Source: Zhongshania sp. R06B22 (GTDB taxonomy: Bacteria; Pseudomonadota; Gammaproteobacteria; Pseudomonadales; Spongiibacteraceae). From it: a DNA stretch of 64,000 bases. The position numbers and the translations under genes were made by a program. The stretch lies in assembly GCF_040892595.1 (NCBI RefSeq), contig NZ_JBFRYB010000001.1:1984001-2048000 (forward strand), read 5' to 3'. The notes under the pieces are model-generated. The model was not told the origin of the DNA and did not search any database. It was given only the letters and a program-made list of their open reading frames with translations. Positions 1 through 64,000 of this stretch are shown one piece after another. Numbering within the stretch: the first letter of the stretch is position 1; every line of letters starts with the position of its first letter.

Positions 1-1
1 A

Positions 2-634
2 TATTTAGATAGCGATATTTTTAGCGCCGCCTTCAGTGCCATCTCGCCGCTGACGCTGATGTCGTCTTTGCTCAGGCGTATGTCTCCCCTTAAAGTTTTT
101 GCTTTGATTCGTGACAGGCTATCTATGGCGAAGGGTGGCAATTTGCGCAGACCCTCGGCGAAAAAAGCGTTGATGATTATTCGGAAACATATGCAGGACT
201 TGGATCAGCGGGTGTCGAATGCGCAATACTTGCAGGGAGATAGTCCCACTCTAGCCGATTTTTCTGCCTTCCATAGCTTATGGTTTTATTTTGCAATGAC
301 TCGCACAAAGCCGCCATCAGAACTAAGTAACTTTGCCGCCTGGTATGCTCGCATTGCAGATTTTGGTCACGGTAAGCGCCAAGAGATAAGCCCAGAAAGT
401 GCTTTAGATATCGCCAAAAAAGCGCTACCTCGCGCTATACCAGATAGCATGCGGGAGGATGAAAATGTAGGTAGGCGCGTGCAAATTTCACCGTCTGACT
501 ATGGGCTAGTCGCGGTGGAGGGAGTACTTGTTGGCGCCGATTCTGAACGCCTGATTCTTGCTAAGACGAGTGAGGACTTGGGGGAGGTGAACGTCCACTT
601 CCCAAGGCATGGCTATACACTTAATGTGGTCTAA
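2..634 (+). CDS. Glutathione S-transferase family protein, 5' end cut by window
   Basis: The reading frame is open from base 2, so the N-terminal thioredoxin-like half of this protein lies outside the window. What remains looks like the all-helical GST C-terminal domain, with a segment of the type 'YLQGDSPTLADF' (the N-capping and hydrophobic-staple region of GSTs) and a following Trp/Tyr-rich helix. After it comes an extension of about 60 residues ending in 'NVHFPRHGYTLNVV', which I take to be a small beta domain found in some proteobacterial GST-like proteins. Substrate is unknown. The ATG at 59 is inside the domain and is not the true start. Family placement rests on the C-terminal half only. 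Confidence 0.7.
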   Translation, partial: YLDSDIFSAAFSAISPLTLMSSLLRRMSPLKVFALIRDRLSMAKGGNLRRPSAKKALMIIRKHMQDLDQRVSNAQYLQGDSPTLADFSAFHSLWFYFAMTRTKPPSELSNFAAWYARIADFGHGKRQEISPESALDIAKKALPRAIPDSMREDENVGRRVQISPSDYGLVAVEGVLVGADSERLILAKTSEDLGEVNVHFPRHGYTLNVV

Positions 635-703
635 GCTCCTTAGCATTTATCAGCATATTCGGGTCGCTGATGCTTTTGAATTTTCCGCCGCTATGGGATC
701 TCT

Positions 704-1966
704 ATGCAGGTTTTAGTGATTGGCTACGTTTGGCCGGAGCCAAATTCCTCGGCCGCTGGCCGGCGGATGATGGATTTACTGGGCGTCTTTCTCAGCCGCG
801 GTGACACCGTAACATTCGTTAGCGCCGCCCAGCGTGGCGAGCACAGCGTTGATCTTGAAGGCATGAATATCAGGATCGCAGAGGTCAGATTAAATTGTTC
901 AAGTTTTGATGATTTTGTGGCTGACCTAAAGCCCGCCGTTGTTTTGTTTGACCGATTCTTCACTGAAGAACAGTTTGGCTGGCGAGTTGAACGAAGTTGC
1001 GAAACGGCATTGCGCATCCTCGATACAGAAGACCTTCATTGTTTGCGTCACGCCCGTCATCAGGCCTTAAAGCAAGGTCGTGAGGTGAGGCGCAGTGATC
1101 TCTTTAGTGAGTTGGCGCAGCGTGAAATTGCAGCCATATGGCGCTGTGATATTAGTTTGATTATTTCCGAATATGAGATGAGCCTTTTGCAGGGTACCTA
1201 CGGCGTGGCTGCAGATGTCTTGCACTATCTGCCCTTGCTGTCGGACACGAATGCACAAGACTGGGTGGGGTGGACTGGTTTTGATGCCCGTCAACACTGC
1301 ATTGTCATTGGTAATTTTCGGCATGCACCAAACTGGGATTCCGTACTGTATCTGCGTTCAGAGATTTGGCCACAAATTCGCAAATCACTTCCCGGCGTTG
1401 AGTGTCATGTTTACGGTGCATACCCGCCACCTAAGGCGCTTCAGCTTCACAGCGAGAAACTTGGATTTCTGGTGAAGGGCTGGGCAAAAAATGCGGTAGA
1501 AGTCGTGACTTCCGCACGCCTTTGCCTAGCGCCTCTGCGTTTTGGCGCTGGTCAAAAAGGTAAGTTATTGGAGGCGATGGAGTGTGGGACACCCACGGTA
1601 ACTAGCGAAGTCGGAGCCGAGGGAATGCAGGGGGATTTGCCGTGGAGTGGTGAGGTTGTCAGTGCTTCAAGTTTATTTATTGAAGATTTTGTTACGGCTA
1701 CTTTGCGTCTTTATCAAGATAAAAACGAATGGCAGGTGGCGCAAGAAAAAGCAAAAGCACTGCTGGCGTCACGTTACCAAAAGAATGTGTATTTGCCGCT
1801 ATTTGAACAGCGCTTAGATGCAGTATTTGAGCAGCTGCATACTCACCGCCAAAGCCATTTTTATGGTCTTATGCTTCGTCACCAAACACTCAAAAGCCAT
1901 CAGTATATGTCGCAGTGGATAGAAGCGAAGAACCGCGTGACGTATATTGATGGGGATACTTTTTGA
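704..1966 (+). CDS. Glycosyltransferase, GT4-like (420 aa)
   Basis: This is a probable sugar transferase using a nucleotide-sugar donor and acting in the cytoplasm. The N-terminus 'MQVLVIGYVWPEPNSSAAG' is the opening strand and glycine-rich loop of a GT-B fold. The C-terminal domain carries the donor-binding segment around residues 279-300 (RFGAGQKGKLLEAMECG), where the Glu of 'KLLEAMECG' corresponds to the E of the GT4 EX7E region. No signal peptide or membrane segment is seen. It is not in an obvious polysaccharide cluster, so the acceptor cannot be guessed. The ATG at 704 follows a weak purine stretch. Shadow frames on both strands were ignored. Confidence 0.8.
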   Translation: MQVLVIGYVWPEPNSSAAGRRMMDLLGVFLSRGDTVTFVSAAQRGEHSVDLEGMNIRIAEVRLNCSSFDDFVADLKPAVVLFDRFFTEEQFGWRVERSCETALRILDTEDLHCLRHARHQALKQGREVRRSDLFSELAQREIAAIWRCDISLIISEYEMSLLQGTYGVAADVLHYLPLLSDTNAQDWVGWTGFDARQHCIVIGNFRHAPNWDSVLYLRSEIWPQIRKSLPGVECHVYGAYPPPKALQLHSEKLGFLVKGWAKNAVEVVTSARLCLAPLRFGAGQKGKLLEAMECGTPTVTSEVGAEGMQGDLPWSGEVVSASSLFIEDFVTATLRLYQDKNEWQVAQEKAKALLASRYQKNVYLPLFEQRLDAVFEQLHTHRQSHFYGLMLRHQTLKSHQYMSQWIEAKNRVTYIDGDTF

Positions 1967-2089
1967 AGATTGCTTTTAGCCTGTAAATCTGCGAATGTTA
2001 AAGGCTTTCATGAAGCATATTGATTTTATTAATAATAAAAGTTGCTGATACGCAGGCTTTTAAGTTTAGCCGGCAGAGGTGGGAGCGAT

Positions 2090-2845
2090 ATGCAACATAT
2101 GATTTTTGACGCCCATTTACACATTATAGACCCCGCTTTTCCCTTGGTGAGTAATGATGGTTACTTGCCAGATGAGTTCACGGTTGATGATTATATTGGC
2201 CAAACTGCATCCTTGGGTGTTGGCGGAGGGGCAGTTGTTTCTGGTTCGTTTCAAAGTTTTGATCAAAGTTATTTAATCGCGGCTTTGGCTGCATTAGGAC
2301 CTACCTTTGTTGGCGTGACGCAACTACCTTTTTCTGTCAGTGACGAGGACTTGTTTCTACTAGGTAGTCATGGTGTGCGCGCAGTGCGATTTAATTTGCG
2401 CCGCGGTGGATCAGAAAGCAGCAAGTATCTTTGCGAATTTGCACATCGGGTGTACGACTTATTGGGTTGGCATATTGAGATTTATGCAGACTGTAAAACG
2501 CTAGTGGATCTTGAAGGTAAGCTCTGCCGGCTTCCCGCTGTTAGCATCGATCACCTTGGTTTATCCAAGGAGGGTTTGCCGCTCTTATACCGCCTGGCTG
2601 AAAGTGGTGCTCGAGTGAAAGCAACTGGATTTGGCCGAGTAAATTTTGCAGTTAGCCAAGCGATAAAGCGCTTGTTTGAGATCAACCCCGAGGCCTTAAT
2701 GTTTGGCACTGATCTGCCTTCAACTCGCTCGCCACGAGCCTTTAATCCGGTAGACATTGAAATTATTGGCAATGCCCTTGGCGATGCTGCGACCAAAAAA
2801 GTGCTGTGGGATAATGCCGCGGCGTTTTATCGACTTGGTGTCTGA
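2090..2845 (+). CDS. Amidohydrolase-2 family metal-dependent hydrolase (251 aa)
   Basis: This is a TIM-barrel hydrolase or decarboxylase of the amidohydrolase-2 (PF04909) type. The metal-binding 'DAHLH' sits at residues 7-11, a conserved His is in 'IDHLGL' near residue 153, and the late catalytic Asp is in 'FGTDLPSTRS' near residue 206. I chose the ATG at 2090 over the upstream TTG at 2042 because 'GAGGTGGGAG' lies at a good distance before it and because family members begin a few residues before the DxHxH motif. Relatives act on lactones, dicarboxylates or aromatic acids; the substrate here is unknown. It stands alone between two unrelated transcription units. Confidence 0.8.
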   Translation: MQHMIFDAHLHIIDPAFPLVSNDGYLPDEFTVDDYIGQTASLGVGGGAVVSGSFQSFDQSYLIAALAALGPTFVGVTQLPFSVSDEDLFLLGSHGVRAVRFNLRRGGSESSKYLCEFAHRVYDLLGWHIEIYADCKTLVDLEGKLCRLPAVSIDHLGLSKEGLPLLYRLAESGARVKATGFGRVNFAVSQAIKRLFEINPEALMFGTDLPSTRSPRAFNPVDIEIIGNALGDAATKKVLWDNAAAFYRLGV

Positions 2846-3028
2846 CACTAAGTCGACGGCACGCTTGAGTTGACTGCTTTTGCCTAGTTCTTTACAGTTC
2901 CGGCCACAATAACCCTCGATAAACCCCGCAAGCCTTCTAAGCTGATTTAATCGATATAGATATTGATTGTTTTGCCTTATTGACTAGGTATTGAATATTT
3001 TTGTGGGCGCAGAATTGGTGAGTAAACT

Positions 3029-3130
3029 ATGTTTTTTACAACGATTAAGTCCTTCTTTATTTTGCCGCGACAAGCCTTATGGCTAAGCAGCCGGTGCGAG
3101 CGTGACATTGTGGCATGCCGACTTAAATGA
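3029..3130 (+). CDS. Possible 33-aa leader ORF overlapping cbiB start
   Basis: A short frame starts at ATG 3029, about eight bases after a GGTGAG stretch, and ends in a TGA at 3128-3130 that overlaps the cbiB ATG (ATGA). cbiB itself has no visible Shine-Dalgarno sequence, so translational coupling from this ORF would explain how it is translated. The peptide (MFFTTIKSFF...RLK) resembles nothing I know. It may be a chance frame. Confidence 0.3.
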   Translation: MFFTTIKSFFILPRQALWLSSRCERDIVACRLK

Positions 3131-4068
3131 TCAGTAGCGCAATGTATATTGCGGCAGTTTGGGTATCATCACTGCTATTAGACCGTGTTTTTGGTGAGCC
3201 TAGTCGTTGGCATCCCTTAGTCGGCTTTGGCAATGTATCGCATCGGCTCGAATCGTATTTAAACACTACTCAGCGCGAGATTGTCTTGCGTCTCTCCGGT
3301 GTGTTGGCTTGGAGTCTGCTAGTGCTGCCGCCTGTAATATTGATGTGGGTATTGCGTCAATATTTTTTTTCATTTTCGACGACACTGGTTTTTTTCCTTG
3401 ATTGTCTGGTTCTGTATTGGGCGATTGCCTGGCGCAGTTTATGCGAGCATATCCGACCTGTCGGTGGGGCCTTGGCTGCTGGCGATCTAGCCGACGCCCG
3501 CCTGCGGATACGTTATTTAGTTAGCCGCGATACCGCGGAATTAGATGCCGAAGAGGTCTTGTCGGCGGCGCTTGAAACTACCCTTGAGAACAGTAGTGAT
3601 GCCTTGTTTGCGTCATTGTTTTGGTTTGCGGTAGCGGGTCCTGCAGGGATCGTATTACATCGTTTGGCTAATACCCTGGATGCGATGTGGGGCTATAGAA
3701 ATAAGCGCTATCGCTATTATGGTTGGTGGGCTGCGCGTAGTGACGACGTATTGAATTTTATTCCGGCGCAGCTCACTGCCCTAGGGTTTAGTATTTTGGC
3801 CTTGTCTGGACGTGGGTTTCGGTGTTGGTTTACACAGGGCTGGGGCTGGAAGAGTATTAATGCGGGCTCAGTAATGGCGAGTGGTGCCGCGGCCTTAAAT
3901 ATTTACTTAGGTGGTGCAGCGAGTTACCACGGAGAATCCTTCTTGCGGCCAATTTTGGGGTGTGGTTCCAGGCCGGCAGTGGCGGATTTGGAACGAGGTA
4001 TTGGTTTGATCAATCGCCAGTTAATATTGTGGTTTGCCGTGGCCGTGGCTGGCGGGGTGCTCTTATGA
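3127..4068 (+). CDS. cbiB: Adenosylcobinamide-phosphate synthase CbiB (313 aa)
   Basis: This integral membrane enzyme attaches aminopropanol (or its phosphate) to adenosylcobyric acid, giving adenosylcobinamide (phosphate), late in vitamin B12 synthesis. The family signature 'LLLDRVFGEPSRWHPLVGFG' is at residues 18-37, and a conserved stretch around 'ENSSDALFASLFWFAVAGPAG' follows in the middle, with several hydrophobic helices. The length of 313 is normal. Its stop overlaps the start of the next gene by ATGA, so the two are co-translated, and that gene makes the aminopropanol moiety. The other cob/cbi genes are not in this window. Confidence 0.92.
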   Translation: MISSAMYIAAVWVSSLLLDRVFGEPSRWHPLVGFGNVSHRLESYLNTTQREIVLRLSGVLAWSLLVLPPVILMWVLRQYFFSFSTTLVFFLDCLVLYWAIAWRSLCEHIRPVGGALAAGDLADARLRIRYLVSRDTAELDAEEVLSAALETTLENSSDALFASLFWFAVAGPAGIVLHRLANTLDAMWGYRNKRYRYYGWWAARSDDVLNFIPAQLTALGFSILALSGRGFRCWFTQGWGWKSINAGSVMASGAAALNIYLGGAASYHGESFLRPILGCGSRPAVADLERGIGLINRQLILWFAVAVAGGVLL

Positions 4069-5108
4069 TGGATGCCTCGCAGGGCGTACCGAAGCATGGT
4101 GGCGATCCCCGCCACATACCGGCAGCTGATGCTGGCGTGTTGATGCTTGATTTGGCAACGGGAGTGAACCCGTGGGGATGGCCAGTGCCTGCGCCACCAA
4201 TAGCGTGCTATTCAAAACTACCCTATTTTAATGAAGGTTTGCAGCGCGTGGCCGCGACCTACTACGGCGTCCCTCAGGAGTGCTTATTAGCGACGGCGGG
4301 GAGTCAAGCGGTTATCCAGCAGCTACCCTTCCTAGCTGCTAGCGGTCGCGTTTTGCTGTCGGCTGTTGGTTATGAAGAGCATCGCTACCGCTGGGAGTTG
4401 GCGGGGCACGATGTGGTGGAGTTTCATCGCTATGATCGCGACGCCATTGCTAAACAGATACGTCGCGACGCTGTTCAGCACTTAGTCCTGATTAGTCCTA
4501 ACAACCCAAGCGCAGATCAGCTTGATGTTGATGATCTTCGATACTGGCGCTCATTATTGCCGGAGGAGGGAATGCTAGTTGTCGATCAGGCGTTTGCCGA
4601 TGCCAACCCGGAGAGCGATGTCTCAGCATTAGCTGGGGATAGGGGTATTGTGTTATTGCGTTCTGTCGGCAAGTTCTTTGGTCTGCCGGGCCTGCGTTTA
4701 GGCTTTGTGATCGCCGCGCCAGCCCTATTGGCAGAGCTAGATAAGCATCTGGGCCCGTGGGCGGTGAGTGGCGTGGCGCAATGGCTGGGCGAGCGCGCGC
4801 TGGCAGATCAAGCGTGGCAGCAGAAGATGGTCGCTAAATTAGCTGATGCGTCTGAGGCGCAAGCAGAACTGCTGGTGGCGACTTTTAAAGATTATGGAGT
4901 TCGCTGTGTTGCTACTGCCCTGTTTGTTACCTTAATTATGCCATTGCAGCGCGCGGAAGTGCTGCAGATGGCCTGTTATCGAGCGGGCTTGTCGGTGCGG
5001 CTATACCGCTGTGGCGATACGGGTTTTATACGCTGGGGGTTGGCGGCAGATATTAATGAGCTACGTCTGCGTCTTAGGCAGTTAAATTTGAGTTCCTTGG
5101 TAGCGTAG
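4065..5108 (+). CDS. cobC: Threonine-phosphate decarboxylase, CobC/CobD type (347 aa)
   Basis: This PLP-dependent fold-type I aminotransferase-like enzyme decarboxylates L-threonine phosphate to (R)-1-amino-2-propanol phosphate, the substrate of the adjacent CbiB. The PLP lysine is Lys203 in 'SVGKFFGLPGLRLGF', and 'ISPNNPSADQ' is the conserved Asn-Pro segment near residue 145. The frame is open upstream to 3960, but the ATG at 4065 overlaps the cbiB stop (ATGA) and gives the usual family length. Naming varies: cobC in Pseudomonas, cobD in Salmonella. Confidence 0.88.
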   Translation: MMDASQGVPKHGGDPRHIPAADAGVLMLDLATGVNPWGWPVPAPPIACYSKLPYFNEGLQRVAATYYGVPQECLLATAGSQAVIQQLPFLAASGRVLLSAVGYEEHRYRWELAGHDVVEFHRYDRDAIAKQIRRDAVQHLVLISPNNPSADQLDVDDLRYWRSLLPEEGMLVVDQAFADANPESDVSALAGDRGIVLLRSVGKFFGLPGLRLGFVIAAPALLAELDKHLGPWAVSGVAQWLGERALADQAWQQKMVAKLADASEAQAELLVATFKDYGVRCVATALFVTLIMPLQRAEVLQMACYRAGLSVRLYRCGDTGFIRWGLAADINELRLRLRQLNLSSLVA

Positions 5109-5119
5109 CGGGGTTGAAA

Positions 5120-5482
5120 ATGCCGTCTGATTCAGTATTTACGTATTACTTGGTGGAGCAGCTGCAGTGGGTTGGTCCCGTTAAGTGCCGAAAAATGTTC
5201 GGCGGCTACGGTGTGTTTTTAGAGGGCTTGATGTTCGGTCTAGTGTTTGAAAACACGCTGTATTTGAAGGTCGATACTGCCAGTAGGCAAGATTTTGACG
5301 CCTTGGGCTTGCCACCATTTACCTATGCGCGTGGCGGTAGGGAAATTGCGCTTTCGTATTATCAAACCCCGGACGAGGCACTCGACGACACCGAGATGTT
5401 ATTGGTTTGGGCTAACCGTGCTTACGCAGCTGCTATGCGCTGTGCGGCAGAAAAGGGTAAGAAACGAGCTAGGGGTGTATAA
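5120..5482 (+). CDS. TfoX/Sxy N-terminal domain protein (120 aa)
   Basis: This is a small protein consisting only of the TfoX N-terminal domain: 'KCRKMFGGYGVFLEGLMFGLV' near residues 20-40 is the hallmark. Full-length TfoX/Sxy activates competence genes with CRP; single-domain members are common and their role is unclear. A TTG at 5114 is also possible, but the ATG at 5120 sits five or six bases after GCGGGG. It follows the cobC stop by 11 bases and may be read through from it. Confidence 0.75.
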   Translation: MPSDSVFTYYLVEQLQWVGPVKCRKMFGGYGVFLEGLMFGLVFENTLYLKVDTASRQDFDALGLPPFTYARGGREIALSYYQTPDEALDDTEMLLVWANRAYAAAMRCAAEKGKKRARGV

Positions 5483-5522
5483 TGTAGGCCGATTTACGAT
5501 AGCGGAGTTAACAGGGTCTATT

Positions 5523-5849
5523 ATGTCAGTCATTCAACAGAGTATTACCGATAAGCTTACAGCTGCCTTAAAGCCCCAGCATCTTGAGGTTGTTAACGAA
5601 AGTCATATGCACAGCGTGCCCGCGAACTCAGAAACCCACTTTAAACTCATCATCGTCGCCGACGTATTCAGTGCTAAGCGTAAAGTCGCGCGTCAGCAAA
5701 GTGTTTATCAGCTATTGGCTGATGAGTTAGCTGGGCCGGTTCATGCCTTGGCAATGCACACTTATAGTCCGCAAGAGTGGCAAGACCGAAGCGCGCCGGC
5801 ACCGGCGTCACCCAACTGTTTGGGTGGCAGTAAAAAGGATCAAGGTTAA
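5523..5849 (+). CDS. BolA family protein (108 aa)
   Basis: This is a BolA-like small regulator that in the family binds monothiol glutaredoxins and [2Fe-2S] clusters. Typical segments are 'VVNESHMHSVPANSETHFKLIIV' (residues about 22-44, with the conserved His and the S-x-H-F pattern) and the C-terminal 'GPVHALAMHTYSPQEW', which resembles the 'IHALSLHTYTPEEW' ending of BolA. The open frame starts far upstream at 5295, overlapping the TfoX-like gene, but homology begins at ATG 5523. It is followed seven bases later by trhO. Confidence 0.88.
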   Translation: MSVIQQSITDKLTAALKPQHLEVVNESHMHSVPANSETHFKLIIVADVFSAKRKVARQQSVYQLLADELAGPVHALAMHTYSPQEWQDRSAPAPASPNCLGGSKKDQG

Positions 5850-5856
5850 ATAAGGT

Positions 5857-6807
5857 ATGGATCAGTTTGTTGTAGCGGCCCTATATAAATTTGTCAGTCT
5901 TCCCGATTACCATGAGATGCGCGAACCCTTGCTAGATGTTTGTCTGCAAGCCGGCGTCAAGGGGACCATATTACTTGCTGCTGAGGGCGTGAATGGCACC
6001 ATTGCGGGCTCGCGTCAGGGCGTCGACACTGTGCTTAGCTATATGCGTGCAGATAGTCGCTTAGCCGATCTTAGTCACAAAGAGTCCTTCGATAAATCGC
6101 AACCTTTTTACCGCACCAAAGTGAAGTTAAAGAAAGAGATTGTGACAATGGGGATCGACGGTATCGACCCCAATGATGTGGTGGGAAGTTATGTAAAACC
6201 CGCTGATTGGAATGCACTTATTTCTGACCCCGAGGTGTTGCTGATAGACACCCGCAATGATTACGAAGTCGAAATCGGTAGTTTTCGTGGTGCTGTGGAT
6301 CCGAAAACCACCAGCTTTAGAGAGTTTCCGGACTACGTTCGCGAACACTATGATCCACAGAAACATAAGAAGGTGGCGATGTTTTGCACCGGCGGTATTC
6401 GTTGTGAGAAAGCGTCTGCCTTTATGAAGCATGAGGGTTTTGAAGAGGTTTATCATCTTGAGGGAGGCATTCTTAAGTATTTAGAGGAGGTGCCTGAACC
6501 TGAAAGCTTGTGGCAGGGCGAGTGCTTTGTATTTGATAACCGAGTCTCGGTAACCCATGGTTTAGCAAGCGGAGAGCACGATCTCTGTCACGGCTGCCGT
6601 CGGCCGATAAACAGTATGGATAAACAAAGTGACTGCTATGAAGCAGGGGTGACGTGTCCGGCTTGTTTCGATGTGGTGACCGAAGATCAGAAAAAGCGTT
6701 TTCGTGATCGTCAGAAGCAGGTTGAACTTGCGCGTTTACGCAATGAGGATCATGTTGGTGCGGCGCCGCCAGCTCGTCAACGCAAGTCTCGAATCGACAA
6801 TCTTTAA
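5857..6807 (+). CDS. trhO: tRNA uridine(34) hydroxylase TrhO, rhodanese family (316 aa)
   Basis: TrhO (formerly YceA) makes 5-hydroxyuridine at the wobble position of tRNA using molecular oxygen, feeding cmo5U/mcmo5U synthesis. An N-terminal acylphosphatase-like domain ('[20 protein letters not shown]', residues about 34-53) is followed by a rhodanese domain whose catalytic cysteine is Cys177 in '[12 protein letters not shown]'. A C-terminal Cys-rich part ('LCHGCRRPI...CPACF') looks like a metal site. Length and order fit the family. The start ATG 5857 is seven bases after the bolA-like stop. Confidence 0.93.
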
Positions 6808-7067
6808 GTAGCGGTGTGCAGGAATTTGATAAGCTGAGTGTAGGTTTTCGGCTTTTTAATTCGTTTGTGTGCAGATTCTAGCGATTATCTCACAGACGCG
6901 AAATCGCGATGTTGGGGCTAGTCATTATTGGATTTTATCTTTCTACATTCTCTATCCCATTTGAATTACTTTGATCCTTCAAGAATTAATGTAATATGTT
7001 GCTAGTTGCCTGCACCTGTGGAATAAAAAAACGAGTGCGGGACCATCAAAATAAGAGGATTTATTGC

Positions 7068-8807
7068 ATGAAGCAGTTAGGCGTCCTAGATACGGCATTT
7101 ATCAACCTTGAGCACCCCAATACCCCCCAGCATGTGGGTGGGCTCGGTATTTATGACCCTTCAAGCGCCCCCGGCGGTTTTGTGCGATTCAAAGGTGTGA
7201 TCTCCAATTTTGAACGCCGCTTGTCAAAACACACTATTTTCCGCTCGCACTTACATAGAGTCCCCGGCAACGTTGATCGGCCATATTGGGTGGAAGATGC
7301 TAATTTCGACGTCGAATTTCATATTCGTCATATAGCACTGCCGCAGCCCGGCGACTGGCGTCAGCTCTGCATCTTGGTCGCACGACTCCACGCTAGACCG
7401 CTGGATATGACCCGACCACTTTGGGAGGCCTATATCATTGAGGGTCTAGACAATATTCCGGGTGTCCCCAAAGGCGGTTTCGCCATTTATACTAAGATGC
7501 ATCACTCTCTAGTAGATGGGGCCGGCGGGTCCTCCATTATGTCGGTGATCCATGATCTAGAACCTGACCCAGCCGCAGTGCCGCAGGGTCCTCGTGTTGT
7601 GACCGCAGATGTCGCTCCAGGGAACGTTTATCTAGCAACGTCATCAGCAGTTAATAATGTAAAAAACAGTGTAAAAATGCTCACAGGTGGCATCGGAGTG
7701 CTGCGTGATTTAGGGAAAATGGCCGTGGGAATGGCACAAAAGAAAATTCCTATTCCCTCTATAAACTCGCCGCGAACCCGTTTTAATACGCCGGTTGGGC
7801 CGTATCGGGTTTTTGAAGCGACAGAATTTTCGCTGGCGGACGTTAAATTTTTAAAGGACTTTGCTGGCGTCAAGATTAATGATGTTGTTCTCAGTGTGGT
7901 TGCGGGTGGTTTGCGGTATTACTTGGATCATCACAATGAATTGCCGGATGAAAGTCTGTCGGTAACTATTCCGCTGGATATGCGTACCCGCCGTGGAATG
8001 ACCGATGAAAACAACCAGGTAGGCTCCGTATTTGTGGAGTTACATACCAATGTTGCCGACCCTTTAGAGCGTCTTGCGGGGATTTATAAGAGCTCTCAAG
8101 AAGCCAAAGTATATGGTGAAAACTCGCCACTAGTTGACGTCCTGAGATTGGCTGGAGTAATGCCGCCAGCGTTAACTCGGTCGCTGGTGAATAGTTACTC
8201 TAACAACCACCTGACTCGACATTTACCGCTTGGGATCAGTTCGGTGGTGTCAAACGTTGCGGGGCCGACGTTCCCACTTTTCTCAGCGGGTGCGCGAATG
8301 GTGCGTTACTACGGCTTGGGGCTATTAACACCAGGTGTTGGCTTGTTCCATTTGATTTTTAGTTCTAATGGCATCATGACTATGTCAATTGTGGGTGATC
8401 GCGATTCCATGCCGGATCCTGCTTTCTACCGTGAGTGTATAGAAAGATCTTTTGCGGAATTGTTAGCTGCTGCAAAGAGCCAGTCCAATGCAAAAACGGC
8501 TGATGCGACGGCCGATGTAAAAACACCTGAGGTCAAAAAAACGGCGAAGTCATCGACGACTAGCGCTGGAAAAAAAGCGACAGCCACCGCCAGCAGCGCG
8601 AGTGCATCTGCAAAGACCACTGCCAAGGCGCCAGCGACTAAAAGACCAGCGAAGACGTCAGTAGCGACCCCCGTAAAAAAGCCAGTTGCTCGAAAAGCAA
8701 AGGGTACGACGACTAAAGATGCCAAGCCTTTGAACGCCAAGTCTTCCAGCGAGCTAAGAGCTAAAGAAGACGGCAATGTGGTGCAGATAAACCACAGTAA
8801 TTCTTAA
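7068..8807 (+). CDS. Wax ester synthase/diacylglycerol acyltransferase with histone-like tail (579 aa)
   Basis: WS/DGAT enzymes join acyl-CoA to fatty alcohols or diacylglycerol and make storage wax esters and triacylglycerol at the inner membrane. The active site HHxxxDG is seen at residues 145-151 (HHSLVDG). The N-terminal 'LGVLDTAFINLEHPNTPQHVG' and the later 'NDVVLSVVAGGLR' and 'SNVAGP' segments are all family landmarks. The enzyme proper ends near residue 465. The last ~110 residues are low-complexity Ala/Lys/Thr/Pro, like the tails of PhaF or histone H1-like AlgP. The start at 7068 has AAGAGG upstream; the longer frame from 6996 does not. Function of the tail is inference. Confidence 0.9.
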   Translation: MKQLGVLDTAFINLEHPNTPQHVGGLGIYDPSSAPGGFVRFKGVISNFERRLSKHTIFRSHLHRVPGNVDRPYWVEDANFDVEFHIRHIALPQPGDWRQLCILVARLHARPLDMTRPLWEAYIIEGLDNIPGVPKGGFAIYTKMHHSLVDGAGGSSIMSVIHDLEPDPAAVPQGPRVVTADVAPGNVYLATSSAVNNVKNSVKMLTGGIGVLRDLGKMAVGMAQKKIPIPSINSPRTRFNTPVGPYRVFEATEFSLADVKFLKDFAGVKINDVVLSVVAGGLRYYLDHHNELPDESLSVTIPLDMRTRRGMTDENNQVGSVFVELHTNVADPLERLAGIYKSSQEAKVYGENSPLVDVLRLAGVMPPALTRSLVNSYSNNHLTRHLPLGISSVVSNVAGPTFPLFSAGARMVRYYGLGLLTPGVGLFHLIFSSNGIMTMSIVGDRDSMPDPAFYRECIERSFAELLAAAKSQSNAKTADATADVKTPEVKKTAKSSTTSAGKKATATASSASASAKTTAKAPATKRPAKTSVATPVKKPVARKAKGTTTKDAKPLNAKSSSELRAKEDGNVVQINHSNS

Positions 8808-8894
8808 TTCACCCTTCCCGTTGTGGCGCGCTTAAGGACCTGTTGTGTAAGTGTGCAGCAGGTGCTCAGGCGTCTTGTAAGGCGCCTCGATAGC

Positions 8895-9527
8895 TTACTC
8901 GATGGCCTTAGGCCACTGACCTAGCTTTGCGTAGCTCAAACGCCTTAGCGCTTGAATGCGAACGTAGCTATCTAGCCCTGTGGCCGCAATACTATCGTTT
9001 GCCGCTATATCCACAAAGCCGTCATCGCCTAGTACCTTAGCTGGTAATTCAATGAGTTGGATTTCCCCGATAATCATATGGGTATTATTTATTGCTAGTC
9101 TGTGCTCCTCTCTCAGCTTGAGACCAAGGGCGATCGTCGATTGTTCCACGAAGGGGGCGGAAAAGTCGTGTAGGTACTTTTTGGATAAGCCAACGGCCTC
9201 GAACTCGCACTGATCTGCTGGGTAGCGGGCGGATGTTTGGTGAGCTGCTTCGATGTATTGGGGAGACACGTGGTTGAGGGTGTAATAGCCAGTGGCAAGA
9301 ATATTATTGAGCGTGTGCCTTGGGCTTTCGCTGGGACGAATGATAAGGCCGACGAGTGGTGGATTGGCGCCAACATGGAAGGCCGATGACATCACGGCCA
9401 AATTCGAATCCCCATTGATACTATTAGTGCCAACTAGAAGCGCGGGTTTTGCACCGAGTACACTGTTGATAAATAGGCCTCGATACCGCTGCTCCATTTG
9501 CTCAATATCGTCGCGATTAATAATCAT
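8895..9527 (-). CDS. Flavin reductase-like (FMN-binding split barrel) protein (210 aa)
   Basis: This is an FMN-binding protein of the flavin reductase-like family. 'NPPLVGLIIRPSESPRHTLNNILATGYYTLNHV' matches the core of such proteins (PPLVG, then a segment in which Arg/Ser contacts FMN, then 'TLNHV'). Members reduce flavins or bind FMN as oxidoreductases; substrate not inferable. I chose ATG 9527 because AAGAGA lies about ten bases upstream and the extra 15 residues from 9572 look non-homologous. It converges with the wax-ester synthase gene. Confidence 0.8.
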   Translation of the reverse strand: MIINRDDIEQMEQRYRGLFINSVLGAKPALLVGTNSINGDSNLAVMSSAFHVGANPPLVGLIIRPSESPRHTLNNILATGYYTLNHVSPQYIEAAHQTSARYPADQCEFEAVGLSKKYLHDFSAPFVEQSTIALGLKLREEHRLAINNTHMIIGEIQLIELPAKVLGDDGFVDIAANDSIAATGLDSYVRIQALRRLSYAKLGQWPKAIE

Positions 9528-9646
9528 AGGTGGTATCTCTTTTTCGCTTCGCGGAATGAGAACTGCACTCAAGCGAGGCTTATGAAAATAAGTATATTTA
9601 GCGAGTATAGTCGCTGCACTACGCTGGCATTATCTTTTTGGATCGT

Positions 9647-9659
9647 CCGCCTGCGGCGG
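9647..9659. other. Short GC-rich hairpin downstream of the iron operon
   Basis: CCGCC-TGC-GGCGG forms a five-pair GC stem with a three-base loop, followed on the plus strand by TTTT. It lies 50 bases beyond the stop of the minus-strand multicopper oxidase gene. It could act as a weak terminator or mRNA 3' end, but the T-run is on the wrong side for the minus-strand operon. Confidence 0.3.
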
Positions 9660-9708
9660 TTTTAAGTTTGAGAAGCATAGTCTGCACTAACGGCAACTTA
9701 ATTTACTA

Positions 9709-11097
9709 TTAGGTGATAGTGATATACCCCATCAGCCCAGTTTTCATGTGTTCAATGACGTGGCAATGGAACATCCATTTCCCGGGATTATCTGCGACAA
9801 AGGCGATTTTGGCGCGTTCGTTTTTTTCCAATAATATGGTGTCGGTATGGAAGGGCGTGATGTCCTTTTTGTCGGATTCTAATACCGTAAATATCAAACC
9901 GTGGAGATGAATGGGGTGGTGGTGGGGCGTTGCGTTGTGGAGTTCAAATATATAGCTTTTACCAAGTGTAAGTTCGGCTAGCGGAGCGGGTAAGTTCTGG
10001 TGGCTGTGGTCGCTCCATGCGCGACGATTGATTAACCAAAAGTTGTGGTCAACTTGACCTTTTGCATCGCTGGGCGACATGGCGCCAGCCCATTCAAAGA
10101 CAAAGCTTAGCGAGTCTGCTGATTTTAAATCTGGTACCGGAATCGGATTGTTTGGCAGGGCGGGAATGCCTGTTTTGATCGCCATTTTGGTCTTTGGTGA
10201 GACGGTTCTTAATCGACAGATTTCAACGCCAAAACGGCCCTTCATATCAAAGATCGGGATTTCTTGGCCTATTTCACTGGGGCTGATAAAGCCCACGTCG
10301 AGTCGCATTCCCGCGCCAGTGGGGTGAACGCTCAGTGGCAGCGGTGTTGTGATGGGGCTGCCATCAATGGCGATAATCTGTGCAGCGTCGCTGCGCATGC
10401 TAAGGTTGAAGACCCGAGTGCTGTCCATATTCAGAAAGCGCAAACGCAGTCTCTCCCCTGCGGGTACGTCTACGGTCGGCGTTTGCTGCCCATTGATGGT
10501 TGCGACTGTGCCGAGGGTACCATCGCGAAAGGCCTCTCGGGGTATGGAAAGAGGTAAATAGCTGCCGTCTTTTTTAAGGCGCCAGTCTTTCAGCCCGAGA
10601 ATGACATCGTGATAATCTTGTGGTGTATCTTCCTCAACAATTAAGGCGCCTACCAAGCCCTTGCCGAGTTGTTCAACGCTGTTCATATGCGGGTGATACC
10701 AGAAGGTGCCGGCATCGGGGCAGGTAAATTCGTATAAAAAGCTAGCTCCCGCTGCTACCGGTGGCTGGGTTAAGTAGGGTACGCCGTCCATGCTATTTTC
10801 AATACGAATGCCGTGCCAGTGTACGGTGGTCGCTTCGTCTAGCTTGTTAATGAACATGATTCTTAGTGGTCGGCCCTGCTTCGCACGGATCACCGGCGCG
10901 GGGAACTGACCGTTAAAGCCAAGGATGTCGCTATCGCCATCAGCGGCAATACGGGCTCTGGCGTGCTCAGCGGTAAGTATGTAGTCGTATTGTTCTTTAT
11001 CGGCTTTGCCGGCCGAACTCATTGCGAGTGTCAGGGTTGGCAGATTGGCACCAATGACACCCGCAGCGGCGGTCTTTAATAGAGTTCTACGTTTCAT
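9709..11097 (-). CDS. Tat-exported multicopper oxidase (462 aa)
   Basis: This periplasmic multicopper oxidase couples four one-electron oxidations to reduction of O2 to water. The twin-arginine signal is 'KRRTLLKTAAAGVIG' at residues 2-16. All copper ligands are visible: HWHG (93-96), HPH (135-137), 'HHPIHLHG' and the C-terminal 'HCHVIEH...M' with an axial Met. ATG 11097 has CAGGAG upstream. It is the last gene of the imelysin operon, 26 bases after the DUF1513 gene. In that setting a ferroxidase or cuprous oxidase role is likely, by inference. It resembles the short laccase-like (CopA/CueO-related) group but lacks Met-rich repeats. Confidence 0.88.
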   Translation of the reverse strand: MKRRTLLKTAAAGVIGANLPTLTLAMSSAGKADKEQYDYILTAEHARARIAADGDSDILGFNGQFPAPVIRAKQGRPLRIMFINKLDEATTVHWHGIRIENSMDGVPYLTQPPVAAGASFLYEFTCPDAGTFWYHPHMNSVEQLGKGLVGALIVEEDTPQDYHDVILGLKDWRLKKDGSYLPLSIPREAFRDGTLGTVATINGQQTPTVDVPAGERLRLRFLNMDSTRVFNLSMRSDAAQIIAIDGSPITTPLPLSVHPTGAGMRLDVGFISPSEIGQEIPIFDMKGRFGVEICRLRTVSPKTKMAIKTGIPALPNNPIPVPDLKSADSLSFVFEWAGAMSPSDAKGQVDHNFWLINRRAWSDHSHQNLPAPLAELTLGKSYIFELHNATPHHHPIHLHGLIFTVLESDKKDITPFHTDTILLEKNERAKIAFVADNPGKWMFHCHVIEHMKTGLMGYITIT

Positions 11098-11123
11098 GTT
11101 TTCTCCTGCTGTGCGTTTTTTGT

Positions 11124-12239
11124 TCAAACGCGCAGCGTTAAATGGTTATCCCATTGCGTGCCAGCACTGTAGGCAAGTTGCCGGAGCTTGTCTTCACCGG
11201 GCACTAGGGCCAGTAATTGGCCGTCTCCGTTACTTAAGATAAATTGCTGGAAGGCCGCATCATAAACCGCACCTGCAGAGTCTCGTAACATCCAAACTTG
11301 CGACAGTGTTTTACTGTGCATATTCCAAAGACAGACCAGATTGTCGCGAGGGCAGCTGGTGACTGCCCATTGCCCGGTATCATCAATGCAGACACTGGCG
11401 ATGTAGTCGCGCTTAAAATGCAGGGGTAGGTCGTCGGTATTCATGGCGTTCAATGGGTGGCCGCGCCGGTGGTAGTAGACCAGCGCTTTGTCTGAGGGCA
11501 AGCGACCTTGATATTGTGCGCCAACTAGTACACCGCCGTCTGGGCTGACGTCTAAATGACGGAGGCTGAGTTGGTAATGCGGTGCTGCGACTTTTTCAAG
11601 GACTCGCTGGGTTTGCAGGTCGAGGTAGTGCAGGCCTGGCGCCAAGGTGGCGGGGTTTAGAGTTTTACGGCCACTGGACGGTAAGGTCTTAATGCCGCCA
11701 ATCGCAATCACTAGTGTTTTGCCGTCGGGCATGAGGGCAATATCGTGGGGGCCAATGCCTTCGCAGTCCATATGGCCAATGCAGTTGTAGCTATCTTCGC
11801 AATCGTAGATGCCTATGCAGCCGGCGCCATCCTTGTCGATATTATTTTCCGTGGTATACAAATAGCGGCCATCATTGCTAAGGCAGCCATGGCCGTAGTA
11901 GTGGTAGCCGTCGTCGCTTTTTATATTGTGCAGTAATGTGCCGCTGTTCTCGTCGACAACGTATAACTCACGGCCGGGGCGTCTTGAAAAAAATAGAAGC
12001 TCTTGGCGTTGGCGGTGGTAAAGGCTGTCGTGTCCGCGATGGGGAATTGTTTGTGAACACTGCCAGCTGTTTTCTTGCCAAACGCCAATACGATTGCCTG
12101 CGGCGTCAGTAGCGGCGCTCAGAATGGGGCTGAAGCCGCGACTTTCTGTGCCTGCGCTTAGAGCATTCGAACTTGAAATTAGCGCCAGCGGCGCACATAT
12201 CAATGCGCTACTGGTAAACAAAAATTGACGTCTTTGCAT
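11124..12239 (-). CDS. DUF1513 domain protein, Tat-type signal (371 aa)
   Basis: This periplasmic protein is of the DUF1513 family, expected to be a beta-propeller from its WD/YVTN-like repeats of the kind 'NDGRYLYTTENN', 'PDGKTLVIAIGG' and 'PDGGVLVGAQYQG'. The N-terminus 'MQRRQFLFTSSALICAPLALI' carries a twin arginine and hydrophobic stretch, so Tat export is likely. DUF1513 genes are regular partners of imelysin and di-heme DUF1111 genes in Pseudomonas. Its molecular job is unknown; a periplasmic iron-handling scaffold is a guess. The frame opens at 12296 within the upstream gene; ATG 12239 precedes the signal peptide. Confidence 0.82.
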   Translation of the reverse strand: MQRRQFLFTSSALICAPLALISSSNALSAGTESRGFSPILSAATDAAGNRIGVWQENSWQCSQTIPHRGHDSLYHRQRQELLFFSRRPGRELYVVDENSGTLLHNIKSDDGYHYYGHGCLSNDGRYLYTTENNIDKDGAGCIGIYDCEDSYNCIGHMDCEGIGPHDIALMPDGKTLVIAIGGIKTLPSSGRKTLNPATLAPGLHYLDLQTQRVLEKVAAPHYQLSLRHLDVSPDGGVLVGAQYQGRLPSDKALVYYHRRGHPLNAMNTDDLPLHFKRDYIASVCIDDTGQWAVTSCPRDNLVCLWNMHSKTLSQVWMLRDSAGAVYDAAFQQFILSNGDGQLLALVPGEDKLRQLAYSAGTQWDNHLTLRV

Positions 12240-12267
12240 ATCGATACACCGATAATTTCGCGTTAAT

Positions 12268-13425
12268 TTAGTCGCCGTCCTTGGAGTTGAAACCAAGGCT
12301 CACACCTAAGGCTGTGGGCAAGTCATTTCGCAGCAGGGCAAGTAAAGTGTTTAATTCGCTATGGAGCTTGAGAATGGTTTGCCGGCCTGTCGCTTCATTC
12401 GCGATAGTGAATAAGCTGCCGTCTATGGCTGATGCCGCCAAGATGCTGCGTTTGAAACCCTCGTTAATTTTATCGCTTAGTTCTGTTTGTCCTTTGATGT
12501 CGCGCAAATAGTCGTCAATACCATAGGCGGCATTGGCATTGAATATGTCTTTGAGCGCGTTTAAATTAGTGATGATAGCTTCTTTAGAATACTGGCTGCG
12601 CCACCATTCCAACTGGTAAATTTGGGTTTGCAGGGTATCGGTTTTGAGTTCAGTATCGGCAAGGCTAATACCAAGCGGTCGTTCAAGCTTGTCGCGTTTT
12701 ATTAATTCAATGCCTGATACCAAGGTGTCTAAAAGATAGGCGATGGCGACATTATCATCCGGAAACTCTGGATTGTTCTCGCCCGTTTCACTGAACGTCG
12801 CTAGGTAGTTGCCACCGTCTTTGCGCCAGCTATTGTGTAAGCCACTGGCCACTTTGTGGAGGTGAGCGCTGACGGCAATAAGCAACTCGCAACGGCGTTG
12901 GCCGCCGTCGCCGCTATACCGCAATTGATTGCCCGCCTTGGTGTCAAACAATAGGTATTCTAGCGATGATAAACCTTGTACAACCACACTGGCATCGTCG
13001 ACACGTTGAATTGTTATGGCCTCATCGCCTTTTAACAGTGCCTCAACTTTGCGGGCAATTAGATTTTTCTTGTCTGGCCAAAATTGAATTTTCCAGGCTT
13101 GATTGTCTACCATTAAGGGCCCGAACTGAATGTTTTGAATCGCAGACCACTGCTTAACGGTTTCCTTCCAATCGGTCTGAATAGTATCGAATTGAGCGTT
13201 ATCACTTGGGGTTTTACAGTAATTTACGGCGGATTCTGCAAGGGCTTTACTGGCAATGTTGAAGGCTTGATAGCCACTTACGATACTTTGATTTGCGGTA
13301 TCTATAAGTACTTTGCTGCTGGGCGGCGGTGGGCTGCAGGCGAGTAGCGTTGCGAGGCTGCCAATGATAATTAGTACGCGGGCAGTGTCTTTACTTAGGA
13401 ATAATCTTATCGCTGCAAAAATCAT
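12268..13425 (-). CDS. Imelysin family lipoprotein (385 aa)
   Basis: This is the second imelysin-like (peptidase M75, EfeO/IrpA superfamily) protein of the operon. The N-terminus has a hydrophobic segment ending in the lipobox 'LLAC' (Cys near residue 30), so it should be lipid-anchored in the periplasm. 'VQGLSSLEYLLFD' is the place of the GxHxxE motif of imelysins; here the His is replaced (GLSSLEY), as in the second imelysin of related operons. The family is tied to iron uptake; proteolysis is doubtful. Its start overlaps the stop of the preceding gene by one base. Confidence 0.85.
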   Translation of the reverse strand: MIFAAIRLFLSKDTARVLIIIGSLATLLACSPPPPSSKVLIDTANQSIVSGYQAFNIASKALAESAVNYCKTPSDNAQFDTIQTDWKETVKQWSAIQNIQFGPLMVDNQAWKIQFWPDKKNLIARKVEALLKGDEAITIQRVDDASVVVQGLSSLEYLLFDTKAGNQLRYSGDGGQRRCELLIAVSAHLHKVASGLHNSWRKDGGNYLATFSETGENNPEFPDDNVAIAYLLDTLVSGIELIKRDKLERPLGISLADTELKTDTLQTQIYQLEWWRSQYSKEAIITNLNALKDIFNANAAYGIDDYLRDIKGQTELSDKINEGFKRSILAASAIDGSLFTIANEATGRQTILKLHSELNTLLALLRNDLPTALGVSLGFNSKDGD

Positions 13426-14870
13426 TAAAGTGCCTTTAAAAAATACAGGAGCGCAGTTTGCTCTGGATTTGAAAGTTGTATGAAACTTGTTTTACTCGCC
13501 TCGGCTTCGCCGCCGTGCCAGAGTATCGCCTCGGTAATAGAGCGTGCTCGACCATCGTGAAGCAGGCGAATATTGCTGGCGTCGCTGGCGCGAATGCCAA
13601 GCCCCCAAAGTGGTGCAGTGCGCCACTCATTGGCGGGTGTGCTATCCGTGGGATATTCATCCGCCAGGCCGGCGCCCATATCGTGCAGCAGTAGATCGCT
13701 ATAGGGGTAAATGGTTTCTATCTCGGTAGCGCTATTTGAAAAATCCTCTGCCTGCTCACGTTTGTCAAACTGCATATTAGGCATTCTAGTGTTGAATGCC
13801 GGAATGTGACATGCCGAGCAACCGAGCTGGGTGAAAATCTCAGCGCCTTGCTTGCTTGTGTCGTCTTGGGCGGCGGCTGGTACCGCTAAGTTGGCAATAT
13901 AATCGTTGACCGCTAATAGAAGTTTGTCGCTGATCTCAGGTTCTGTGTTTGTATTGGTTTGTGCTACACAAAGTTTTTCAGTGCAGGGCTTCGCTGGATG
14001 TAAAGAAGAGGTAATGCCCATATCTTCAAAAAACGCGAGGGCAATCTGCTCATGTAAGCTAACTTGGCTCGCCTTCCAGCCAAAACGGCCGGGGCGCATC
14101 TGTTTATCGGTTTTATTCTTACGCAGATTCACTCGACCAGATATGCCATCACCATCGCGGTCTTTGGGATCGCTATTGGCAATAATGTCAGCGTCGCTGA
14201 TATTGTCGATTAAACCCATACCGATTAATGCCGGCGCAAGCCGAGCGGAAGCGGCTTTTTGGCTGATGTGAGCAAGGTTTTCAAACCTGTAATCGCGTTG
14301 CTTCAATTCAAAGTTCTTGCTGTCGGCCGCCGCAATAGTGCTACTAATGGATAGCCATTCTATACGCCCCTCCGGCTTGGCAGCCGGTATGGCCATGTCT
14401 TGCAGCTGCTCACCAAATTCGGGTGATGAGTTTCCCAGTCGTAATATCAAACCGACGCCATTCTCTGGCAGTTGGCCTTGGCCATTGCGCACATGACAGC
14501 CTGTGCAGCTATTGGCGTTAAATAATGGCCCTAGGCCATCTCTGGCCTTTGTGGTGGCCGGCGGCGCCACCCAAGCCTGGGTAGCAAAACTTTTGCCGAC
14601 AGCCCATTCGAGTTGCTGCTCTGGCGAGAGGTTTGGTTGAGGTCGCTGCAAGCTTTGTTGGCCTCGGCTGGCGATAGTAAAGCTTCCTCCAGATTGATTA
14701 CTTGTCAGGCTATGTTTAGTTTTGTTTGCCGTATTTTGATCAAGACTGATATCGCTCGATGAGGTCTTAGTGCAAGCGCTGGTGAACAGGGCAATAATGA
14801 TTGTCAATGTGAGCAACACGCGCAACGGTATACCGTGAACCGTGTTGCTGACGCGTAGAGCTAACAACAA
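13425..14870 (-). CDS. Di-heme DUF1111 oxidoreductase-like lipoprotein (481 aa)
   Basis: This is a DUF1111 'thiol oxidoreductase-like' di-haem cytochrome. Two haem c motifs are seen: CTGCH at residues 122-126 and CSACH near residue 355. A lipobox-like 'LFTSAC' ends the signal peptide (Cys33), so it is probably anchored in the periplasm. The C-terminal 'LLHDGRARSITEAILWHGGEA' is typical of the family and of related di-haem peroxidases. In the operon it probably shuttles electrons with the multicopper oxidase or reduces/oxidises iron; this is inference. It starts directly after the stop of the first imelysin gene. Confidence 0.87.
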   Translation of the reverse strand: MLLALRVSNTVHGIPLRVLLTLTIIIALFTSACTKTSSSDISLDQNTANKTKHSLTSNQSGGSFTIASRGQQSLQRPQPNLSPEQQLEWAVGKSFATQAWVAPPATTKARDGLGPLFNANSCTGCHVRNGQGQLPENGVGLILRLGNSSPEFGEQLQDMAIPAAKPEGRIEWLSISSTIAAADSKNFELKQRDYRFENLAHISQKAASARLAPALIGMGLIDNISDADIIANSDPKDRDGDGISGRVNLRKNKTDKQMRPGRFGWKASQVSLHEQIALAFFEDMGITSSLHPAKPCTEKLCVAQTNTNTEPEISDKLLLAVNDYIANLAVPAAAQDDTSKQGAEIFTQLGCSACHIPAFNTRMPNMQFDKREQAEDFSNSATEIETIYPYSDLLLHDMGAGLADEYPTDSTPANEWRTAPLWGLGIRASDASNIRLLHDGRARSITEAILWHGGEAEASKTSFIQLSNPEQTALLYFLKAL

Positions 14871-16136
14871 TTAAAGCCCGGTGGCATTGGGGTCAATATT
14901 GATCGCGCTGGCGGCTTGTTCAATACTACGAGTTTGGTCAACTAGAGCGCTGAGAATGTTGCTTAGAATTTCTTCGCCGTGTTTATTGCCTTCGGCGATC
15001 ATCATGTCGAATTTCATCGGCCTGTCTTTGGCTTCGGCGGCATTAATTAATACCGTTAGTGTTGTCATGGTTTTGTTTAATGCCTGCCGAGTTTGTTGGT
15101 CAGTATCCGCGTCTGCTTTTGCGACCAAGCGGCTTAGCGATGGCCCTGACAATACGGTGCCATCCAGGCGGCGGTATTTTCCCAAATAGATATTTTGGAT
15201 GCCTAGGCCGTCGTAGTAGTGCGACCAGTGGGTGTTATCACTAAAGCAGTCGTGCTCATCTTCAGTAGAATTTGCTTCAAGCGATACTTTTATACGCTCG
15301 CCACCAAGCTCCCCTAGTGATAGCGAGCCCATACCATAGAGCATTCGCGCCAGAGTTACGTCGTCGTTCATGGCAAGTAATTCGGCGCGATAATTATTCG
15401 ACACCTCCGGTGCCCACTGTTGGCTCATGTACTTAAGGTCTTCCACTAACACCGCGCTAGCGGCTCGAAGGTAGTCGGCGCGACGGTCGCAATTCCCGTG
15501 GGTGCATTTATCGCCGTCTAAGTAATCGGTGTAGGGACGCTCTCCAGCGCCCAGTTGGTGGCCGTTGAGGTCCTGTCCCCAAAGTAAAAACTCGATGGCG
15601 TGGTAACCGGTGGTGACATTGGCGGCTGAGCCACCTAACTCGTGCAAGCTGCGGAGTAATTTGACATTAATTTGACTGGCGTCAACCACGTCACTACCTA
15701 TGCTTAGCGATGGGCTGGCAATAATATTGAGCTCTGCACCAATGTTGCCAAGGGCATAAAAATAATCGTCGGCTACGTAGTCAATTAAGCCTTCGTCCAA
15801 GGGCCAGTTGTTTAATTTTCCCTCCCAGTCGTCTACGACCGGATTGCCAAAGCGGAATACTTCGCTTTGCAGATAAGCTTTACGTGCAGTTTTCCATGCA
15901 TCTCTAGCGGCGATTAGGCCCGTCTCACTGGGCGCGTTCAAAAAAGCGTCAATACTGGTTTGCAGCGCGATGCCACTATTTTCGGCGTCGCTATATATGG
16001 CGTGGGCCAACTCGGTGTAGTGAATGGCGACTGCGCGCTTATCACTTAGCTTTTCGTCTTGGGAGGCGGCCACTGCGTTGAGGATGAGTGCGCTGAGACT
16101 GATAAGGAGAATGACTTGGCGTAACAGAACTGACAT
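14871..16136 (-). CDS. Imelysin family protein, IrpA/IcmP-like (421 aa)
   Basis: This is the first gene of the minus-strand iron operon. A Sec signal peptide (residues 1-24, ending 'NAVAAS') is followed by the imelysin domain with the GxHxxE motif 'GYHAIE' (His179, Glu182), the predicted iron-binding site. Relatives are Synechococcus IrpA and Pseudomonas IcmP; IrpA is induced by iron limitation. Expected location is periplasm or outer membrane. A Fur-like palindrome sits 60 bases upstream inside the promoter. The order imelysin, DUF1111, imelysin, DUF1513 is that of the Pseudomonas aeruginosa icmP region; the multicopper oxidase at the end is the extra member. Confidence 0.9.
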   Translation of the reverse strand: MSVLLRQVILLISLSALILNAVAASQDEKLSDKRAVAIHYTELAHAIYSDAENSGIALQTSIDAFLNAPSETGLIAARDAWKTARKAYLQSEVFRFGNPVVDDWEGKLNNWPLDEGLIDYVADDYFYALGNIGAELNIIASPSLSIGSDVVDASQINVKLLRSLHELGGSAANVTTGYHAIEFLLWGQDLNGHQLGAGERPYTDYLDGDKCTHGNCDRRADYLRAASAVLVEDLKYMSQQWAPEVSNNYRAELLAMNDDVTLARMLYGMGSLSLGELGGERIKVSLEANSTEDEHDCFSDNTHWSHYYDGLGIQNIYLGKYRRLDGTVLSGPSLSRLVAKADADTDQQTRQALNKTMTTLTVLINAAEAKDRPMKFDMMIAEGNKHGEEILSNILSALVDQTRSIEQAASAINIDPNATGL

Positions 16137-16186
16137 GGATGATCTCCGCAGATCGCTATCAATGCGGGCACGAGGCCGGGGTCGGT

Positions 16187-16219
16187 ATTCTACTCGTAAT
16201 TGATAATGATTCGCAATTA
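16187..16219 (-). promoter_or_regulatory. Iron-operon promoter with Fur-box-like palindrome
   Basis: On the minus strand TTGCGA (plus 16211-16216) and TAGAAT (plus 16187-16192) are spaced by 18 bases and fit a sigma-70 promoter. Between and over them lies a 23-bp inverted repeat at 16197-16219 with arms TAATTG and CAATTA, whose core GATAATGAT matches the left half of the Fur consensus. This is where Fur repression would block RNA polymerase. It may also affect the divergent citE-like gene, whose start is 97 bases away. Confidence 0.65.
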
Positions 16220-16315
16220 AAAGCTAGCGAAAAACGAAACCGCTAGGACTTGGCAGGGCCTCTTTGCGCTAGCATGCTGTGGTAAACTTTTATCTTTGCC
16301 TTGGAGGCGCTCTAC

Positions 16316-17191
16316 ATGGCCACAAACCCTCGCCGCTCAATTCTGTATATGCCCGGATCCAATAGCCGAGCCTTGGAGAAAGCGCGCAGTCTTGATGCCG
16401 ATGTACTCATTCTCGATTTAGAAGATGCGGTCGCCCCATCGCAAAAAGTCTATGCCCGCGAACAGGTATTGGCCGCGGTGAATGCCGGCGGCTATGGCCG
16501 TCGGGAATTAGTGGTGCGCGTCAATGGCTTTGACACGGCATGGGGCCGCAAAGATATAGAGGCATTTGCCAATGCGCCTATTTCTGCGCTGTGCTTGCCC
16601 AAGGTTGAATCTGCGGCAGAAATTCATGCGGTGGTGCAGGTATTAAAGCAGGCAGGTGCTAGTCCTAGTCTTAAGCTCTGGGCAATGGCGGAAACGCCAC
16701 GTGGAATTTTAGCCGTCAGTGAAATCGCCGGCTCGCACCCGCTTATGGATGGCATTGTATTAGGGACGTCAGATCTTGCCAAAGACTTGCGTGTTCCCCA
16801 TACGCCACAGCGCTTGGGGATGTTAACGTCGCTGGGAATGTGCGTGCTCGCGGCGCGTGCCTACGGTATAGATGTGTTCGACGGCGTGCATTTGAATTTA
16901 GATGACGAAGAAGGCCTGCGGCTCGCCTGTGAGCAAGGTGTCGAAATGGGCTTTGACGGTAAAACCCTCATTCATCCCAAGCAAATTGCGGTCACAAATC
17001 AGGCCTTTTCGCCCGCAGAGGACACCCTGATTCGCGCGCAAAAGATTCGTGTAGCTTGGCAAGAAGCCGAAGCCGACGGTAAGGGTGTGGTCTTGCTCGA
17101 CGGCCGATTAGTCGAGGCGCTACACGTGGAAGAAGCGGTGCGAGTGTTGGCGATAGCGGAGCAGATCGCGACCCGAGATGCGCAAAATTAA
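16316..17191 (+). CDS. HpcH/HpaI-type CoA ester lyase, CitE-like (291 aa)
   Basis: This is a TIM-barrel lyase related to citrate lyase beta chain, malyl-CoA lyase and citramalyl-CoA lyase; it would cleave or thioester-hydrolyse a 3-hydroxy-acyl-CoA such as malyl- or citramalyl-CoA. Landmarks are 'RSILYMPGSNSRALEKA' at the start, 'ILDLEDAVAP' (Glu/Asp metal ligands, residue about 40), 'LPKVESAAEI' and 'GFDGKTLIHPKQI' near residue 220. ATG 16316 has GGAGG eleven bases upstream; the TTG at 16301 is part of that site. No lyase partner subunits are adjacent, so it is a stand-alone enzyme. Confidence 0.85.
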   Translation: MATNPRRSILYMPGSNSRALEKARSLDADVLILDLEDAVAPSQKVYAREQVLAAVNAGGYGRRELVVRVNGFDTAWGRKDIEAFANAPISALCLPKVESAAEIHAVVQVLKQAGASPSLKLWAMAETPRGILAVSEIAGSHPLMDGIVLGTSDLAKDLRVPHTPQRLGMLTSLGMCVLAARAYGIDVFDGVHLNLDDEEGLRLACEQGVEMGFDGKTLIHPKQIAVTNQAFSPAEDTLIRAQKIRVAWQEAEADGKGVVLLDGRLVEALHVEEAVRVLAIAEQIATRDAQN

Positions 17192-17227
17192 GCTAGCTAT
17201 CGAGTCTGGCGAAAGCGTCCGTTGGCG

Positions 17228-18241
17228 CTATTGGGAAAGCCCGGCTTTCCCAGGTTGACCGCCGGGGTAGCGGCTTAGGTTTATGATGTCTAATAGGCGG
17301 CCGTCTAGCCAGCTATCCAGTTGATAGTTCTCAACAAAGCCGCAGTGGCCGCCATATTTTTTGGTTTCAATGTGTAAATGGGGGTTCTTGGCCAGTCTGC
17401 ACAAGTCTTCCGATAGTATAATAGGGTCATCTTCAGCGGCGATGATGTGAGCCGGGGAAGAGAGTGTTGCCAAGACCTCGCCAGCAATACTGTAAGCTTC
17501 GAAGTAGTCTGCAGGGTTTGCAAACGGGGTGTGATTGGGAACGAAATAACTGTTCATTTCCCTCAGGCTTTTAAGCTTAAGCAACTTATCTTTATAGCCC
17601 AGCTCGGGGTAGAGCCGAATTTTCTTCTGTAGTGATTTCTGCCATTTTCTGACGAAATATTTTTCGTAGCCCCACCAGCCCGTTTCCAGTGCCACCATCG
17701 TTTTTGCAGGATCTACGACGGGACATATTCCCACCGTCTGACGGATACTTAAACCAACTTCTTCTGCTTTAGCCGCCACCCGCAAGGCAAAATTACCCCC
17801 CAGTGAAAACCCCGCCAAAAATTGCCAATCATGGGGATAGGTGGTGTGGATGGTTTTTATTGCGCCTATAACCTCGTCCAGTCTGGCCGAGTTAAATAGC
17901 TCGCGGTTGAGGTGGTGACTAGGGCCGTGATCGCGCAGATTTAAGCGGAACACATCGTAGCCTGCATTAAAGAGTGTGCCCCCCGCAGAGAGCAGATAGC
18001 TGGATTGTGAATTGCCTTCCCAGCCGTGAATAAGTGTGACTAGGCCCTTGCTGCGCTTTGTTTGGGTGGCGAACTCACCGAGTAATTGATGGCCATCACC
18101 ACAATCTAATACCACCGTTTTACTCGCTGCTACCATTGCTCGGGCGCGTGGATAAATACGCAATCGTCTCAGCTTGGTAGAGGAAAGCAGCGTTTGCGCG
18201 TGGGGGTTTTGCAAAAAACCAGTAGGGGCAAAGTCAGTCAT
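17228..18241 (-). CDS. Alpha/beta hydrolase, YheT-like (337 aa)
   Basis: This is a serine hydrolase of the YheT/ABHD1-3 family. The nucleophile elbow is 'GFSLGG' (Ser near residue 146). The oxyanion part is 'LIHGWEGNSQSSY', the acid lies in 'AAEDDPII', and the final His is in 'KYGGHCGFV'. The opening 'GFLQNPHAQTLLSS' is characteristic of this family. Lipid or short ester substrates are possible. The stop region converges with the CitE-like gene 36 bases away. Confidence 0.85.
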   Translation of the reverse strand: MTDFAPTGFLQNPHAQTLLSSTKLRRLRIYPRARAMVAASKTVVLDCGDGHQLLGEFATQTKRSKGLVTLIHGWEGNSQSSYLLSAGGTLFNAGYDVFRLNLRDHGPSHHLNRELFNSARLDEVIGAIKTIHTTYPHDWQFLAGFSLGGNFALRVAAKAEEVGLSIRQTVGICPVVDPAKTMVALETGWWGYEKYFVRKWQKSLQKKIRLYPELGYKDKLLKLKSLREMNSYFVPNHTPFANPADYFEAYSIAGEVLATLSSPAHIIAAEDDPIILSEDLCRLAKNPHLHIETKKYGGHCGFVENYQLDSWLDGRLLDIINLSRYPGGQPGKAGLSQ

Positions 18242-18673
18242 TTTACTAAGGTATATCCTTTTTTATTGATTTGTTGCTCGGGCGGGACCCACTGTTTCGA
18301 TGTGTTGTAGTTTCTCTGTCAGAGTATGACATCCACCGAATGGATGATATTCCTGAGTCCGTTTCGCTGTGACTATCTGTCGAGCATCTATGGGCATTGT
18401 AATTGCTGATTTACTATATAAATATAAGACTTTGAAGAGCCCAAAGATAAAAATAATGATGGCAGTATGACATGAGCAATCTAAATGACCAGTCTGGCTA
18501 AAACTGCACTGGTTTTGGGTGAGGTCGCCGTATTTCTGGCGTGGCGCTAAGGTGTATATTTTGATCTGCGCTGACTGCTGTTTAGGTATTTGCACCATTT
18601 TTAATGATTAAACAATATGTGTCGGCATCTGAGCCGCCGTTTTTCTTTGATAAACATAGTAATAGGTTGATTT
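18242..18673. other. 432-base stretch without a convincing gene
   Basis: A minus-strand frame of 111 codons (18263-18598) fills most of it. It has a single hydrophobic segment but no recognisable family, no good ribosome site and unusual composition. The stretch is divergent between the YheT-like gene and the SnoaL-like gene, so it probably holds their promoters; AT-rich runs near 18410-18440 and 18600-18660 would suit. I see no repeat or hairpin with a T-run. Confidence 0.5.
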
Positions 18674-19078
18674 ATGGGAAATGCACAATTGGCGCTAGCC
18701 GCCAGTCGTTTGTCGGGACAATTTGTGGAGCAGGGCAATAAATCTGCATGGCTGGATTTGTTCGCAGACGATGCCTGTGTTCAAGATCCAGTGGGTAAAT
18801 CACCGCTGGACCCGACGGGTAATGGCCATATTGGTAAAACAGCGATCGGTAATTTTTGGGATATGATTATTGCTGCGGGTGATATTCAATTTACTATTGT
18901 GTCTTCGCACCCCGCCGGGGATGAATGCGCTAATGTTGTCAACATGGTGAATACACTGCCTGGCGATATTAAGATGGAGCTCGATATGGTGGTTGTTTAT
19001 ACAGCCAATGCAGAGGGCAAAATTATATCACTCAAGGCATACTGGGATTTTGACGCCGTTCAACAGCAATTGAGTTAA
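18674..19078 (+). CDS. SnoaL/NTF2-like protein (134 aa)
   Basis: This small cytoplasmic protein has the cone-shaped NTF2-like fold shared by SnoaL cyclases and ketosteroid isomerases. 'WLDLFADDACVQDPVG' (residues about 29-44) is the usual opening helix-strand, with the 'DP' that precedes the pocket, and 'VVVYTANAEGKIISLKAYWD' is the final hairpin. Similar single-domain proteins in marine gammaproteobacteria are often called steroid delta-isomerase. No steroid genes are nearby, so the substrate is open. The ribosome site before ATG 18674 is weak. Confidence 0.75.
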   Translation: MGNAQLALAASRLSGQFVEQGNKSAWLDLFADDACVQDPVGKSPLDPTGNGHIGKTAIGNFWDMIIAAGDIQFTIVSSHPAGDECANVVNMVNTLPGDIKMELDMVVVYTANAEGKIISLKAYWDFDAVQQQLS

Positions 19079-19364
19079 GGTCTCGCGCGGGAACTGATGC
19101 TTTGAGTCGTAAAATGGCAGCCTTTCTAGCTCATTTTTGTGATTAAGCGGGCATTGTGCCTATTTATTCTGCTCAGTTGTGTTTGATAGTTGTGTAAAAT
19201 CTGGTGGTTGCAGTCCCGTTAAATGGGCTGCTTGAGTGCGGTTTGCCGCGTTCGTTCAGCTATGCAACACTGTTAGTATGACTAGGGTCAGCTTGCAGAG
19301 CTAAGGAATTGATTTTATTAAGGTCTATAATACTAATCTCAGTGCCGGTGGATGAGTAAATAGT

Positions 19365-20345
19365 TTGGTTGTATTGACGCGGTGTTTAAGTTTCATTCTG
19401 CTTGTCACAGCGTTTGCTGGGCCTTCGATCGCGCGTGCCCAATTACTTAATATTGAATTACTCGGTGTATCAATTACTGCGCCCGTCAATGATGTCTTGG
19501 CGGATATTAACTTGCTGGGCGGTATTACCGGCGGCGGGGAGTTGCTTGGGGTCGAGGTGCTGGGCTCAGACAATCTATTGGGACTGAGTGTGAGCGGCCA
19601 GGATATATTATTGCTGGGGGCCCCGGTGGGAGGCACAAGCGATGGCGGCGATCTTTCTGTTTTAACCGGCACTATAGATACCTCGCAGGGAGCGGTGCTT
19701 GAATTTTTGCAAGATACTGCCATGGGCGATATTAATCCTACCGTGCTCACTCTCTCCCTGCCTGGCTCTGATGGGCAGGGGTCGCCAGATGTTGATACCA
19801 GTAAAGATAAAGAAACGGCATCGACGCCAGAGATTTTAGCGGGTGTTGCCAGCACTAAACTTGGTGCCTGTGTCGATAAAGACCGAGATAGTGTTTGTGA
19901 CAGCGACGATCAGTGTTTGAATTCTCCAGCGGGCGCTATGGTGCTACCATCAGGCTGCCATTTTGACCGCGCCAAGCCGCTGGCCCTGCAGGGTGTTAGC
20001 TTTGGGGTAGGTACTGCGGTGCTTGTCGATTCTTCTACCGAGATCTTACGTAAAGTGGCGCAGATGATTCAATTTATGCCGCGCGTCATGATTGAGGTCG
20101 CCGGTCATACCGATGATGTTGGTAGCAGTGCTGATAATCAGGTGTTGTCTGAGCGACGAGCACTGGCGGTAAAAAACTATTTGGTAGCGGCGGGAGTGTC
20201 CCCGCAACAGTTAGTCGTAAAGGGCTACGGTGAGTCCCGGCCTCTGGTTTTGACTAGCAGGCTGTCTGCGAAGGCACTGACTGATGCTCGCAGCCGCAAT
20301 CGCCGGGTGGAGCTGCAAGTGCTCGACGGGCGTCCTAAGCCCTGA
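19365..20345 (+). CDS. OmpA C-terminal domain protein with Leu-Gly-rich N-terminus (326 aa)
   Basis: This is a predicted peptidoglycan-binding protein. The last ~120 residues are an OmpA-like domain with 'VAGHTDDVGSSADNQVLSERRA' and 'VKGYGESRP'. Before it is a thrombospondin-type-3-like calcium motif, 'DKDRDSVCDSDDQC'. The first ~130 residues after the signal peptide are unusual: loose repeats of 'LLG' units (ELLGV, NLLGG, ELLGVEVLG, NLLGLSV, LLLGAPVGG), perhaps a beta-solenoid. The start is TTG 19365, since an in-frame stop lies at 19353; it gives a good Sec signal ending 'SIARAQ'. A TATAAT lies at 19326-19331. The next gene, a TpsB-like barrel, follows after 38 bases. Confidence 0.82.
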   Translation: MVVLTRCLSFILLVTAFAGPSIARAQLLNIELLGVSITAPVNDVLADINLLGGITGGGELLGVEVLGSDNLLGLSVSGQDILLLGAPVGGTSDGGDLSVLTGTIDTSQGAVLEFLQDTAMGDINPTVLTLSLPGSDGQGSPDVDTSKDKETASTPEILAGVASTKLGACVDKDRDSVCDSDDQCLNSPAGAMVLPSGCHFDRAKPLALQGVSFGVGTAVLVDSSTEILRKVAQMIQFMPRVMIEVAGHTDDVGSSADNQVLSERRALAVKNYLVAAGVSPQQLVVKGYGESRPLVLTSRLSAKALTDARSRNRRVELQVLDGRPKP

Positions 20346-20383
20346 GATCGGGGCCACGATAATAGATATTTTTTGGAGTAAGC

Positions 20384-22078
20384 ATGGCAATCGACCTACC
20401 TCCCGTAATTCCGCCACAGGCGTCTACTGCGGAACGCATTGAGCAATATGCGGCGGCTCAGTCTGATTCCATTATTGACGTCAAGATTGGCGAATACGAT
20501 CTGCGGATTTCCGGTAACCGCTATCTTAGCCGTGAGCAGATCGACCTGATTATGACGGTTGCCAAAACCCCCGCCCAGGCGGTTAATGCCTTGACTCAAG
20601 CTTATTATCAGCTTGGCCATTTACTTGTCACCGTTTATTTTGCGCATCGCGACAACACTATTTTCGCTCACGTCATCAATGGCCATTTAGCTGAAATTAA
20701 AGCGCCAGACAGTATCGCTCCGTATTTCTCGGGCTTGATTGGTGATCAGGATCTTACTCGTTCGGAATTTGAGACCAAGCGAGTGTTGGCAAATCTGAAG
20801 AGTGAGCGCGCGGGTTTAAATTACGGGGTGACTTATCAGCTGTCAGAAGACCCAACGGCCTTCACTATTGTGCTCACTGAGTCCAAAAAAGAGGATCACG
20901 ACAGTACCGATTTAAGCCTTAGTGCGAATAATTATGGTAATCGCTTTTTAGGACGCTACTTTGCTAATGCGACACTAAAACATGATTTTAATAGTGGTGT
21001 TCAGGCATCGTTTTCCTATGATCGCGCTTTGATCGAACTTGGTGAGGTGAATGGTGGAGATTATTATGACGGCTATAGTTTTCGTTTAAATTATCCGAGT
21101 AGCTTTGGCTTATATGGCATAGAAGCCCGTTATACGGAAGATCAGCGCCGCAGCGATGGCTTGGTGACGAGCGATGGACCTAGCCCCATAGATGATTTTT
21201 TATGTGTTATTCCATTGGTCTGCGAATTAACTAATGGCTTGGGCTTGAGTATCGGTAGTGGTACGACAACGGAGGCAAGGCGCCTGCGTTTGGTGTCGAA
21301 AGTCCGCAGTGTTGCACTCACGGGTGAACAGGTGATAAGTAGTGATGCGGTGCATCGCTTTACGGTGTCACAGCGCTTGGAGAACGTTGATAGCGTCATT
21401 GACATTGATGGCTTTGGTAAAGCCTTAGATGAGCCACAAACGAGTCTTGAGCTGGGCCTCAAATATAATAAATTAATACGTCTATTTGGTATTGGTAGCC
21501 AATTAACCGCGCAGGGGTTTATAGAGGCCGGGCTGGAATCTGATACCGGTACACTGGGCAGGGATACCCGCGAGGGAGAAGTGGCAACCGGGCGACGGAC
21601 GGGTGAGTTTTTAGTATTTAAACCGCGTGTGGCGTTAAAAATGGCGGTAAGCGATTGGGCGACATTGAAAACAGATGTGATTGGTCAATTCTCAAACGAT
21701 CAACAGTTACCACTTCAACAACAGTTTTTCTTAGGTGGCGCAGCAGGTCTTAGTGCCTATTTACCGGGTGTATTGGTTGGTGATTCGGGTAGTTATGCGA
21801 AGCTGGCGCTGGAAAGTAATGGTTTGCCCCTGTTTGGTCTGATGTTTAAACCCACGGTTTTTGTAGAGCATGGTCAGGCCTGGTATGAGGATGCCAGCGG
21901 AGAGGCCGGAGATACTCGCGCGATTGCGGATGCGGGGTTTAGCCTTAAGGCGGAGCTGGGTAAGCAATTTGTGACGGAGATAGTCGCCGCTACTCCGGTA
22001 TATGATAACAACCTCAATGAAGAGGCTTTATCGCAGGTTGAAGTCGACTTTTTTTGGCGACTCTCCATTACTTTTTAA
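20384..22078 (+). CDS. ShlB/FhaC-type outer membrane transporter (TpsB), no signal peptide (564 aa)
   Basis: This is an Omp85-superfamily two-partner-secretion transporter. The N-terminus has POTRA-like sequence ('GNRYLSREQIDLIM', 'ALTQAYYQLGHLLVTVYF'). The rest is a beta-barrel, with the conserved 'FFLGGAAGLSAYLPG' (the barrel segment before the RGF-like loop) near residue 450 and a C-terminal aromatic ending 'FFWRLSITF'. The normal export signal is missing: the protein begins 'MAIDLPPVIPP', which looks like a mature N-terminus. An in-frame TAG at 20363 rules out a longer start, and GGAG precedes the ATG. No large TpsA exoprotein is next to it; the OmpA-like gene upstream is its only close partner. 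Confidence 0.82.
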   Translation: MAIDLPPVIPPQASTAERIEQYAAAQSDSIIDVKIGEYDLRISGNRYLSREQIDLIMTVAKTPAQAVNALTQAYYQLGHLLVTVYFAHRDNTIFAHVINGHLAEIKAPDSIAPYFSGLIGDQDLTRSEFETKRVLANLKSERAGLNYGVTYQLSEDPTAFTIVLTESKKEDHDSTDLSLSANNYGNRFLGRYFANATLKHDFNSGVQASFSYDRALIELGEVNGGDYYDGYSFRLNYPSSFGLYGIEARYTEDQRRSDGLVTSDGPSPIDDFLCVIPLVCELTNGLGLSIGSGTTTEARRLRLVSKVRSVALTGEQVISSDAVHRFTVSQRLENVDSVIDIDGFGKALDEPQTSLELGLKYNKLIRLFGIGSQLTAQGFIEAGLESDTGTLGRDTREGEVATGRRTGEFLVFKPRVALKMAVSDWATLKTDVIGQFSNDQQLPLQQQFFLGGAAGLSAYLPGVLVGDSGSYAKLALESNGLPLFGLMFKPTVFVEHGQAWYEDASGEAGDTRAIADAGFSLKAELGKQFVTEIVAATPVYDNNLNEEALSQVEVDFFWRLSITF

Positions 22079-22116
22079 GATCCTTTTTATGGATAACTTC
22101 CTTATTGAGAGCTATC

Positions 22117-22145
22117 AAAAGCAGTCGGCAGCGGCTGCTTTTTTT
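22117..22145 (+). terminator. Intrinsic terminator after TpsB-like gene
   Basis: AAAAGCAG and CTGCTTTT form an eight-pair stem around a ten-base loop, running into seven T residues. It lies 40 bases after the stop of the TpsB-like gene. Confidence 0.75.
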
Positions 22146-22220
22146 ATGGTTAGGATTGTTCATTTATTTCTGGCGGAGAATAATTCCGCGGTCTGAGGTA
22201 ACGGTTTAGTTGCTTATTTT

Positions 22221-23552
22221 TTATCTTGGCAGCGATATCTCCGCACAAACCCCTCCAAGACTAGAGTCTTTAAAGCTGATAGCGCCCTGATAACTGTCGA
22301 TAATATCGCCGACAATGGCAAGTCCTAGGCCTTGTCCTTGACCATACTGATCACCTCGTATGCCACGTTCCAGTAAATTTTCACGGGACTCTGCGGAGAT
22401 GCCGGGGCCGTCATCGTCGATGTAAATAACGGTCTGATCGCCGTTAATCTTACAGTGGATGGCAATCGTTTTGCGGCAGGCTTTGCAGGCATTATCGAGC
22501 AGATTGCCGAATAGCTCCATGGCGTCTTGTTCGTCAATCGCAACAGTCTGCTCGGCATCTAGCGATAGTTGGAAGTTCAGCGCCTTGTCTCGATATACTT
22601 TTGTCAGGGTGTTATTGAGCCGTGTTATCAGCGGCTGCAACTGTATGCGGCCGCTAAGATTTTGCTGGCCACTGCTTACCGCCCGCTTAAGTTGATAATT
22701 AATAATGTTGTCCATGCGGTTTATTTGTTCAATGGTAACAGCGTCTTTGGTATCTCCTCCCTTAAGGATCGCAAGCGGGGTCTTAAGGCTGTGAGCAAGA
22801 TCTGCCAAGGTGTTTCGATAACGTTCGCGCTGCTTTTTTTCTTTGTCGAGCAATTGATTTAAATTGTGGGTAATACCCTGCAGCTCGCGGGGGTAATTGA
22901 GATCAAGTTTTCCCGTGTTGCCTTGCTCTAATAGTTTTAAATCTATGGCCAAATCGCGTAGGGGTCGCAAACCCCAATATAAAATAAGTGCAGTCACGAT
23001 TAGCGATATGGTGAGCACTAGCCCGAGCCAGAGGGTCAGCTGATTTTGAAATTTTTTGAGCTCGTTAAGAAGTACCGCTTGACTGGAGTAGAGCGAGAAG
23101 AGGAGGGTGACCTCGCGTTCATCTTCGGTCTCCCAAATGGCGTGATATTGGAAAACAAAAAAGGGTTCTTTATCGACGTAAATTTCGCTAAATAATTCTT
23201 GTCCGCTGCGCGGTGTGCTCTCCGGGGGCGGCAGTGGTATGGTTTCGCTAGAGACTGACCGCCACAGTAGCGTGCCATCGCGTAGTCTAACTTGCGCATA
23301 GAGCCCAGAGCGGAACTGCCAAAACCGGGGTTCCTTTAGGCGATCGCCCATATCAATGGCGTCGTCTTGCCACTCGATGGCGCCTAACAGACCAAAGAAT
23401 TGCAGTCGAAGTTGCTCTTGTTCTGCACTGATTAGACTCGCTTTATGGGCGCGATCTATTGCAATGCCGGTTGCTCCCAGTAGTAATGCCATCAGACTAA
23501 GGCTGGCAATGATGAGTCGCCTAGTAATGGATTGATTGCCTTGGGCTGACAT
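22221..23552 (-). CDS. Sensor histidine kinase, PhoQ/QseC-like (443 aa)
   Basis: This is an inner-membrane histidine kinase and partner of the regulator next to it (one base apart). The first membrane helix is at residues ~11-31; a periplasmic sensor of ~130 residues with several acidic positions follows, then a second helix near 170-190 and a HAMP-like segment. The H-box is 'LADLAHSLKTPLAIL' near residue 250, the N-box is 'LFGNLLDNACKAC', and the G-boxes are 'DDGPGIS' and 'GQGLGLAIVGDI'. The 'HSLKTPLA' form of the H-box is typical of PhoQ. A Mg2+ or cationic-peptide signal is possible but unproven. Confidence 0.88.
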   Translation of the reverse strand: MSAQGNQSITRRLIIASLSLMALLLGATGIAIDRAHKASLISAEQEQLRLQFFGLLGAIEWQDDAIDMGDRLKEPRFWQFRSGLYAQVRLRDGTLLWRSVSSETIPLPPPESTPRSGQELFSEIYVDKEPFFVFQYHAIWETEDEREVTLLFSLYSSQAVLLNELKKFQNQLTLWLGLVLTISLIVTALILYWGLRPLRDLAIDLKLLEQGNTGKLDLNYPRELQGITHNLNQLLDKEKKQRERYRNTLADLAHSLKTPLAILKGGDTKDAVTIEQINRMDNIINYQLKRAVSSGQQNLSGRIQLQPLITRLNNTLTKVYRDKALNFQLSLDAEQTVAIDEQDAMELFGNLLDNACKACRKTIAIHCKINGDQTVIYIDDDGPGISAESRENLLERGIRGDQYGQGQGLGLAIVGDIIDSYQGAISFKDSSLGGVCAEISLPR

Positions 23553-23553
23553 T

Positions 23554-24237
23554 TCAGTGTTGGGTTTCGCTTAGCTCAAAGCGATAGCCTCGACCGCGCA
23601 GCGTTGAAATGGGCTTAAGAGTATTGCCAGGGTCGAGCTTTTTCCGCAGACGAGCAATAAACACTTCAATGACATTGCTGTCGCGATCAAAATCCTGATC
23701 GTAGAGATGTTCGGTGAGATCCGTTTTAGACACCACTTGGCCGCTGCGCATAGCGAGATATTCAAGTGCATTGTACTCGTAAGCAGTTAGCTCGACGGAC
23801 GTATTGTTGAGTAGCGCTCGTTTGGCTCCAGTGTCAATGGTGATACAGCCAAATTGTAATTGGGGGCTGGCAAAACCCGCCGAGCGTCGAATTAGAGCAT
23901 TGGCCCTTGCCATGACTTCTTCGATTTGAAATGGCTTGGCGACGTAGTCATCTGCGCCGGCTTCAAGTCCTTCTACTTTGTCCTGCCAGCGGTCTCTTGC
24001 AGTGAGAATCAAAACGGGAAATTTACGACCCTCTTGGCGCCACTGCTTTATGACATTAATACCGTCAATGCCCGGCAGTCCCAAGTCGACAACCGCTAGG
24101 TCATAGGGATTTTCTTGGCCAAGATACAAGCCTTCGTTGCCGTCCGCGGCTGTGTCGCAAGCATAGCCGGCGCGTTCAAAATTACGGTGTAACTGCTCTA
24201 GCAGCAGGCTTTCGTCTTCGACTAGCAGAATACGCAT
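23554..24237 (-). CDS. OmpR-family response regulator, PhoP/QseB-like (227 aa)
   Basis: The receiver domain has the acidic pair at residues 8-9, phospho-acceptor Asp51 in 'VVDLGLPGIDG' and Lys101 in 'VAKPF'. The C-terminal winged helix has 'LTAYEYNALEYLAMRSGQVVSK' and ends 'LRGRGYRF', a standard OmpR effector. It is cotranscribed with the kinase downstream and with a PepSY and a glycine-zipper protein upstream. As in PhoP/QseB systems, those envelope proteins could be targets or modulators. Confidence 0.9.
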   Translation of the reverse strand: MRILLVEDESLLLEQLHRNFERAGYACDTAADGNEGLYLGQENPYDLAVVDLGLPGIDGINVIKQWRQEGRKFPVLILTARDRWQDKVEGLEAGADDYVAKPFQIEEVMARANALIRRSAGFASPQLQFGCITIDTGAKRALLNNTSVELTAYEYNALEYLAMRSGQVVSKTDLTEHLYDQDFDRDSNVIEVFIARLRKKLDPGNTLKPISTLRGRGYRFELSETQH

Positions 24238-24249
24238 AGTGAACTTCGC

Positions 24250-24576
24250 TCAATCATTGATGATGACATTTCTAATTTTGCCGTTATCTTGCAGTATTCG
24301 AACGCTGTAACTATCGCCGTTGCCGCCACGTATTTTTTTTGCGCCAACGGCTCTACCACCGTAGCGTTGCTCGGCGATAGAGATCGCCTCGTTAACACTC
24401 AGGGTGCTGCGAGCGCGGTCGTCTAAGCGCTGCTCAAGCGGTGAGCGGTCGGGCAGACTCAGGCGACCACCACTTACATTACCTAGCGGATTCGCCTCAC
24501 TGAGTGTTGCAAAACTTGTGGCAGTCAGCAAAATAACGATTTGCAGTTGCACGCAAAGTTGTGAAGTACGCTTCAT
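24250..24576 (-). CDS. Exported PepSY-domain protein (108 aa)
   Basis: A signal peptide (residues ~1-28) precedes a single PepSY repeat: 'LSVNEAISIAEQRYGGRAVGAKKIRGG' and 'YSVRILQDNGKIRNVIIND'. Small PepSY proteins are often encoded beside PhoPQ/QseBC-like systems and may inhibit proteases or tune the sensor. ATG 24576 has AGGAG at five bases; the ATG at 24591 does not. Confidence 0.82.
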   Translation of the reverse strand: MKRTSQLCVQLQIVILLTATSFATLSEANPLGNVSGGRLSLPDRSPLEQRLDDRARSTLSVNEAISIAEQRYGGRAVGAKKIRGGNGDSYSVRILQDNGKIRNVIIND

Positions 24577-24596
24577 AGAACTCCTAAACATCTACT

Positions 24597-25106
24597 TTAG
24601 CCACGCGGAGTGACTTTGACCTCAATTTCTATTTCTTCACCGGGATTATAGGGTAAGCGGGTGTGATAAATCTCGCCTTGGTAGCGATAGCTTACATCAT
24701 AGCCCACTACTTCATCTCGCCATTCGCGATGTTGTTGGATTTCGCAGCGCTCGATAGTTTCATAGTGGTTTGATCCCCGTCGGCGGGAAATGTCAGACGC
24801 AACCGTGGCTCCCAGTACAGCGCCTACTACCGTGCCAACGCGTTTGTTGCTTTTGTGGTGGCCAAGCTCATTGCCGAGTGCGCCGCCAATGATGGCGCCA
24901 AAAATTGGCGCAGAGCTACTGCCGTGGTGAGAGACTGTTTCCTCCCAACATTGCTCTATCGGCGCATTAAAGGCTACACGCTCGTAAACCGCCTGAACCT
25001 GAGTAACCCGTGCGTATTGAGTGTGCTTGACGCTGTTGCTTCGGTGGTCGGCAAACACTGGGCTAGCGCAGGCAAAGATCAACGGGATAATGCGATACTG
25101 GAACAT
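24597..25106 (-). CDS. Glycine-zipper 2TM envelope protein (169 aa)
   Basis: This exported protein (signal residues 1-19, cleavage near 'VFA-DH') has a glycine-zipper pair, 'IFGAIIGGALGNELG' and 'VGTVVGAVLGATVAS', near residues 68-105, as in SlyB/Rick_17kDa-type proteins. Two cysteines (in 'EQCWEE' and 'ERCEIQ') flank the zipper. It is first gene of the four-gene two-component operon; GGAG lies eight bases before the ATG. SlyB belongs to the PhoP regulon in enterics, so feedback on the adjacent system is a reasonable inference. Confidence 0.82.
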   Translation of the reverse strand: MFQYRIIPLIFACASPVFADHRSNSVKHTQYARVTQVQAVYERVAFNAPIEQCWEETVSHHGSSSAPIFGAIIGGALGNELGHHKSNKRVGTVVGAVLGATVASDISRRRGSNHYETIERCEIQQHREWRDEVVGYDVSYRYQGEIYHTRLPYNPGEEIEIEVKVTPRG

Positions 25107-25215
25107 AGCTTATACTCCAAAACTATTGCTAGTATGTAGGATAGTGGTCTCTGCCTTAACTAAAGCTGAACCATGTGTAAATCGAGACAATTTTAATAAG
25201 TTTAAGGAGAATCTG

Positions 25216-25839
25216 GTGAAACTATATACATACGCTCCAGCGCCAAATCCGCGCCGAGTCGGTCTATTGATGAAATACAAGGGTATCGAATTAGAGACCC
25301 AAGAAATCGATATGATGGCAAAAGAGCAGCTTTCCCCAGCGTTTAGTGCGGTCAATCCTCGCTTGACCTTGCCGACCTTGGTATTGGACGACGGTACGAT
25401 CTTGTCTGATACCGTCGCAATTTGTGCTTATTTGGATGATGTTTTTCCAGATAAACCCGTTTTTGGGAAAACGGGATTACAGCGCGCTCAAATTATTGGC
25501 TATTGCCACCAGATATTTTTTGAAGGTTTTAGCGCTGTTGGCGAAGTGCTTAGAAACAAGGGCAAAGCCTTTCAAGACAGTCCGCTTCCCGGGCCCCTGA
25601 AAATGCCGCAAATTGCGGAGTTAGTAGAACGTGGCAACCTTCGCATTACAGCCTTCTTTGAGACAATGAATACTGAGGTAGAGAGTAAAGAGTATTTAGT
25701 CGGTGATACAGTCTCGCAGGCTGATATCGACCTTTATGTGGTGCTCGGATTTTGTGGCTGGGTACGACGTGCAATTCCAGAGGATTGCGGCGCATTGCAG
25801 ACCTGGTTCGATAATATGAAGTTGAAGTTGGGCGAGTAG
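25216..25839 (+). CDS. Glutathione S-transferase family protein (207 aa)
   Basis: This is a complete cytosolic GST. The thioredoxin-like half starts 'MKLYTYAPAPNPRRVGLLMKY' and includes 'LPTLVLDDGTILSDTVAIC', the conserved cis-Pro and glutathione-contact segment. The helical half ends with 'YLVGDTVSQADIDLYVVLGF'. The start is GTG 25216 with AAGGAG seven bases upstream; the longer frame from 25021 lies in the divergent gene. The active Ser/Cys is not clear: 'APAPNPRR' has Asn-Pro where many have Ser/Cys-Pro. Detoxification or dehalogenation role is open. Confidence 0.85.
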   Translation: MKLYTYAPAPNPRRVGLLMKYKGIELETQEIDMMAKEQLSPAFSAVNPRLTLPTLVLDDGTILSDTVAICAYLDDVFPDKPVFGKTGLQRAQIIGYCHQIFFEGFSAVGEVLRNKGKAFQDSPLPGPLKMPQIAELVERGNLRITAFFETMNTEVESKEYLVGDTVSQADIDLYVVLGFCGWVRRAIPEDCGALQTWFDNMKLKLGE

Positions 25840-25856
25840 GCACCGCAAGGATACTT

Positions 25857-25891
25857 AAACAGGGCGAAATCGTGCAGAGTTCGCCCTGTTT
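25857..25891. terminator. Bidirectional hairpin terminator
   Basis: AAACAGGGCGAA pairs with TTCGCCCTGTTT across an eleven-base loop, a perfect 12-pair stem with A-run and T-run ends. It lies between the convergent GST gene and the His/Tyr-rich gene and would serve both. Confidence 0.8.
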
Positions 25892-25899
25892 GTTAGCTA

Positions 25900-26262
25900 C
25901 TAAAGACCAAAAACGACTTTAACTCGACTATTAAAAGCCGGTTGGTAGCGATGACCGCAGCGGCGGTTATGCTCGTGGCGCGCATAGTAATGCTTACCGT
26001 AACGCTGCTTATTGTAGTGATGCTTGCTATAGCGGTGTTTATCGTAGTGATGGTTGTTGTAGCTTTGATAGTAGTGTCTATCGTATTTGTCATAGTCTTG
26101 CTTGTGGTGTTTTTTATAATGTTTGTCATGGCCTTGGTGAGACCCGCTGTCATGGTATTGATAGCGGGCCTCAAATTGATTGCCACCGCGATGGTCGGCG
26201 TAGGCGCTGCCTGCGAAAAAACCTAAACCAGCAAGCAGAATTAACGTTTTTGTCAGTTTCAT
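25900..26262 (-). CDS. Secreted His/Tyr/Lys-rich protein (120 aa)
   Basis: I do not recognise a family. A clean signal peptide (residues 1-22, ending 'GSAYA') is followed by ~75 residues made almost only of His, Tyr, Lys, Asp, Arg and Gln in irregular units such as 'YDKHRYSKHHYNKQRYGKHYY'. A C-terminal 'FNSRVKVVFGL' looks like a beta-strand ending. AAGGAG before ATG 26262 and the terminator behind it support expression. The His density suggests binding of Ni, Cu or Zn, or a pH-responsive polymer; this is inference. Overlapping frames on either strand are hydrophobic translations of the same repeats. Confidence 0.75.
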   Translation of the reverse strand: MKLTKTLILLAGLGFFAGSAYADHRGGNQFEARYQYHDSGSHQGHDKHYKKHHKQDYDKYDRHYYQSYNNHHYDKHRYSKHHYNKQRYGKHYYARHEHNRRCGHRYQPAFNSRVKVVFGL

Positions 26263-26392
26263 AATGATGCTCCTTTTGTTAAATACCCGGTCATGATCAC
26301 ACGCGGTGGCTTAACGACTCCTGAATACCACTGGGATTGTAAAAAGGCGGCGCTTAAATAATAATAGTGGCACTATAAAAACAAAAGGTGGT

Positions 26393-28447
26393 ATGGCAAT
26401 GACTGCGTGTTTCTCGGTAGTTTCCAAGGGATTCTTAAGAACGTTACGATTTGTCCTATTCGCCTCTTTAGCCTTGGTTTTGGTGGCTGGGCTGCATGCA
26501 GAAGAGGTGGTTAGTAAAGATTCTTCTGAAGATCAGAGTGGCTATCGCGAGTCGCGACAACCTTGCTTAAACCGTGATTCGCAGCGCCAGGTGTTTTTTG
26601 GCGACACTCATGTTCATACCAAATATTCTTTAGATGCCAGTACCCAAGGTACCCGCACCTCGCCGGCAGATGCCTATCGTTTTGCCCGCGGTGCAGAACT
26701 GGGTGTGCAGCCCTGGACAGCTGATGGTAAACCCCTGCGGCGCTTGCGCTTAGACCGGCCTTTAGATTTTGCGGTGGTGACGGATCACGCAGAATTATTT
26801 GGTGAAGTGGAGATGTGCCAAACACCTAGTTTTGAGTCTTACACTAGTTGGCAATGTAAGGTTTATCGAAACTTTCCTCGCGCTGCTTTTTTCCTTTTTA
26901 ACACCCAATCTTCCCGGGGCAAACGCTTAGGTATGTGTGGTGAAGATGGGGCGTTCTGCCGGGACGCGGGATTACGTCCTTGGCAGGAAATTCAGCACGC
27001 CGCGGAAGCCGCTTATGACAGAAGCGAAGATTGCGAATTTACCAGTTTTGTTGCTTATGAATGGACGGGAGCATCTGCCAATCTCGCCAATTTGCATCGT
27101 AATATATTATTTAAAAACAAACAGGTGCCGACTTTACCTCTTAGCTTTATCGATACCCCGTCAGCGCCCTTGTTGTGGGATGCCCTAGATCGTGACTGTG
27201 TTAATGCGGGAACCGGCTGTGAGGTACTTGTGATACCGCATAATTCGAATCTAAGCGATGGCTATATGTTTAGCTTAGCTCGCGATGACGGCGGGCCCAT
27301 CACCGCCGAAGATGCCAAGCAACGGGCGAGGTTGGAGCGTTTGGTTGAGCTGATGCAGCACAAGGGCAGCTCTGAATGTTTTTACGACCCCTTAAATAGT
27401 GCCGATGAGCTATGTGGTTTTGAGCAACTACCCTACGGGACTTTTGCGGATAAATTTGTCGGCAAAATATTGCCATTTATGAGTAAGCCGCCCAAACCCG
27501 ATGCCGGATTTATTCGCGATGTTTTACGTGATGGTATGGCGCAGGAGCAACGATTGGGAGTGAATCCATTTAAACTCGGTTTTATTGCTAGCTCAGATAC
27601 CCATCTAGGCGCACCGGGTGCGGTGGCAGAGCAAGGGTTCTTGGGCCATGGTGGCGCGGGTGTGCCGGTTGGTGAAGAGGTGCCAGAAGGCCTACCCGAT
27701 GATCTAGAATTTAATCCTGGCGGCTTAGCGGCGGTGTGGGCGGAGGAAAATAGCCGGACGTCCCTGTTTGAGGGCATGCAGCGGCGCGAAACTTATGGCA
27801 CCAGTGGCCCGCGTATAAGCCTGCGATTTTTCGGAGGTGATGAGCTCTTGCCAGAGGATATTTGCGAACGCAGTGATTATGTTGCACTGGGCTATGAGCA
27901 CGGCGTCGCGATGGGCGGCGATTTAAGTTTACTGGATGCAAGCGCGTCGCCCGTGTTTACCGCATTTGCAAAAATGGATGCTGGTCGTTCCGGTCGTCCG
28001 GGAATGCCGTTGCAGCGAATTCAAATCATTAAAGGTAGTGTTGATGATAAGGGGCAGCGCGATGAAAAGGTGATTGATATTGCCGGTGACGCCGCCAGCG
28101 ATGCGGGTGTTAATTTAAAAACCTGCGAAACGTTTGGCCGCGGATATACCCAGCTATGCGGTCGCTGGAAGGACCCTCAGTTTGATCCCGCCGAGCATGC
28201 ATATTACTACGCCCGTGTCGTCGAAAATCCGAGCTGTCGTTGGAGTCAGCAAATATGTGTGGCGGCAAAAGTTGACTGTGATGATCCCAGTACTATAAAA
28301 CCAGGATACGAGCAGTGTTGTGTCGCTGCGCATCGACCTATTATTCAGGAGCGAGCTTGGTCGTCGCCTATTTGGTTTTCGCCTATGGCTGAGCTAAGCC
28401 CTAAGCCGATGCAAGACGCTAATACAGTCGGCGGGCCTCTGCCTTGA
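26393..28447 (+). CDS. DUF3604 exported PHP-like protein (684 aa)
   Basis: This DUF3604 family protein is probably a periplasmic metal-dependent hydrolase with a PHP/amidohydrolase-like fold. The signal peptide covers residues ~1-35. Metal-ligand-like motifs are 'FFGDTHVHTKYS' (residues ~69-80), 'VVTDHAELF' (~127-135), 'IPHNSN' near 284 and 'IASSDTHLGAPG' near 400. It is rich in cysteines near the C-terminus, which suits an oxidising compartment. No enzyme activity is established for the family to my knowledge. It overlaps the start of a parvulin-like gene and is followed by a HupE-like gene; this trio looks like one operon. Confidence 0.85.
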   Translation: MAMTACFSVVSKGFLRTLRFVLFASLALVLVAGLHAEEVVSKDSSEDQSGYRESRQPCLNRDSQRQVFFGDTHVHTKYSLDASTQGTRTSPADAYRFARGAELGVQPWTADGKPLRRLRLDRPLDFAVVTDHAELFGEVEMCQTPSFESYTSWQCKVYRNFPRAAFFLFNTQSSRGKRLGMCGEDGAFCRDAGLRPWQEIQHAAEAAYDRSEDCEFTSFVAYEWTGASANLANLHRNILFKNKQVPTLPLSFIDTPSAPLLWDALDRDCVNAGTGCEVLVIPHNSNLSDGYMFSLARDDGGPITAEDAKQRARLERLVELMQHKGSSECFYDPLNSADELCGFEQLPYGTFADKFVGKILPFMSKPPKPDAGFIRDVLRDGMAQEQRLGVNPFKLGFIASSDTHLGAPGAVAEQGFLGHGGAGVPVGEEVPEGLPDDLEFNPGGLAAVWAEENSRTSLFEGMQRRETYGTSGPRISLRFFGGDELLPEDICERSDYVALGYEHGVAMGGDLSLLDASASPVFTAFAKMDAGRSGRPGMPLQRIQIIKGSVDDKGQRDEKVIDIAGDAASDAGVNLKTCETFGRGYTQLCGRWKDPQFDPAEHAYYYARVVENPSCRWSQQICVAAKVDCDDPSTIKPGYEQCCVAAHRPIIQERAWSSPIWFSPMAELSPKPMQDANTVGGPLP

Positions 28448-29361
28448 GGCAAGTATTGTCCTCGCGGCTATTGCATTTTTTTATTATCGGCTTGACGCTC
28501 TACAGTGTTTCTGCTGCCTATGATAAACATCAGCAGCGCTATATAGACTGTCTTTCCGAATCACAGTTGAATGTTCTAACATCTGATTGGACGCGCAGTA
28601 CTGGCCGAGCGGCGACGCCGATTGAACTCAGTCATTTAGCGCAAGTCGCCTTGGATGAGAAAATGCTAGTAAAGGAGGCCATGCTGCAAGGTTTGCATAA
28701 ATCAGATACCGTCATAAATCAGCGCTTGCTTCGAGATGCGGACTTTTTGGGTCTTGAAGGAAGTGTAAAAGACAAAATTGATGCCGTAGTGGCGATGAAT
28801 ATGGCGGCGAGCGATGAGGTTATTCGTCGTCGCTTAATGCAGCTGTTGCAGCATAATATGACAGAGCTTGAGGAGGAGGGCAGTTATCCCACGGCAGCGC
28901 AGTTAAGCGGGATATACGCCGAGAGCAAAGAGCTCGGTCTCGTTGCGGCGCGCTTTAGTTTCGAACATATATTTTTTAACTCTGATGACGGAGAAGCTAA
29001 AGCTAAAGCGCTAGTGGCGCTAAATGCGTCTATGGCTGATCAGGGTGACGTGTTCTTGGATGGTAATTATTTTTCTAATTTGACGCTGGTGTCGATAACC
29101 TCAAAATTTGGTGAAGACTTTAGTCTTGCACTAGTGAACACAGATACGCCTGTGAATGATTGGTTTGGGCCGCTGCAATCAGCTTACGGGTTTCATCTGG
29201 TGCGTATTCTGCAACGTCACGATAGCTATCGGCGTTCGCAGGCAGATATGGCACCGCTGCTAGCAGATCGTTGGCGTCGAGAGCGGCAAGCCCAAGTCTG
29301 GGCTGCATATATTGATAAACTGCGTGACAAATATCAGGTGGTCTGTCATGCGAATACTTAG
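28444..29361 (+). CDS. Parvulin-type peptidylprolyl isomerase-like protein (305 aa)
   Basis: This appears to be a membrane-anchored or exported PpiC/SurA-like chaperone. One N-terminal hydrophobic segment (residues ~8-25) is followed by a helical SurA_N-like part and a rotamase-like segment, 'FSFEHIFFNSDDGEAKAKALVAL' with the late 'WFGPLQSAYGFHLVRI', the usual end of parvulin domains. The start is taken as TTG 28444, whose TTGA overlaps the DUF3604 stop; a TTG at 28456 is also possible. It may fold the DUF3604 or HupE-like partner. Confidence 0.75.
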   Translation: MRQVLSSRLLHFFIIGLTLYSVSAAYDKHQQRYIDCLSESQLNVLTSDWTRSTGRAATPIELSHLAQVALDEKMLVKEAMLQGLHKSDTVINQRLLRDADFLGLEGSVKDKIDAVVAMNMAASDEVIRRRLMQLLQHNMTELEEEGSYPTAAQLSGIYAESKELGLVAARFSFEHIFFNSDDGEAKAKALVALNASMADQGDVFLDGNYFSNLTLVSITSKFGEDFSLALVNTDTPVNDWFGPLQSAYGFHLVRILQRHDSYRRSQADMAPLLADRWRRERQAQVWAAYIDKLRDKYQVVCHANT

Positions 29362-30373
29362 TGCTTTACTCATATTTTTTAGCCTTTGCAGCGGGCTTAA
29401 TGCACATAAACTGGCACCGTCTTTACTTGAACTTAGGGAGTTGCCTGGCGGTGTGATTGGGCTTACATGGAAAACCCCGGTTTTAGCGGCGAGCTTGCCA
29501 AATGTGGTCTTACCTGAATCCTGCCGCACGATAGATCGTGCCGAAAAAACAGTGCGTGATGGCGCAGTAGAGCAGCGTTATACCCTTGCCTGTGCAGCGC
29601 CAGTGTCCTCCTTAGTGTTCGCTATTAACGGACTTAGTGAGTCGCGTTCTGCAGCACTGCTGCGTTGGTATGGCGGTGATGGCGGCGAGCAGCAGAGTTT
29701 GCTGGGCTCCGATGAGGATAGGTTCTCGCCGGCGCTTGTCACTAGCAGTGGGCCGCCGATACTGCAATTTACTGGCCTGGGTATCAAGCACATCCTTATT
29801 GGCAGCGATCATCTCTTATTCGTTTTGGGTCTGTTACTGATCGCCGGTCATCGCTATCGTCTCCTTATCTGGATAAGCTCTTTTACCGTAGGTCACAGCA
29901 TCACCTTATTTCTAGTCAGTATGGGTGTCATTCCACATTGGCCGGCCATGGCTGAATGGCTTATTGCTGCGAGTGTTTTAGTCATGGCGCTGTATGCGGG
30001 CAGGTATCGGCACAGCGACGAATCAAGAAATTATAGTAAAGGCTTTACTGCAATAGTTGCGCTCTTTGGTGTGTTGCATGGCCTGGGTTTTGCGGCGGTA
30101 TTGGAAGAACTTAGGGTGCCCAGTGGCGACATGCTGCCGGCGCTTTTGGGCTTTAATATTGGCATTGAGCTGGGGCAGATTTTCTTTATTGCCATGGTCG
30201 CGGTCGCACTAATGATAGGGAAACGCTTGTTAGTGGCTAGGCTTCAGTGGCGGGATCACATCATAGCTATGACGCGCTCAGCAACAATTTATGTTATGGG
30301 ATCAGTCGCTGCTTACTGGATGATTGATCGTGGCCTCATTTTATTTGAAGCCACGTTTCGCAGTATTTACTAG
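29348..30373 (+). CDS. HupE/UreJ-like membrane protein with periplasmic N-terminus (341 aa)
   Basis: A signal peptide (residues 1-19, 'SGLNA-HK') is followed by a ~130-residue periplasmic part ending in 'PPILQFTGLGIKHILIGSDH'. A HupE/UreJ_2 membrane domain with about six helices follows; it carries conserved His in 'HILIGSDHLLF', 'VGHSITLF' and 'VLHGLGFA'. HupE/UreJ relatives are nickel or cobalt permeases, but this subtype with long ectodomain is uncharacterised. The ATG at 29348 has AGGTGG upstream and overlaps the isomerase gene by 14 bases. Metal loading of DUF3604 is a testable idea. Confidence 0.82.
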   Translation: MRILSALLIFFSLCSGLNAHKLAPSLLELRELPGGVIGLTWKTPVLAASLPNVVLPESCRTIDRAEKTVRDGAVEQRYTLACAAPVSSLVFAINGLSESRSAALLRWYGGDGGEQQSLLGSDEDRFSPALVTSSGPPILQFTGLGIKHILIGSDHLLFVLGLLLIAGHRYRLLIWISSFTVGHSITLFLVSMGVIPHWPAMAEWLIAASVLVMALYAGRYRHSDESRNYSKGFTAIVALFGVLHGLGFAAVLEELRVPSGDMLPALLGFNIGIELGQIFFIAMVAVALMIGKRLLVARLQWRDHIIAMTRSATIYVMGSVAAYWMIDRGLILFEATFRSIY

Positions 30374-30392
30374 GTGACATTTAAGCGTAGCG

Positions 30393-31217
30393 TTAAGGTT
30401 GTGACGCCTTAGGTTCAGCGCCCGCTTTGGCTGCGACAGGCGCTGCTTTTCCTGGGTAGTTTTTCATTTTAATCAGCGGGTGAAAGGCTATTTCTATGCC
30501 TTCTTCGATGTTGTTGCTGCGACTAAGAATCTTTTTGCGTCTAACAAAGCCCTTGTCAGATTTGCGAGAATCAATCCCGTGCAAGGTGTCGATACCACCG
30601 CGACTAGAGAACAGCGGTTTGCCTTCAGTAGTATAAATTGTAATCAGCAGTGACGCGCCTTTTATCACTTGCGTCCAATTGAAATCGGTTGGGACGCTGG
30701 AGGTGGTACCTTCTGTGGCCGGTTCGCGTGTTACACCGTACCAGCGGGCATAGTGTTTCATCCCTGGGCTATGTTGCACATCGTGTTCGATCAGATCAGT
30801 AAATACCACAGCGTCGATGTCGTTTTGTGCCTGCAGACTTTGCAGTGTAGCGGACATCACTTTTTGCCAGCCGACCCGATCTACTTTCCCGGTGGTCGGG
30901 TCATAAAAATTACCAAAGGTTAGTAGCGCTTGCTGCCAGGCATTATTAAACAAGTGATTTGGCGCAAGACTTATGCCGTTGTCTTCTAAATAGTCTTCTA
31001 CCATACCGTCAACTTTATCAACGCTATCGCGTAACACTGAGCGCGTGGGTTCGCCGCTGACATTGACAGTCGCCAGAATAATTTTCTTAAGTGGCTTTTG
31101 TTGTATGTCTTCACGACTGATAAAGTAGTCGTAGGTGGTTGGGTTGTAATCTGTTGAACTACAGCCGGTAGATACTGCGGCGCCAATTAGCGCCAAGATA
31201 AGCAGAGTAAATCGCAC
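30393..31217 (-). CDS. Predicted lipoprotein, family unknown (274 aa)
   Basis: The GTG at 31217 starts a short signal peptide ending in the lipobox 'STGCSS' (Cys near residue 19). An AGGG lies about eight bases upstream. The longer frame to 31310 would overlap the divergent esterase gene and has no signal. The mature part is soluble and mixed; the C-terminus is an Ala/Lys/Pro linker-like tail. I do not recognise a domain. Confidence 0.65.
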   Translation of the reverse strand: MRFTLLILALIGAAVSTGCSSTDYNPTTYDYFISREDIQQKPLKKIILATVNVSGEPTRSVLRDSVDKVDGMVEDYLEDNGISLAPNHLFNNAWQQALLTFGNFYDPTTGKVDRVGWQKVMSATLQSLQAQNDIDAVVFTDLIEHDVQHSPGMKHYARWYGVTREPATEGTTSSVPTDFNWTQVIKGASLLITIYTTEGKPLFSSRGGIDTLHGIDSRKSDKGFVRRKKILSRSNNIEEGIEIAFHPLIKMKNYPGKAAPVAAKAGAEPKASQP

Positions 31218-31286
31218 AATGAGCCCTTTTTTATTGAAAATGCCTGCGCATTCTAGCAATGGCCATAGATGAAGAGAAGCGAACAT

Positions 31287-32093
31287 ATGCCCAGAGTAGT
31301 GAGATTGCATACTGAAGTGAGTGGTAGTGGGCCTGTTAGCGTTGTTTTATTACACGGTCTGTTTGGCTCGGCGAGTAACTTGATGGCAGTTGCACGTTGT
31401 TTAGAAAAATACTTTACGGTAATTCGCATGGATCTGCGTAATCACGGTAAGTCGGCGCATAGTGATCAAATGGATATTCCGGTCATGGCGGAAGATGTTG
31501 TTGCGGCTATGGACACGCTGGATATTCCAAGAGCACATTTACTCGGTCACTCTCTTGGTGGCAAAGTCGCGATGCAAGTCGCAATAACACAGCCCGAGCG
31601 GGTGCGGCGCTTAATCGTTGCTGATATCGCTCCGGTGCGCTACGGGCGCGGCCACGACGCAATTATTACTGCATTGCTGGGTCTGGATTTACGTTCGCTA
31701 AGAAACCGCGAACACGCAGATCAGCTGTTAGTGAAGGATGTGCCAGAGCTTGGAATACGCCAATTCTTACTCAAAAATTTAATGCGCGACGGCAAGGATG
31801 GCTGGGCGTGGAGAATGAATTTGGCGGTGATCGCCGAGCTATATGACAATCTTCGAGATGCACCATCTCCAGATTTGTTTAATGGCCCAAGCTTGTTCAT
31901 TCGCGGAGAGCTGTCAGGCTATATTCGCGACGAAAATCGGGCGCCAATGATGCGTCAATTTCCCAATATGTATTTTGAGACCATTCCTAAGGCGGGTCAT
32001 TGGCTACATGCGGAATACCCAGCTATTTTTAATGGTCTGGTGGAAGAGTTTTTGCGGGCTGATGAGGCTGCGTACGAGGGTGGTGCGGCATAA
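31287..32093 (+). CDS. Alpha/beta hydrolase, YbfF-like esterase (268 aa)
   Basis: This cytosolic esterase/thioesterase is close to E. coli YbfF. Landmarks are 'LLHGLFGSASNLMAVARCL' (oxyanion hole), 'IRMDLRNHGKSAHSD', the nucleophile 'GHSLGG' near residue 92, and the final His in 'KAGHWLHAEYP'. An in-frame ATG at 31269 adds six residues; neither has a strong ribosome site, and 31287 fits the family start better. Confidence 0.85.
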   Translation: MPRVVRLHTEVSGSGPVSVVLLHGLFGSASNLMAVARCLEKYFTVIRMDLRNHGKSAHSDQMDIPVMAEDVVAAMDTLDIPRAHLLGHSLGGKVAMQVAITQPERVRRLIVADIAPVRYGRGHDAIITALLGLDLRSLRNREHADQLLVKDVPELGIRQFLLKNLMRDGKDGWAWRMNLAVIAELYDNLRDAPSPDLFNGPSLFIRGELSGYIRDENRAPMMRQFPNMYFETIPKAGHWLHAEYPAIFNGLVEEFLRADEAAYEGGAA

Positions 32094-32179
32094 GCTAAGT
32101 GAAGTCTGTTTGCGGTGACTGTTACGAAACTATAGCGCTCACAACACGACAGTAAAGCGGCGGAAGTCGAGGAGTTTAT

Positions 32180-33046
32180 ATGATAAGTAACATCACCGAA
32201 GCCTTATTTTCTGAACAGCCCCAAGAAACCCTATACCACTACACATCACTCAGTGGCGTTCTCGGTATTATCGGTAGCCGCACACTGTGGGCGAGTGATA
32301 TTCGTTATATGAATGATTCTGCAGAGTTGCGTCATACCGCAGACCTGCTTGCCAATGAGGTCGCTAAACGTATTAACCAAGCTCATCCCCGCCCGCATTT
32401 ATTGACTTGTTTTTTGGACTGGGTAAAACATCGTATTACCAACGGTCATATATTGTTTGGCGCGTCGTTTCGTTCAAATGGTAACTTGTTGAGCCAATGG
32501 CGCGGCTACAGTTCGGTTGGCAAGGGCGCTAGCCTAGGCTTTAATCCGGCCACTGTGGTGGCTTGTGCGGCGAAGCAGCAATTTCGGATGGGGCGCTGTA
32601 TCTATGATCATTTGGCGCAGCAGGCTTTAATTGGGCAGGTAATAGATTCGGTAGAAGTGTTGGCTGATAGCATTGAGGATGGCGTCGAACGCACTGTTTA
32701 CCATCAGTTGTTTGAGCATCTTGAGAGTGATTTACTGCGCTTGGCGGCCATTCTTAAGCATCCCTCATTTGAGGAAGAGCAAGAGTGGCGTCTAGTATCG
32801 CCAGTGGTATCAGATTATCGTGACGCCGCGGTAAATTTCCGTGAAGGTCGCAGCATGCTAGTACCCTATATGCGTTTTTCACTAGTATCGGACGACAGCA
32901 ATGCCGTCGACTTAGATCATGTGTATTTAGGGCCCACACCAAATATCAGTTTGTCGATGAACTCGATGAAAATGTGTCTAGACAAACACGGTATTCGCCC
33001 TCTGAGTGGCATCGAGTATTGTCAAATTCCCTATCGCCAAAATTAA
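32180..33046 (+). CDS. DUF2971 domain protein (288 aa)
   Basis: This DUF2971 family member is recognised from 'LYHYTSLSGVLGIIGSRTLWASDIRYMNDSAE' at the start (residues ~18-49) and from 'SQWRGYSSVGKGASLGF' and 'EEEQEWRL' later. The pattern Y-T-S...S...N-D-S...E...S-Q-W-R-G-Y is shared by all members. The family is often found in defence or mobile islands and its activity is unknown; an ADP-ribosyltransferase-like fold has been suspected because of the H-Y-T-S and late E motifs. GAGGAG precedes the ATG. Here it stands between housekeeping-type genes. Confidence 0.82.
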   Translation: MISNITEALFSEQPQETLYHYTSLSGVLGIIGSRTLWASDIRYMNDSAELRHTADLLANEVAKRINQAHPRPHLLTCFLDWVKHRITNGHILFGASFRSNGNLLSQWRGYSSVGKGASLGFNPATVVACAAKQQFRMGRCIYDHLAQQALIGQVIDSVEVLADSIEDGVERTVYHQLFEHLESDLLRLAAILKHPSFEEEQEWRLVSPVVSDYRDAAVNFREGRSMLVPYMRFSLVSDDSNAVDLDHVYLGPTPNISLSMNSMKMCLDKHGIRPLSGIEYCQIPYRQN

Positions 33047-33060
33047 CTTTCACTAGGCGC

Positions 33061-34662
33061 TCAGGCGCCGTTCTCGCCCAGTATAAAGTCGGCACAGCGC
33101 TCGCCTATGAGCACGGTAGTCGCATGGGTATTTCCCGATATTAGGGTGGGCATTATGGATGCATCTGCGACCCGAAGCCCTTCTATACCGTGGACTTTTA
33201 AGCGGTCGTCAACCACGGCCATGTCATCGCTGCCCATTTTACAGGTACCTACCGGGTGGTATACCGATTCGCCGGTATTGCGAATAAACTCCAGAATATC
33301 TTCATCGCTTTGGATCTCAGGTCCAGGCAGCAGCTCTTCTCTGCGATGTTCATTAAAGACTGGAGCTTCAAAAATACTGCGGGTTTTGCGCACCGCCGCA
33401 ATCATTTTTTGACGATCACCTTCGTCAGCAAGATAGTTGTGTAGCAGTGCCGGCGCATCTTTGGGGTCGTTGCTGCGAATATGCACGTGGCCGCGACTCT
33501 TAGGGCGTAAATAACACACGGTTGCGGTCGTGCCGGGAACCGTTATCATCTTACCGCTGTCGTCCTGTGTTCCAGCTGCCGGGGTAAAGTGGATTTGCGC
33601 ATCTGCGCGTTGCTCGGTGCTATCAGTTTTAAAGAAAACACCGACCTGTGAGGCGGGATGCACCAGCATGCCTTTACGCTTAAAGGCCAGCTTTGCAAAG
33701 GTAGCTATCATGGCCAATGGCCTTGAATCTTCATAGAATGTTTTTAAACCCACAAATGAGCGCTGGGTATTTACGGTGAGGTGGTCCTGCAAATTTTCGC
33801 CGACGCCCTTCAATGCGGTGTGGACCTTGATGCTGTGTTGCTGCAATACCGCTGGGTTGCCGACACCGGACAGCTCTAATAATTGGGGTGAGTTAATAGT
33901 CCCACCACACAAGATGATTTCGCTGCGGCAGCGAGCGGTAAGTTGTTTACCCTTGTGGATATAGCGCAGCGCGGTCGCGCGATTGCCTTGGAACTCTATT
34001 CTACTTGCCAGAGCATCGGTGAGGACCTTGAGATTGGGCCTTTCCATCGCTGGTTTCAGGTGGGTCTTAGCAGTACTTTGGCGCAAGCCATTGCGGATGT
34101 TCACTTGATAGAAGCCCGCACCCTCTTGATTTTCCCCGTTGAAATCCGCGTTGGCAGGAATGCCGGATTCAGTGGCGGCCTGAATATACATATCGGCTAA
34201 GGCATATTTGTCGCCCACATTATCAACCCAGAGCTGACCGTCGCTGCCATGATAGTCACTGCTGCCGTTAGTATTGTGTTCGCAGCGTTTGAATATAGGG
34301 AGTAGGTCGTCGTAGCCCCAGTTGCGATTGCCTAGCGCTGCCCAGTGATCGTAATCCTCTCGCTGGCCACGGATGTATACCATGCCGTTGATTGAGCTAG
34401 AACCGCCCAACAGTTTGCCACGCGGCTGATCGATACGCCGGTTGTTCATATGGGGCTCGGGCTGGCTTTGATAGCACCAGCTAAATTGTGGGTTCTTCAT
34501 GGTGAATGCGAAGCCCAGTGGGATATGTACCATGGGATGGCTATCTTTACCGCCGGCTTCGAGGAGCAGAACGCTGTGTTTGCCGCTAGCTGAAAGACGG
34601 TTAGCTAGGGCGCAGCCGGCAGATCCTGCGCCGACAATAATGTAATCATAATGAGTTAGCAT
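33061..34662 (-). CDS. GMC-family FAD oxidoreductase, choline dehydrogenase-like (533 aa)
   Basis: This flavoenzyme oxidises an alcohol group. The dinucleotide motif GAGSAG is at residues 11-16 in 'YIIVGAGSAGCALANRLS'; GMC signature 1 is around 'GKLLGGSSSINGMVYIRG' near residues 80-97, and signature 2 is 'GGTINSPQLLELSGVG' near 250. The catalytic His is in 'VYHPVGTCKMG' near 469. No betaine or choline genes are adjacent, so substrate could be a medium-chain alcohol as in AlkJ. GGGAAC lies before the ATG. Confidence 0.88.
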   Translation of the reverse strand: MLTHYDYIIVGAGSAGCALANRLSASGKHSVLLLEAGGKDSHPMVHIPLGFAFTMKNPQFSWCYQSQPEPHMNNRRIDQPRGKLLGGSSSINGMVYIRGQREDYDHWAALGNRNWGYDDLLPIFKRCEHNTNGSSDYHGSDGQLWVDNVGDKYALADMYIQAATESGIPANADFNGENQEGAGFYQVNIRNGLRQSTAKTHLKPAMERPNLKVLTDALASRIEFQGNRATALRYIHKGKQLTARCRSEIILCGGTINSPQLLELSGVGNPAVLQQHSIKVHTALKGVGENLQDHLTVNTQRSFVGLKTFYEDSRPLAMIATFAKLAFKRKGMLVHPASQVGVFFKTDSTEQRADAQIHFTPAAGTQDDSGKMITVPGTTATVCYLRPKSRGHVHIRSNDPKDAPALLHNYLADEGDRQKMIAAVRKTRSIFEAPVFNEHRREELLPGPEIQSDEDILEFIRNTGESVYHPVGTCKMGSDDMAVVDDRLKVHGIEGLRVADASIMPTLISGNTHATTVLIGERCADFILGENGA

Positions 34663-34781
34663 ACTTAGTTCCCGCGTTCCCCCGCTTGGACGTTAGTAGT
34701 TTTTGCGACGGGGATATTGTTATATCCGCTACCATACGATTAGGTGATGCTGGATGTAAGTTATAATTTTGTAACCTTTTA

Positions 34782-35549
34782 CTATTGCCATTCCGGTGGC
34801 AGTAAGTCAATCCATGCAAAGCGTCTGAGAAGCTTGGAAAAGTGCACATCGATAGGCGCGTTGATGCATATTTCAAGACCGCTTACCGGGTGTTGAAAGG
34901 TTTGTTGCGCAGCGTGTAGCAGCAGCCTGGGGCATTGCAGGTGCTCTGCAAAGTAGCGGTTATGGCGACCTCGGCCGTATTTAGCGTCGCCAATAATAGG
35001 GTGGGATATATGCTTTAAATGGCGACGTAACTGATGGCGCCTGCCGGTTTGCGGCTGCAGTTCTAAAAGCGAATAGCGAGACTGGGGATAGCTTTCAATC
35101 TCGACATCCAGTTGGTATTGCCCCAATAATCGAAAGTCGGTAACCGCGGATTGTTTGGCCGCTACCTTGCTCTTGGCAATGCGTTGGTCGGTAATTTCTG
35201 TCAATGCGTGGTCGATATGGCCGGCTTCGGCGCAATGGCCGCGAACGACCGCCAGGTAGGACTTTTTAATTTGCTGACCGCTGAAGATGTGTCCTAGCTC
35301 GCTTGCCACGGCGCCACTCAGGCCGAAAAGTAAAACGCCGGACGTGGGCTTGTCTAAGCGATGAGCTGGATAAACATACTGACCAATTTGGTCGCGGAGT
35401 ATCTGGATCGCAAAGCGGGTTTCGTGGCGATCAATGGGGCTGCGGTGGACTAATAGGCCGCTGGGTTTATTTATCGCGATGATATATTCGTCCTGATACA
35501 GGATATCCAGCCTTTCAGCTGTCTTTGCTACTTGCTCAAAATCTGGCAT
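34782..35549 (-). CDS. truC: tRNA pseudouridine(65) synthase TruC (255 aa)
   Basis: This is an RluA-family pseudouridine synthase. 'ILYQDEYIIAINKPSGLLVH' and 'DRHETRFAIQILRDQIGQ' track E. coli TruC closely, and the catalytic Asp is Asp66 in 'AHRLDKPTSGV'. 'LELQPQTGRRHQLRRHLKHI' and 'HPIIGDAKYG' complete the family pattern. TruC modifies U65 in tRNA-Ile1 and tRNA-Asp. It has no S4 domain, as expected. Confidence 0.88.
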   Translation of the reverse strand: MPDFEQVAKTAERLDILYQDEYIIAINKPSGLLVHRSPIDRHETRFAIQILRDQIGQYVYPAHRLDKPTSGVLLFGLSGAVASELGHIFSGQQIKKSYLAVVRGHCAEAGHIDHALTEITDQRIAKSKVAAKQSAVTDFRLLGQYQLDVEIESYPQSRYSLLELQPQTGRRHQLRRHLKHISHPIIGDAKYGRGRHNRYFAEHLQCPRLLLHAAQQTFQHPVSGLEICINAPIDVHFSKLLRRFAWIDLLPPEWQ

Positions 35550-35685
35550 TTACCCGTTGGTCCTAGATGAAGACTTTGTCATATTTACGTTCATGCCTTG
35601 TTAGAGAATTACCACTGATGTTAGATTCCCGCATATAGGCGCAGTTGGCCGGATTAGTGAGAGATCACTTTATTGGAGAGTTCGC

Positions 35686-36189
35686 GTGGCAAATAAGTAC
35701 CAGTGTAAAACCGTCGACATGACATTTTTTGATGTCGCCCCGTTTCGCTATGTTGCCGAAGTAGAGGTGAAAGTCAGTGCGGCAGACGTATTCGCATCTT
35801 TCGAGAATGCTGACGACTGGCCGCGTTGGGCTATGCCTATCCAGAAAGTGGAGTGGACTGCGCCTAAACCCTTTGGTATTGGCACCACGCGCACGGTCAG
35901 TATGATAGGCGGCCTCGTCGGTTATGAAGAGTTTATCGCGTGGGAGTACGGACGGGAAATGGCTTTTTGCTTTACCCATGGCAGCAAGGATAATATTGAG
36001 TCGTTTGCAGAGCGCTATGAGGTCGATGCAATCGATGAAAACTCCTGTCGGGTGCGCTGGACAATGGCGATGAAGCCAAAAGGGGCCAGTAAGTATTTTT
36101 TACCGGTATTCAGTCCGGTGATGCACCTAGGCGTAAAGGCAATGCTGCGCAGATTTGCGCGTTTAGTTGAAGGCCGCCGCTGCTTCTAG
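35686..36189 (+). CDS. SRPBCC (START-like) family protein (167 aa)
   Basis: This small ligand-pocket protein is of the polyketide cyclase/dehydrase type: 'VEVKVSAADVFASFENADDWPRWAMPIQKVEWT' near residues 27-59 is the usual first helix and strand. Start GTG 35686 has TTGGAGAG five bases upstream. A hydrophobic C-terminal helix ends the domain. Ligand unknown. Confidence 0.78.
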   Translation: MANKYQCKTVDMTFFDVAPFRYVAEVEVKVSAADVFASFENADDWPRWAMPIQKVEWTAPKPFGIGTTRTVSMIGGLVGYEEFIAWEYGREMAFCFTHGSKDNIESFAERYEVDAIDENSCRVRWTMAMKPKGASKYFLPVFSPVMHLGVKAMLRRFARLVEGRRCF

Positions 36190-36215
36190 CGGCCCTCGTG
36201 GCAAGTTTAGATGGC

Positions 36216-36785
36216 CTAGCTTTTACTCTTTGCTATCTCTTCGTCTAGCATCGCGATAATAGTGTTAATGTCGTCTGCCGAAAGTTTACCTTGCTTTAAA
36301 TAGCGAATTTTACCCTCATAGTCCACTAGGATAAACGCCACGGTTCCCTGTTCCAATTGCCATGCGGCAAGGCCATGGCCTTCCTCGTCCGCTACAAGCA
36401 CCGCCTCTGGGTGCTCGCGTTTGTTCTTGCCTAACTCACTGCTTACCAGTCCCGATGTGCCCCACATCGCATCATCCAAATTGATAATACTGATTGACTG
36501 GAAGCTGCCGGGCTCGTAGTTCGCTTGGTTGAGACGCTCTTTGAGCGGCGCGATAATGGCGTCGGCAGACATTCTGGCGGCCACGTGAAACACCAAGGCG
36601 GGTGTGCCTGTGCTTATTTGCGCTGTTGACCACGGTTGATGACGTATTTTGTCATTATCCAGTATGAGCTCACCTTTGGATGGAACCTCAAAGTTCGGCA
36701 GGGTGCCGTTAACTTCGATAGCGCTGCAAAAGGCCGACGCACCTATCATCGATAGGCTTAGTATAATATTTTTAATACTACTCAT
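36216..36785 (-). CDS. YtfJ-family exported protein (189 aa)
   Basis: This periplasmic thioredoxin-fold protein is of the YtfJ type: signal residues 1-22, 'PALVFHVAARMSADAIIAPLKERL' and 'AVLVADEEGHGLAAWQLEQGTVAFILVDYEGKIRYLKQGKLS', as in E. coli YtfJ. The CxxC of true thioredoxins is absent. Function is unknown. AGGTG lies before the ATG. Confidence 0.82.
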   Translation of the reverse strand: MSSIKNIILSLSMIGASAFCSAIEVNGTLPNFEVPSKGELILDNDKIRHQPWSTAQISTGTPALVFHVAARMSADAIIAPLKERLNQANYEPGSFQSISIINLDDAMWGTSGLVSSELGKNKREHPEAVLVADEEGHGLAAWQLEQGTVAFILVDYEGKIRYLKQGKLSADDINTIIAMLDEEIAKSKS

Positions 36786-36940
36786 GAAGTAAGCACCTAG
36801 TTTATTAGTGTTGAAAAAATCTGGCTCAGAATACCACAGGCTTTAAGACCTAAAGATGACGCTTAGTTCATATTGTTTGCCCATGTATATCGGTAAAGAG
36901 TTTACTCGTTGCAGATTAACGCAGACTGAATGCGGGTGGT

Positions 36941-37351
36941 TTAGCTGCCGATATGCATGATGATATTGCGCCTTGTCGCCGCGTGTCGGTGCTCCCACAG
37001 GTAAATCCCCTGCCAACTTCCAAGGGCGAGTTGACCGTCGATTATGGGTATGGATAGAGATGTTGCGGTTAGCGAGGCTTTGATATGAGCGGGCATATCA
37101 TCGCTGCCCTCAAGCGTGTGGGTGTAGAGTGGATCGTGCTCGGGCACCAAGCGGTTTAACCAGTGTTCCAAGTCTCTGCGGGCGCTGTCATCATAATTTT
37201 CTTGAACCAAAAGGCTAGCCGAAGTGTGCTGAATAAATAGGGTGCAGAGACCATCTTGGCCGCGACAAAGCCGCAATATAGCTTCACTGATCATACTTGT
37301 GACACTGTGCAAACCTTGGCCTGAGACGTTCAAAGTAAGTTGTTCAATCAT
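36941..37351 (-). CDS. YjbQ/UPF0047 family protein (136 aa)
   Basis: This is a trimeric small protein of the YjbQ family, some members of which show weak thiamine-phosphate synthase activity. The signature 'LCTLFIQHTSASLLVQEN' (residues ~37-54) and the metal-site ending 'LGSWQGIYLWEHRHA' are clear. 'GSDDMPAHIKASL' supplies another conserved His. The gene stands alone. Confidence 0.88.
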   Translation of the reverse strand: MIEQLTLNVSGQGLHSVTSMISEAILRLCRGQDGLCTLFIQHTSASLLVQENYDDSARRDLEHWLNRLVPEHDPLYTHTLEGSDDMPAHIKASLTATSLSIPIIDGQLALGSWQGIYLWEHRHAATRRNIIMHIGS

Positions 37352-37432
37352 TGCAGTACATCCCCCTCATTTTAACTGGTCGCTTTTTTAGCATGACGTA
37401 TGGTGCCGTTTTGATCGAGTTTATTTTTTGAA

Positions 37433-38254
37433 TTATGAACTCGGCGGAAGCAGTTTTTCGCCGCAGTGGCGGCAGAATTCTGAGTCTTTTTCATGGCCAA
37501 ATTTCTTGCAACTATCGCATTGCTTATTAGTAATACTGCGTTGGCTTTCTTGTATTAACTCAGCACTTAAAATACCGGTAGGAATAGCGATAATGGCATA
37601 GCTGGTAATCATTGCTAGCGCGGCGATCAATTGGCCCATGGGGGTGTGCGGTGCGATGTCGCCGTAACCGACAGTTGTTACTGTGACAATAGCCCAGTAC
37701 ATACTTTTAGGCAGACTGGTAAACCCGTTTTCTGGGCCTTCAATCAAGTACATTAAGGCACCAAAAACGACGATGAGCGTGAGCACACACACTAAAAACA
37801 CTGATATCTTTCGGCGTGAAGACATCAGTGAGCGAATAAGGACGTTGGCCTCGCTCATATAATGAAATAATTTGAAAATCCTAAAGACTCGCAAGACACG
37901 AAATATTCTAATGATTAAAAGATGTTGGGCGCCTGGTATTAGTAAAGATAGATAGGTGGGTATGGTGGCTAGCAGGTCTACTAAACCGTAGAAACTGAAA
38001 ATATAAGCCCGGCGGTTGGGCGAACAATAAATGCGCGCCGCATATTCGAGTGTGAATAGCACAGTAAACACAACTTCTGCTGCGAATAGCCAGTCTCCGT
38101 ATTTTTGATGGACCGTGGCAATGGAGTCAACGAATAGCGCGGCGACACTAGTTAATATTATAACAATCAGAAAAATATCAAAGTTTCTGCCGGCACCCGG
38201 TTCGGTGCCAAAAATAACGGTGTGAAGTCGGGTTTTAAGACTCGCTTCTGGCAT
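37433..38254 (-). CDS. Voltage-gated potassium channel with C-terminal zinc ribbon (273 aa)
   Basis: This is a six-helix ion channel. S4 is 'RIFRVLRVFRIFKL' (residues 116-129, Arg every third position), and the selectivity filter TVGYGD is at residues 194-199. After S6 a short cytosolic tail carries a zinc ribbon: CDSC and CRHC separated by about fourteen residues near the end. KvAP/Kch-like bacterial channels seldom have this ribbon, which may sense metal or redox state or mediate assembly (inference). The gene begins six bases after bioA and is probably cotranscribed. Confidence 0.88.
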   Translation of the reverse strand: MPEASLKTRLHTVIFGTEPGAGRNFDIFLIVIILTSVAALFVDSIATVHQKYGDWLFAAEVVFTVLFTLEYAARIYCSPNRRAYIFSFYGLVDLLATIPTYLSLLIPGAQHLLIIRIFRVLRVFRIFKLFHYMSEANVLIRSLMSSRRKISVFLVCVLTLIVVFGALMYLIEGPENGFTSLPKSMYWAIVTVTTVGYGDIAPHTPMGQLIAALAMITSYAIIAIPTGILSAELIQESQRSITNKQCDSCKKFGHEKDSEFCRHCGEKLLPPSS

Positions 38255-38260
38255 GATAAT

Positions 38261-39562
38261 TTATTCCTCTTCGGCTACAGCAGCCACAATACTCCGGCAG
38301 AGCTGAGTTAGATCTTGGTCACCGATGATATACGGAGGCATGGTATAAACCAGCTTGCCAAAGGGCCGCATCCAGATACCTTTATCGATAAATCGCGCTT
38401 GAATACTTGTCATATCGACATTGTCTTTAAGTTCTATTACGCCTATTGCCCCTAGGCAGCGGACGTTCGCGACAGAGCTCAATGGCGCCGCGTGGCTGAG
38501 TTCTTCGCGGAGTATACTCTCTATCCTTTGGATATTAGCTTGCCAGTCGCTGGCTAACAGTAGGTCGATACTGGCGTTTGCAATACTACAGGCTAGGGGG
38601 TTACCCATAAATGTGGGGCCATGCATGAAGACGCCAGCTTCACCATTGCAAATACCTTCTGCTATACGGTCACTGCACAGGGTCGCAGCCAATGACAAAT
38701 AGCCGCCAGTTAGGGCTTTGCCAAGGCACATAATATCTGGACTGATCTCGGCGTGTTCGCAGGCAAATAATTTGCCGGTGCGACCAAAGCCGGTGGCTAT
38801 TTCGTCGTGGATCAACAAGACATCATATTCATCGCAGAGTGCGCGCAGGCGGCGAAGGTAGTCGCCACTGTAAAACTTCATGCCGCCAGCCCCTTGGACA
38901 ATGGGCTCTACAATCACAGCGGCCAGTTCTTGATGGTGCTCTTTCAATGCAGTGGTGATTGCGGCCATGTCGGCGTCGCTGGCGGTGTCGCCAAACGCGG
39001 TGCGGGGGGACTCTACAAAGATATGTGACGGTAATACTTTATTGAACAAGTGATGCATGCCTGTTACTGGATCACAGGTCGCCATCGCGCCAAACGTATC
39101 GCCGTGGTAGCCATTGCGCAGTGCAAGTAATCGAGTTTTGTGTTGCTTGCCGATGGAGTACCAGTATTGCAAAGCCATTTTAATGGCGACTTCAACCGCC
39201 ACCGAGCCGGAATCTGAGATAAACACCTTGGTGAGAGCGGCTGGCGTTAGGTCTACTAGGCGCTTTCCTAATGTGGCGGCGGCAGGGTGAGTGATACCAC
39301 CAAACATAACATGGGACATATCGCTTAACTGCGCGGTGGCAGCGGCATTGAGAGCTGGGTGATTGTAACCGTGGATGGCCGACCACCACGACGACATACC
39401 GTCAATTAGCTCGGTGCCGTCTGCTAAGGTGAGCCGTACGCCTTTTGCTGAGACTACCGGAATCATTTCTACAGGGTTTAGCATGGATGAATAGGGGTGC
39501 CAGATATGATCTTTGTCCCATTGAAGCCATTGTTCGGTAGTGGCATTGTGGTAGTCAGACAT
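38261..39562 (-). CDS. bioA: Adenosylmethionine-8-amino-7-oxononanoate transaminase BioA (433 aa)
   Basis: This PLP enzyme of biotin synthesis uses S-adenosylmethionine as amino donor to make 7,8-diaminopelargonate. Typical are 'DKDHIWHPYSSM' at the N-terminus, 'DGMSSWWSAIHGYNHP', 'LIHDEIATGFGRTGKLFACEH' and the PLP lysine in 'CLGKALTGG'. The ATG at 39562 has AGGGAG upstream; the frame reaches 39598 but the extra residues do not fit. The other bio genes are elsewhere. Confidence 0.92.
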   Translation of the reverse strand: MSDYHNATTEQWLQWDKDHIWHPYSSMLNPVEMIPVVSAKGVRLTLADGTELIDGMSSWWSAIHGYNHPALNAAATAQLSDMSHVMFGGITHPAAATLGKRLVDLTPAALTKVFISDSGSVAVEVAIKMALQYWYSIGKQHKTRLLALRNGYHGDTFGAMATCDPVTGMHHLFNKVLPSHIFVESPRTAFGDTASDADMAAITTALKEHHQELAAVIVEPIVQGAGGMKFYSGDYLRRLRALCDEYDVLLIHDEIATGFGRTGKLFACEHAEISPDIMCLGKALTGGYLSLAATLCSDRIAEGICNGEAGVFMHGPTFMGNPLACSIANASIDLLLASDWQANIQRIESILREELSHAAPLSSVANVRCLGAIGVIELKDNVDMTSIQARFIDKGIWMRPFGKLVYTMPPYIIGDQDLTQLCRSIVAAVAEEE

Positions 39563-39733
39563 TATTATCTCCCTGTTAATTCGCGCTATTTTAAGCATTT
39601 AGAGGTGATAACACGAGGGCATCCTTGCTTACAGCCAAGCGGTACGTGTGGTGGCGCGGAGTGATGTCGCTGAAAATGTGTTTAAGGGCCAGCGGTGGTA
39701 AGGGGTTAGCGGGGGTAAATACGATATCAGCGT

Positions 39734-39763
39734 TACCTTCGATACCTTCAATACCTTCGATAC
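39734..39763. repeat. 9-bp tandem repeat before fumC
   Basis: The unit TACCTTCGA occurs three times (second copy TACCTTCAA) plus a partial fourth. It ends 22 bases before the fumC start codon. Read on the minus strand it gives Ile-Glu-Gly repeats in a small open frame that is probably not a gene. Confidence 0.7.
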
Positions 39764-39785
39764 TCAAGAGAGGAAAGGACCGACT

Positions 39786-41150
39786 ATGAGTGATTACCGG
39801 ATTGAGCGCGACAGTATGGGCAAAATTTCCGTGCCCAAAAGTGCTAAATATGGCGCGCAAACCCAGCGTGCCATTAATAATTTTGCGATTAGTGAACTCA
39901 CCTTGCCGAGTCAATTTATTGCGGCTATCGTTCGCATCAAACGCTGTGCAGCCATGGTGAACCACAAAGAAGAATTGCTGCCAGAATCCCTATTTCAAGC
40001 CATCACCACGGCCGCAGATAAGTTGCTGACGGGCCAGTATAGCGAGCAGTTTCCCCTCGATGTATTTCAAACAGGCTCAGGCACGAGCACCAATATGAAC
40101 GTCAATGAGGTCTTGGCGAATTTAGCCGCCGAGCAAAGTGGCTTAAGCGTTAGCGCCAATGACCATATTAATATGAGCCAGAGCAGCAATGACGTCATTC
40201 CTACGGCCATACACGTTAGCGCGGCTATGGCTATACAGCATCGCTTGCTACCAGCACTTGAACACTTGGAAGCCACCATCCGAGATAAAGCGCGCAGTCT
40301 AAACAAGCTTATAAAAACAGGTCGCACTCATTTAATGGATGCAATGCCCTTAACCCTAGGCCAAGAGTTGAGTGCCTGGGCTGAGCAAGTTCATAAGTCT
40401 AAAAATCGCTTGCTCGAATCTCAACAATACCTATGTCAGCTAGCGCAGGGCGGAACGGCGGTGGGCACCGGCGTGAATGCGCCAGACTTGTTTGCGGAAA
40501 AGTTTTGCGCTGCAATCAGCATAGACACCGGCATAAGCTTTGTACCCAGCCCCTCTCTATTTGAAGCGCTGTCTTCTCAAGACACTGCAGTTGCTGTGTC
40601 GGGCCAACTGAAAGCGCTTGCGGTAACGCTGATGAAAATCAGCAATGACTTGCGATGGATGAATAGTGGGCCGCTGGCAGGACTAGCCGAGATCCGCTTA
40701 ATCGCCTTGCAGCCGGGCAGCAGTATTATGCCGGGAAAAGTGAATCCGGTTATTCCCGAGGCGGTTGCGATGGCGTCTGCCCAGGTTATTGGCAATGACA
40801 GCTGTATCACGGTGGCGGGTCAGTCAGGTAATTTCCAACTTAATGTGATGCTGCCGCTGATTGCTTACAACCTATTACAGAGCATTGATTTAATGGCGAA
40901 CTCTTGCCGTTCATTGGCAGATCAAGCTATTGCTGGCTTTGAGGTAAACGAGGATGTGCTGGCGACCAGCGTGGCCAAAAATCCGATATTAGTAACCGCC
41001 CTAAATCCTATTATTGGTTATTTGGCTGCGGCTGATATTGCCAAAAAGGCCTACGCGCAGCAGCGTCCGATACTCGACGTTGCGGAAGAAATGACAGACC
41101 TGAGTCGAGAGCAGTTAAGCGAGTTATTAGACCCATTAAAGTTGGTATGA
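39786..41150 (+). CDS. fumC: Class II fumarate hydratase FumC (454 aa)
   Basis: This oxygen-stable TCA-cycle enzyme interconverts fumarate and malate. The signature 'GSSIMPGKVNP' is at about residues 317-327; 'TGSGTSTNMNVNEV' and 'NMSQSSNDVIPTA' form the other active-site parts, and 'KTGRTHLMDAMPLT' holds the substrate His. Start ATG 39786 follows AGGAAAGGA. It is divergent from bioA. The sequence is intact and of normal length. Confidence 0.93.
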   Translation: MSDYRIERDSMGKISVPKSAKYGAQTQRAINNFAISELTLPSQFIAAIVRIKRCAAMVNHKEELLPESLFQAITTAADKLLTGQYSEQFPLDVFQTGSGTSTNMNVNEVLANLAAEQSGLSVSANDHINMSQSSNDVIPTAIHVSAAMAIQHRLLPALEHLEATIRDKARSLNKLIKTGRTHLMDAMPLTLGQELSAWAEQVHKSKNRLLESQQYLCQLAQGGTAVGTGVNAPDLFAEKFCAAISIDTGISFVPSPSLFEALSSQDTAVAVSGQLKALAVTLMKISNDLRWMNSGPLAGLAEIRLIALQPGSSIMPGKVNPVIPEAVAMASAQVIGNDSCITVAGQSGNFQLNVMLPLIAYNLLQSIDLMANSCRSLADQAIAGFEVNEDVLATSVAKNPILVTALNPIIGYLAAADIAKKAYAQQRPILDVAEEMTDLSREQLSELLDPLKLV

Positions 41151-41199
41151 CCATTCGTTTTATGGACTAAAGTGCGGTTAAGGTGTACAAATTGCGCGC

Positions 41200-41652
41200 T
41201 TAAAAAGTCAAAAAGCGTTTGTCATGATCCGGGCTTGGCAGGGTGCACTGGGTATATTTACCGAAGAGCGTGTAGCGGCGGCAAGCGACATAATCGTAGA
41301 CCAGATCTCGAATAAAACGGGGTACGATCTTGAACATACAGAGCACTCGCCAAGGGTAGGGCATGGTGGCCATGATGGCTAAGAAAGCCGTGCTCTTCTC
41401 ATAAACCTGACCCTGCTTTAAATAATACATGGTGTCGTATTGGCCTTGCTGGGTATTGGCCTGATTTAATTGATAGTAGTCCATGAGTGCGACCCCCTCT
41501 TCGGATTGCACGGGCGCTAATTTAATCTGCTGGGCTTTATCAAATCGAATAATAAAACGACCCCAAGCGTTACACAGCTTGCATACGCCGTCGAACAAAA
41601 TCACCTTATCTGCCGCCTGTACTGCGGCTAATTGCTCGGCATCTGTCATCAT
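41200..41652 (-). CDS. DCC-family thiol-disulfide oxidoreductase-like (150 aa)
   Basis: This is a DUF393/DCC family protein: 'ILFDGVCKLCNAWGRFIIRFD' with DGVC-x2-C at residues 21-27 is the defining motif, and 'YPWRVLCMFKIVPRFIRDLVYDYVACRRY' is the family C-terminus. Presumed redox role in the cytosol; no characterised reaction. It converges with fumC. Confidence 0.83.
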   Translation of the reverse strand: MMTDAEQLAAVQAADKVILFDGVCKLCNAWGRFIIRFDKAQQIKLAPVQSEEGVALMDYYQLNQANTQQGQYDTMYYLKQGQVYEKSTAFLAIMATMPYPWRVLCMFKIVPRFIRDLVYDYVACRRYTLFGKYTQCTLPSPDHDKRFLTF

Positions 41653-41694
41653 GTATCCCGCCAGGTTTGATGGAAGTTGCTGGCTTACAAAAAC

Positions 41695-42315
41695 TTAATC
41701 CAGCATTGCTCGCAGTGCAGGCAATACGTTCTGTAGTATCAGTGCTTGGGCCTCAGCGGTAGGGTGGATACCATCACTTTGCATTAGCGCGGGCTTGCCT
41801 GCGACGGACTCGAGTAAAAACGGAACCAGCGCCAAGGAGTATTTGTCGGCTAGCTGAACGTAATTTTGCTCAAATGCATTGGTATAGCGCGTGCCGTAGT
41901 TCGGCGGTATTCGCATACCGATGAGCAGTACTTCGGCGCCAGCATCCATACTTTTGGTGATCAATGTCTGCAGGTTTTTACGTATGCTGGTCGCGGGGTA
42001 GCCTCTTAGGCCGTCGTTGCCGCCGAGTTCAATGATCACAATGCTGGGTTGGTGTTGTTCAATGAGTGGCGGTAGGCGCTGTACTCCGCCTGCTGTGGTT
42101 TCGCCGCTGACGCTTGCATTGATAATGATCGCGCGTTCAGCCAGCTCGGTTTGCAAGAGGTAAGCCCAGCCTTCTTGTTGGCGAATGCCGTAGCCGGCAC
42201 TTAGGCTGTCGCCAAGAATCAGTATTTTGTGACTGGGTGCGCCGTCTGCAGCAGTGGCGAAAGTAGCACTAGAAATCAGGCTTAATAAGCCGCCAGACAA
42301 TATTAGCAGCCGCAT
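41695..42315 (-). CDS. tesA: Arylesterase/lysophospholipase TesA, SGNH hydrolase (206 aa)
   Basis: This periplasmic multifunctional thioesterase I/protease I/lysophospholipase L1 is recognised by the SGNH blocks: 'ILGDSLSAGYG' (Ser), 'SGETTAGG' (Gly), 'ELGGNDGLRG' (Asn) and the late 'DGIHPTAEAQ' (Asp, His). The ATG at 42315 starts a compact signal peptide (MRLLILSGGLLSLISS..ATA). ATGs at 42357 and 42360 are alternatives and would abut the divergent ybbA start. The same head-to-head order with ybbA-ybbP is found in E. coli. Confidence 0.87.
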   Translation of the reverse strand: MRLLILSGGLLSLISSATFATAADGAPSHKILILGDSLSAGYGIRQQEGWAYLLQTELAERAIIINASVSGETTAGGVQRLPPLIEQHQPSIVIIELGGNDGLRGYPATSIRKNLQTLITKSMDAGAEVLLIGMRIPPNYGTRYTNAFEQNYVQLADKYSLALVPFLLESVAGKPALMQSDGIHPTAEAQALILQNVLPALRAMLD

Positions 42316-42358
42316 AAGTTTTGCGCTGCTTGAGCATATAAGGGAAATAGATTTCATC

Positions 42359-43042
42359 ATGATTCGTGTTAATAATCTCTGTAAGACGGTTGTCACTGGC
42401 GGGCAGCAATTAGACATACTGAAAGGGATCAGCTTTGAAATCAAGGGAGGCGAGAGCGTTGCCATCGTTGGGGCATCAGGAGCGGGTAAGTCGACGCTGC
42501 TCGGATTGCTGGCGGGGCTCGATAATGCCAGTAGTGGCGATATCTTTTTGCATGAGCAGAATATCAGTGTGATGACTGAAGATCAGCGCGCTGCGCTGCG
42601 CGCTCGTCACGTTGGATTTGTGTTCCAGTCATTTCAATTGCTGCCGGGTATGACAGCGCTAGAAAATGTGATGTTACCACTGGAGTTGGCCGGCCATCGT
42701 TCGCCTGCTATCGAGGCCAAGAAGTTCTTAGACAAAGTCGGCTTGGCCGAGCGCGGTGGTCATTATCCCCGCGTCCTATCTGGTGGTGAGCAGCAGCGAG
42801 TTGCCTTAGCCAGAGCATTTGCGGTTAGCCCTGATATTTTATTTGCCGATGAGCCTACCGGTAATTTAGATGAGCACACCGGTCAGCGGATCATTGATTT
42901 ACTCTTTGAACTGAACAGTCAGAGCAAAACCACCCTGGTACTGGTGACACACGAGGCTGTCTTGGCTCAGCGCTGCGAGCGCACCTTGGTGATGCATGAC
43001 GGCCTGCTGCGTGAAGAGCCTGCGACAGGCACCACGCTATGA
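42359..43042 (+). CDS. ybbA: ABC transporter ATP-binding protein YbbA (227 aa)
   Basis: This is a LolD/MacB-type ATPase. Walker A 'GASGAGKST' is at residues 38-46, the signature is '[14 protein letters not shown]', and Walker B is '[12 protein letters not shown]'. Its permease is the next gene, overlapping by ATGA. In E. coli ybbAP is linked to tesA and thought to serve lipid or toxic-hydrophobe traffic. ATG 42359 has AGGGA upstream; the longer frame to 42254 lies in tesA. Confidence 0.9.
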
Positions 43043-45534
43043 TCATTCGTGGTATGCGCCACTTAGCCCGAGCATGGCGCGGTGGAGAGCTGGGCTTGCT
43101 GGGTTTTTCACTGGCCTTAGCGGTAGCCATTGTCAGCGGCATCGCTGGGTTCTCAGATCGCCTAAGCCGCACGATGGAGCAGCAAAGCCACCATTTTTTA
43201 GCCGCAGACCGGGTTTTGAAAACCGCGCGCACGGTTCCTGATGAATGGATTGCCGAGGCTCAGTCTCGGGGTTTACGAACCGCTACGGTGGCTAGCTTTC
43301 GCTCGATGATCTATGTCGGCGACGCCATGCAATTGGCTTCTATACGCGCAGTTTCAAATGACTATCCGCTGCTAGGTGAGCTGGGCGTGAGCGAGCAATT
43401 ATTCGGCGCGCCGATAATGCGCGTGGCTGGCCCGAAACCCGGCGAATTGTGGATGGACTCGCGGCTGTTCGCCTTGCTGGATTTGAATGTGGGTGACGCT
43501 GCAGGCATAGGAGATGCCGAGTTTACCGCCAGTCAGGCGCTGATCAGTGAGCCGGATCAAGGCAATATGAACGAGATGCTGGCGCCACGCGGACTGATTA
43601 ACTACGCGGACTTAGCGGCAACGGATGTCGTCCAGCCCGGTAGTTTGGTGCGTTACCGCTATTTATTCGCTGGCACCGAACAGGCGCTGCAAGGCTTTGC
43701 ACAGTGGTTATCGCCGCAACTAGATGAGGGGCAGAGCTGGCAGGATGTCCGTGATGGTCAACCTGCGATGGCTGCGACCCTGCAGCGAGCAGAGGGCTAT
43801 TTATTGCTAGCAGCGAGCCTCGGTGTAGCCCTGGCAGGCGCTGCAATTTCTTTGGCTGCGCGTCGCTACGGCGAGCGCAATACGGACAACGTGGCAATAA
43901 TGAAGGCGCTGGGGGCGAGTCGGCGGCAGGTGTTAAGTCATTATATGACCCAGCTCACTTTACTTTGCTTGGCAGCTGTCATTGTCGGAGGGATTGGCGG
44001 TCACGGTTTGCAGTGGGCTTTATTCACCAGCCTTAAAGAACTTATTGCGGTGGATATTTCCCCCGCTAGCTGGCGACCGCTGATGGTGGGGGCAGTAACT
44101 GCTTTTGCTTGCACAGCAGTATTTGCGATGCCACCGGTGTTTGCTTTGAGTAAAGTCTCGCCACTGCGGGTATTACGGCGCGGTAATGACGAGACCGGCA
44201 CGGGTTTGTTGCTAAGCGCCCTGACCGGCATTTTTGGCATTGGTTTGTTGATGTATTGGTATAGCGGTGATGTATTGCTGAGTACAGCGGTGTTAGGCGC
44301 CGCATTGGTGACCGCTTTATTGGCCAGTGTGTTAGTGCTGTTTTTGATTTCATTCGCCCGTCGGGTGTTTCTTGGCCGCGCTGGTGGTGCGCTGCGCATT
44401 GCCTTGGCGGCAATTTATCGGCGCCGTATTGGCAATGCCTTTCAAGTTGCGAGTTTTGCCTTATCGCTGATGGTACTCACCTGTCTCGGTGTACTTCGCA
44501 CGTCCTTAATCGAGGACTGGCAAATGCAGATGCCCGTTGATGCGCCCAATCATTTTTTGATTAATATTCAAACCTCAGAAATCGCAGCGCTAGATACTTT
44601 TTTTAAACAGCATGATTTGAAAGACGCGGGCTTGTATCCGATGATCCGCGGCCGATTGACGCATATTGATCAGCAGAAAGTAGGTGAAATTAGAGAGATT
44701 GATGCTAATAGCGGTAGCATAGATAGGGAGCTGAATTTAAGTTGGGCGTCCGATTTACCTGACGATAATCGATTGCTGTCTGGTAACTGGTGGCCAGACC
44801 TTGCGGCCGAGAGCGCAAATATGATCCCCGTGTCGGTAGAGTCTGAACTTGCGAACAAGTTAAATCTGACGATAGGTAGCGCACTGTCTTTTAATATTGG
44901 CGGTCAGTTGCTCAATGCCCAAGTGAGCAGTATTCGAAGTTTAGATTGGGCCAGTATGCGGCCGAATTTTTATTTTATATTTCCGCCGCAAAGTTTAGAG
45001 AATTATGCGAGTAGTTATATCACCAGTTTCTATTTGCCGCCTGAACAAAAGGCCTTGCTCGGTGATTTACTTAGGCAGTTCCCCACCGTGTCACTGATTG
45101 AAATTGATACGGTTATTAAACAAATGAAAATAGTGGTGAGTCAGGTCAGCACCGCCATTGGTTTGGTTTTGATGTTGGTAGTGGTGTGTGCCTTACTGGT
45201 TGGGGTGGCCAATGTCTTAGCCAGTTTGGATAGCCGCCTGCACGAGAACGCGATCTTGCGTACCCTTGGGGCGAGCAAGAAGTTAATTGTCAGTGGCTTG
45301 CTAATGGAGTTTGCAGCAGTGGGTTTGCTGTCTGGTTTGCTCGCGGCGCTGGGTAGCAATATCGCTTTATTTGGCTTGCAGTATTGGGTTTTAGAAATGG
45401 ATGTTGCCATACATGGCGGGGTGTTTATTGTGGCGCCGCTGATTGGTGTACTTACAATGTGCACTCTAGCGTGGCTGTCTTGCCGGAAACTAATTACTCA
45501 GCCGCCATTGGTGGTCTTGCGCCAAACCCTGTAG
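43039..45534 (+). CDS. ybbP: FtsX-like ABC transporter permease YbbP (831 aa)
   Basis: This inner-membrane permease has two FtsX domains and large periplasmic loops. Hydrophobic segments are near residues 20-40, 245-265, 310-330, 365-390, then 700-725, 750-775 and 790-815. 'ALGASRRQVLSHYM' (~290-303) and 'TLGASKKLIVSGLLMEF' (~743-759) are the coupling-helix repeats that touch the ATPase. Length fits YbbP. The role is mechanotransmission or lipid extraction, by analogy with MacB/LolCE. Confidence 0.88.
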   Translation: MIIRGMRHLARAWRGGELGLLGFSLALAVAIVSGIAGFSDRLSRTMEQQSHHFLAADRVLKTARTVPDEWIAEAQSRGLRTATVASFRSMIYVGDAMQLASIRAVSNDYPLLGELGVSEQLFGAPIMRVAGPKPGELWMDSRLFALLDLNVGDAAGIGDAEFTASQALISEPDQGNMNEMLAPRGLINYADLAATDVVQPGSLVRYRYLFAGTEQALQGFAQWLSPQLDEGQSWQDVRDGQPAMAATLQRAEGYLLLAASLGVALAGAAISLAARRYGERNTDNVAIMKALGASRRQVLSHYMTQLTLLCLAAVIVGGIGGHGLQWALFTSLKELIAVDISPASWRPLMVGAVTAFACTAVFAMPPVFALSKVSPLRVLRRGNDETGTGLLLSALTGIFGIGLLMYWYSGDVLLSTAVLGAALVTALLASVLVLFLISFARRVFLGRAGGALRIALAAIYRRRIGNAFQVASFALSLMVLTCLGVLRTSLIEDWQMQMPVDAPNHFLINIQTSEIAALDTFFKQHDLKDAGLYPMIRGRLTHIDQQKVGEIREIDANSGSIDRELNLSWASDLPDDNRLLSGNWWPDLAAESANMIPVSVESELANKLNLTIGSALSFNIGGQLLNAQVSSIRSLDWASMRPNFYFIFPPQSLENYASSYITSFYLPPEQKALLGDLLRQFPTVSLIEIDTVIKQMKIVVSQVSTAIGLVLMLVVVCALLVGVANVLASLDSRLHENAILRTLGASKKLIVSGLLMEFAAVGLLSGLLAALGSNIALFGLQYWVLEMDVAIHGGVFIVAPLIGVLTMCTLAWLSCRKLITQPPLVVLRQTL

Positions 45535-45547
45535 GCGGTGTTTGGGT

Positions 45548-46243
45548 TTAGGCGCTTTCTGGCGGGTAGGTGGTTGCTATCGTTGGCAGACGCGAGATCT
45601 CGCTGGGGTCTGTACAAAGCCCGGCGATCATCATGCGCAGTGATTTTTCGGCTTGTAGGTCTAGGTCTCGGTGATAACCGTAGGTGTCGCCGTGGTCTAA
45701 CATTAATGTTGCCACGCCGTGCACCGCAGCCCAGACAGTGTGCGCCATTGAGGCGACGTCATCGAGTTCTCTCAATACTCCGGTTTTGAAACCGCGTTCC
45801 ACACCGGCTCGCACTTTGTAAATGGCCTCACGTCCAGCGGCAAAAAGCTCTGGATAGTTATTTCGCGGTTGCAATACCGGGCCAAACATTAGATTAAACA
45901 TTTCCGTATGAGTTTTTGCGAATTGCACATAACTAAGGCCAAAATATAGAAGGCTAAGGTCTGCGCGTGGTTCGCGTTCACTGGCCAGGCAAAACTCAAA
46001 AAAGCGTCGGAAACCCTCGGTTGCTAGTGCAGCAAGTAAGGCGTTCTTGTCTTTGAAGTGGCGATAGGGCGCAGTTTGGGATACGCCGATCTCCCTTGCC
46101 AGCGCGCGCAAGCTGAGCTCGCCAATACCTTCATTAACGAGGTGTTTTTCGGCAAGTTCCATGAGTTCTTCACGCAGATTGCCGTGATGGTAGCTATTGT
46201 TGGTGTTAGTTGTAGTCATAGTCATTGTTTTGTCGTCTGTCAT
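45548..46243 (-). CDS. TetR/AcrR-family transcriptional regulator (231 aa)
   Basis: The N-terminal helix-turn-helix is 'LSLRALAREIGVSQTAPYRHFKDKNALLAALATEGF' (residues ~43-78). The C-terminal domain resembles the WHG/TetR_C_33 type with 'FGLSYVQFAKTHTEMFNLMFGP'. The start codon at 46243 lies inside a perfect palindrome (46241-46255), which could be its own operator. The divergent gene is an SDR oxidoreductase, a plausible target. Start codons at 46225 and 46219 are alternatives; none has a clear ribosome site. Confidence 0.85.
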   Translation of the reverse strand: MTDDKTMTMTTTNTNNSYHHGNLREELMELAEKHLVNEGIGELSLRALAREIGVSQTAPYRHFKDKNALLAALATEGFRRFFEFCLASEREPRADLSLLYFGLSYVQFAKTHTEMFNLMFGPVLQPRNNYPELFAAGREAIYKVRAGVERGFKTGVLRELDDVASMAHTVWAAVHGVATLMLDHGDTYGYHRDLDLQAEKSLRMMIAGLCTDPSEISRLPTIATTYPPESA

Positions 46244-46255
46244 TGCGATGCAATG
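46241..46255. promoter_or_regulatory. Palindrome at the TetR start, possible operator
   Basis: CATTGC-GAT-GCAATG is a perfect inverted repeat with a three-base spacer. It overlaps the first ATG of the TetR gene, so binding there would shut off its own expression. TetR-family operators are often palindromes of this size. Confidence 0.5.
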
Positions 46256-46612
46256 TTGACAGCGATCATATCAAGTGTCATGTGTTTTTTCGGATTTGTG
46301 TTAGCAGGATCGTAAAGCGGCGCTATTCTAACGAACTTCTGACAGCGCGTCGCCTTTTAGATAAGACTGTGTGCGCCCAGCGAGTATTCTGTTTCTTTGC
46401 GATAATGCCGTTTTGCTAGTCGGCAGTGCAAGTCGGCAGTGCAAGTCGGCAGTGCAAGTCTGGGAGTTGGTTTCTCAAGGTGATTGTTTCACGAGGTGGT
46501 CGTTGCTGGAGGTAATTGATTTTAGGGATGATTGCTTTTAGCTAAGATTTTTTCAGATAGCGGTGGTTTTAGATACCGCTACTTGCAGACAATATCGATA
46601 AAAGAGGTGGAA
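46244..46612. other. 369-base intergenic region between TetR and SDR genes
   Basis: It contains the palindrome described at 46241 and a 13-bp tandem repeat at 46418. No convincing gene is present; short open frames here lack ribosome sites and family matches. It must hold the divergent promoters. Confidence 0.6.
46418..46460. repeat. 13-bp tandem repeat, 3.3 copies
   Basis: AGTCGGCAGTGCA occurs three times head to tail without mismatch, followed by AGTC. The 13-bp period, not a multiple of three, suits non-coding DNA. Copy number may vary between strains. Confidence 0.85.
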
Positions 46613-47404
46613 ATGGAACTCAATGTGAACAATAAGGTGTACCTGGTCGCTGCTGCGAGCAAGGGCTTGGGTTACGCGATTGCTGAACAGCTGGCATTAA
46701 ACGGCGCGTCGCTTGCTATCGCCAGCCGCAGTGAAAGTAGTATCCAGGCGGCGGCAACCGAGTTGGCGGCGGCAACAGGTGCGAAAGTGCGCGGCTATTG
46801 TATGGACGCCAGCGACGCGGACAGTATTTCCACGTGGGTTGCCCAGGCCAGCGCTGATTTTGGCCGTGTAGATGGCTTGGTGGTGAATGCCGGAGGGCCC
46901 CCGCCAGGTCAATTTGACGCGTTTAGCGATGACGATTGGCAGAGTGCCTTTGAGCTGACTTTAATGAGTGCCGTTCGCATGATTCGCGAGACCTTGCCGC
47001 ATTTGCGCGCGGCCGGGGGTGGGTCAATTTTGACCATCACCTCGTCATCGGTGAAAGAGCCTGTGGACTTTTTGTTGTTATCTAATGTCATGCGCTCCGG
47101 CGTGACCAGCTTGGCTAAGAGTTTGTCTAAGCAGTTAGCGCCAGAAAATATTCGCGTTAATAATTTAGTGCCGGGTTTAATTGCCACCGATCGCATGGTG
47201 AATCTTGATACGCTGCAGGCGAAGGCAAAGGCGATAAGTTTTGATGAGCAGCGTACTGTCAGCCAAGCTACCATCCCGCTTGGTCGCTATGGCGATCCCA
47301 GTGAGTTCGGCAAGACTGGGGCATTTTTATTGTCAGATGCGGCTAGTTATATAACGGGTGCAACCCTAGTAGTGGACGGTGGCACTATGAAAACCGTGTG
47401 GTAG
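46613..47404 (+). CDS. SDR-family oxidoreductase with atypical active site (263 aa)
   Basis: This is a Rossmann-fold short-chain dehydrogenase. The cofactor loop is 'AAASKGLGYAIAEQLA' (residues ~12-27), where TGxxxGxG has become A-A-S-K-G-L-G. 'VVNAGGPPPGQ' replaces NNAG. After the catalytic-like Ser ('LTITSSSVKEP') the usual YxxxK is missing: the matching stretch reads 'LLSNVMRSGVTSLAKSL', with Ser for Tyr and Arg for Lys. A subgroup of SDRs shares this pattern, so it is not decay. ATG 46613 has AAGAGGTGG upstream. Substrate unknown. Confidence 0.83.
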   Translation: MELNVNNKVYLVAAASKGLGYAIAEQLALNGASLAIASRSESSIQAAATELAAATGAKVRGYCMDASDADSISTWVAQASADFGRVDGLVVNAGGPPPGQFDAFSDDDWQSAFELTLMSAVRMIRETLPHLRAAGGGSILTITSSSVKEPVDFLLLSNVMRSGVTSLAKSLSKQLAPENIRVNNLVPGLIATDRMVNLDTLQAKAKAISFDEQRTVSQATIPLGRYGDPSEFGKTGAFLLSDAASYITGATLVVDGGTMKTVW

Positions 47405-47479
47405 TTCTAGGTTTAGTCGGGGGATTGAGTTTTGCGAGGGCCTAGCATTGGCTTTTTTTGGTCGATGATCGACGCCTCG

Positions 47480-50400
47480 CTATTGTTGGCCGTGTTCGAT
47501 TTTATATAAGAGGTCAATACTTTGGGCTTTACCAGATTGCGCTTTCAGACCTAAGTTTTTGCTCAGGGTATAGTCGAGCTGCACGCTACCGGCAGGTGTG
47601 AAAAGATTTTGTACATAGCTAATAAATAAATCCGGGTTTAGGTATTTACCCACTACCAGCGAACTGTCTTCATAGCTGTCACCCCCCTGTAAGCTGACTA
47701 CATCGACGCCAAAGGTGTTTTGCAGCGTATTGCTAATACCTCGACTCTGGGAAATTCCCAGCGCAGCGGCGGCATTCATAACCTGATTGGCGTCAGACTT
47801 ATTGAGATCAGCGGGTGCTTTGCCGGTGATGAGAATCGCCATAACATCTGTGGGAGGCAATATGGGGTCCGAGAAAAGTTCGCTGCGAATATCTTGCGCA
47901 AAGCCACCAATGTTGACGCCGACGGTAGCGGTTTTGGTTTCTCTTATGGCGGTGATATTCAGTCCGGGATTATCTAGCGGGCCCTGAAAAATTAACAGGC
48001 CGCGTTCGACGTTCAATTTTTGACCGTAGGCTTTATACACCCCGTCGTAAAGTGACAGGGAGCCAAAGCCTTGCAGCAGTGAGTCGGTTTTTTGGCTTAG
48101 CTTTAATTGGCCGCCGAGGCGGGTGCTTAAGCCATAGCCCTTAAACTCAAAACTGTCGTTCAGCACAATGTCTACTCGGGTGTCGATAGCCCGACTTTTT
48201 ACATCGCTAGTGGTCTGCTGATTTACGATACGCTCATCTGCAGATACGCCAGCGGCCTGATCTGGCAGGGTTTTAAGGCTGTAGTTGCCTTTTGGAATCG
48301 TTAAGGTGCCCCGTATCTTAATAAGCTCAGGGCTGAGGCTGGCATTGATATCTGGGGATATCAGCACTAAGCCATCGGCGCGGTCTAAGACGGTGATATT
48401 GTCGCCGCTGATGCGAAGTTGACCGCTTGGTCCGCCAATGCCGCCTAGCGCGCCGTGGCCGGAAATATTGAGTACGCCCTTGCCTGATACAATTTTACTC
48501 TCTAACTGCCAAGGCCCGCGGCTGTCAAAGGCCAGTTCGGCCTTGGCGTTTTGCAAGCTTATCCCAAGGTCGGGTAGCTCCATTTTAACATCAGTTAGAC
48601 TAAGCGAGCCTTGGGCTAGCGGCTCGGCGAGCTGTCCTGATACGGCCAGTTGCGTGCTTAGCACACCGTTGAGATTCTCTAGTTGTGGAAATAGCCCACC
48701 CAACCAGCTCAGGTTGCTGAAACCGCCGTTTATATCGCCTTGAATCTCGCTGCTGGCGGCTAGCCCCTGGGTACTGAGATTGGCATTGATGCTGCCAATA
48801 TCAGCAATACTAAAGATGGCGTTGGTATTGAGGCGGCTGTGTTGAATCTTTGTTTTAGACGCCAAGCTGGCTTGATATTCCGCCATCGTTTGATCTTCAT
48901 CAGCTTGGTAGCGAATAACAATATCCTGGCTGCTAATATCTAGATCGCCACTGAGATCATCAATTTTACCCGCAATAGAAAAATGACTATTCAGGGTGCC
49001 GCTGATAGCCGAGCCGGGTGGCAGGCTGGCTGCAGTAAAGCGCTCAAGGGCTAAAGCGTCGATGTGACCGCTGGCGCTAATACGGTCGCCTTGCAGGCTG
49101 CCGTTAGCACATACTTTGGTGCTGTCTTGTTGCAGGCACATTGTCGAAAGCGACACGGTATTGGCCGCGAGGTCCAATGCACTGCTTCCGGCAAGTTGCC
49201 AGGGGCCGCTGACAGCGCTGTTAAGCGAAAGGTCTTGGATGCTACTCAGCCATTGGTACTGTGAGTTACTTTGTTTTAACGCGCCAATTAAATCGAGCGC
49301 AAGCTGCTTGTCGTCGTCAGTGACGGTGAGAGCTAATTGGTGTTGCTCGATGCTGCCGCTGGCTTTCAGGTCGAGATTGGCCTTGTTTAATGGCGAGGCC
49401 GATATACCCTCGCCCTTTATCTGCAGCGAGACTTCCTTAGCGGCATTGGTGCTAAGTGCTAGATGTGCGGCTGCTATGCGGTATTGCTGATATTGGAATT
49501 CCCTTACTTTGAGGTCGGCAACAATTAGCGGAGAGCGCCCCTTGTTGAAGAGCTGGGTGATAGCGCCGCCACGTAGCGTGCCTTGGGAGCTCACTGAGCC
49601 ACTTAGCTGGGGTAGAATTTGGCTGAGTTTGGGGGCGTTCACCAGCCAGTTTAATTCGCTTTTGTCGAGTAATTTACCATTCGCGCTAAGGTGGTTGTCG
49701 CCTAGCTGCAAGACCAGCTTCTTAAATTCTTGGCCTTTATTGCTAGCAGTAACCGCGCCGCTGCCGGCAATGGCTTTGCCAGCAATATCGCCAGATAAGG
49801 TGTTAATGATGAGGTCTGCACGATAGCCGGTATCACCCCAAAAACCTTTGCTATCTAGGTTTGTGGCCAGCTTGATTGGCCATTGAGGGAGGGCGCTGGC
49901 GGTGTCTATGTTTTCGGCTTTTACCTTTAGCTGCCAGTCTAATGCTTGGTCTTGAGATGGATTTGCAGAGGGCGCGGCTAGCAAGCCATTGGCGTTGATC
50001 CGGCCTCTAATACCAAGCTTGCCTGCCTCGGTGTCAAGCGTCAGGGTGTTCAATAAAATGGCGAGTTTATTGCCGTTAAACTCTAGTTTAAATGTTGCCG
50101 GCTTTTTTAATACCTGAGCAATGATGGTTTGCGATGATGGCGTGTCGTCATTGCTCGACTTTGCTGTCTCACTACCTTGATTTGCACCCGCTGCGAGCTG
50201 ACTATGCAGACTAAGGACGTAATTATCCCAGCTGCCGCTAATTTGCAGGTGACCATTGCGACTGCTGAGCTGCGGTATTGGCAATCTACCTTGCATAGCC
50301 GTACTCAGGGGGAGTGCTATCTCTGGCCAGTCAGATCTTAGCTCGATCTTAATCCTGTGGAGATCGACTATTGCCTGCGATGGTTGATACCAATTAGATA

Positions 50401-51175
50401 TCCTCGCATCGCTAATAACTGTCGCAGGGCGGGTGAGGCTATGCTTTATATGTAGATTACGGAGGTTTCCGCTGAGCCTGCCTTTACCGCTGAATGTTGT
50501 TTGCTCAGGCAGGTCTAGCGACCAATCCATCGATATATGCATTTTATACGGTGGGCGATTGTTGACGTCGCCACTCAGGGTCGCTGAATACACCTTACTT
50601 TTTATCGTGAGTGCGCTAATAGCAGTGCGCAGAAGTCCGCTATACGCCTGTAGCGAAATGAGGTCGATGGTTTGGATATTCTCGTCTTGGTCTACGGTGA
50701 TTTTTTGGATTCTTGCGTCTTGTATGTTGAGCGGGAACGGTAAACTCAGCGTCGGCCATGGCGACAGGGGCGAGGGCTCCGCCGGGACATTGGCCGTGGG
50801 GTGAAGGACAATATGTAACTGGTCAATATGCAATTTATGTATCGGCAATTCACCGCCGAGAATGCCCCATAAATTCCATGCGCTGTCGATGGACGCGATA
50901 TCAATGTCAGCAGTTGCTAGCGGTAGGTGCAGGTCTTTAAGTTGAATGCCGCTCGCAAGCGTTCCGGTATAGGAGGTAAACGTGGCCTGTGGTGAAACTA
51001 TGGCGAGACCTTTAGTGAGTAGCCAGTCGCTGCCGCGCTGGGTGTCCAATATAAAGTAGAGAGCAGTGACTAGAGTGATCACGACAAAACTACACGCTAA
51101 AAACCCGCGAATAAGCCAGGTGGCCAAAACAGCCAGTGCGCTGCGCGCTCGCTTTGACGAAGTGGCTTGGGTCAT
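47480..51175 (-). CDS. tamB: Translocation and assembly module protein TamB (1231 aa)
   Basis: This AsmA-like bridge protein of the envelope spans from the inner membrane to TamA and is involved in autotransporter assembly and phospholipid transport to the outer membrane. One N-terminal membrane anchor (residues ~15-45) is followed by ~1100 residues of beta-strand-rich repeat, with the DUF490 C-terminus: 'IRGTLTIPKGNYSLKTLP', 'VERGLLIFQGPLDNPGLNITAIRE' and the last 'DLLYKIEHGQQ'. Its ATG overlaps the tamA stop (ATGA). Length is normal. Confidence 0.92.
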   Translation of the reverse strand: MTQATSSKRARSALAVLATWLIRGFLACSFVVITLVTALYFILDTQRGSDWLLTKGLAIVSPQATFTSYTGTLASGIQLKDLHLPLATADIDIASIDSAWNLWGILGGELPIHKLHIDQLHIVLHPTANVPAEPSPLSPWPTLSLPFPLNIQDARIQKITVDQDENIQTIDLISLQAYSGLLRTAISALTIKSKVYSATLSGDVNNRPPYKMHISMDWSLDLPEQTTFSGKGRLSGNLRNLHIKHSLTRPATVISDARISNWYQPSQAIVDLHRIKIELRSDWPEIALPLSTAMQGRLPIPQLSSRNGHLQISGSWDNYVLSLHSQLAAGANQGSETAKSSNDDTPSSQTIIAQVLKKPATFKLEFNGNKLAILLNTLTLDTEAGKLGIRGRINANGLLAAPSANPSQDQALDWQLKVKAENIDTASALPQWPIKLATNLDSKGFWGDTGYRADLIINTLSGDIAGKAIAGSGAVTASNKGQEFKKLVLQLGDNHLSANGKLLDKSELNWLVNAPKLSQILPQLSGSVSSQGTLRGGAITQLFNKGRSPLIVADLKVREFQYQQYRIAAAHLALSTNAAKEVSLQIKGEGISASPLNKANLDLKASGSIEQHQLALTVTDDDKQLALDLIGALKQSNSQYQWLSSIQDLSLNSAVSGPWQLAGSSALDLAANTVSLSTMCLQQDSTKVCANGSLQGDRISASGHIDALALERFTAASLPPGSAISGTLNSHFSIAGKIDDLSGDLDISSQDIVIRYQADEDQTMAEYQASLASKTKIQHSRLNTNAIFSIADIGSINANLSTQGLAASSEIQGDINGGFSNLSWLGGLFPQLENLNGVLSTQLAVSGQLAEPLAQGSLSLTDVKMELPDLGISLQNAKAELAFDSRGPWQLESKIVSGKGVLNISGHGALGGIGGPSGQLRISGDNITVLDRADGLVLISPDINASLSPELIKIRGTLTIPKGNYSLKTLPDQAAGVSADERIVNQQTTSDVKSRAIDTRVDIVLNDSFEFKGYGLSTRLGGQLKLSQKTDSLLQGFGSLSLYDGVYKAYGQKLNVERGLLIFQGPLDNPGLNITAIRETKTATVGVNIGGFAQDIRSELFSDPILPPTDVMAILITGKAPADLNKSDANQVMNAAAALGISQSRGISNTLQNTFGVDVVSLQGGDSYEDSSLVVGKYLNPDLFISYVQNLFTPAGSVQLDYTLSKNLGLKAQSGKAQSIDLLYKIEHGQQ

Positions 51176-52974
51176 AAGTCTGGCCCCATTGATAAGTGGA
51201 AGCGAAAGCCGCCATCTTTTAAGGGGAAGCCGAAGTCGACCCTGATGGGACCGATGGGCGAAAACCAGCGCAAACCGACACCAGCGCTGCTATAAAAGGT
51301 GAAGTCACGGGTGTCGAAGGCATTGCCTGCATCGTAAAACGTAGCCAGTGCAAAGTCGCCCCAGACTCGGTGGTCGTATTCTACGCTGCCGGTCAATCGA
51401 TGTTTGCCGCCGACTACCTCGCCATCACTGTTTTCCGGGCCTAGCGATTCATAGGCGAAACCGCGCACACTATTGTCGCCGCCAGCAAAGAACCGCAAAG
51501 AAGCTGGCAATTCTGAGAAATCGTTGAGTGCTGTGATGCCGAGACCACCGCGGCTGATTAAACGTCCGCCGAGTATAGGCAAGATGGTTTTTCCGTCCAG
51601 TTCAAATTGGCCGAGGCTTACATCCGACACTACGCCGTCTAACGCACCGCGCGCTGCCGCTGTGACTCGCCAGCCTAGGGTTGGATAGCGTCGATCGTTG
51701 GCCTTGCTGCGCGCAAATGCGATACCCGGCATGAGCAGGGTTGAGGTGTTATTGACGTTTGCGATATCGAAACTCTCGTGGAGAAATTTCAAACTTAAAG
51801 TTTGTACCCAGCCGCTGCCGGCGAGTGAAATAAGCGCGACCTCGGCGCGGTAGCTGGTGCTTTCTGAGGTATCAGTGTCTTTCTTTTGGACGCCGGTAGA
51901 CCAGACGGTTTTGTCGGTGAGAGGCTTGGCTCCGGGCTGGGAGTATTGATAGCCAAGATTGGATAATACCGGAGAGTATTGACTGTTAATTTGGTAAGTA
52001 TCTCCGTCAGCGTTGAAGCGACGATTTTTCAGGCCATAACTCACCCGGGGACCGGTGTCAGTAGATGCGCCGATACCGGCAGTGGTTTCATACTGCTTTT
52101 TCGGTGTGCTGGTAATGTATGTAGCAACCGTATTGTTGCTGGCGTCGGGGGTGCCTTGATCGACGTTAACAGATGAAAAATAGTTACTACTCACTAAATT
52201 GTTTTGCAGTGTGATCAGCTTATCTGCCTCAAAGGGCGCAGAGGTTTGAAATGGTAAATAACGTCTTAGCAGCGAGTCGTTCAGCAGAGACGGACCGAAT
52301 TCAATGGCGCCGAAGCGGTAGCGCCTGCCACTTTGGAAAATAATGGTGATGGCTGCGGTGTTGTTGTCGGTGTTTATCTCGAGGCTATGTTGCGTAAATT
52401 TGCCGTCAAAATACCCTGCGCTGCGAGCCCGCTGACTGAGCTGCTTTTTTATTTCGTCGTAGTCGCTGTGCAGTAGTTTATTACCTACCTTGGTGGGTAA
52501 GGACGCTAGGTAGGTGCTTAATACCGGGTCGGCGCCGCCTTCGCCCTCAATGCGAACATCGAGTACTGCTATGTTTGTAGCGGCGCCAGGGTTTAGTTCA
52601 AGCTGTAGCTCCCAACATATATTCTCTGGGTTTTTCTTTAGCAATTTTAATGGATTCACCGCCGATATTAGGCTGTTTTTCTCGGCGCTGTTTGCCGTGT
52701 TAGCTTTAGCTTTACTCAGTGTCCAACGGCCATGGTAGTAGCCTAGCGCGCGGAGTGCTTCAGATATCTTTTGATCGCTGCCACGCAGGCGGCCGCGGAG
52801 TTTGATTTCTGATAAATCGCAACTGATGTCATTGAACGCAAGGTGCGCGCGAATATTTTCCTGCAGTTTATTATTGCCGCCGTTGATGGTGAGCTTGGCG
52901 CTGTCATTGGCCATGACGTTCAGACAAAGGCTATAGAGTATTAGCGCTGCTAGGGGCTTGGCCGGTCTTAACAT
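51172..52974 (-). CDS. tamA: Outer membrane assembly protein TamA (600 aa)
   Basis: This Omp85-family barrel is the partner of TamB. A signal peptide (residues 1-22) is followed by three POTRA domains (to ~ residue 260) and a 16-strand barrel; the conserved 'RFFAGGDNSVRGFAYESLGP' near residue 495 is the RGF loop of Omp85 proteins. 'LRWFSPIGPIRVDFGFPL' ends the barrel. ATG 52974 was chosen over 52998 because the signal peptide begins there. Confidence 0.92.
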   Translation of the reverse strand: MLRPAKPLAALILYSLCLNVMANDSAKLTINGGNNKLQENIRAHLAFNDISCDLSEIKLRGRLRGSDQKISEALRALGYYHGRWTLSKAKANTANSAEKNSLISAVNPLKLLKKNPENICWELQLELNPGAATNIAVLDVRIEGEGGADPVLSTYLASLPTKVGNKLLHSDYDEIKKQLSQRARSAGYFDGKFTQHSLEINTDNNTAAITIIFQSGRRYRFGAIEFGPSLLNDSLLRRYLPFQTSAPFEADKLITLQNNLVSSNYFSSVNVDQGTPDASNNTVATYITSTPKKQYETTAGIGASTDTGPRVSYGLKNRRFNADGDTYQINSQYSPVLSNLGYQYSQPGAKPLTDKTVWSTGVQKKDTDTSESTSYRAEVALISLAGSGWVQTLSLKFLHESFDIANVNNTSTLLMPGIAFARSKANDRRYPTLGWRVTAAARGALDGVVSDVSLGQFELDGKTILPILGGRLISRGGLGITALNDFSELPASLRFFAGGDNSVRGFAYESLGPENSDGEVVGGKHRLTGSVEYDHRVWGDFALATFYDAGNAFDTRDFTFYSSAGVGLRWFSPIGPIRVDFGFPLKDGGFRFHLSMGPDL

Positions 52975-53206
52975 AATTATTGTGTACTTTGGCGACAACG
53001 TGAATCAGGATTGAATTATGCCTTGCTGGATTTTTGCTAGCTACTTTAAAGTTAAGAACTTGCGGTTTAGAAACCGGATATGGGCAGAATACTCAGTTCA
53101 AAATCTTATGCTGCTGTTAGACTGCGCGCCTCGGCTTGCGATTAACTGCAAGTCTGCTTGGATTTCTCAAATGTTCAATCACTTATTTTATAGGGCGTAG
53201 GGCTTT

Positions 53207-54499
53207 ATGAGGCGTTTGTTATTACCGCTGGCAGCATTATTAATATCCGATGCCTTGTTGCTAATTGGGCATGGGCTGATGCTGACGTTGCTGCCATTGC
53301 GGGCCGAGATAGAACAATTCTCGGCTGCCCAGACCGGTTTTACCGCGTCTACCTACTTCATTGGCTTTGTTATCAGCTGTCTTGTTACCCCGCATATCGT
53401 GCGGCGTGTCGGGCATATACGCTGCTTCGCGGTATTAGCAACGGTATTTTCGGCGGTGGTATTATTGTTTCATGCTTTACCCAGTTTCGTCGTATGGCTG
53501 GTCTTGCGGTTTATTGTGGGCTTTTGTATTGCCGGTTTATATATGGTGATAGAAAGCTGGCTGAACGATCGCGCCACGCGTGAGACCCGCGGTACGATAC
53601 TTTCGCTGTACACGGTTATAAACCTCAGCATGATTATCCTCGGCCAGCAGATGCTGAATTTTGCCGATCCGTCTGGACCGATGCTCTTTGGCTTGGCGGC
53701 GATATTATTGTCCTTGGCAATTGTGCCCGTTTCCCTAACGGCAACCTTGGCGCCAGCGCCAATGCAGGTAGTGAAATTAGATTTTCGCCGCCTCTGGCAG
53801 CTATCGCATGTGGGTATGGAGGGCGCTATTACCAGCGGTTTAGTAACGGGCGCGTTTTGGGCCATGGGTCCGGTTTATGCCCGTGGGCTGGGGTTGGATA
53901 CATCGCAATTGACCTTGTTTATGAGTGGTGTGGTATTAGGTGGCGCACTGTTTCAACTGCCACTGGGGCGTCTATCTGATCACTATGATCGCCGTTTGGT
54001 TTTGTATTTTATTAGCCTAGCGGGCGCGCTAGTGTCAGCGGTGTTGGTATTTGTCCCAGTGGTTGGCAATGCATTTTTGTTTTTGGCCGTGCTCTGGGGC
54101 GGGACGGTGATGACGATGTATTCAATTTGTTTGGCACATACTTCAGATAACGCCGAAGCCAGTGATTTTGTGTTGGTGGGGAGTGGTATTTTGTTTTTAT
54201 ACGGCTGCAGCTCGGCGGTGGGGGCGCCGTTGGCATCGGTGTTCATGTCTCTGTTCGGACCGCGGGGTCTATTTGCCTTTGCTGCGGTGTGTCTATTGGG
54301 CTTCACTCTGGGTATTTCGATTCGCCGTAAATCTCATGTGGTAGCAATTGTTGATGAGACCGAGCCCTTCGTAACAATACTTGAGACCTCACCGGTGATT
54401 TTTGAGTTGGACCCGCGGCACAACGATGGCGAGGATAGTGAATTCCTCGCAGCCGATGGCTCGTCGCCGGGGTCGGATCAGGATAAGGCTAGCTTATAA
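53207..54499 (+). CDS. MFS transporter, YcaD-like (430 aa)
   Basis: This is a 12-helix major facilitator. 'LRFIVGFCIAGLYMVIESWLNDRAT' (motif between helices 4 and 5, residues ~104-128) is characteristic of the YcaD/'MFS_1 with ESW' group. 'LPLGRLSDHYDRR' is the cytoplasmic loop motif between helices 8 and 9. The hydrophilic C-terminal tail is acidic. The substrate is unknown. GTAGGG lies before the ATG. The 230 bases upstream hold only promoter-like AT-rich DNA. Confidence 0.85.
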   Translation: MRRLLLPLAALLISDALLLIGHGLMLTLLPLRAEIEQFSAAQTGFTASTYFIGFVISCLVTPHIVRRVGHIRCFAVLATVFSAVVLLFHALPSFVVWLVLRFIVGFCIAGLYMVIESWLNDRATRETRGTILSLYTVINLSMIILGQQMLNFADPSGPMLFGLAAILLSLAIVPVSLTATLAPAPMQVVKLDFRRLWQLSHVGMEGAITSGLVTGAFWAMGPVYARGLGLDTSQLTLFMSGVVLGGALFQLPLGRLSDHYDRRLVLYFISLAGALVSAVLVFVPVVGNAFLFLAVLWGGTVMTMYSICLAHTSDNAEASDFVLVGSGILFLYGCSSAVGAPLASVFMSLFGPRGLFAFAAVCLLGFTLGISIRRKSHVVAIVDETEPFVTILETSPVIFELDPRHNDGEDSEFLAADGSSPGSDQDKASL

Positions 54500-55154
54500 A
54501 TTGAGTCGTGTCGCTTAGCGGGGCGCGATCCATAATGACTTGGTTGATTTGTGCGCCCACGTCTTCGTAGCCAAAGGACAATCCGCAGATAATGCCGTTG
54601 CCCTCGGGAATATTGGCGATTTTAAAGACTTCGTCGGGATAAAACGCCAAGGCGCCCTGCGGGCAACTGGCTAAACCGTGCTCAACCAAGACCAGCATTA
54701 ATGTTTGCAGATAAATACCCACGTCTACCGCGTTGACCGGGCCCATACTGGTAGGCATAGAAATAAAGGCAACGTGGGGGGCATCAAAAAATTCCCAGTT
54801 TTTCATCATTAGGGCAAAGCGCTTGTCTTTCTCGTGACGCTCAATACCCATGGTGCCGTAATAGCCCATAGCGCATTGGTATTGGCGGTCTTTATAGACC
54901 CCTGTAAGGTTTTGGTCTCCTGGGGTAAACGCGGAGGTTGGCGCTTTTCCGGCGCTCATTTCGGCAAAAATTGCAGCTTGTAAATCTTTTCTGGCTTGGC
55001 CAGATACCACCACAGTATGACAGGGTTGAGTATTGCAATTGGACGGCGCTAAGCTGGCGCTCGCAAATATTTTTTCCAGTAATTCCGGCGCGATAGGGTC
55101 GGGCTTAAAGCCACGAATTGAGCGTCTGGCTTTGAGTGCATCGGAGACATTCAT
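54489..55154 (-). CDS. Nitroreductase family protein (221 aa)
   Basis: This is an FMN-dependent NAD(P)H nitroreductase. The FMN-binding 'RRSIRGFKPDPIAPELLEKIFASASLAPSNCNTQPC' (residues ~10-46) is complete and 'GIICGLSFGYED' near residue 190 matches the second site. Its stop overlaps the MFS gene by 11 bases in convergent orientation. Confidence 0.87.
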   Translation of the reverse strand: MNVSDALKARRSIRGFKPDPIAPELLEKIFASASLAPSNCNTQPCHTVVVSGQARKDLQAAIFAEMSAGKAPTSAFTPGDQNLTGVYKDRQYQCAMGYYGTMGIERHEKDKRFALMMKNWEFFDAPHVAFISMPTSMGPVNAVDVGIYLQTLMLVLVEHGLASCPQGALAFYPDEVFKIANIPEGNGIICGLSFGYEDVGAQINQVIMDRAPLSDTTQFIS

Positions 55155-55286
55155 TTGACGTTATTCCTATGGTTTTGGAGCAAGTTATCGATGTTAAAAA
55201 AGCGTAAAAGGTAACGCGTTTTGACAGAATAGTCACCATGCAAGGTGCGCTGGCGATAGTGATTGATAGTATATAAAGCAAAAAAA

Positions 55287-55306
55287 AGGCGGCCCAAGGG
55301 CCGCCT
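55287..55306 (-). terminator. Intrinsic terminator after mdh
   Basis: AGGCGGCCC and GGGCCGCCT form a nine-pair stem with a two-base loop. Read on the minus strand it is followed by eight Ts, 19 bases after the mdh stop. Confidence 0.85.
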
Positions 55307-55324
55307 CTTTAATTTGCCGTAATA

Positions 55325-56305
55325 CTATGGCAGCAGGTGTTTTACACCGTCACGCTCTTCAGCGAGCTCTTTTTCAGAGGCTTCCATTTTGCCACGGCTG
55401 AAGTCATTAACTTCTACGCCTTGAACAATTTCCCACTCGCCGTCTTTGCAGCGGCAAGGGAATGAGTAGATCAGGCCTTCGGCAATGCCGTAGCTGCCGT
55501 CACTGTAAACGCCCATAGAAACCCAGTCGTCGCCTTCAGTACCAAGTGCCCAGCTGCGCACATGCCCAATAGCGGCATTGGCTGCAGAAGCGGCAGAAGA
55601 TGCGCCACGCGCTTTGATAATTGCCGCGCCGCGTTGCTGAACGGTTGGAATGAAGTCAGCTTCAAGCCATGCTTGATCAACAAGGTCGCTGGCGGTTTGG
55701 CCAGAAACTTTAGCATTGAACAGATCCGGATACTGAGTTGCTGAGTGATTGCCCCAGATAGTCATGTTAGTAACGTCATTCACAGTTTTGCCGGTCTTGA
55801 TAGCAATTTGTGTCATGGCGCGGTTGTGATCGAGGCGGGTCATCGCGGTGAAGTTGCGTGGGCTGATAGACGGCGCATTGCGCTGAGCAATCAGAGCATT
55901 GGTGTTAGCAGGGTTGCCGACAACCAGTACTTTGATGTTCTTGCTAGCGTTCTCATCAATTGCCTTGCCTTGTACCGAGAAAATAGCTGCATTAGCTTCG
56001 AGCAGATCTTTACGCTCCATGCCGGGACCACGCGGACGTGCGCCAACAAGCAGGGCGTAGTCAGCATCTTTAAAGCCAACACTTGGGTCATCGGTGCAAA
56101 CTACGCCGGCCAATAATGGAAATGCGCAATCTTCTAACTCCATACGCACGCCTTGGAGGGCATCCATAGCAGGCGTGATGTCGAGTAAGTGCAGAATAAC
56201 GGGCTGATCGTCGCCCAGCATAGCGCCGGAGGCGATACGGAAAAGAAGTGCGTAGCCAATTTGGCCGGCTGCACCGGTAACGGTGACGCGAACTGGTTGT
56301 TTCAT
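55325..56305 (-). CDS. mdh: Malate dehydrogenase (326 aa)
   Basis: This NAD-dependent TCA-cycle enzyme is of the cytosolic-type MDH found in many proteobacteria. '[20 protein letters not shown]' (residues ~7-26) is the NAD loop, '[19 protein letters not shown]' the mobile loop, 'TRLDHNRA' the substrate-binding part and '[12 protein letters not shown]' the catalytic His region. The frame extends to 56452 but homology and the AAGGGA site place the start at 56305. Confidence 0.93.
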
Positions 56306-56592
56306 TGGGCGATTCCCTTTCTGATGGTGGTCTGATTTTTGAGCGGGTGCGATCGGACGTGGATTACACAGTCCGACATGCACCCGTGCCGGGGTCTGGC
56401 CGTGTACGAGACACCTCATGCCAGCAGATTTTGGCGGCCTAATGATAGTCATCTACGCCGCCGATTGCCAGCGATTGAGGCCGTAAAGGCCAAATACTCG
56501 GCCTGATAGTACCGCAAAAGCGCGAGTTTGTGGCCGCTGACTGCGCGTTTCTATATAATGCGCGACCCAGTCCTATATTTGATTTGCGTGTT

Positions 56593-57495
56593 ATGTCTAG
56601 CTTGCCAAAACTTGAATTCAATAAACTTCAGAAGCGTTTGCGCCGCCATATGGGCCAAGCGATTGAAGACTATAAAATGATCGAAGAGGGTGACCGCGTG
56701 ATGGTTTGCCTATCTGGCGGTAAAGACAGCTACACCATGCTCGATATACTCATGAATCTACAAAAGAGCGCGCCGATTAAGTTTGATCTAGTGGCGGTGA
56801 ATATGGACCAAAAGCAGCCTGGCTATCCAGAGCATGTGCTGCCTGAGTACCTCGATACCTTGGGGCTTGAGTATTACATCGTCAATAAAGACACTTACTC
56901 GATAGTTAAGCAAAAGATTCCTGAGGGCAAAACCACCTGTGGCCTCTGCTCGCGCTTACGTCGCGGTACGCTATACGCCTTTGCCGAAGACATTGGTGCG
57001 ACTAAAATTGCGCTGGGGCACCATAAAGACGATATCGTACAAACCTTATTTTTAAATATGTTTTACGGTTCACGCTTGTCGGGTATGCCTCCAAAACTGC
57101 TGTCTGATGACAAGCGCAATATCGTGATTCGTCCACTGGCCTACTGCCGTGAAAGTGATATTGAGGCCTTTTCTGAGCACAAGGAATTTCCGATTATTCC
57201 CTGCAACCTCTGTGGCTCGCAGGAAAACCTTCAGCGCCAGAATATTCGTAAAATGCTCATGGAGTGGGAAAAGACCGATGGCAGTCGCATAGAGAAAATA
57301 TTCTCGTCCATGCAGAATATCGCACCCTCGCAAATGGCAGATCCAAATCTCTTTGATTTTGCGTCACTAACCATTGACCGCAGTGGTGAGCGCAAAGAAT
57401 ATGAGTTTGAGTCTACGTTAAAGATTGATGCCGGTGGTGTACCAGCGTCGACACCAATATCGGCCGATTTTATTGAATTGGTTCAGCTTAACTAG
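56593..57495 (+). CDS. ttcA: tRNA 2-thiocytidine synthetase TtcA (300 aa)
   Basis: This ATP-dependent PP-loop enzyme with a [4Fe-4S] cluster thiolates C32 of tRNA. The PP-loop 'SGGKDSYTM' is near residue 45, and the CxxC motifs are '[10 protein letters not shown]' and 'CNLCGSQ'. The ATG at 56593 is the family start; the frame reaches further up without homology. It is divergent from mdh. Confidence 0.93.
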
Positions 57496-57517
57496 CGTTC
57501 TGAAATCCCAATAGACT

Positions 57518-57554
57518 GCATCTGGTCAGCGACTTATTCGCTGCTGCCGGATGC
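57518..57554. other. Imperfect GC-rich hairpin after ttcA
   Basis: The arms GCATCTGG-CAGCG and CGCTG-CCGGATGC pair around a seven-base loop, with a short bulge. It is 22 bases after the ttcA stop. It lacks a following T-run, so it could be an mRNA 3' end, a Rho-dependent site or a REP-like element rather than a clean terminator. Confidence 0.45.
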
Positions 57555-57638
57555 ATACCCGAGCTTTTGCGCAAAGATCGATACCCCGCTTACCACTTCC
57601 CTGTATTTGCTGTTGCTCCATGCTGGCCTAATTACTGC

Positions 57639-57702
57639 AATAACAACTGTTATTAGTGAGTTGGCAGTGATAATCACTGTGATTTATGCTCTTTTTTATA
57701 AT
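57639..57702 (+). promoter_or_regulatory. Promoter with stacked palindromes before the switch-complex operon
   Basis: A TATAAT at 57697-57702 fits a sigma-70 -10 box, giving a leader of ~80 bases. No good -35 is present; at that place is the palindrome CAGTGAT-A-ATCACTG (57665-57679), whose right half also pairs with the next GTGATT (57672-57684). A second inverted repeat, AATAACA-AC-TGTTATT (57639-57654), lies upstream. The GTGAT/ATCAC half-sites are ~6 bases apart. Such a layout suggests a dimeric activator or repressor. Confidence 0.55.
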
Positions 57703-57790
57703 GGGTTGTCAAAAAAATGACATTTTATTGTTTTTACTCCTGCTTTTTCGGTTTCTGTCATTATATTGACGGTCGTGGGGCTTGGCGTTA

Positions 57791-58501
57791 GTGGTGCAAG
57801 AATATGAGACGGCAGAGATAGTCGAGGCTGGGGCATTATCGATACCTAGCTACATTTCCATGTTGGTTATGGCGCTGTGTTTTATCGCCGGCGTGCTATT
57901 GATGACGGAAGTGGCTTGGCAGTACTGGCGCTCTACCTACAGCGCAGGATTTGAGCCGGCTCAAAACGACCTACGCAGTCAGCGTGAGGCATATTTGACC
58001 CGCAAAGTGCTGAATTTGGCGACCTCAGTTATTGATGGTCGCGATATAAAAATAACGGTGCAAGTAGACAGTGGCGACAAAAATGGGCTTGGCGAAGGCG
58101 CGGAGGTGAAAGCCGTTCTGATTTTAGTAAATCGACCCGCGCACGTGCCGGATGTTGAAGAAGCGCTAGCGGCGGTCGTTACAGCTGGCTTGGCCTTGAA
58201 TACTGGGCGGGGAGATCAGCTAAGTGTGCAGTTTCGCACGTTCTCGAAAACAAATAATGATGGTAATACCTTATGGGGACTCGTTCTTATTCAGCGACTA
58301 TATCTGGCACTGGGCCTATTGCTGATCGGCGGTGGTGGCTTTGCGTGGGCATACCATCGTTACCAGCAATTGCGAGCAAAAGCTCGGCAGCTAGAGAGTG
58401 ACTACCGTGATCAATTACGCCGCTTTCAGGCTATTGCTGAAGAAGAGCCCGCCCGTGTTGCTAGCGTCTTAAGTGATTGGTTGAATGGGGCTCGGAGCTA
58501 A
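57791..58501 (+). CDS. Miniature FliF-like MS-ring protein (236 aa)
   Basis: This is a FliF homologue with most of the ectodomain missing. Membrane helix 1 is at residues ~17-38, helix 2 at ~158-184. Between them 'LTRKVLNLATSVIDGRDIKITVQVD' and 'AVLILVNRPAHVPDVEEALAAVVTAG..RGDQLSV' track the RBM3-type region of FliF; RBM1 and RBM2 have no counterpart. The C-terminal 'QAIAEEEPARVASVLSDWLNG' matches the FliG-binding tail of FliF. Canonical FliF has ~550 residues. No signal peptide is needed. The start is GTG 57791 (TTG 57782 and GTG 57794 are possible), with GGGG upstream. It overlaps the fliG-like gene by one base. Confidence 0.85.
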   Translation: MVQEYETAEIVEAGALSIPSYISMLVMALCFIAGVLLMTEVAWQYWRSTYSAGFEPAQNDLRSQREAYLTRKVLNLATSVIDGRDIKITVQVDSGDKNGLGEGAEVKAVLILVNRPAHVPDVEEALAAVVTAGLALNTGRGDQLSVQFRTFSKTNNDGNTLWGLVLIQRLYLALGLLLIGGGGFAWAYHRYQQLRAKARQLESDYRDQLRRFQAIAEEEPARVASVLSDWLNGARS

Positions 58502-59496
58502 TGGCCACATCGATGAACTTAGCGGATGCGGAGCAGGCAGCGGCCTTAATTATGTCGCTTGATAAACCGCAGGCCGCCGCTGTTTTACGAGCGCTGCAGC
58601 CCGCCGATGTGCATCGCTTGGCGGCAGCGATGAGCGGTATGGACGCCCCGAGTAGTGCAGAATTTAATCGCGTGCTCGCGCGTTTTCATCGCGACGTAAA
58701 CACCTTTTCTGGGGTGAAACCGGGCGCGGGTGACGCGGTGTTGAGTTTGCTGGAAGAGGCGCTAGGCGAAGAGCGTGCAAAGCTCCTGGGTGATCGCCTA
58801 GACCTGCATGGCCAGTCTCGACATATTAATAAGTTAAAGTGGCTCGAAGCTAAGACCATTATCGATATCATCAGACGCGAACATCCACAAATACAGGCCG
58901 TTGTTATTGCCTGTCTGGATGCGAAGCAGGGTAGTGAGGTGCTGCTTGCATTTGAGGAGTCGCGAAGATTAGATTTATTAGGCCGTCTGTCGGGATTGAA
59001 GAATCTGACCCCGGCCGCGCTTGAAGAACTGGATTACTTGCTTGAGCAGTATTTTAGCGAGGTCGGTCGACCAATGGGACGGGCGATGACAGGGGATTCC
59101 TTGGCGGCCGCCTTGCTCAATGAAATGGACGTCGGGGCGGAGAGCAGTTTGCTTAATGGCTTGCGCGCAAGTCAGCCAGAACACGCTGCCCGAGTTGAGG
59201 AGTTAATGTTCGGCTTTGGCCAAATTGTGAATATGGCAGAAGACGATATTGCTATTCTGGCGAAACAGCTAGCGCCAGAGATCCTAGCTCCCGCCTTGGC
59301 AGAAGCGGGAGCGCAGCTCCGGCGCCGATTTTTAAGTGTGCTAACAAATGAGAAGAAGCAGGCGATTTCCTTGTTGTCACGCCGTTTCACGCAAACAGAG
59401 TCAATGAGTGCGCAAGCGGAGATAGTCAGGGTTGCAAAACAAATGGCGGCGGTTGGCGAAGTTATTCTCGATGCCCGTAAAATAGATGTATTTTAG
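58501..59496 (+). CDS. FliG-like switch protein (331 aa)
   Basis: It aligns end to end with flagellar FliG and has exactly its length. The N-terminal domain binds the FliF-like tail (residues 8-95). The EHPQ motif, FliG's hinge to FliM, is at residues 127-130, and 'MFGFGQIVNMAEDDIAIL' near 236 leads to the C-terminal domain. There the torque-helix charges of E. coli FliG (Lys264, Arg281, Asp288-Asp289) are not kept: by eye they read Ala, Glu and Leu-Leu, followed by Arg-Arg. It may not pair with standard MotA. TAATG overlap with the gene before. Confidence 0.88.
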   Translation: MATSMNLADAEQAAALIMSLDKPQAAAVLRALQPADVHRLAAAMSGMDAPSSAEFNRVLARFHRDVNTFSGVKPGAGDAVLSLLEEALGEERAKLLGDRLDLHGQSRHINKLKWLEAKTIIDIIRREHPQIQAVVIACLDAKQGSEVLLAFEESRRLDLLGRLSGLKNLTPAALEELDYLLEQYFSEVGRPMGRAMTGDSLAAALLNEMDVGAESSLLNGLRASQPEHAARVEELMFGFGQIVNMAEDDIAILAKQLAPEILAPALAEAGAQLRRRFLSVLTNEKKQAISLLSRRFTQTESMSAQAEIVRVAKQMAAVGEVILDARKIDVF

Positions 59497-59634
59497 TACT
59501 CGGTTTTACTTGCCGATAACCTAGACTTAGCTATCATTGCCAAGCAAAAAATAGCAAGCTGCAATCAACGGCGTATTAGCCCTAAATAGATAACACGATT
59601 TATCCAGCTATTTAAACAAGGACGTTTTAAGCCC

Positions 59635-59979
59635 ATGCCCGCATTAGATTTAGCCTTATTGGAAGAACTACGTGAGTTTATGGAAGACGATGTTTTCTCC
59701 TTGATTGACGAGTTTGAGATCGATACTCAAGAGCGGCTGGCGGCTATAGAGCAAGCCATTATAAACCGTGACGCCGGCACTCTCAGGGCTATGGCGCACA
59801 CCATGAAGGGTGGGGCTGCATCGCTTGGCGCAGAAAATCTATCTCAGCATTTTCGCGGTTTGGAATATCGTGGTCGCGATGCAAGTTTTCAAGATATCCA
59901 GCAGGACTTTAGCAATGCCAAGCGCTGCTTTGCTGATTCAATGGTCTTGCTGCGTAAATGGTTGGCGGAAGATAAGTAG
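59635..59979 (+). CDS. Stand-alone HPt phosphotransfer protein (114 aa)
   Basis: This is a single HPt domain with the phosphorylatable His55 in 'AMAHTMKGGAASLGA' and a standard four-helix pattern. No kinase or receiver is fused. In this operon it could pass phosphate between a hybrid kinase or the CheA-like protein and the CheY-like protein. Canonical flagellar operons have no such gene between fliG and fliM. The ribosome site before ATG 59635 is AAGGACG. Confidence 0.85.
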   Translation: MPALDLALLEELREFMEDDVFSLIDEFEIDTQERLAAIEQAIINRDAGTLRAMAHTMKGGAASLGAENLSQHFRGLEYRGRDASFQDIQQDFSNAKRCFADSMVLLRKWLAEDK

Positions 59980-60099
59980 CGGCTGTCATTTTTTTGACAC
60001 GCAGTCGAGTTTTTAAGTCATTGATTTAAATAATAAAATATTGGCGCAAGTCTTGCTGTAAGTCCTGTATTCCTTTTGTTTAGTAGCGGTGTGGGCGTA

Positions 60100-61056
60100 A
60101 TGGTGAAGGATTTACTTTCCCAAGCAGAAATAGATGCCTTATTGGCGAATGTGCAGGCGCAAGCACCAAGCCCAGATCGCCAAAGTGCGGGTTCTGCAAG
60201 CCCACGTTCCTTTGATTTAGCCAGTCGGCGACGTTTAAAAAAGCGGCCCTTACCGGGCTTAGAACATATTAGTAAGCGGTTTGCGGAATACTTTCGAGAT
60301 AGTGTCTCCGACGTCCTAGGTCAAAGTGTCGATGTTGCCGCGATTGATCTGCAGTTCCAGGCTTATGGCGAATACCTGCATTCACTGTATGTCCCTACAT
60401 CCCTAAATTTAATGCGCTTACATCCGCTGAAAGGCGCTGCAATGATTGTCTTTGATGCGCGCTTGGTATTTCGATTAGTGGATATGTTCTTTGGTGGCAA
60501 CGGTACTCAGGGCCATGCTGACGGTCGCGACTTTAGTCAGGTCGAGCGTCGTGTTATCGGTCGATTGGTCAAGCGCGCTCACACTGATTATGATCGAGCT
60601 TGGCGCTTGGCGAGTGCAATGCGCTGCGAGTCATTGGCTATGGAAGTGAATCCTGCGATGGCCTCTATCGCTGGTCACACCGATAATATTGTGGTGTGTC
60701 GTTTTCAGATTGAATTAGATAGTGGCGGTGGCGGTGAATTTCATATTGCCTTGCCAGTGGCGATGTTGGAGCCCGTAATGGAGTTGCTCAGCAAGACAGA
60801 ATCGGCTGAGCATCCCGGTGATAATTCATTGTGGCAGAGCTCCCTGAGTCAGTCGCTGCTGGATACCAAGGTGGCAACACGTTGCACACTGGCGGAGCCG
60901 GTGATGAGTTTAGGGCAGGTTGCCGGCTTGCAAGTGGGTGATGTTATTCCGCTGACTAGCCGGGAGTCGTCGGTGCTAAAGGCCTCTGGCGTGCCAGTAG
61001 CAAGAGCGCATTTGGGCATTGTGAATGGGTGTTTGGCGCTTAAGATAGTGGAATAA
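60100..61056 (+). CDS. FliM-like switch protein (318 aa)
   Basis: This FliM homologue has all three parts: the N-terminal CheY-binding peptide 'LSQAEIDALLANV' (residues ~5-17), the middle domain with 'FGGNGTQG' (~131-138) and 'FSQVERRVIGRLVKRAHTDYDRAW', and the C-terminal SpoA/FliN-like domain ending near residue 318. The retained CheY peptide is strong evidence for switching by a phosphorylated receiver. Length is close to E. coli FliM (334). ATG 60100 was preferred over TTG 60076. Confidence 0.9.
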   Translation: MVKDLLSQAEIDALLANVQAQAPSPDRQSAGSASPRSFDLASRRRLKKRPLPGLEHISKRFAEYFRDSVSDVLGQSVDVAAIDLQFQAYGEYLHSLYVPTSLNLMRLHPLKGAAMIVFDARLVFRLVDMFFGGNGTQGHADGRDFSQVERRVIGRLVKRAHTDYDRAWRLASAMRCESLAMEVNPAMASIAGHTDNIVVCRFQIELDSGGGGEFHIALPVAMLEPVMELLSKTESAEHPGDNSLWQSSLSQSLLDTKVATRCTLAEPVMSLGQVAGLQVGDVIPLTSRESSVLKASGVPVARAHLGIVNGCLALKIVE

Positions 61057-61151
61057 AGCGGCTACTCTACAAGGCTAAGATTCACCAAAAATAGTTAGGG
61101 TGTAAAAAGCCGGCAGTTGTGCGACTTGAAATGTGACTAAGAGACTGGAAT

Positions 61152-61571
61152 ATGGACAAGCAAGACGAACTGCGACGTCAGCGTCAGGCCTTAAAAGAAG
61201 AAATGGAGGCAGCCGACAAGCTTGGGTTTCAAGGCGCCGATAGCGCAGGCTTAAAAGGGCCGACTCCGCTTGATGGCGTCGGTGCCAGACTTCGTGATCG
61301 GAGTACTAGCGGTCCAGATTTGACCATGGTGATGGATATTCCTGTTCGTCTTACCTTGGAGGTAGGCGGCAGCGATATGCCAATCCGGGATTTATTGCAG
61401 CTGCATCAGGGCGCTATCGTAGAGCTTGACCGGCAAGCTGGAGAGCCTTTAGATGTGTTGGTAAATGGCACCTTGATCGCGCGTGGGGAAGTGGTGGTGA
61501 TCGAAGATAAGTTGGGGATTCGGCTGACTGAGGTGGTAAGTCAAGCTGAGCGCCTGCAGTCATTGCGATAA
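61152..61571 (+). CDS. FliN-like switch protein (139 aa)
   Basis: This is a normal-sized FliN. The SpoA domain from about residue 57 reads 'TMVMDIPVRLTLEVGGSDMPIRDLLQL', 'GAIVELDRQAGEPLDVLVNG' and 'ARGEVVVIEDKLGIRLTEVVS', matching flagellar FliN nearly position by position. The N-terminal 55 residues are charged. In the classic cluster fliO, fliP, fliQ, fliR, flhB and flhA would follow; here they do not. Confidence 0.9.
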   Translation: MDKQDELRRQRQALKEEMEAADKLGFQGADSAGLKGPTPLDGVGARLRDRSTSGPDLTMVMDIPVRLTLEVGGSDMPIRDLLQLHQGAIVELDRQAGEPLDVLVNGTLIARGEVVVIEDKLGIRLTEVVSQAERLQSLR

Positions 61572-61637
61572 TTGTTGGTCGGTCGTTTTGTGCGCCACGC
61601 TGGGCTTAGAGGGTGGCTACCCGGGAGATGAAGAATA

Positions 61638-62204
61638 ATGAAACGTAGGCTGGTATTTTTAAGTCGCGATCACGACGGGCTTTGCGAAATTGTTGAAATG
61701 CTTAATCAACCGCATTTGAATGGCTGGCGCTGGTGGATTTTTACCGCTGCGGCTGCCGATGTTCAGCGCCTTGGGCTGCCGCTGGCCTCCCCGCTGATGC
61801 TGACCAATATGCTTGGCGGAGCGTGGCGGGGTGGTTTCTGGGGCTTTTGCTTGGGTGTATTATTGGCCGTGTTTGTCTTAACGCTTTTCACTGTTGATGA
61901 GGGCTTGGCGCGGACTATTATTATGTATTCGCTGCCCATTACCCTGCTGTCCTTTGGTGCCTGGGAGGGCGGTTTTCTCGGATTGATGCAGAACAACCCT
62001 AGCTTCGATGATTACCGTCCTTATGCCGCGAGTAATTTATTTGTCCTCCTCGTTGATGTTCATGCAGTGGATCAGCGCTTGCTAAAGAAAATTATGGCGA
62101 TGTGTAATGCCGACCAGGTTGGCGAACACAGTCGCAGAATGTGGGGCTTTCCTTGGCGCGAGAATATGTTTAACAACGCTGAATTGCCAGCGAAGCTATC
62201 ATGA
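61638..62204 (+). CDS. Small membrane protein, DUF1269-like (188 aa)
   Basis: A ~45-residue soluble N-terminus ('RRLVFLSRDHDGLCEIVEMLN', then 'WWIFTAAAADVQRLGLP') resembles the ferredoxin-like part of small proteins annotated as DUF1269 or 'magnesium transporter' in gammaproteobacteria. Two close hydrophobic segments follow (about residues 60-85 and 95-120) and a soluble tail. It overlaps the FlhG-like gene by ATGA, so it belongs to the operon. GGGAGATGAAG precedes its ATG. It takes the place where export or FlhF genes usually lie. Function unknown. Confidence 0.7.
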   Translation: MKRRLVFLSRDHDGLCEIVEMLNQPHLNGWRWWIFTAAAADVQRLGLPLASPLMLTNMLGGAWRGGFWGFCLGVLLAVFVLTLFTVDEGLARTIIMYSLPITLLSFGAWEGGFLGLMQNNPSFDDYRPYAASNLFVLLVDVHAVDQRLLKKIMAMCNADQVGEHSRRMWGFPWRENMFNNAELPAKLS

Positions 62205-63040
62205 CTCGGGCAATTCAAGTGATCGCCGTAAGTGGCGGTAAAGGTGGCGTTGGTAAAAGTAATGTCGCTATCAATCTCAGTGTCGCGCTGGCAGAAAATG
62301 GTTCAAGGGTGGTGCTTTTGGATGCGGATTTTGGTCTGGCAAATGTCGATGTGCTGCTTGGGCTCAAAGCGTTAAATACCATAGAGCAAGTCTTAGATGG
62401 TCAGTGTTCGCTGCAGGATATTTTACTGACAGGCCCTGCGGGCATAAAAATTATTCCGGCGTCGTCGGGAACGCGACGCTTAAGTATGCTCAGCTCCCTA
62501 GAACACGCAGGTTTAATTCGCGCTTTTAGCGATATTGCCGGTCAATTGGATGTCTTGGTCATTGATACCGCTGCGGGCATCTCAGACTCTGTGGTCAATT
62601 TTCTGTCTGCTGCACACGAAGTCTTAATGGTGGTCTGCAACGAACCAAGTTCGATAACAGATGCTTACGCACTCATTAAATTGTTGAATCGCGATTTTGG
62701 TCGCAGTCGGTTCCGTATTGTGGCGAATATGGTTGCCGATGAGCAGGAGGGGCGCCAACTTTTTGAAAGTTTGAATCAGGTTTGTGGCCAATTTTTGGAC
62801 GTCGGCTTGATCTACGCAGGTACGGTGCCGTTTGATTTGAAGCTTAGAGAGGCTGTACGCCAGCAAGAGCCAGTGATCTTGGCGGCGCCAAGTAGTCCCT
62901 CTGCCAGGGCATTGAGGGAGTTAGCAAAACAGGTGCAAACTTGGCCTTTGCCAGCCAAGGCGCAGGGGCATTTAGTATTTTTTGTTGAGCGCTTATTAGC
63001 GCTCAACACGGCGGCTGATGACCCGGTGGCTCAACATTAA
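62201..63040 (+). CDS. FlhG/FleN-like MinD-family ATPase (279 aa)
   Basis: This P-loop ATPase is of the MinD/ParA class and nearest to FleN/FlhG: 'VIAVSGGKGGVGKSNVAINLSVALAENGSRVVLLDADFGLANVDVLLGL' has the deviant Walker A (GKGGVGKS, residues ~13-20) and the FlhG 'DADFGLANVDVLLGL'. FlhG sets number and place of flagella by acting on the C-ring and FlhF. Here no flhF precedes it and the N-terminal helix that stimulates FlhF is absent. It could localise or count the switch assembly. A hydrophobic C-terminal helix of membrane-targeting type is not obvious. Confidence 0.88.
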   Translation: MTRAIQVIAVSGGKGGVGKSNVAINLSVALAENGSRVVLLDADFGLANVDVLLGLKALNTIEQVLDGQCSLQDILLTGPAGIKIIPASSGTRRLSMLSSLEHAGLIRAFSDIAGQLDVLVIDTAAGISDSVVNFLSAAHEVLMVVCNEPSSITDAYALIKLLNRDFGRSRFRIVANMVADEQEGRQLFESLNQVCGQFLDVGLIYAGTVPFDLKLREAVRQQEPVILAAPSSPSARALRELAKQVQTWPLPAKAQGHLVFFVERLLALNTAADDPVAQH

Positions 63041-63516
63041 TGAGTGATGATCTTCGGGATTTAAGCCCAAACCCCTTTAGGGGTAATCATGAGGAAATAG
63101 ACCCTGTTGTCTCGGAGTCGTATTCGCCGGCTGAGATGCGGATATTGGTGGTGGAAAGCTTTTCTTCAATGCGACGTATTATTTGTAATTTACTCACTGA
63201 CTTGGGGTATCGTTATATTAGTGAAGCGGAAGATGGCTTGTCGGCGCTCCCCATGCTCCACAACCAACGCTTTGATTTAGTTATTACTGATTTGATTATG
63301 CCGAGGATGTCCGGTTTAGATCTGCTGCGGGCGATCAGGGCAGACAGTAACTTAACGCATATCCGGGTATTGATGATTACCGCTGACGCCCAGCGCGGAC
63401 AAATTATCGCCGCGGCGCAGGCCGGGGTAGATGCGTATATGGTTAAACCCTTTACGGCGGCGATGCTGGAAAATAAAATTCTGGCTGTTATCGGCAACCC
63501 CAGATCAAAGTCCTAA
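63040..63516 (+). CDS. CheY-like response regulator with N-terminal extension (158 aa)
   Basis: After ~32 extra residues the protein is nearly a CheY: 'SMRRIICNLLTDLGY', 'EAEDGLSALPMLHNQRFDLVITDLIMPRMSGLDLL' with phospho-acceptor Asp in 'ITDLIMP', 'VLMITADAQRGQIIAAAQAGVDAYMVKPF' with the Thr and Lys switch residues. The acidic pair that holds Mg2+ (Asp12-Asp13 in CheY) is Glu-Ser here ('LVVESFSSM'). Phosphorylation may therefore be weak or Mg2+-independent. TAATG overlap links it to the ATPase gene. Confidence 0.88.
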   Translation: MSDDLRDLSPNPFRGNHEEIDPVVSESYSPAEMRILVVESFSSMRRIICNLLTDLGYRYISEAEDGLSALPMLHNQRFDLVITDLIMPRMSGLDLLRAIRADSNLTHIRVLMITADAQRGQIIAAAQAGVDAYMVKPFTAAMLENKILAVIGNPRSKS

Positions 63517-63580
63517 ACACGGCAGTCTGCTTGATATTACCCGTGTAGTCCCCTTGCTTTTCCAGAGTAAATCTAACTTA

Positions 63581-63604
63581 ACGGTATATGACACGATACC
63601 GTGT
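63581..63604. promoter_or_regulatory. Nested inverted repeats upstream of the CheA-like gene
   Basis: ACGGTAT (63581-63587) pairs with ATACCGT (63596-63602), and ACACG (63591-63595) pairs with CGTGT (63600-63604); the two foldings exclude each other. The 242-base gap between cheY-like and cheA-like genes also has a TATAAT at 63694-63699. It may be an internal promoter and operator. Confidence 0.4.
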
Positions 63605-63758
63605 AAGTGTGATGTAGCCGACATCCTTGGCGGCGGCGATCGGTGATAATGACGGGTAAGTGCCGCGTCAGTGATTGAGGCGGTGCCGCTAAATATAATA
63701 ATTTACCATGATTGGTGGATGTGCTGTTTAGCTGTCTGACAATAACGTGGAGCTTAGT

Positions 63759-64000
63759 GTGAACGAACAAGAGCACGAAGGTATTTTGGCGATTTTCCTC
63801 GCGGAAGCAGAGGAGATTGTTCAGCGGTTGTCAGAGCAGCTTGCAGAATTGCGTTATGGCTACGATGGCCAGAGAATACTTGACGATATCCACAGAGGCT
63901 TCCATACCCTCTATGGCGGCGCAACGGTTTTAAAGATGACTGAGCTGGTGGAATGCGCCCAGTTAGCTGAGCGCGTTATGGAGCGTGTCCGCACCCGACG
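63759..64000 (+). CDS. CheA-like kinase, N-terminal HPt domain (cut by window end)
   Basis: GTG 63759 has GGAG six bases upstream and opens a frame that runs off the window. The 80 residues seen are an HPt domain: 'AIFLAEAEEIVQRLSEQL' and 'DIHRGFHTLYGGATVL'. The His is kept but the usual Lys three positions later is Tyr (HTLYGG, where CheA has HTxKGG). The dimer, kinase and CheW-like parts would lie beyond 64000, so calling it CheA is inference from context and domain. A ChpA/PilL-like hybrid is an alternative. Confidence 0.65.
   Translation, partial: MNEQEHEGILAIFLAEAEEIVQRLSEQLAELRYGYDGQRILDDIHRGFHTLYGGATVLKMTELVECAQLAERVMERVRTR

Follow-up and report, generated by a model that had tools for sequence, protein, structure and literature searches.

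A maintained operon of flagellar switch genes without adjoining export genes in Zhongshania, and its possible role

Introduction

What use could a bacterium make of flagellar switch genes that stand in an operon of their own, with no export, rod, hook or filament genes adjoining them? The question is raised by a 64,000-nucleotide stretch of DNA from Zhongshania sp. R06B22 (hereafter, the window), at the end of which nine ORFs lie on the same strand (positions 57782–64000 in the ORF listing). The nine one-direction genes with overlapping starts described in the original prediction are borne out by this listing: the gene pairs X/FlhG and FlhG/CheY overlap, and FliF and FliG share one base when the ATG at 58501 is taken as the FliG start. 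The Pfam domains are, in order, FliG_N/M/C, Hpt, FliM with FliMN_C, FliMN_C, a ParA/MinD-type ATPase, Response_reg and Hpt, and the presence of FliG, FliM and FliN domains gives the locus the composition of a switch complex (C-ring), an assignment that is well supported. The listings of literature searches, confined to open-licence papers, showed no description of this switch operon.

Past position 64000, the last Hpt gene ends and is followed by ccmA-B-C-E-F (ccm names assigned by eye). The original prediction that the locus lacks every export, rod, hook and filament gene was confirmed, as ccm genes rather than export genes lie immediately downstream, and in 20 loci there is neither room nor an ORF for export or axial genes between ttcA and ccmA. 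The absence does not extend to the genome, which also has a complete flagellar island approximately 290 kb from the switch operon; the one FlhA match of the genome is located in this island.

Structural Proteins of the Switch Operon

The first gene encodes a short FliF-like protein, mini-FliF (57791..58501, + strand), of 236 aa from a GTG at 57791 in an ORF that opens at a TTG at 57782, with the layout TM, RBM3-like domain, TM and FliG-binding tail. It has no match in Pfam or NCBIfam, and a profile search of PDB sequences with mini-FliF and X returned nothing of use. The first 12 PDB matches in a fold search were FliF rings (best E 1.9e-4), although these matches are weak (TM-score about 0.3, rmsd mostly near 10 Å, model pLDDT 66), and hhalign against the C-terminal half of FliF gave a probability of 94.7 and an E of 6e-8. 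The predicted identity as FliF was therefore recovered by fold search and, for the C-terminal half, by profile comparison, but the earlier ring-building domains are absent. FliF is thus reduced to an RBM3-like domain and a FliG-binding tail, the motif of which is found in 20/20 loci, and in some loci it is fused to FliG. Among relatives, the shortening is graded, from two TM segments with a periplasmic domain through a TM hairpin to the bare tail. Hydropathy gave no membrane segment for the FliF of G009 and only one above the cut for that of G018; since both FliF and X have lost their membrane segments in G009, membrane anchoring is not universal.

FliG2 (58501..59496, +) matches FliG_N, FliG_M and FliG_C in Pfam at E 6.6e-22, 2.4e-21 and 5e-12, respectively, and scores 138 bits against NCBIfam, below the FliG cut-off of 227. 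The EHPQ motif is retained in 20/20 and MFxF has been lost in 4/20. The motifs A[LM]KG, MSxRA and [DE][DE]x4GP, which we take to be markers of the FliG torque helix, are each found in 0/20 FliGs of the switch operons (relic FliGs) vs. 17/17 distinct flagellar FliGs, and FliG2 shares about 25% identity with the flagellar FliG encoded in the same genome. Because the torque motifs are absent, the suggestion of a rotor for another organelle is disfavored; moreover, the single match to the MotB-plug pattern in the genome lies nearly 1 Mb from the switch operon.

FliM2 (60100..61056, +) was identified by Pfam FliM (E 5.9e-48) and TIGR01397 (245 bits, above cut-off), and carries both the N-terminal CheY-docking peptide, LSQAEIDALL, and GGxG. 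In its strict form, the peptide is present in 20/20 relic FliMs compared to 17/28 flagellar FliMs, whereas GGxG, presumably the FliG contact site, is at its place in 15/20 relic FliMs (window included) and 26/28 flagellar FliMs. FliN2 (61152..61571, +) scores 112 bits against TIGR02480, above cut-off.

The next gene, X (61638..62204, +), encodes a predicted inner-membrane protein of 188 aa with a two-helix hairpin inside an alpha/beta domain and no Pfam or NCBIfam match. The sole fold match under 0.001 for its structure model (pLDDT 72) was 6btm_D of alternative complex III (E 2.4e-4, TM about 0.3); a likeness to a respiratory-complex subunit was set aside, as this match is weak and yielded no function. 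Relatives of X elsewhere had no adjoining switch genes in the 10 loci looked at. FlhG2 (62201..63040, +) is a MinD/ParA-type ATPase (Pfam PF10609, E 2.7e-22) with the P-loop KGGVGK in 18/18 and the C-terminal membrane-helix motif in 18/18, the latter compared to 17/25 flagellar FlhG rows.

Signaling Proteins

FliG, Hpt, FliM, FliN, the FlhG-type ATPase and the response regulator of the predicted homologue list were all recovered by Pfam, whereas the predicted CheA proved to be an Hpt domain only. This CheA-like fragment (63759..64000, +, running on to window-equivalent position 64649; L004:6759-7649) consists of a P1-like Hpt domain, a linker and a P3-like helix, the likeness of the helix being judged by eye in an alignment of 20. 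Pfam found Hpt alone, with no HATPase_c kinase or CheW-like domain. Its Hpt site in the window reads FHTLYGG, with tyrosine in place of lysine; the histidine is kept in 19/20 and the usual lysine in only 2/20. A second CheW-domain cluster occurs at 0.17 Mb and includes a 1799-aa open frame with a likeness to Chp-type CheA (name assigned by eye).

CheY2 (63040..63516, +; PRK10610 CheY 144 bits, below the cut-off of 189) has an altered acid pair (E,S) in the window and keeps D57, T87, Y106 and K109. Position 13 is non-acidic in 9/20 (window included) and D57 is lost in 2/20. As these residues of CheY2 and the lysine of the CheA-like Hpt site are lost in many species, phospho-control is doubtful.

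The separate Hpt phosphotransfer protein (59635..59979, +; Pfam Hpt E 8e-11) has the site AHTMKGG, conserved as AHxxKG[GA] in 18/18 genus members. It had been read as an insertion into the flagellar gene order, but this reading is not favored: an Hpt gene lies upstream of fliM in 6/23 genomes of the order (some stretches being too short for one to be seen), and G025 has it between fliG and fliM, suggesting that the gene is likely ancestral. In Pseudomonas, HptB belongs to the HptB-HsbR-HsbA pathway. The Hpt gene resembles HptB in its position upstream of fliM, both in those six ordinary genomes and in the switch operon, but the switch operon, unlike that pathway, includes neither a partner response regulator/phosphatase nor an anti-anti-sigma gene.

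Predicted Promoters

A sigma-54-type -24/-12 box, P1 (TGGCCTAATTACTGCA, 57624..57639, +), is the predicted operon promoter. P1 was found in 18/18 genus intergenic regions, with TGG and CTGC invariant, and in 0/2 of the sister genus. The strict pattern, which was derived from the same sequences it was counted in, occurred in 0/20 on the opposite strand and, after mononucleotide shuffling, in 0.09 of 20 (at most 2), while a looser generic pattern matched 18/20 against a shuffle mean of 0.6. By pattern match, a second sigma-54-type box, P2 (TGGCGCAAGTCTTGCT, 60042..60057, +), precedes fliM; P2 has a match in 12/20, 9 of them with a TTGC-type site 24–60 bp before the ORF start. In 17/19 ordinary flagellar loci, a count without a shuffle baseline, the 3.5 kb preceding fliM contain intergenic sigma-54-type matches, and P2 is possibly a leftover from the promoter of an ancestral fliK or fliL. 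The genome encodes RpoN and two sigma-54 activators. A sigma-28-type pattern upstream showed no excess over shuffles.

Distribution, Ancestry, and Selection

The block between ttcA and ccmA is present in 18/18 genomes of the genus and, in reduced form, in 2/3 genomes of the sister genus. Co-occurrence of the nine genes, raised in the original prediction, is thus upheld within the genus but not in the sister genus, where the block lacks FlhG2 (present in 18 loci). All 20 loci share FliF tail-FliG-FliM-FliN-CheY-Hpt, and conservation in 20 genomes excludes chance. In an order-wide search of 195 genomes for other switch-only loci, a second FliG_M among the matches listed (to about 1e-16) occurred only in this family or in G104 and G169, which have two FlhA matches each; weaker second FliG_M matches occur in many genomes of the order, such that further switch-only loci are possible. 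An operon ruin was observed in G030, a member of another family.

In the FliM tree, the 20 relic FliMs group with 20 flagellar FliMs of the order, and are split with 100/100 support from the eight flagellar FliMs of the family itself, although this separation may partly be a long-branch effect because the branch leading to the latter is very long (2.83). The FliG tree, in which row cG040 was a wrong ORF (excluded from later counts), left the relic group unplaced relative to other FliGs. The FlhG tree, from which G029 was left out because its 136-bit match was of doubtful FlhG identity, placed the relic FlhGs as their own clade beside flagellar FlhGs, with weak support (92/54) on ancestry. From gene order, neighbors and the FliM tree, the locus is probably a remnant of the ordinary flagellar-chemotaxis operon of the order. 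It resembles the MS-C ring loci of Pseudomonadales polar flagella in gene families, gene order, CheY-docking peptide, downstream FlhG and CheY, and sigma-54-type boxes, and two relatives read have ccm neighbors at their flagellar loci as well. Missing from the switch operon, in contrast to those loci, are the genes for export, rod, hook and filament, the earlier FliF ring domains, the FliG torque motifs and the kinase domain of CheA.

Across three close pairs, dN/dS was 0.039–0.099 for FliG2, 0.025–0.035 for FliM2, 0.047–0.056 for FliN2 and 0.034–0.038 for FlhG2, compared to 0.016–0.099 (one value 0.21) for the ccm genes of the same pairs. Mini-FliF is fast-evolving (0.20 and 0.33). The switch genes and FlhG are under purifying selection near ccm levels, and the operon, with its open frames retained in 20 genomes, is maintained rather than decaying. 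The alternative that a normal flagellar island has decayed into this locus is therefore right about the probable descent of the locus and wrong about its state. A functionless fragment would account for the visible stepwise loss (seen in the shortened FliF, the residues of CheY2, and X in G009) and has a parallel in the operon ruin of G030, but this reading is already contradicted and is extremely improbable, with core-gene dN/dS at 0.025–0.10, open frames in 20 genomes, and TGG and CTGC of the promoter box invariant in 18/18; the low dN/dS excludes plain decay.

Proposed Role of the Switch Operon

The core of the original prediction, a switch assembly linked to CheY, lacking a secretion channel and used for signaling or polarity, fits these results: the locus has no export genes, keeps the FliF-FliG and CheY-docking motifs, and has genes under purifying selection. 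Beyond this core, we infer ring formation and function. We tentatively propose, at a confidence just short of an even chance, that the remnant operon produces a non-rotating, membrane-anchored switch ring that docks CheY2 and FlhG2 and thereby helps to determine the number or location of the other flagellum. The tail of mini-FliF would hold FliG2, which in turn would hold FliM2-FliN2, so that a ring or patch forms. CheY2 would then bind the N-terminal peptide of FliM2; in some species, Hpt phosphotransfer would control this binding, and in others it would be independent of phosphorylation. FlhG2 may bind the FliM2-FliN2 part, by analogy with Bacillus subtilis, in which the C-ring protein FliY is an interaction partner of FlhG (PMC12327844); this step is impossible as written in the sister genus, the locus of which has no FlhG2. 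Produced with flagellar genes under sigma-54, the ring might serve as a spatial or counting device. As for its origin, it is possible, if doubtful, that a foreign flagellum took over swimming and that the ancestral switch, freed of export and torque, became a stationary, membrane-bound CheY/FlhG platform signaling where and how many flagella are to be made.

A CheY-linked signaling scaffold that takes no part in placing the flagellum, in which an Hpt-CheY2 signal reaches an effector, possibly X or a c-di-GMP/pilus pathway, is the rather unlikely alternative suggested by the occurrence of CheY, the FliM peptide and the CheA-like Hpt in 20/20 (FlhG2 in 18) and by the second CheW-domain cluster (0.17 Mb) with its 1799-aa frame resembling Chp-type CheA by eye. 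However, the operon has no output domain, and the phospho-residues of CheY2 and the lysine of the CheA-like Hpt decay in many species while FlhG2 is strongly constrained. It is also quite improbable that FliG2, FliM2 and FliN2 are alternative subunits that enter or cap the C-ring of the complete flagellum and modify switching. Although a second FliG is found in 20/20 locus-bearing genomes, a second FliM in the 20 searched for FliM and FlhA in the 9/9 sampled, and the sigma-54-type boxes suggest co-expression, FliG2 is at about 25% identity to the flagellar FliG of its genome, lacks the torque motifs and travels with, or fused to, its own FliF piece, and the flagellar FliM of the family falls in the opposite part of the FliM tree.

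In Campylobacter jejuni, FlhG and FlhF, FliF, FliM and FliN restrain polar division; fliE mutants had no such effect, mutants in export parts little or none, and a fliG mutant little or no minicell phenotype (PMC3228812). A Min-like polar division inhibitor of this kind is very unlikely. The retained gene set resembles that described for C. jejuni (PMC3228812), and G009 keeps FlhG2 with no MinC match, but MinC was matched in 17/18 genomes of the genus, by which a replacement of Min was rejected, and G018 and G019 also have no MinC match, yet carry no FlhG2 in the locus. The switch operon and C. jejuni division control (PMC3228812) are alike in that the MS-ring, FliM/FliN and FlhG are used independently of the rod and largely of export parts. 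In C. jejuni, the set belongs to a working flagellum and needs FlhF, whereas Zhongshania has a separate, dedicated operon without FlhF, and FliG is kept in 20/20 switch operons, in contrast to the weak or absent minicell phenotype of the C. jejuni fliG mutant.

Implications for Flagellar Remnants

The basal bodies of Buchnera are reduced flagellar remnants in which the export apparatus is retained. In Lysobacter enzymogenes, the FT3SS is likewise a case of flagellar genes outlasting the flagellum, but the export half is kept there (PMC9927559) and the switch half in Zhongshania. The flagellar remnants compared here thus keep the export machine, while the switch operon keeps the switch alone. 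The fossil-like promoter and the graded shortening of FliF provide a comparative series for the dismantling and re-use of a molecular machine. If the ring forms, a flagellar rotor can work without rotating, and the C-ring would be a signaling or positional module in its own right; the switch operon would then offer a natural system in which the assembly of the ring, the docking of CheY and control by FlhG could be studied apart from secretion and torque.

Gene Content and the Separate Flagellum

The nine open reading frames of the switch operon, all in the same direction, stood up in the window (1984001–2048000 of a 3.5-Mb contig; genome completeness 99.99%), and Pfam matches in the operon comprised FliG, Hpt, FliM, FliN, a MinD/ParA ATPase, a receiver domain, and a second Hpt. 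The last gene, originally predicted to be cheA, instead encodes a protein with an Hpt domain and neither a kinase nor a CheW domain, and ends at window-equivalent position 64649. As predicted, no export genes follow past position 64000, where the stretch read (L004) contains ccmA, ccmB, ccmC, ccmE, and ccmF after the last gene (the names ccm, ttcA, and mdh were recognized from sequence and not through a family search). Export genes do occur elsewhere in the genome: a separate island encodes FliF, FliH, FliI, FliP, FliR, FlhB, FlhF, FliC, and FlgE by Pfam, together with a flagellin-type Pfam match taken as FlgL, while its remaining genes were named by eye. The single FlhA match (1750783–1752753) is in this island, about 290 kb from the operon, and all nine Spongiibacteraceae genomes sampled, including this one, have one FlhA match each. 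A separate cluster at 1.69 Mb encodes CheY, CheB, an MCP, and a CheA that has both kinase and CheW domains, and a MotB-plug search gave one match at 1.085 Mb. Because a complete flagellar gene set is present elsewhere, the switch operon is an addition and not a substitute.

Distribution and Variation of the Locus

Among 57 relatives searched, two FliGs were found in 18/18 genomes of the genus and in two of three sister-genus genomes, the third (G020, 70% complete) having no FliG. The locus was read in 20 genomes, and in every one it has ttcA upstream, ccmABCEF downstream, and FliM, FliN, CheY, and the CheA-like Hpt protein between, although the last matched at only 27 and 44 bits in the sister-genus genomes G018 and G019. 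Hpt1 and FlhG2 are present in 18/18 genus loci and 0/2 sister-genus loci. X is present in 17/18 genus loci, G009 being the exception, and G018 gave a single match to it at 18 bits. No MinC match was obtained in four genomes of the family: G009, whose switch locus has neither membrane anchor nor X; G018 and G019, whose loci are without Hpt1 and FlhG2; and the 70%-complete G020.

FliF is a separate gene in 12/20 loci (in G014 identified by alignment and tail alone) and is fused to FliG in the other eight. Judging by hydropathy, the fusions retain a periplasmic part (G004, G018, and G019), a transmembrane hairpin (G001, G006, G012, and G013), or the bare FliF tail (G009). The mini-FliF of G014 is enlarged (340 aa; L053:3950–4972, local coordinates), with extra sequence flanking the RBM3-like part on both sides. 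By hhalign, mini-FliF aligns to the C-terminal half of FliF; its AlphaFold model has a mean pLDDT of 66, and the first 12 PDB matches in a fold search were FliF rings, but their TM-scores were close to 0.3.

Where an organism name is attached to homologues of mini-FliF and X, it is Zhongshania (for one also Marortus). A genome scan for X gave 20 loci, eight of the same kind as the operon (seven Zhongshania and one Spongiibacter thalassae) and 12 distant. X (61638–62204) falls within a wider family of ~180-aa predicted membrane proteins from Kangiella and other gammaproteobacteria (L107–L118). None of the window's switch genes occurs beside distant X in the 10 loci inspected of the 12; by eye, some have GreB-like or cytochrome oxidase-like neighbors, and in L111 a receiver-domain protein adjoins X.

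Motif Retention and Selection

FliG2 retains EHPQ (20/20) and MFxF (16/20), while A[LM]KG, MSxRA, and [DE][DE]x4GP, which mark the FliG torque helix region, each occur in 0/20; all five motifs are present in 17/17 distinct flagellar FliGs, eight of them from Spongiibacteraceae. The FliM2 peptide LSQxE[IV]DALL, which may start with L or M, was found in 20/20 compared to 17/28 flagellar FliMs, and GGxG is in place in 15/20 compared to 26/28. The FliF tail motif (20/20) and the FlhG2 P-loop (18/18) are fully conserved. In CheY2, D57 is present in 18/20, and position 13 is aspartate in 10/20, glutamate in 1/20, and non-acidic in 9/20; all six residues inspected are carried by 18/18 CheYs of the order. 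CheY2 of G004 (L052:8370–8852) has lost the D57, T87, Y106, and K109 equivalents with its frame still open, and by these residues reads as a putative pseudo-receiver. The CheA-like Hpt site has histidine in 19/20 and lysine three residues further in 2/20.

The dN/dS ratios (NG86, own script) of the close pairs G016/G017, G010/G002, and G012/G013, respectively, were 0.039, 0.060, and 0.099 for FliG2 (the third including a fused FliF piece), 0.028, 0.035, and 0.025 for FliM2, 0.056, 0.047, and 0.050 for FliN2, 0.038, 0.034, and 0.037 for FlhG2, 0.013, 0.081, and 0.191 for Hpt1, 0.018, 0.032, and 0.120 for CheY2, 0.12, 0.06, and 0.29 for X, and 0.125, 0.122, and 0.283 for the CheA-like Hpt protein. 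Mini-FliF gave 0.20 and 0.33 (two pairs), and the ccm genes 0.016–0.099 with one value of 0.21. Synonymous sites were saturated for several genes in two further, more distant pairs.

Predicted Promoters

Upstream of the first gene, a TGGCCYRAWWNCTGCW-like box with GG and GC at a distance of ten bases is present in 18/18 genus genomes and in 0/2 of the sister genus; the window copy (57624–57639) is the sole strict-form match on either strand of the window. A looser generic sigma-54-type pattern occurs before the first gene in 18/20 and before fliM2 in 12/20, and before ten other genes in 0–2 of 18–20 on the forward strand and up to 3 (before CheY2) on the reverse. The site upstream of fliM2 reads TGGCNY-N5-TTGC in nine genomes. 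In 17/19 flagellar loci (18 order genomes and this genome's own island; a count without shuffle control), the 3.5 kb before fliM contains intergenic sites of this type, often directly before a presumed fliK or fliL, identified by distance, and the site before fliM2 therefore resembles a promoter of that kind that has come to adjoin fliM. RpoN is encoded in the genome, and the two boxes are predicted promoters.

Origin of the Operon

In flagellar loci of the order, CheY follows FlhG by ~1 kb, an Hpt gene is located upstream of fliM in 6/23 genomes, and the chemotaxis genes run into ccm in G029 and G056; ccm was not seen in 20 kb beyond the chemotaxis genes of G025 or in the stretches read of G047. 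In the FliM tree, the operon's group (100/99) is placed with the flagellar FliMs of the order, and a 100/100 split divides both from the flagellar FliMs of the family itself, the latter occupying a very long branch. The FlhG tree separates three groups, with the operon's joining most FlhGs of the order weakly (92/54), and the FliG tree does not decide its position. Most simply, the ancestral flagellum and chemotaxis set would have been replaced by incoming ones, a direction of transfer that we infer, and the old operon would then have been pruned. Elsewhere in the order, G030, from another family and with no FlhA match, has an operon ruin (L072:6290–11003) with an apparent fliE, full-length fliF, and a 107-aa fliG start, continuing by eye into ParA- and CheW-type genes; it is a flagellar-chemotaxis operon that has independently undergone an internal deletion.

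Proposed Role

A FliF-FliG-FliM-FliN complex probably still assembles, as argued from the retained FliF-tail, FliG, and FliM motifs, and would not turn, as argued from the missing torque motifs. CheY docking and FlhG binding would be the functions remaining to the operon. In Campylobacter jejuni, FlhG together with C-ring parts restrains polar division (PMC3228812), and FlhG is described as governing flagellar patterns in other systems. Given these remaining functions and precedents, we tentatively favor a scaffold serving the second flagellum in a spatial or counting role, a reading that has somewhat less than an even chance of being correct. A pure signaling scaffold is our second choice after the spatial or counting scaffold. 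Replacement of the Min system is disfavored by the survey of MinC matches among relatives.

The protein families of the operon are already known. Their combination, a flagellar switch kept after the loss of export and torque in a conserved operon of its own that coexists with a second flagellum, was not found described in the open-licence literature searched.
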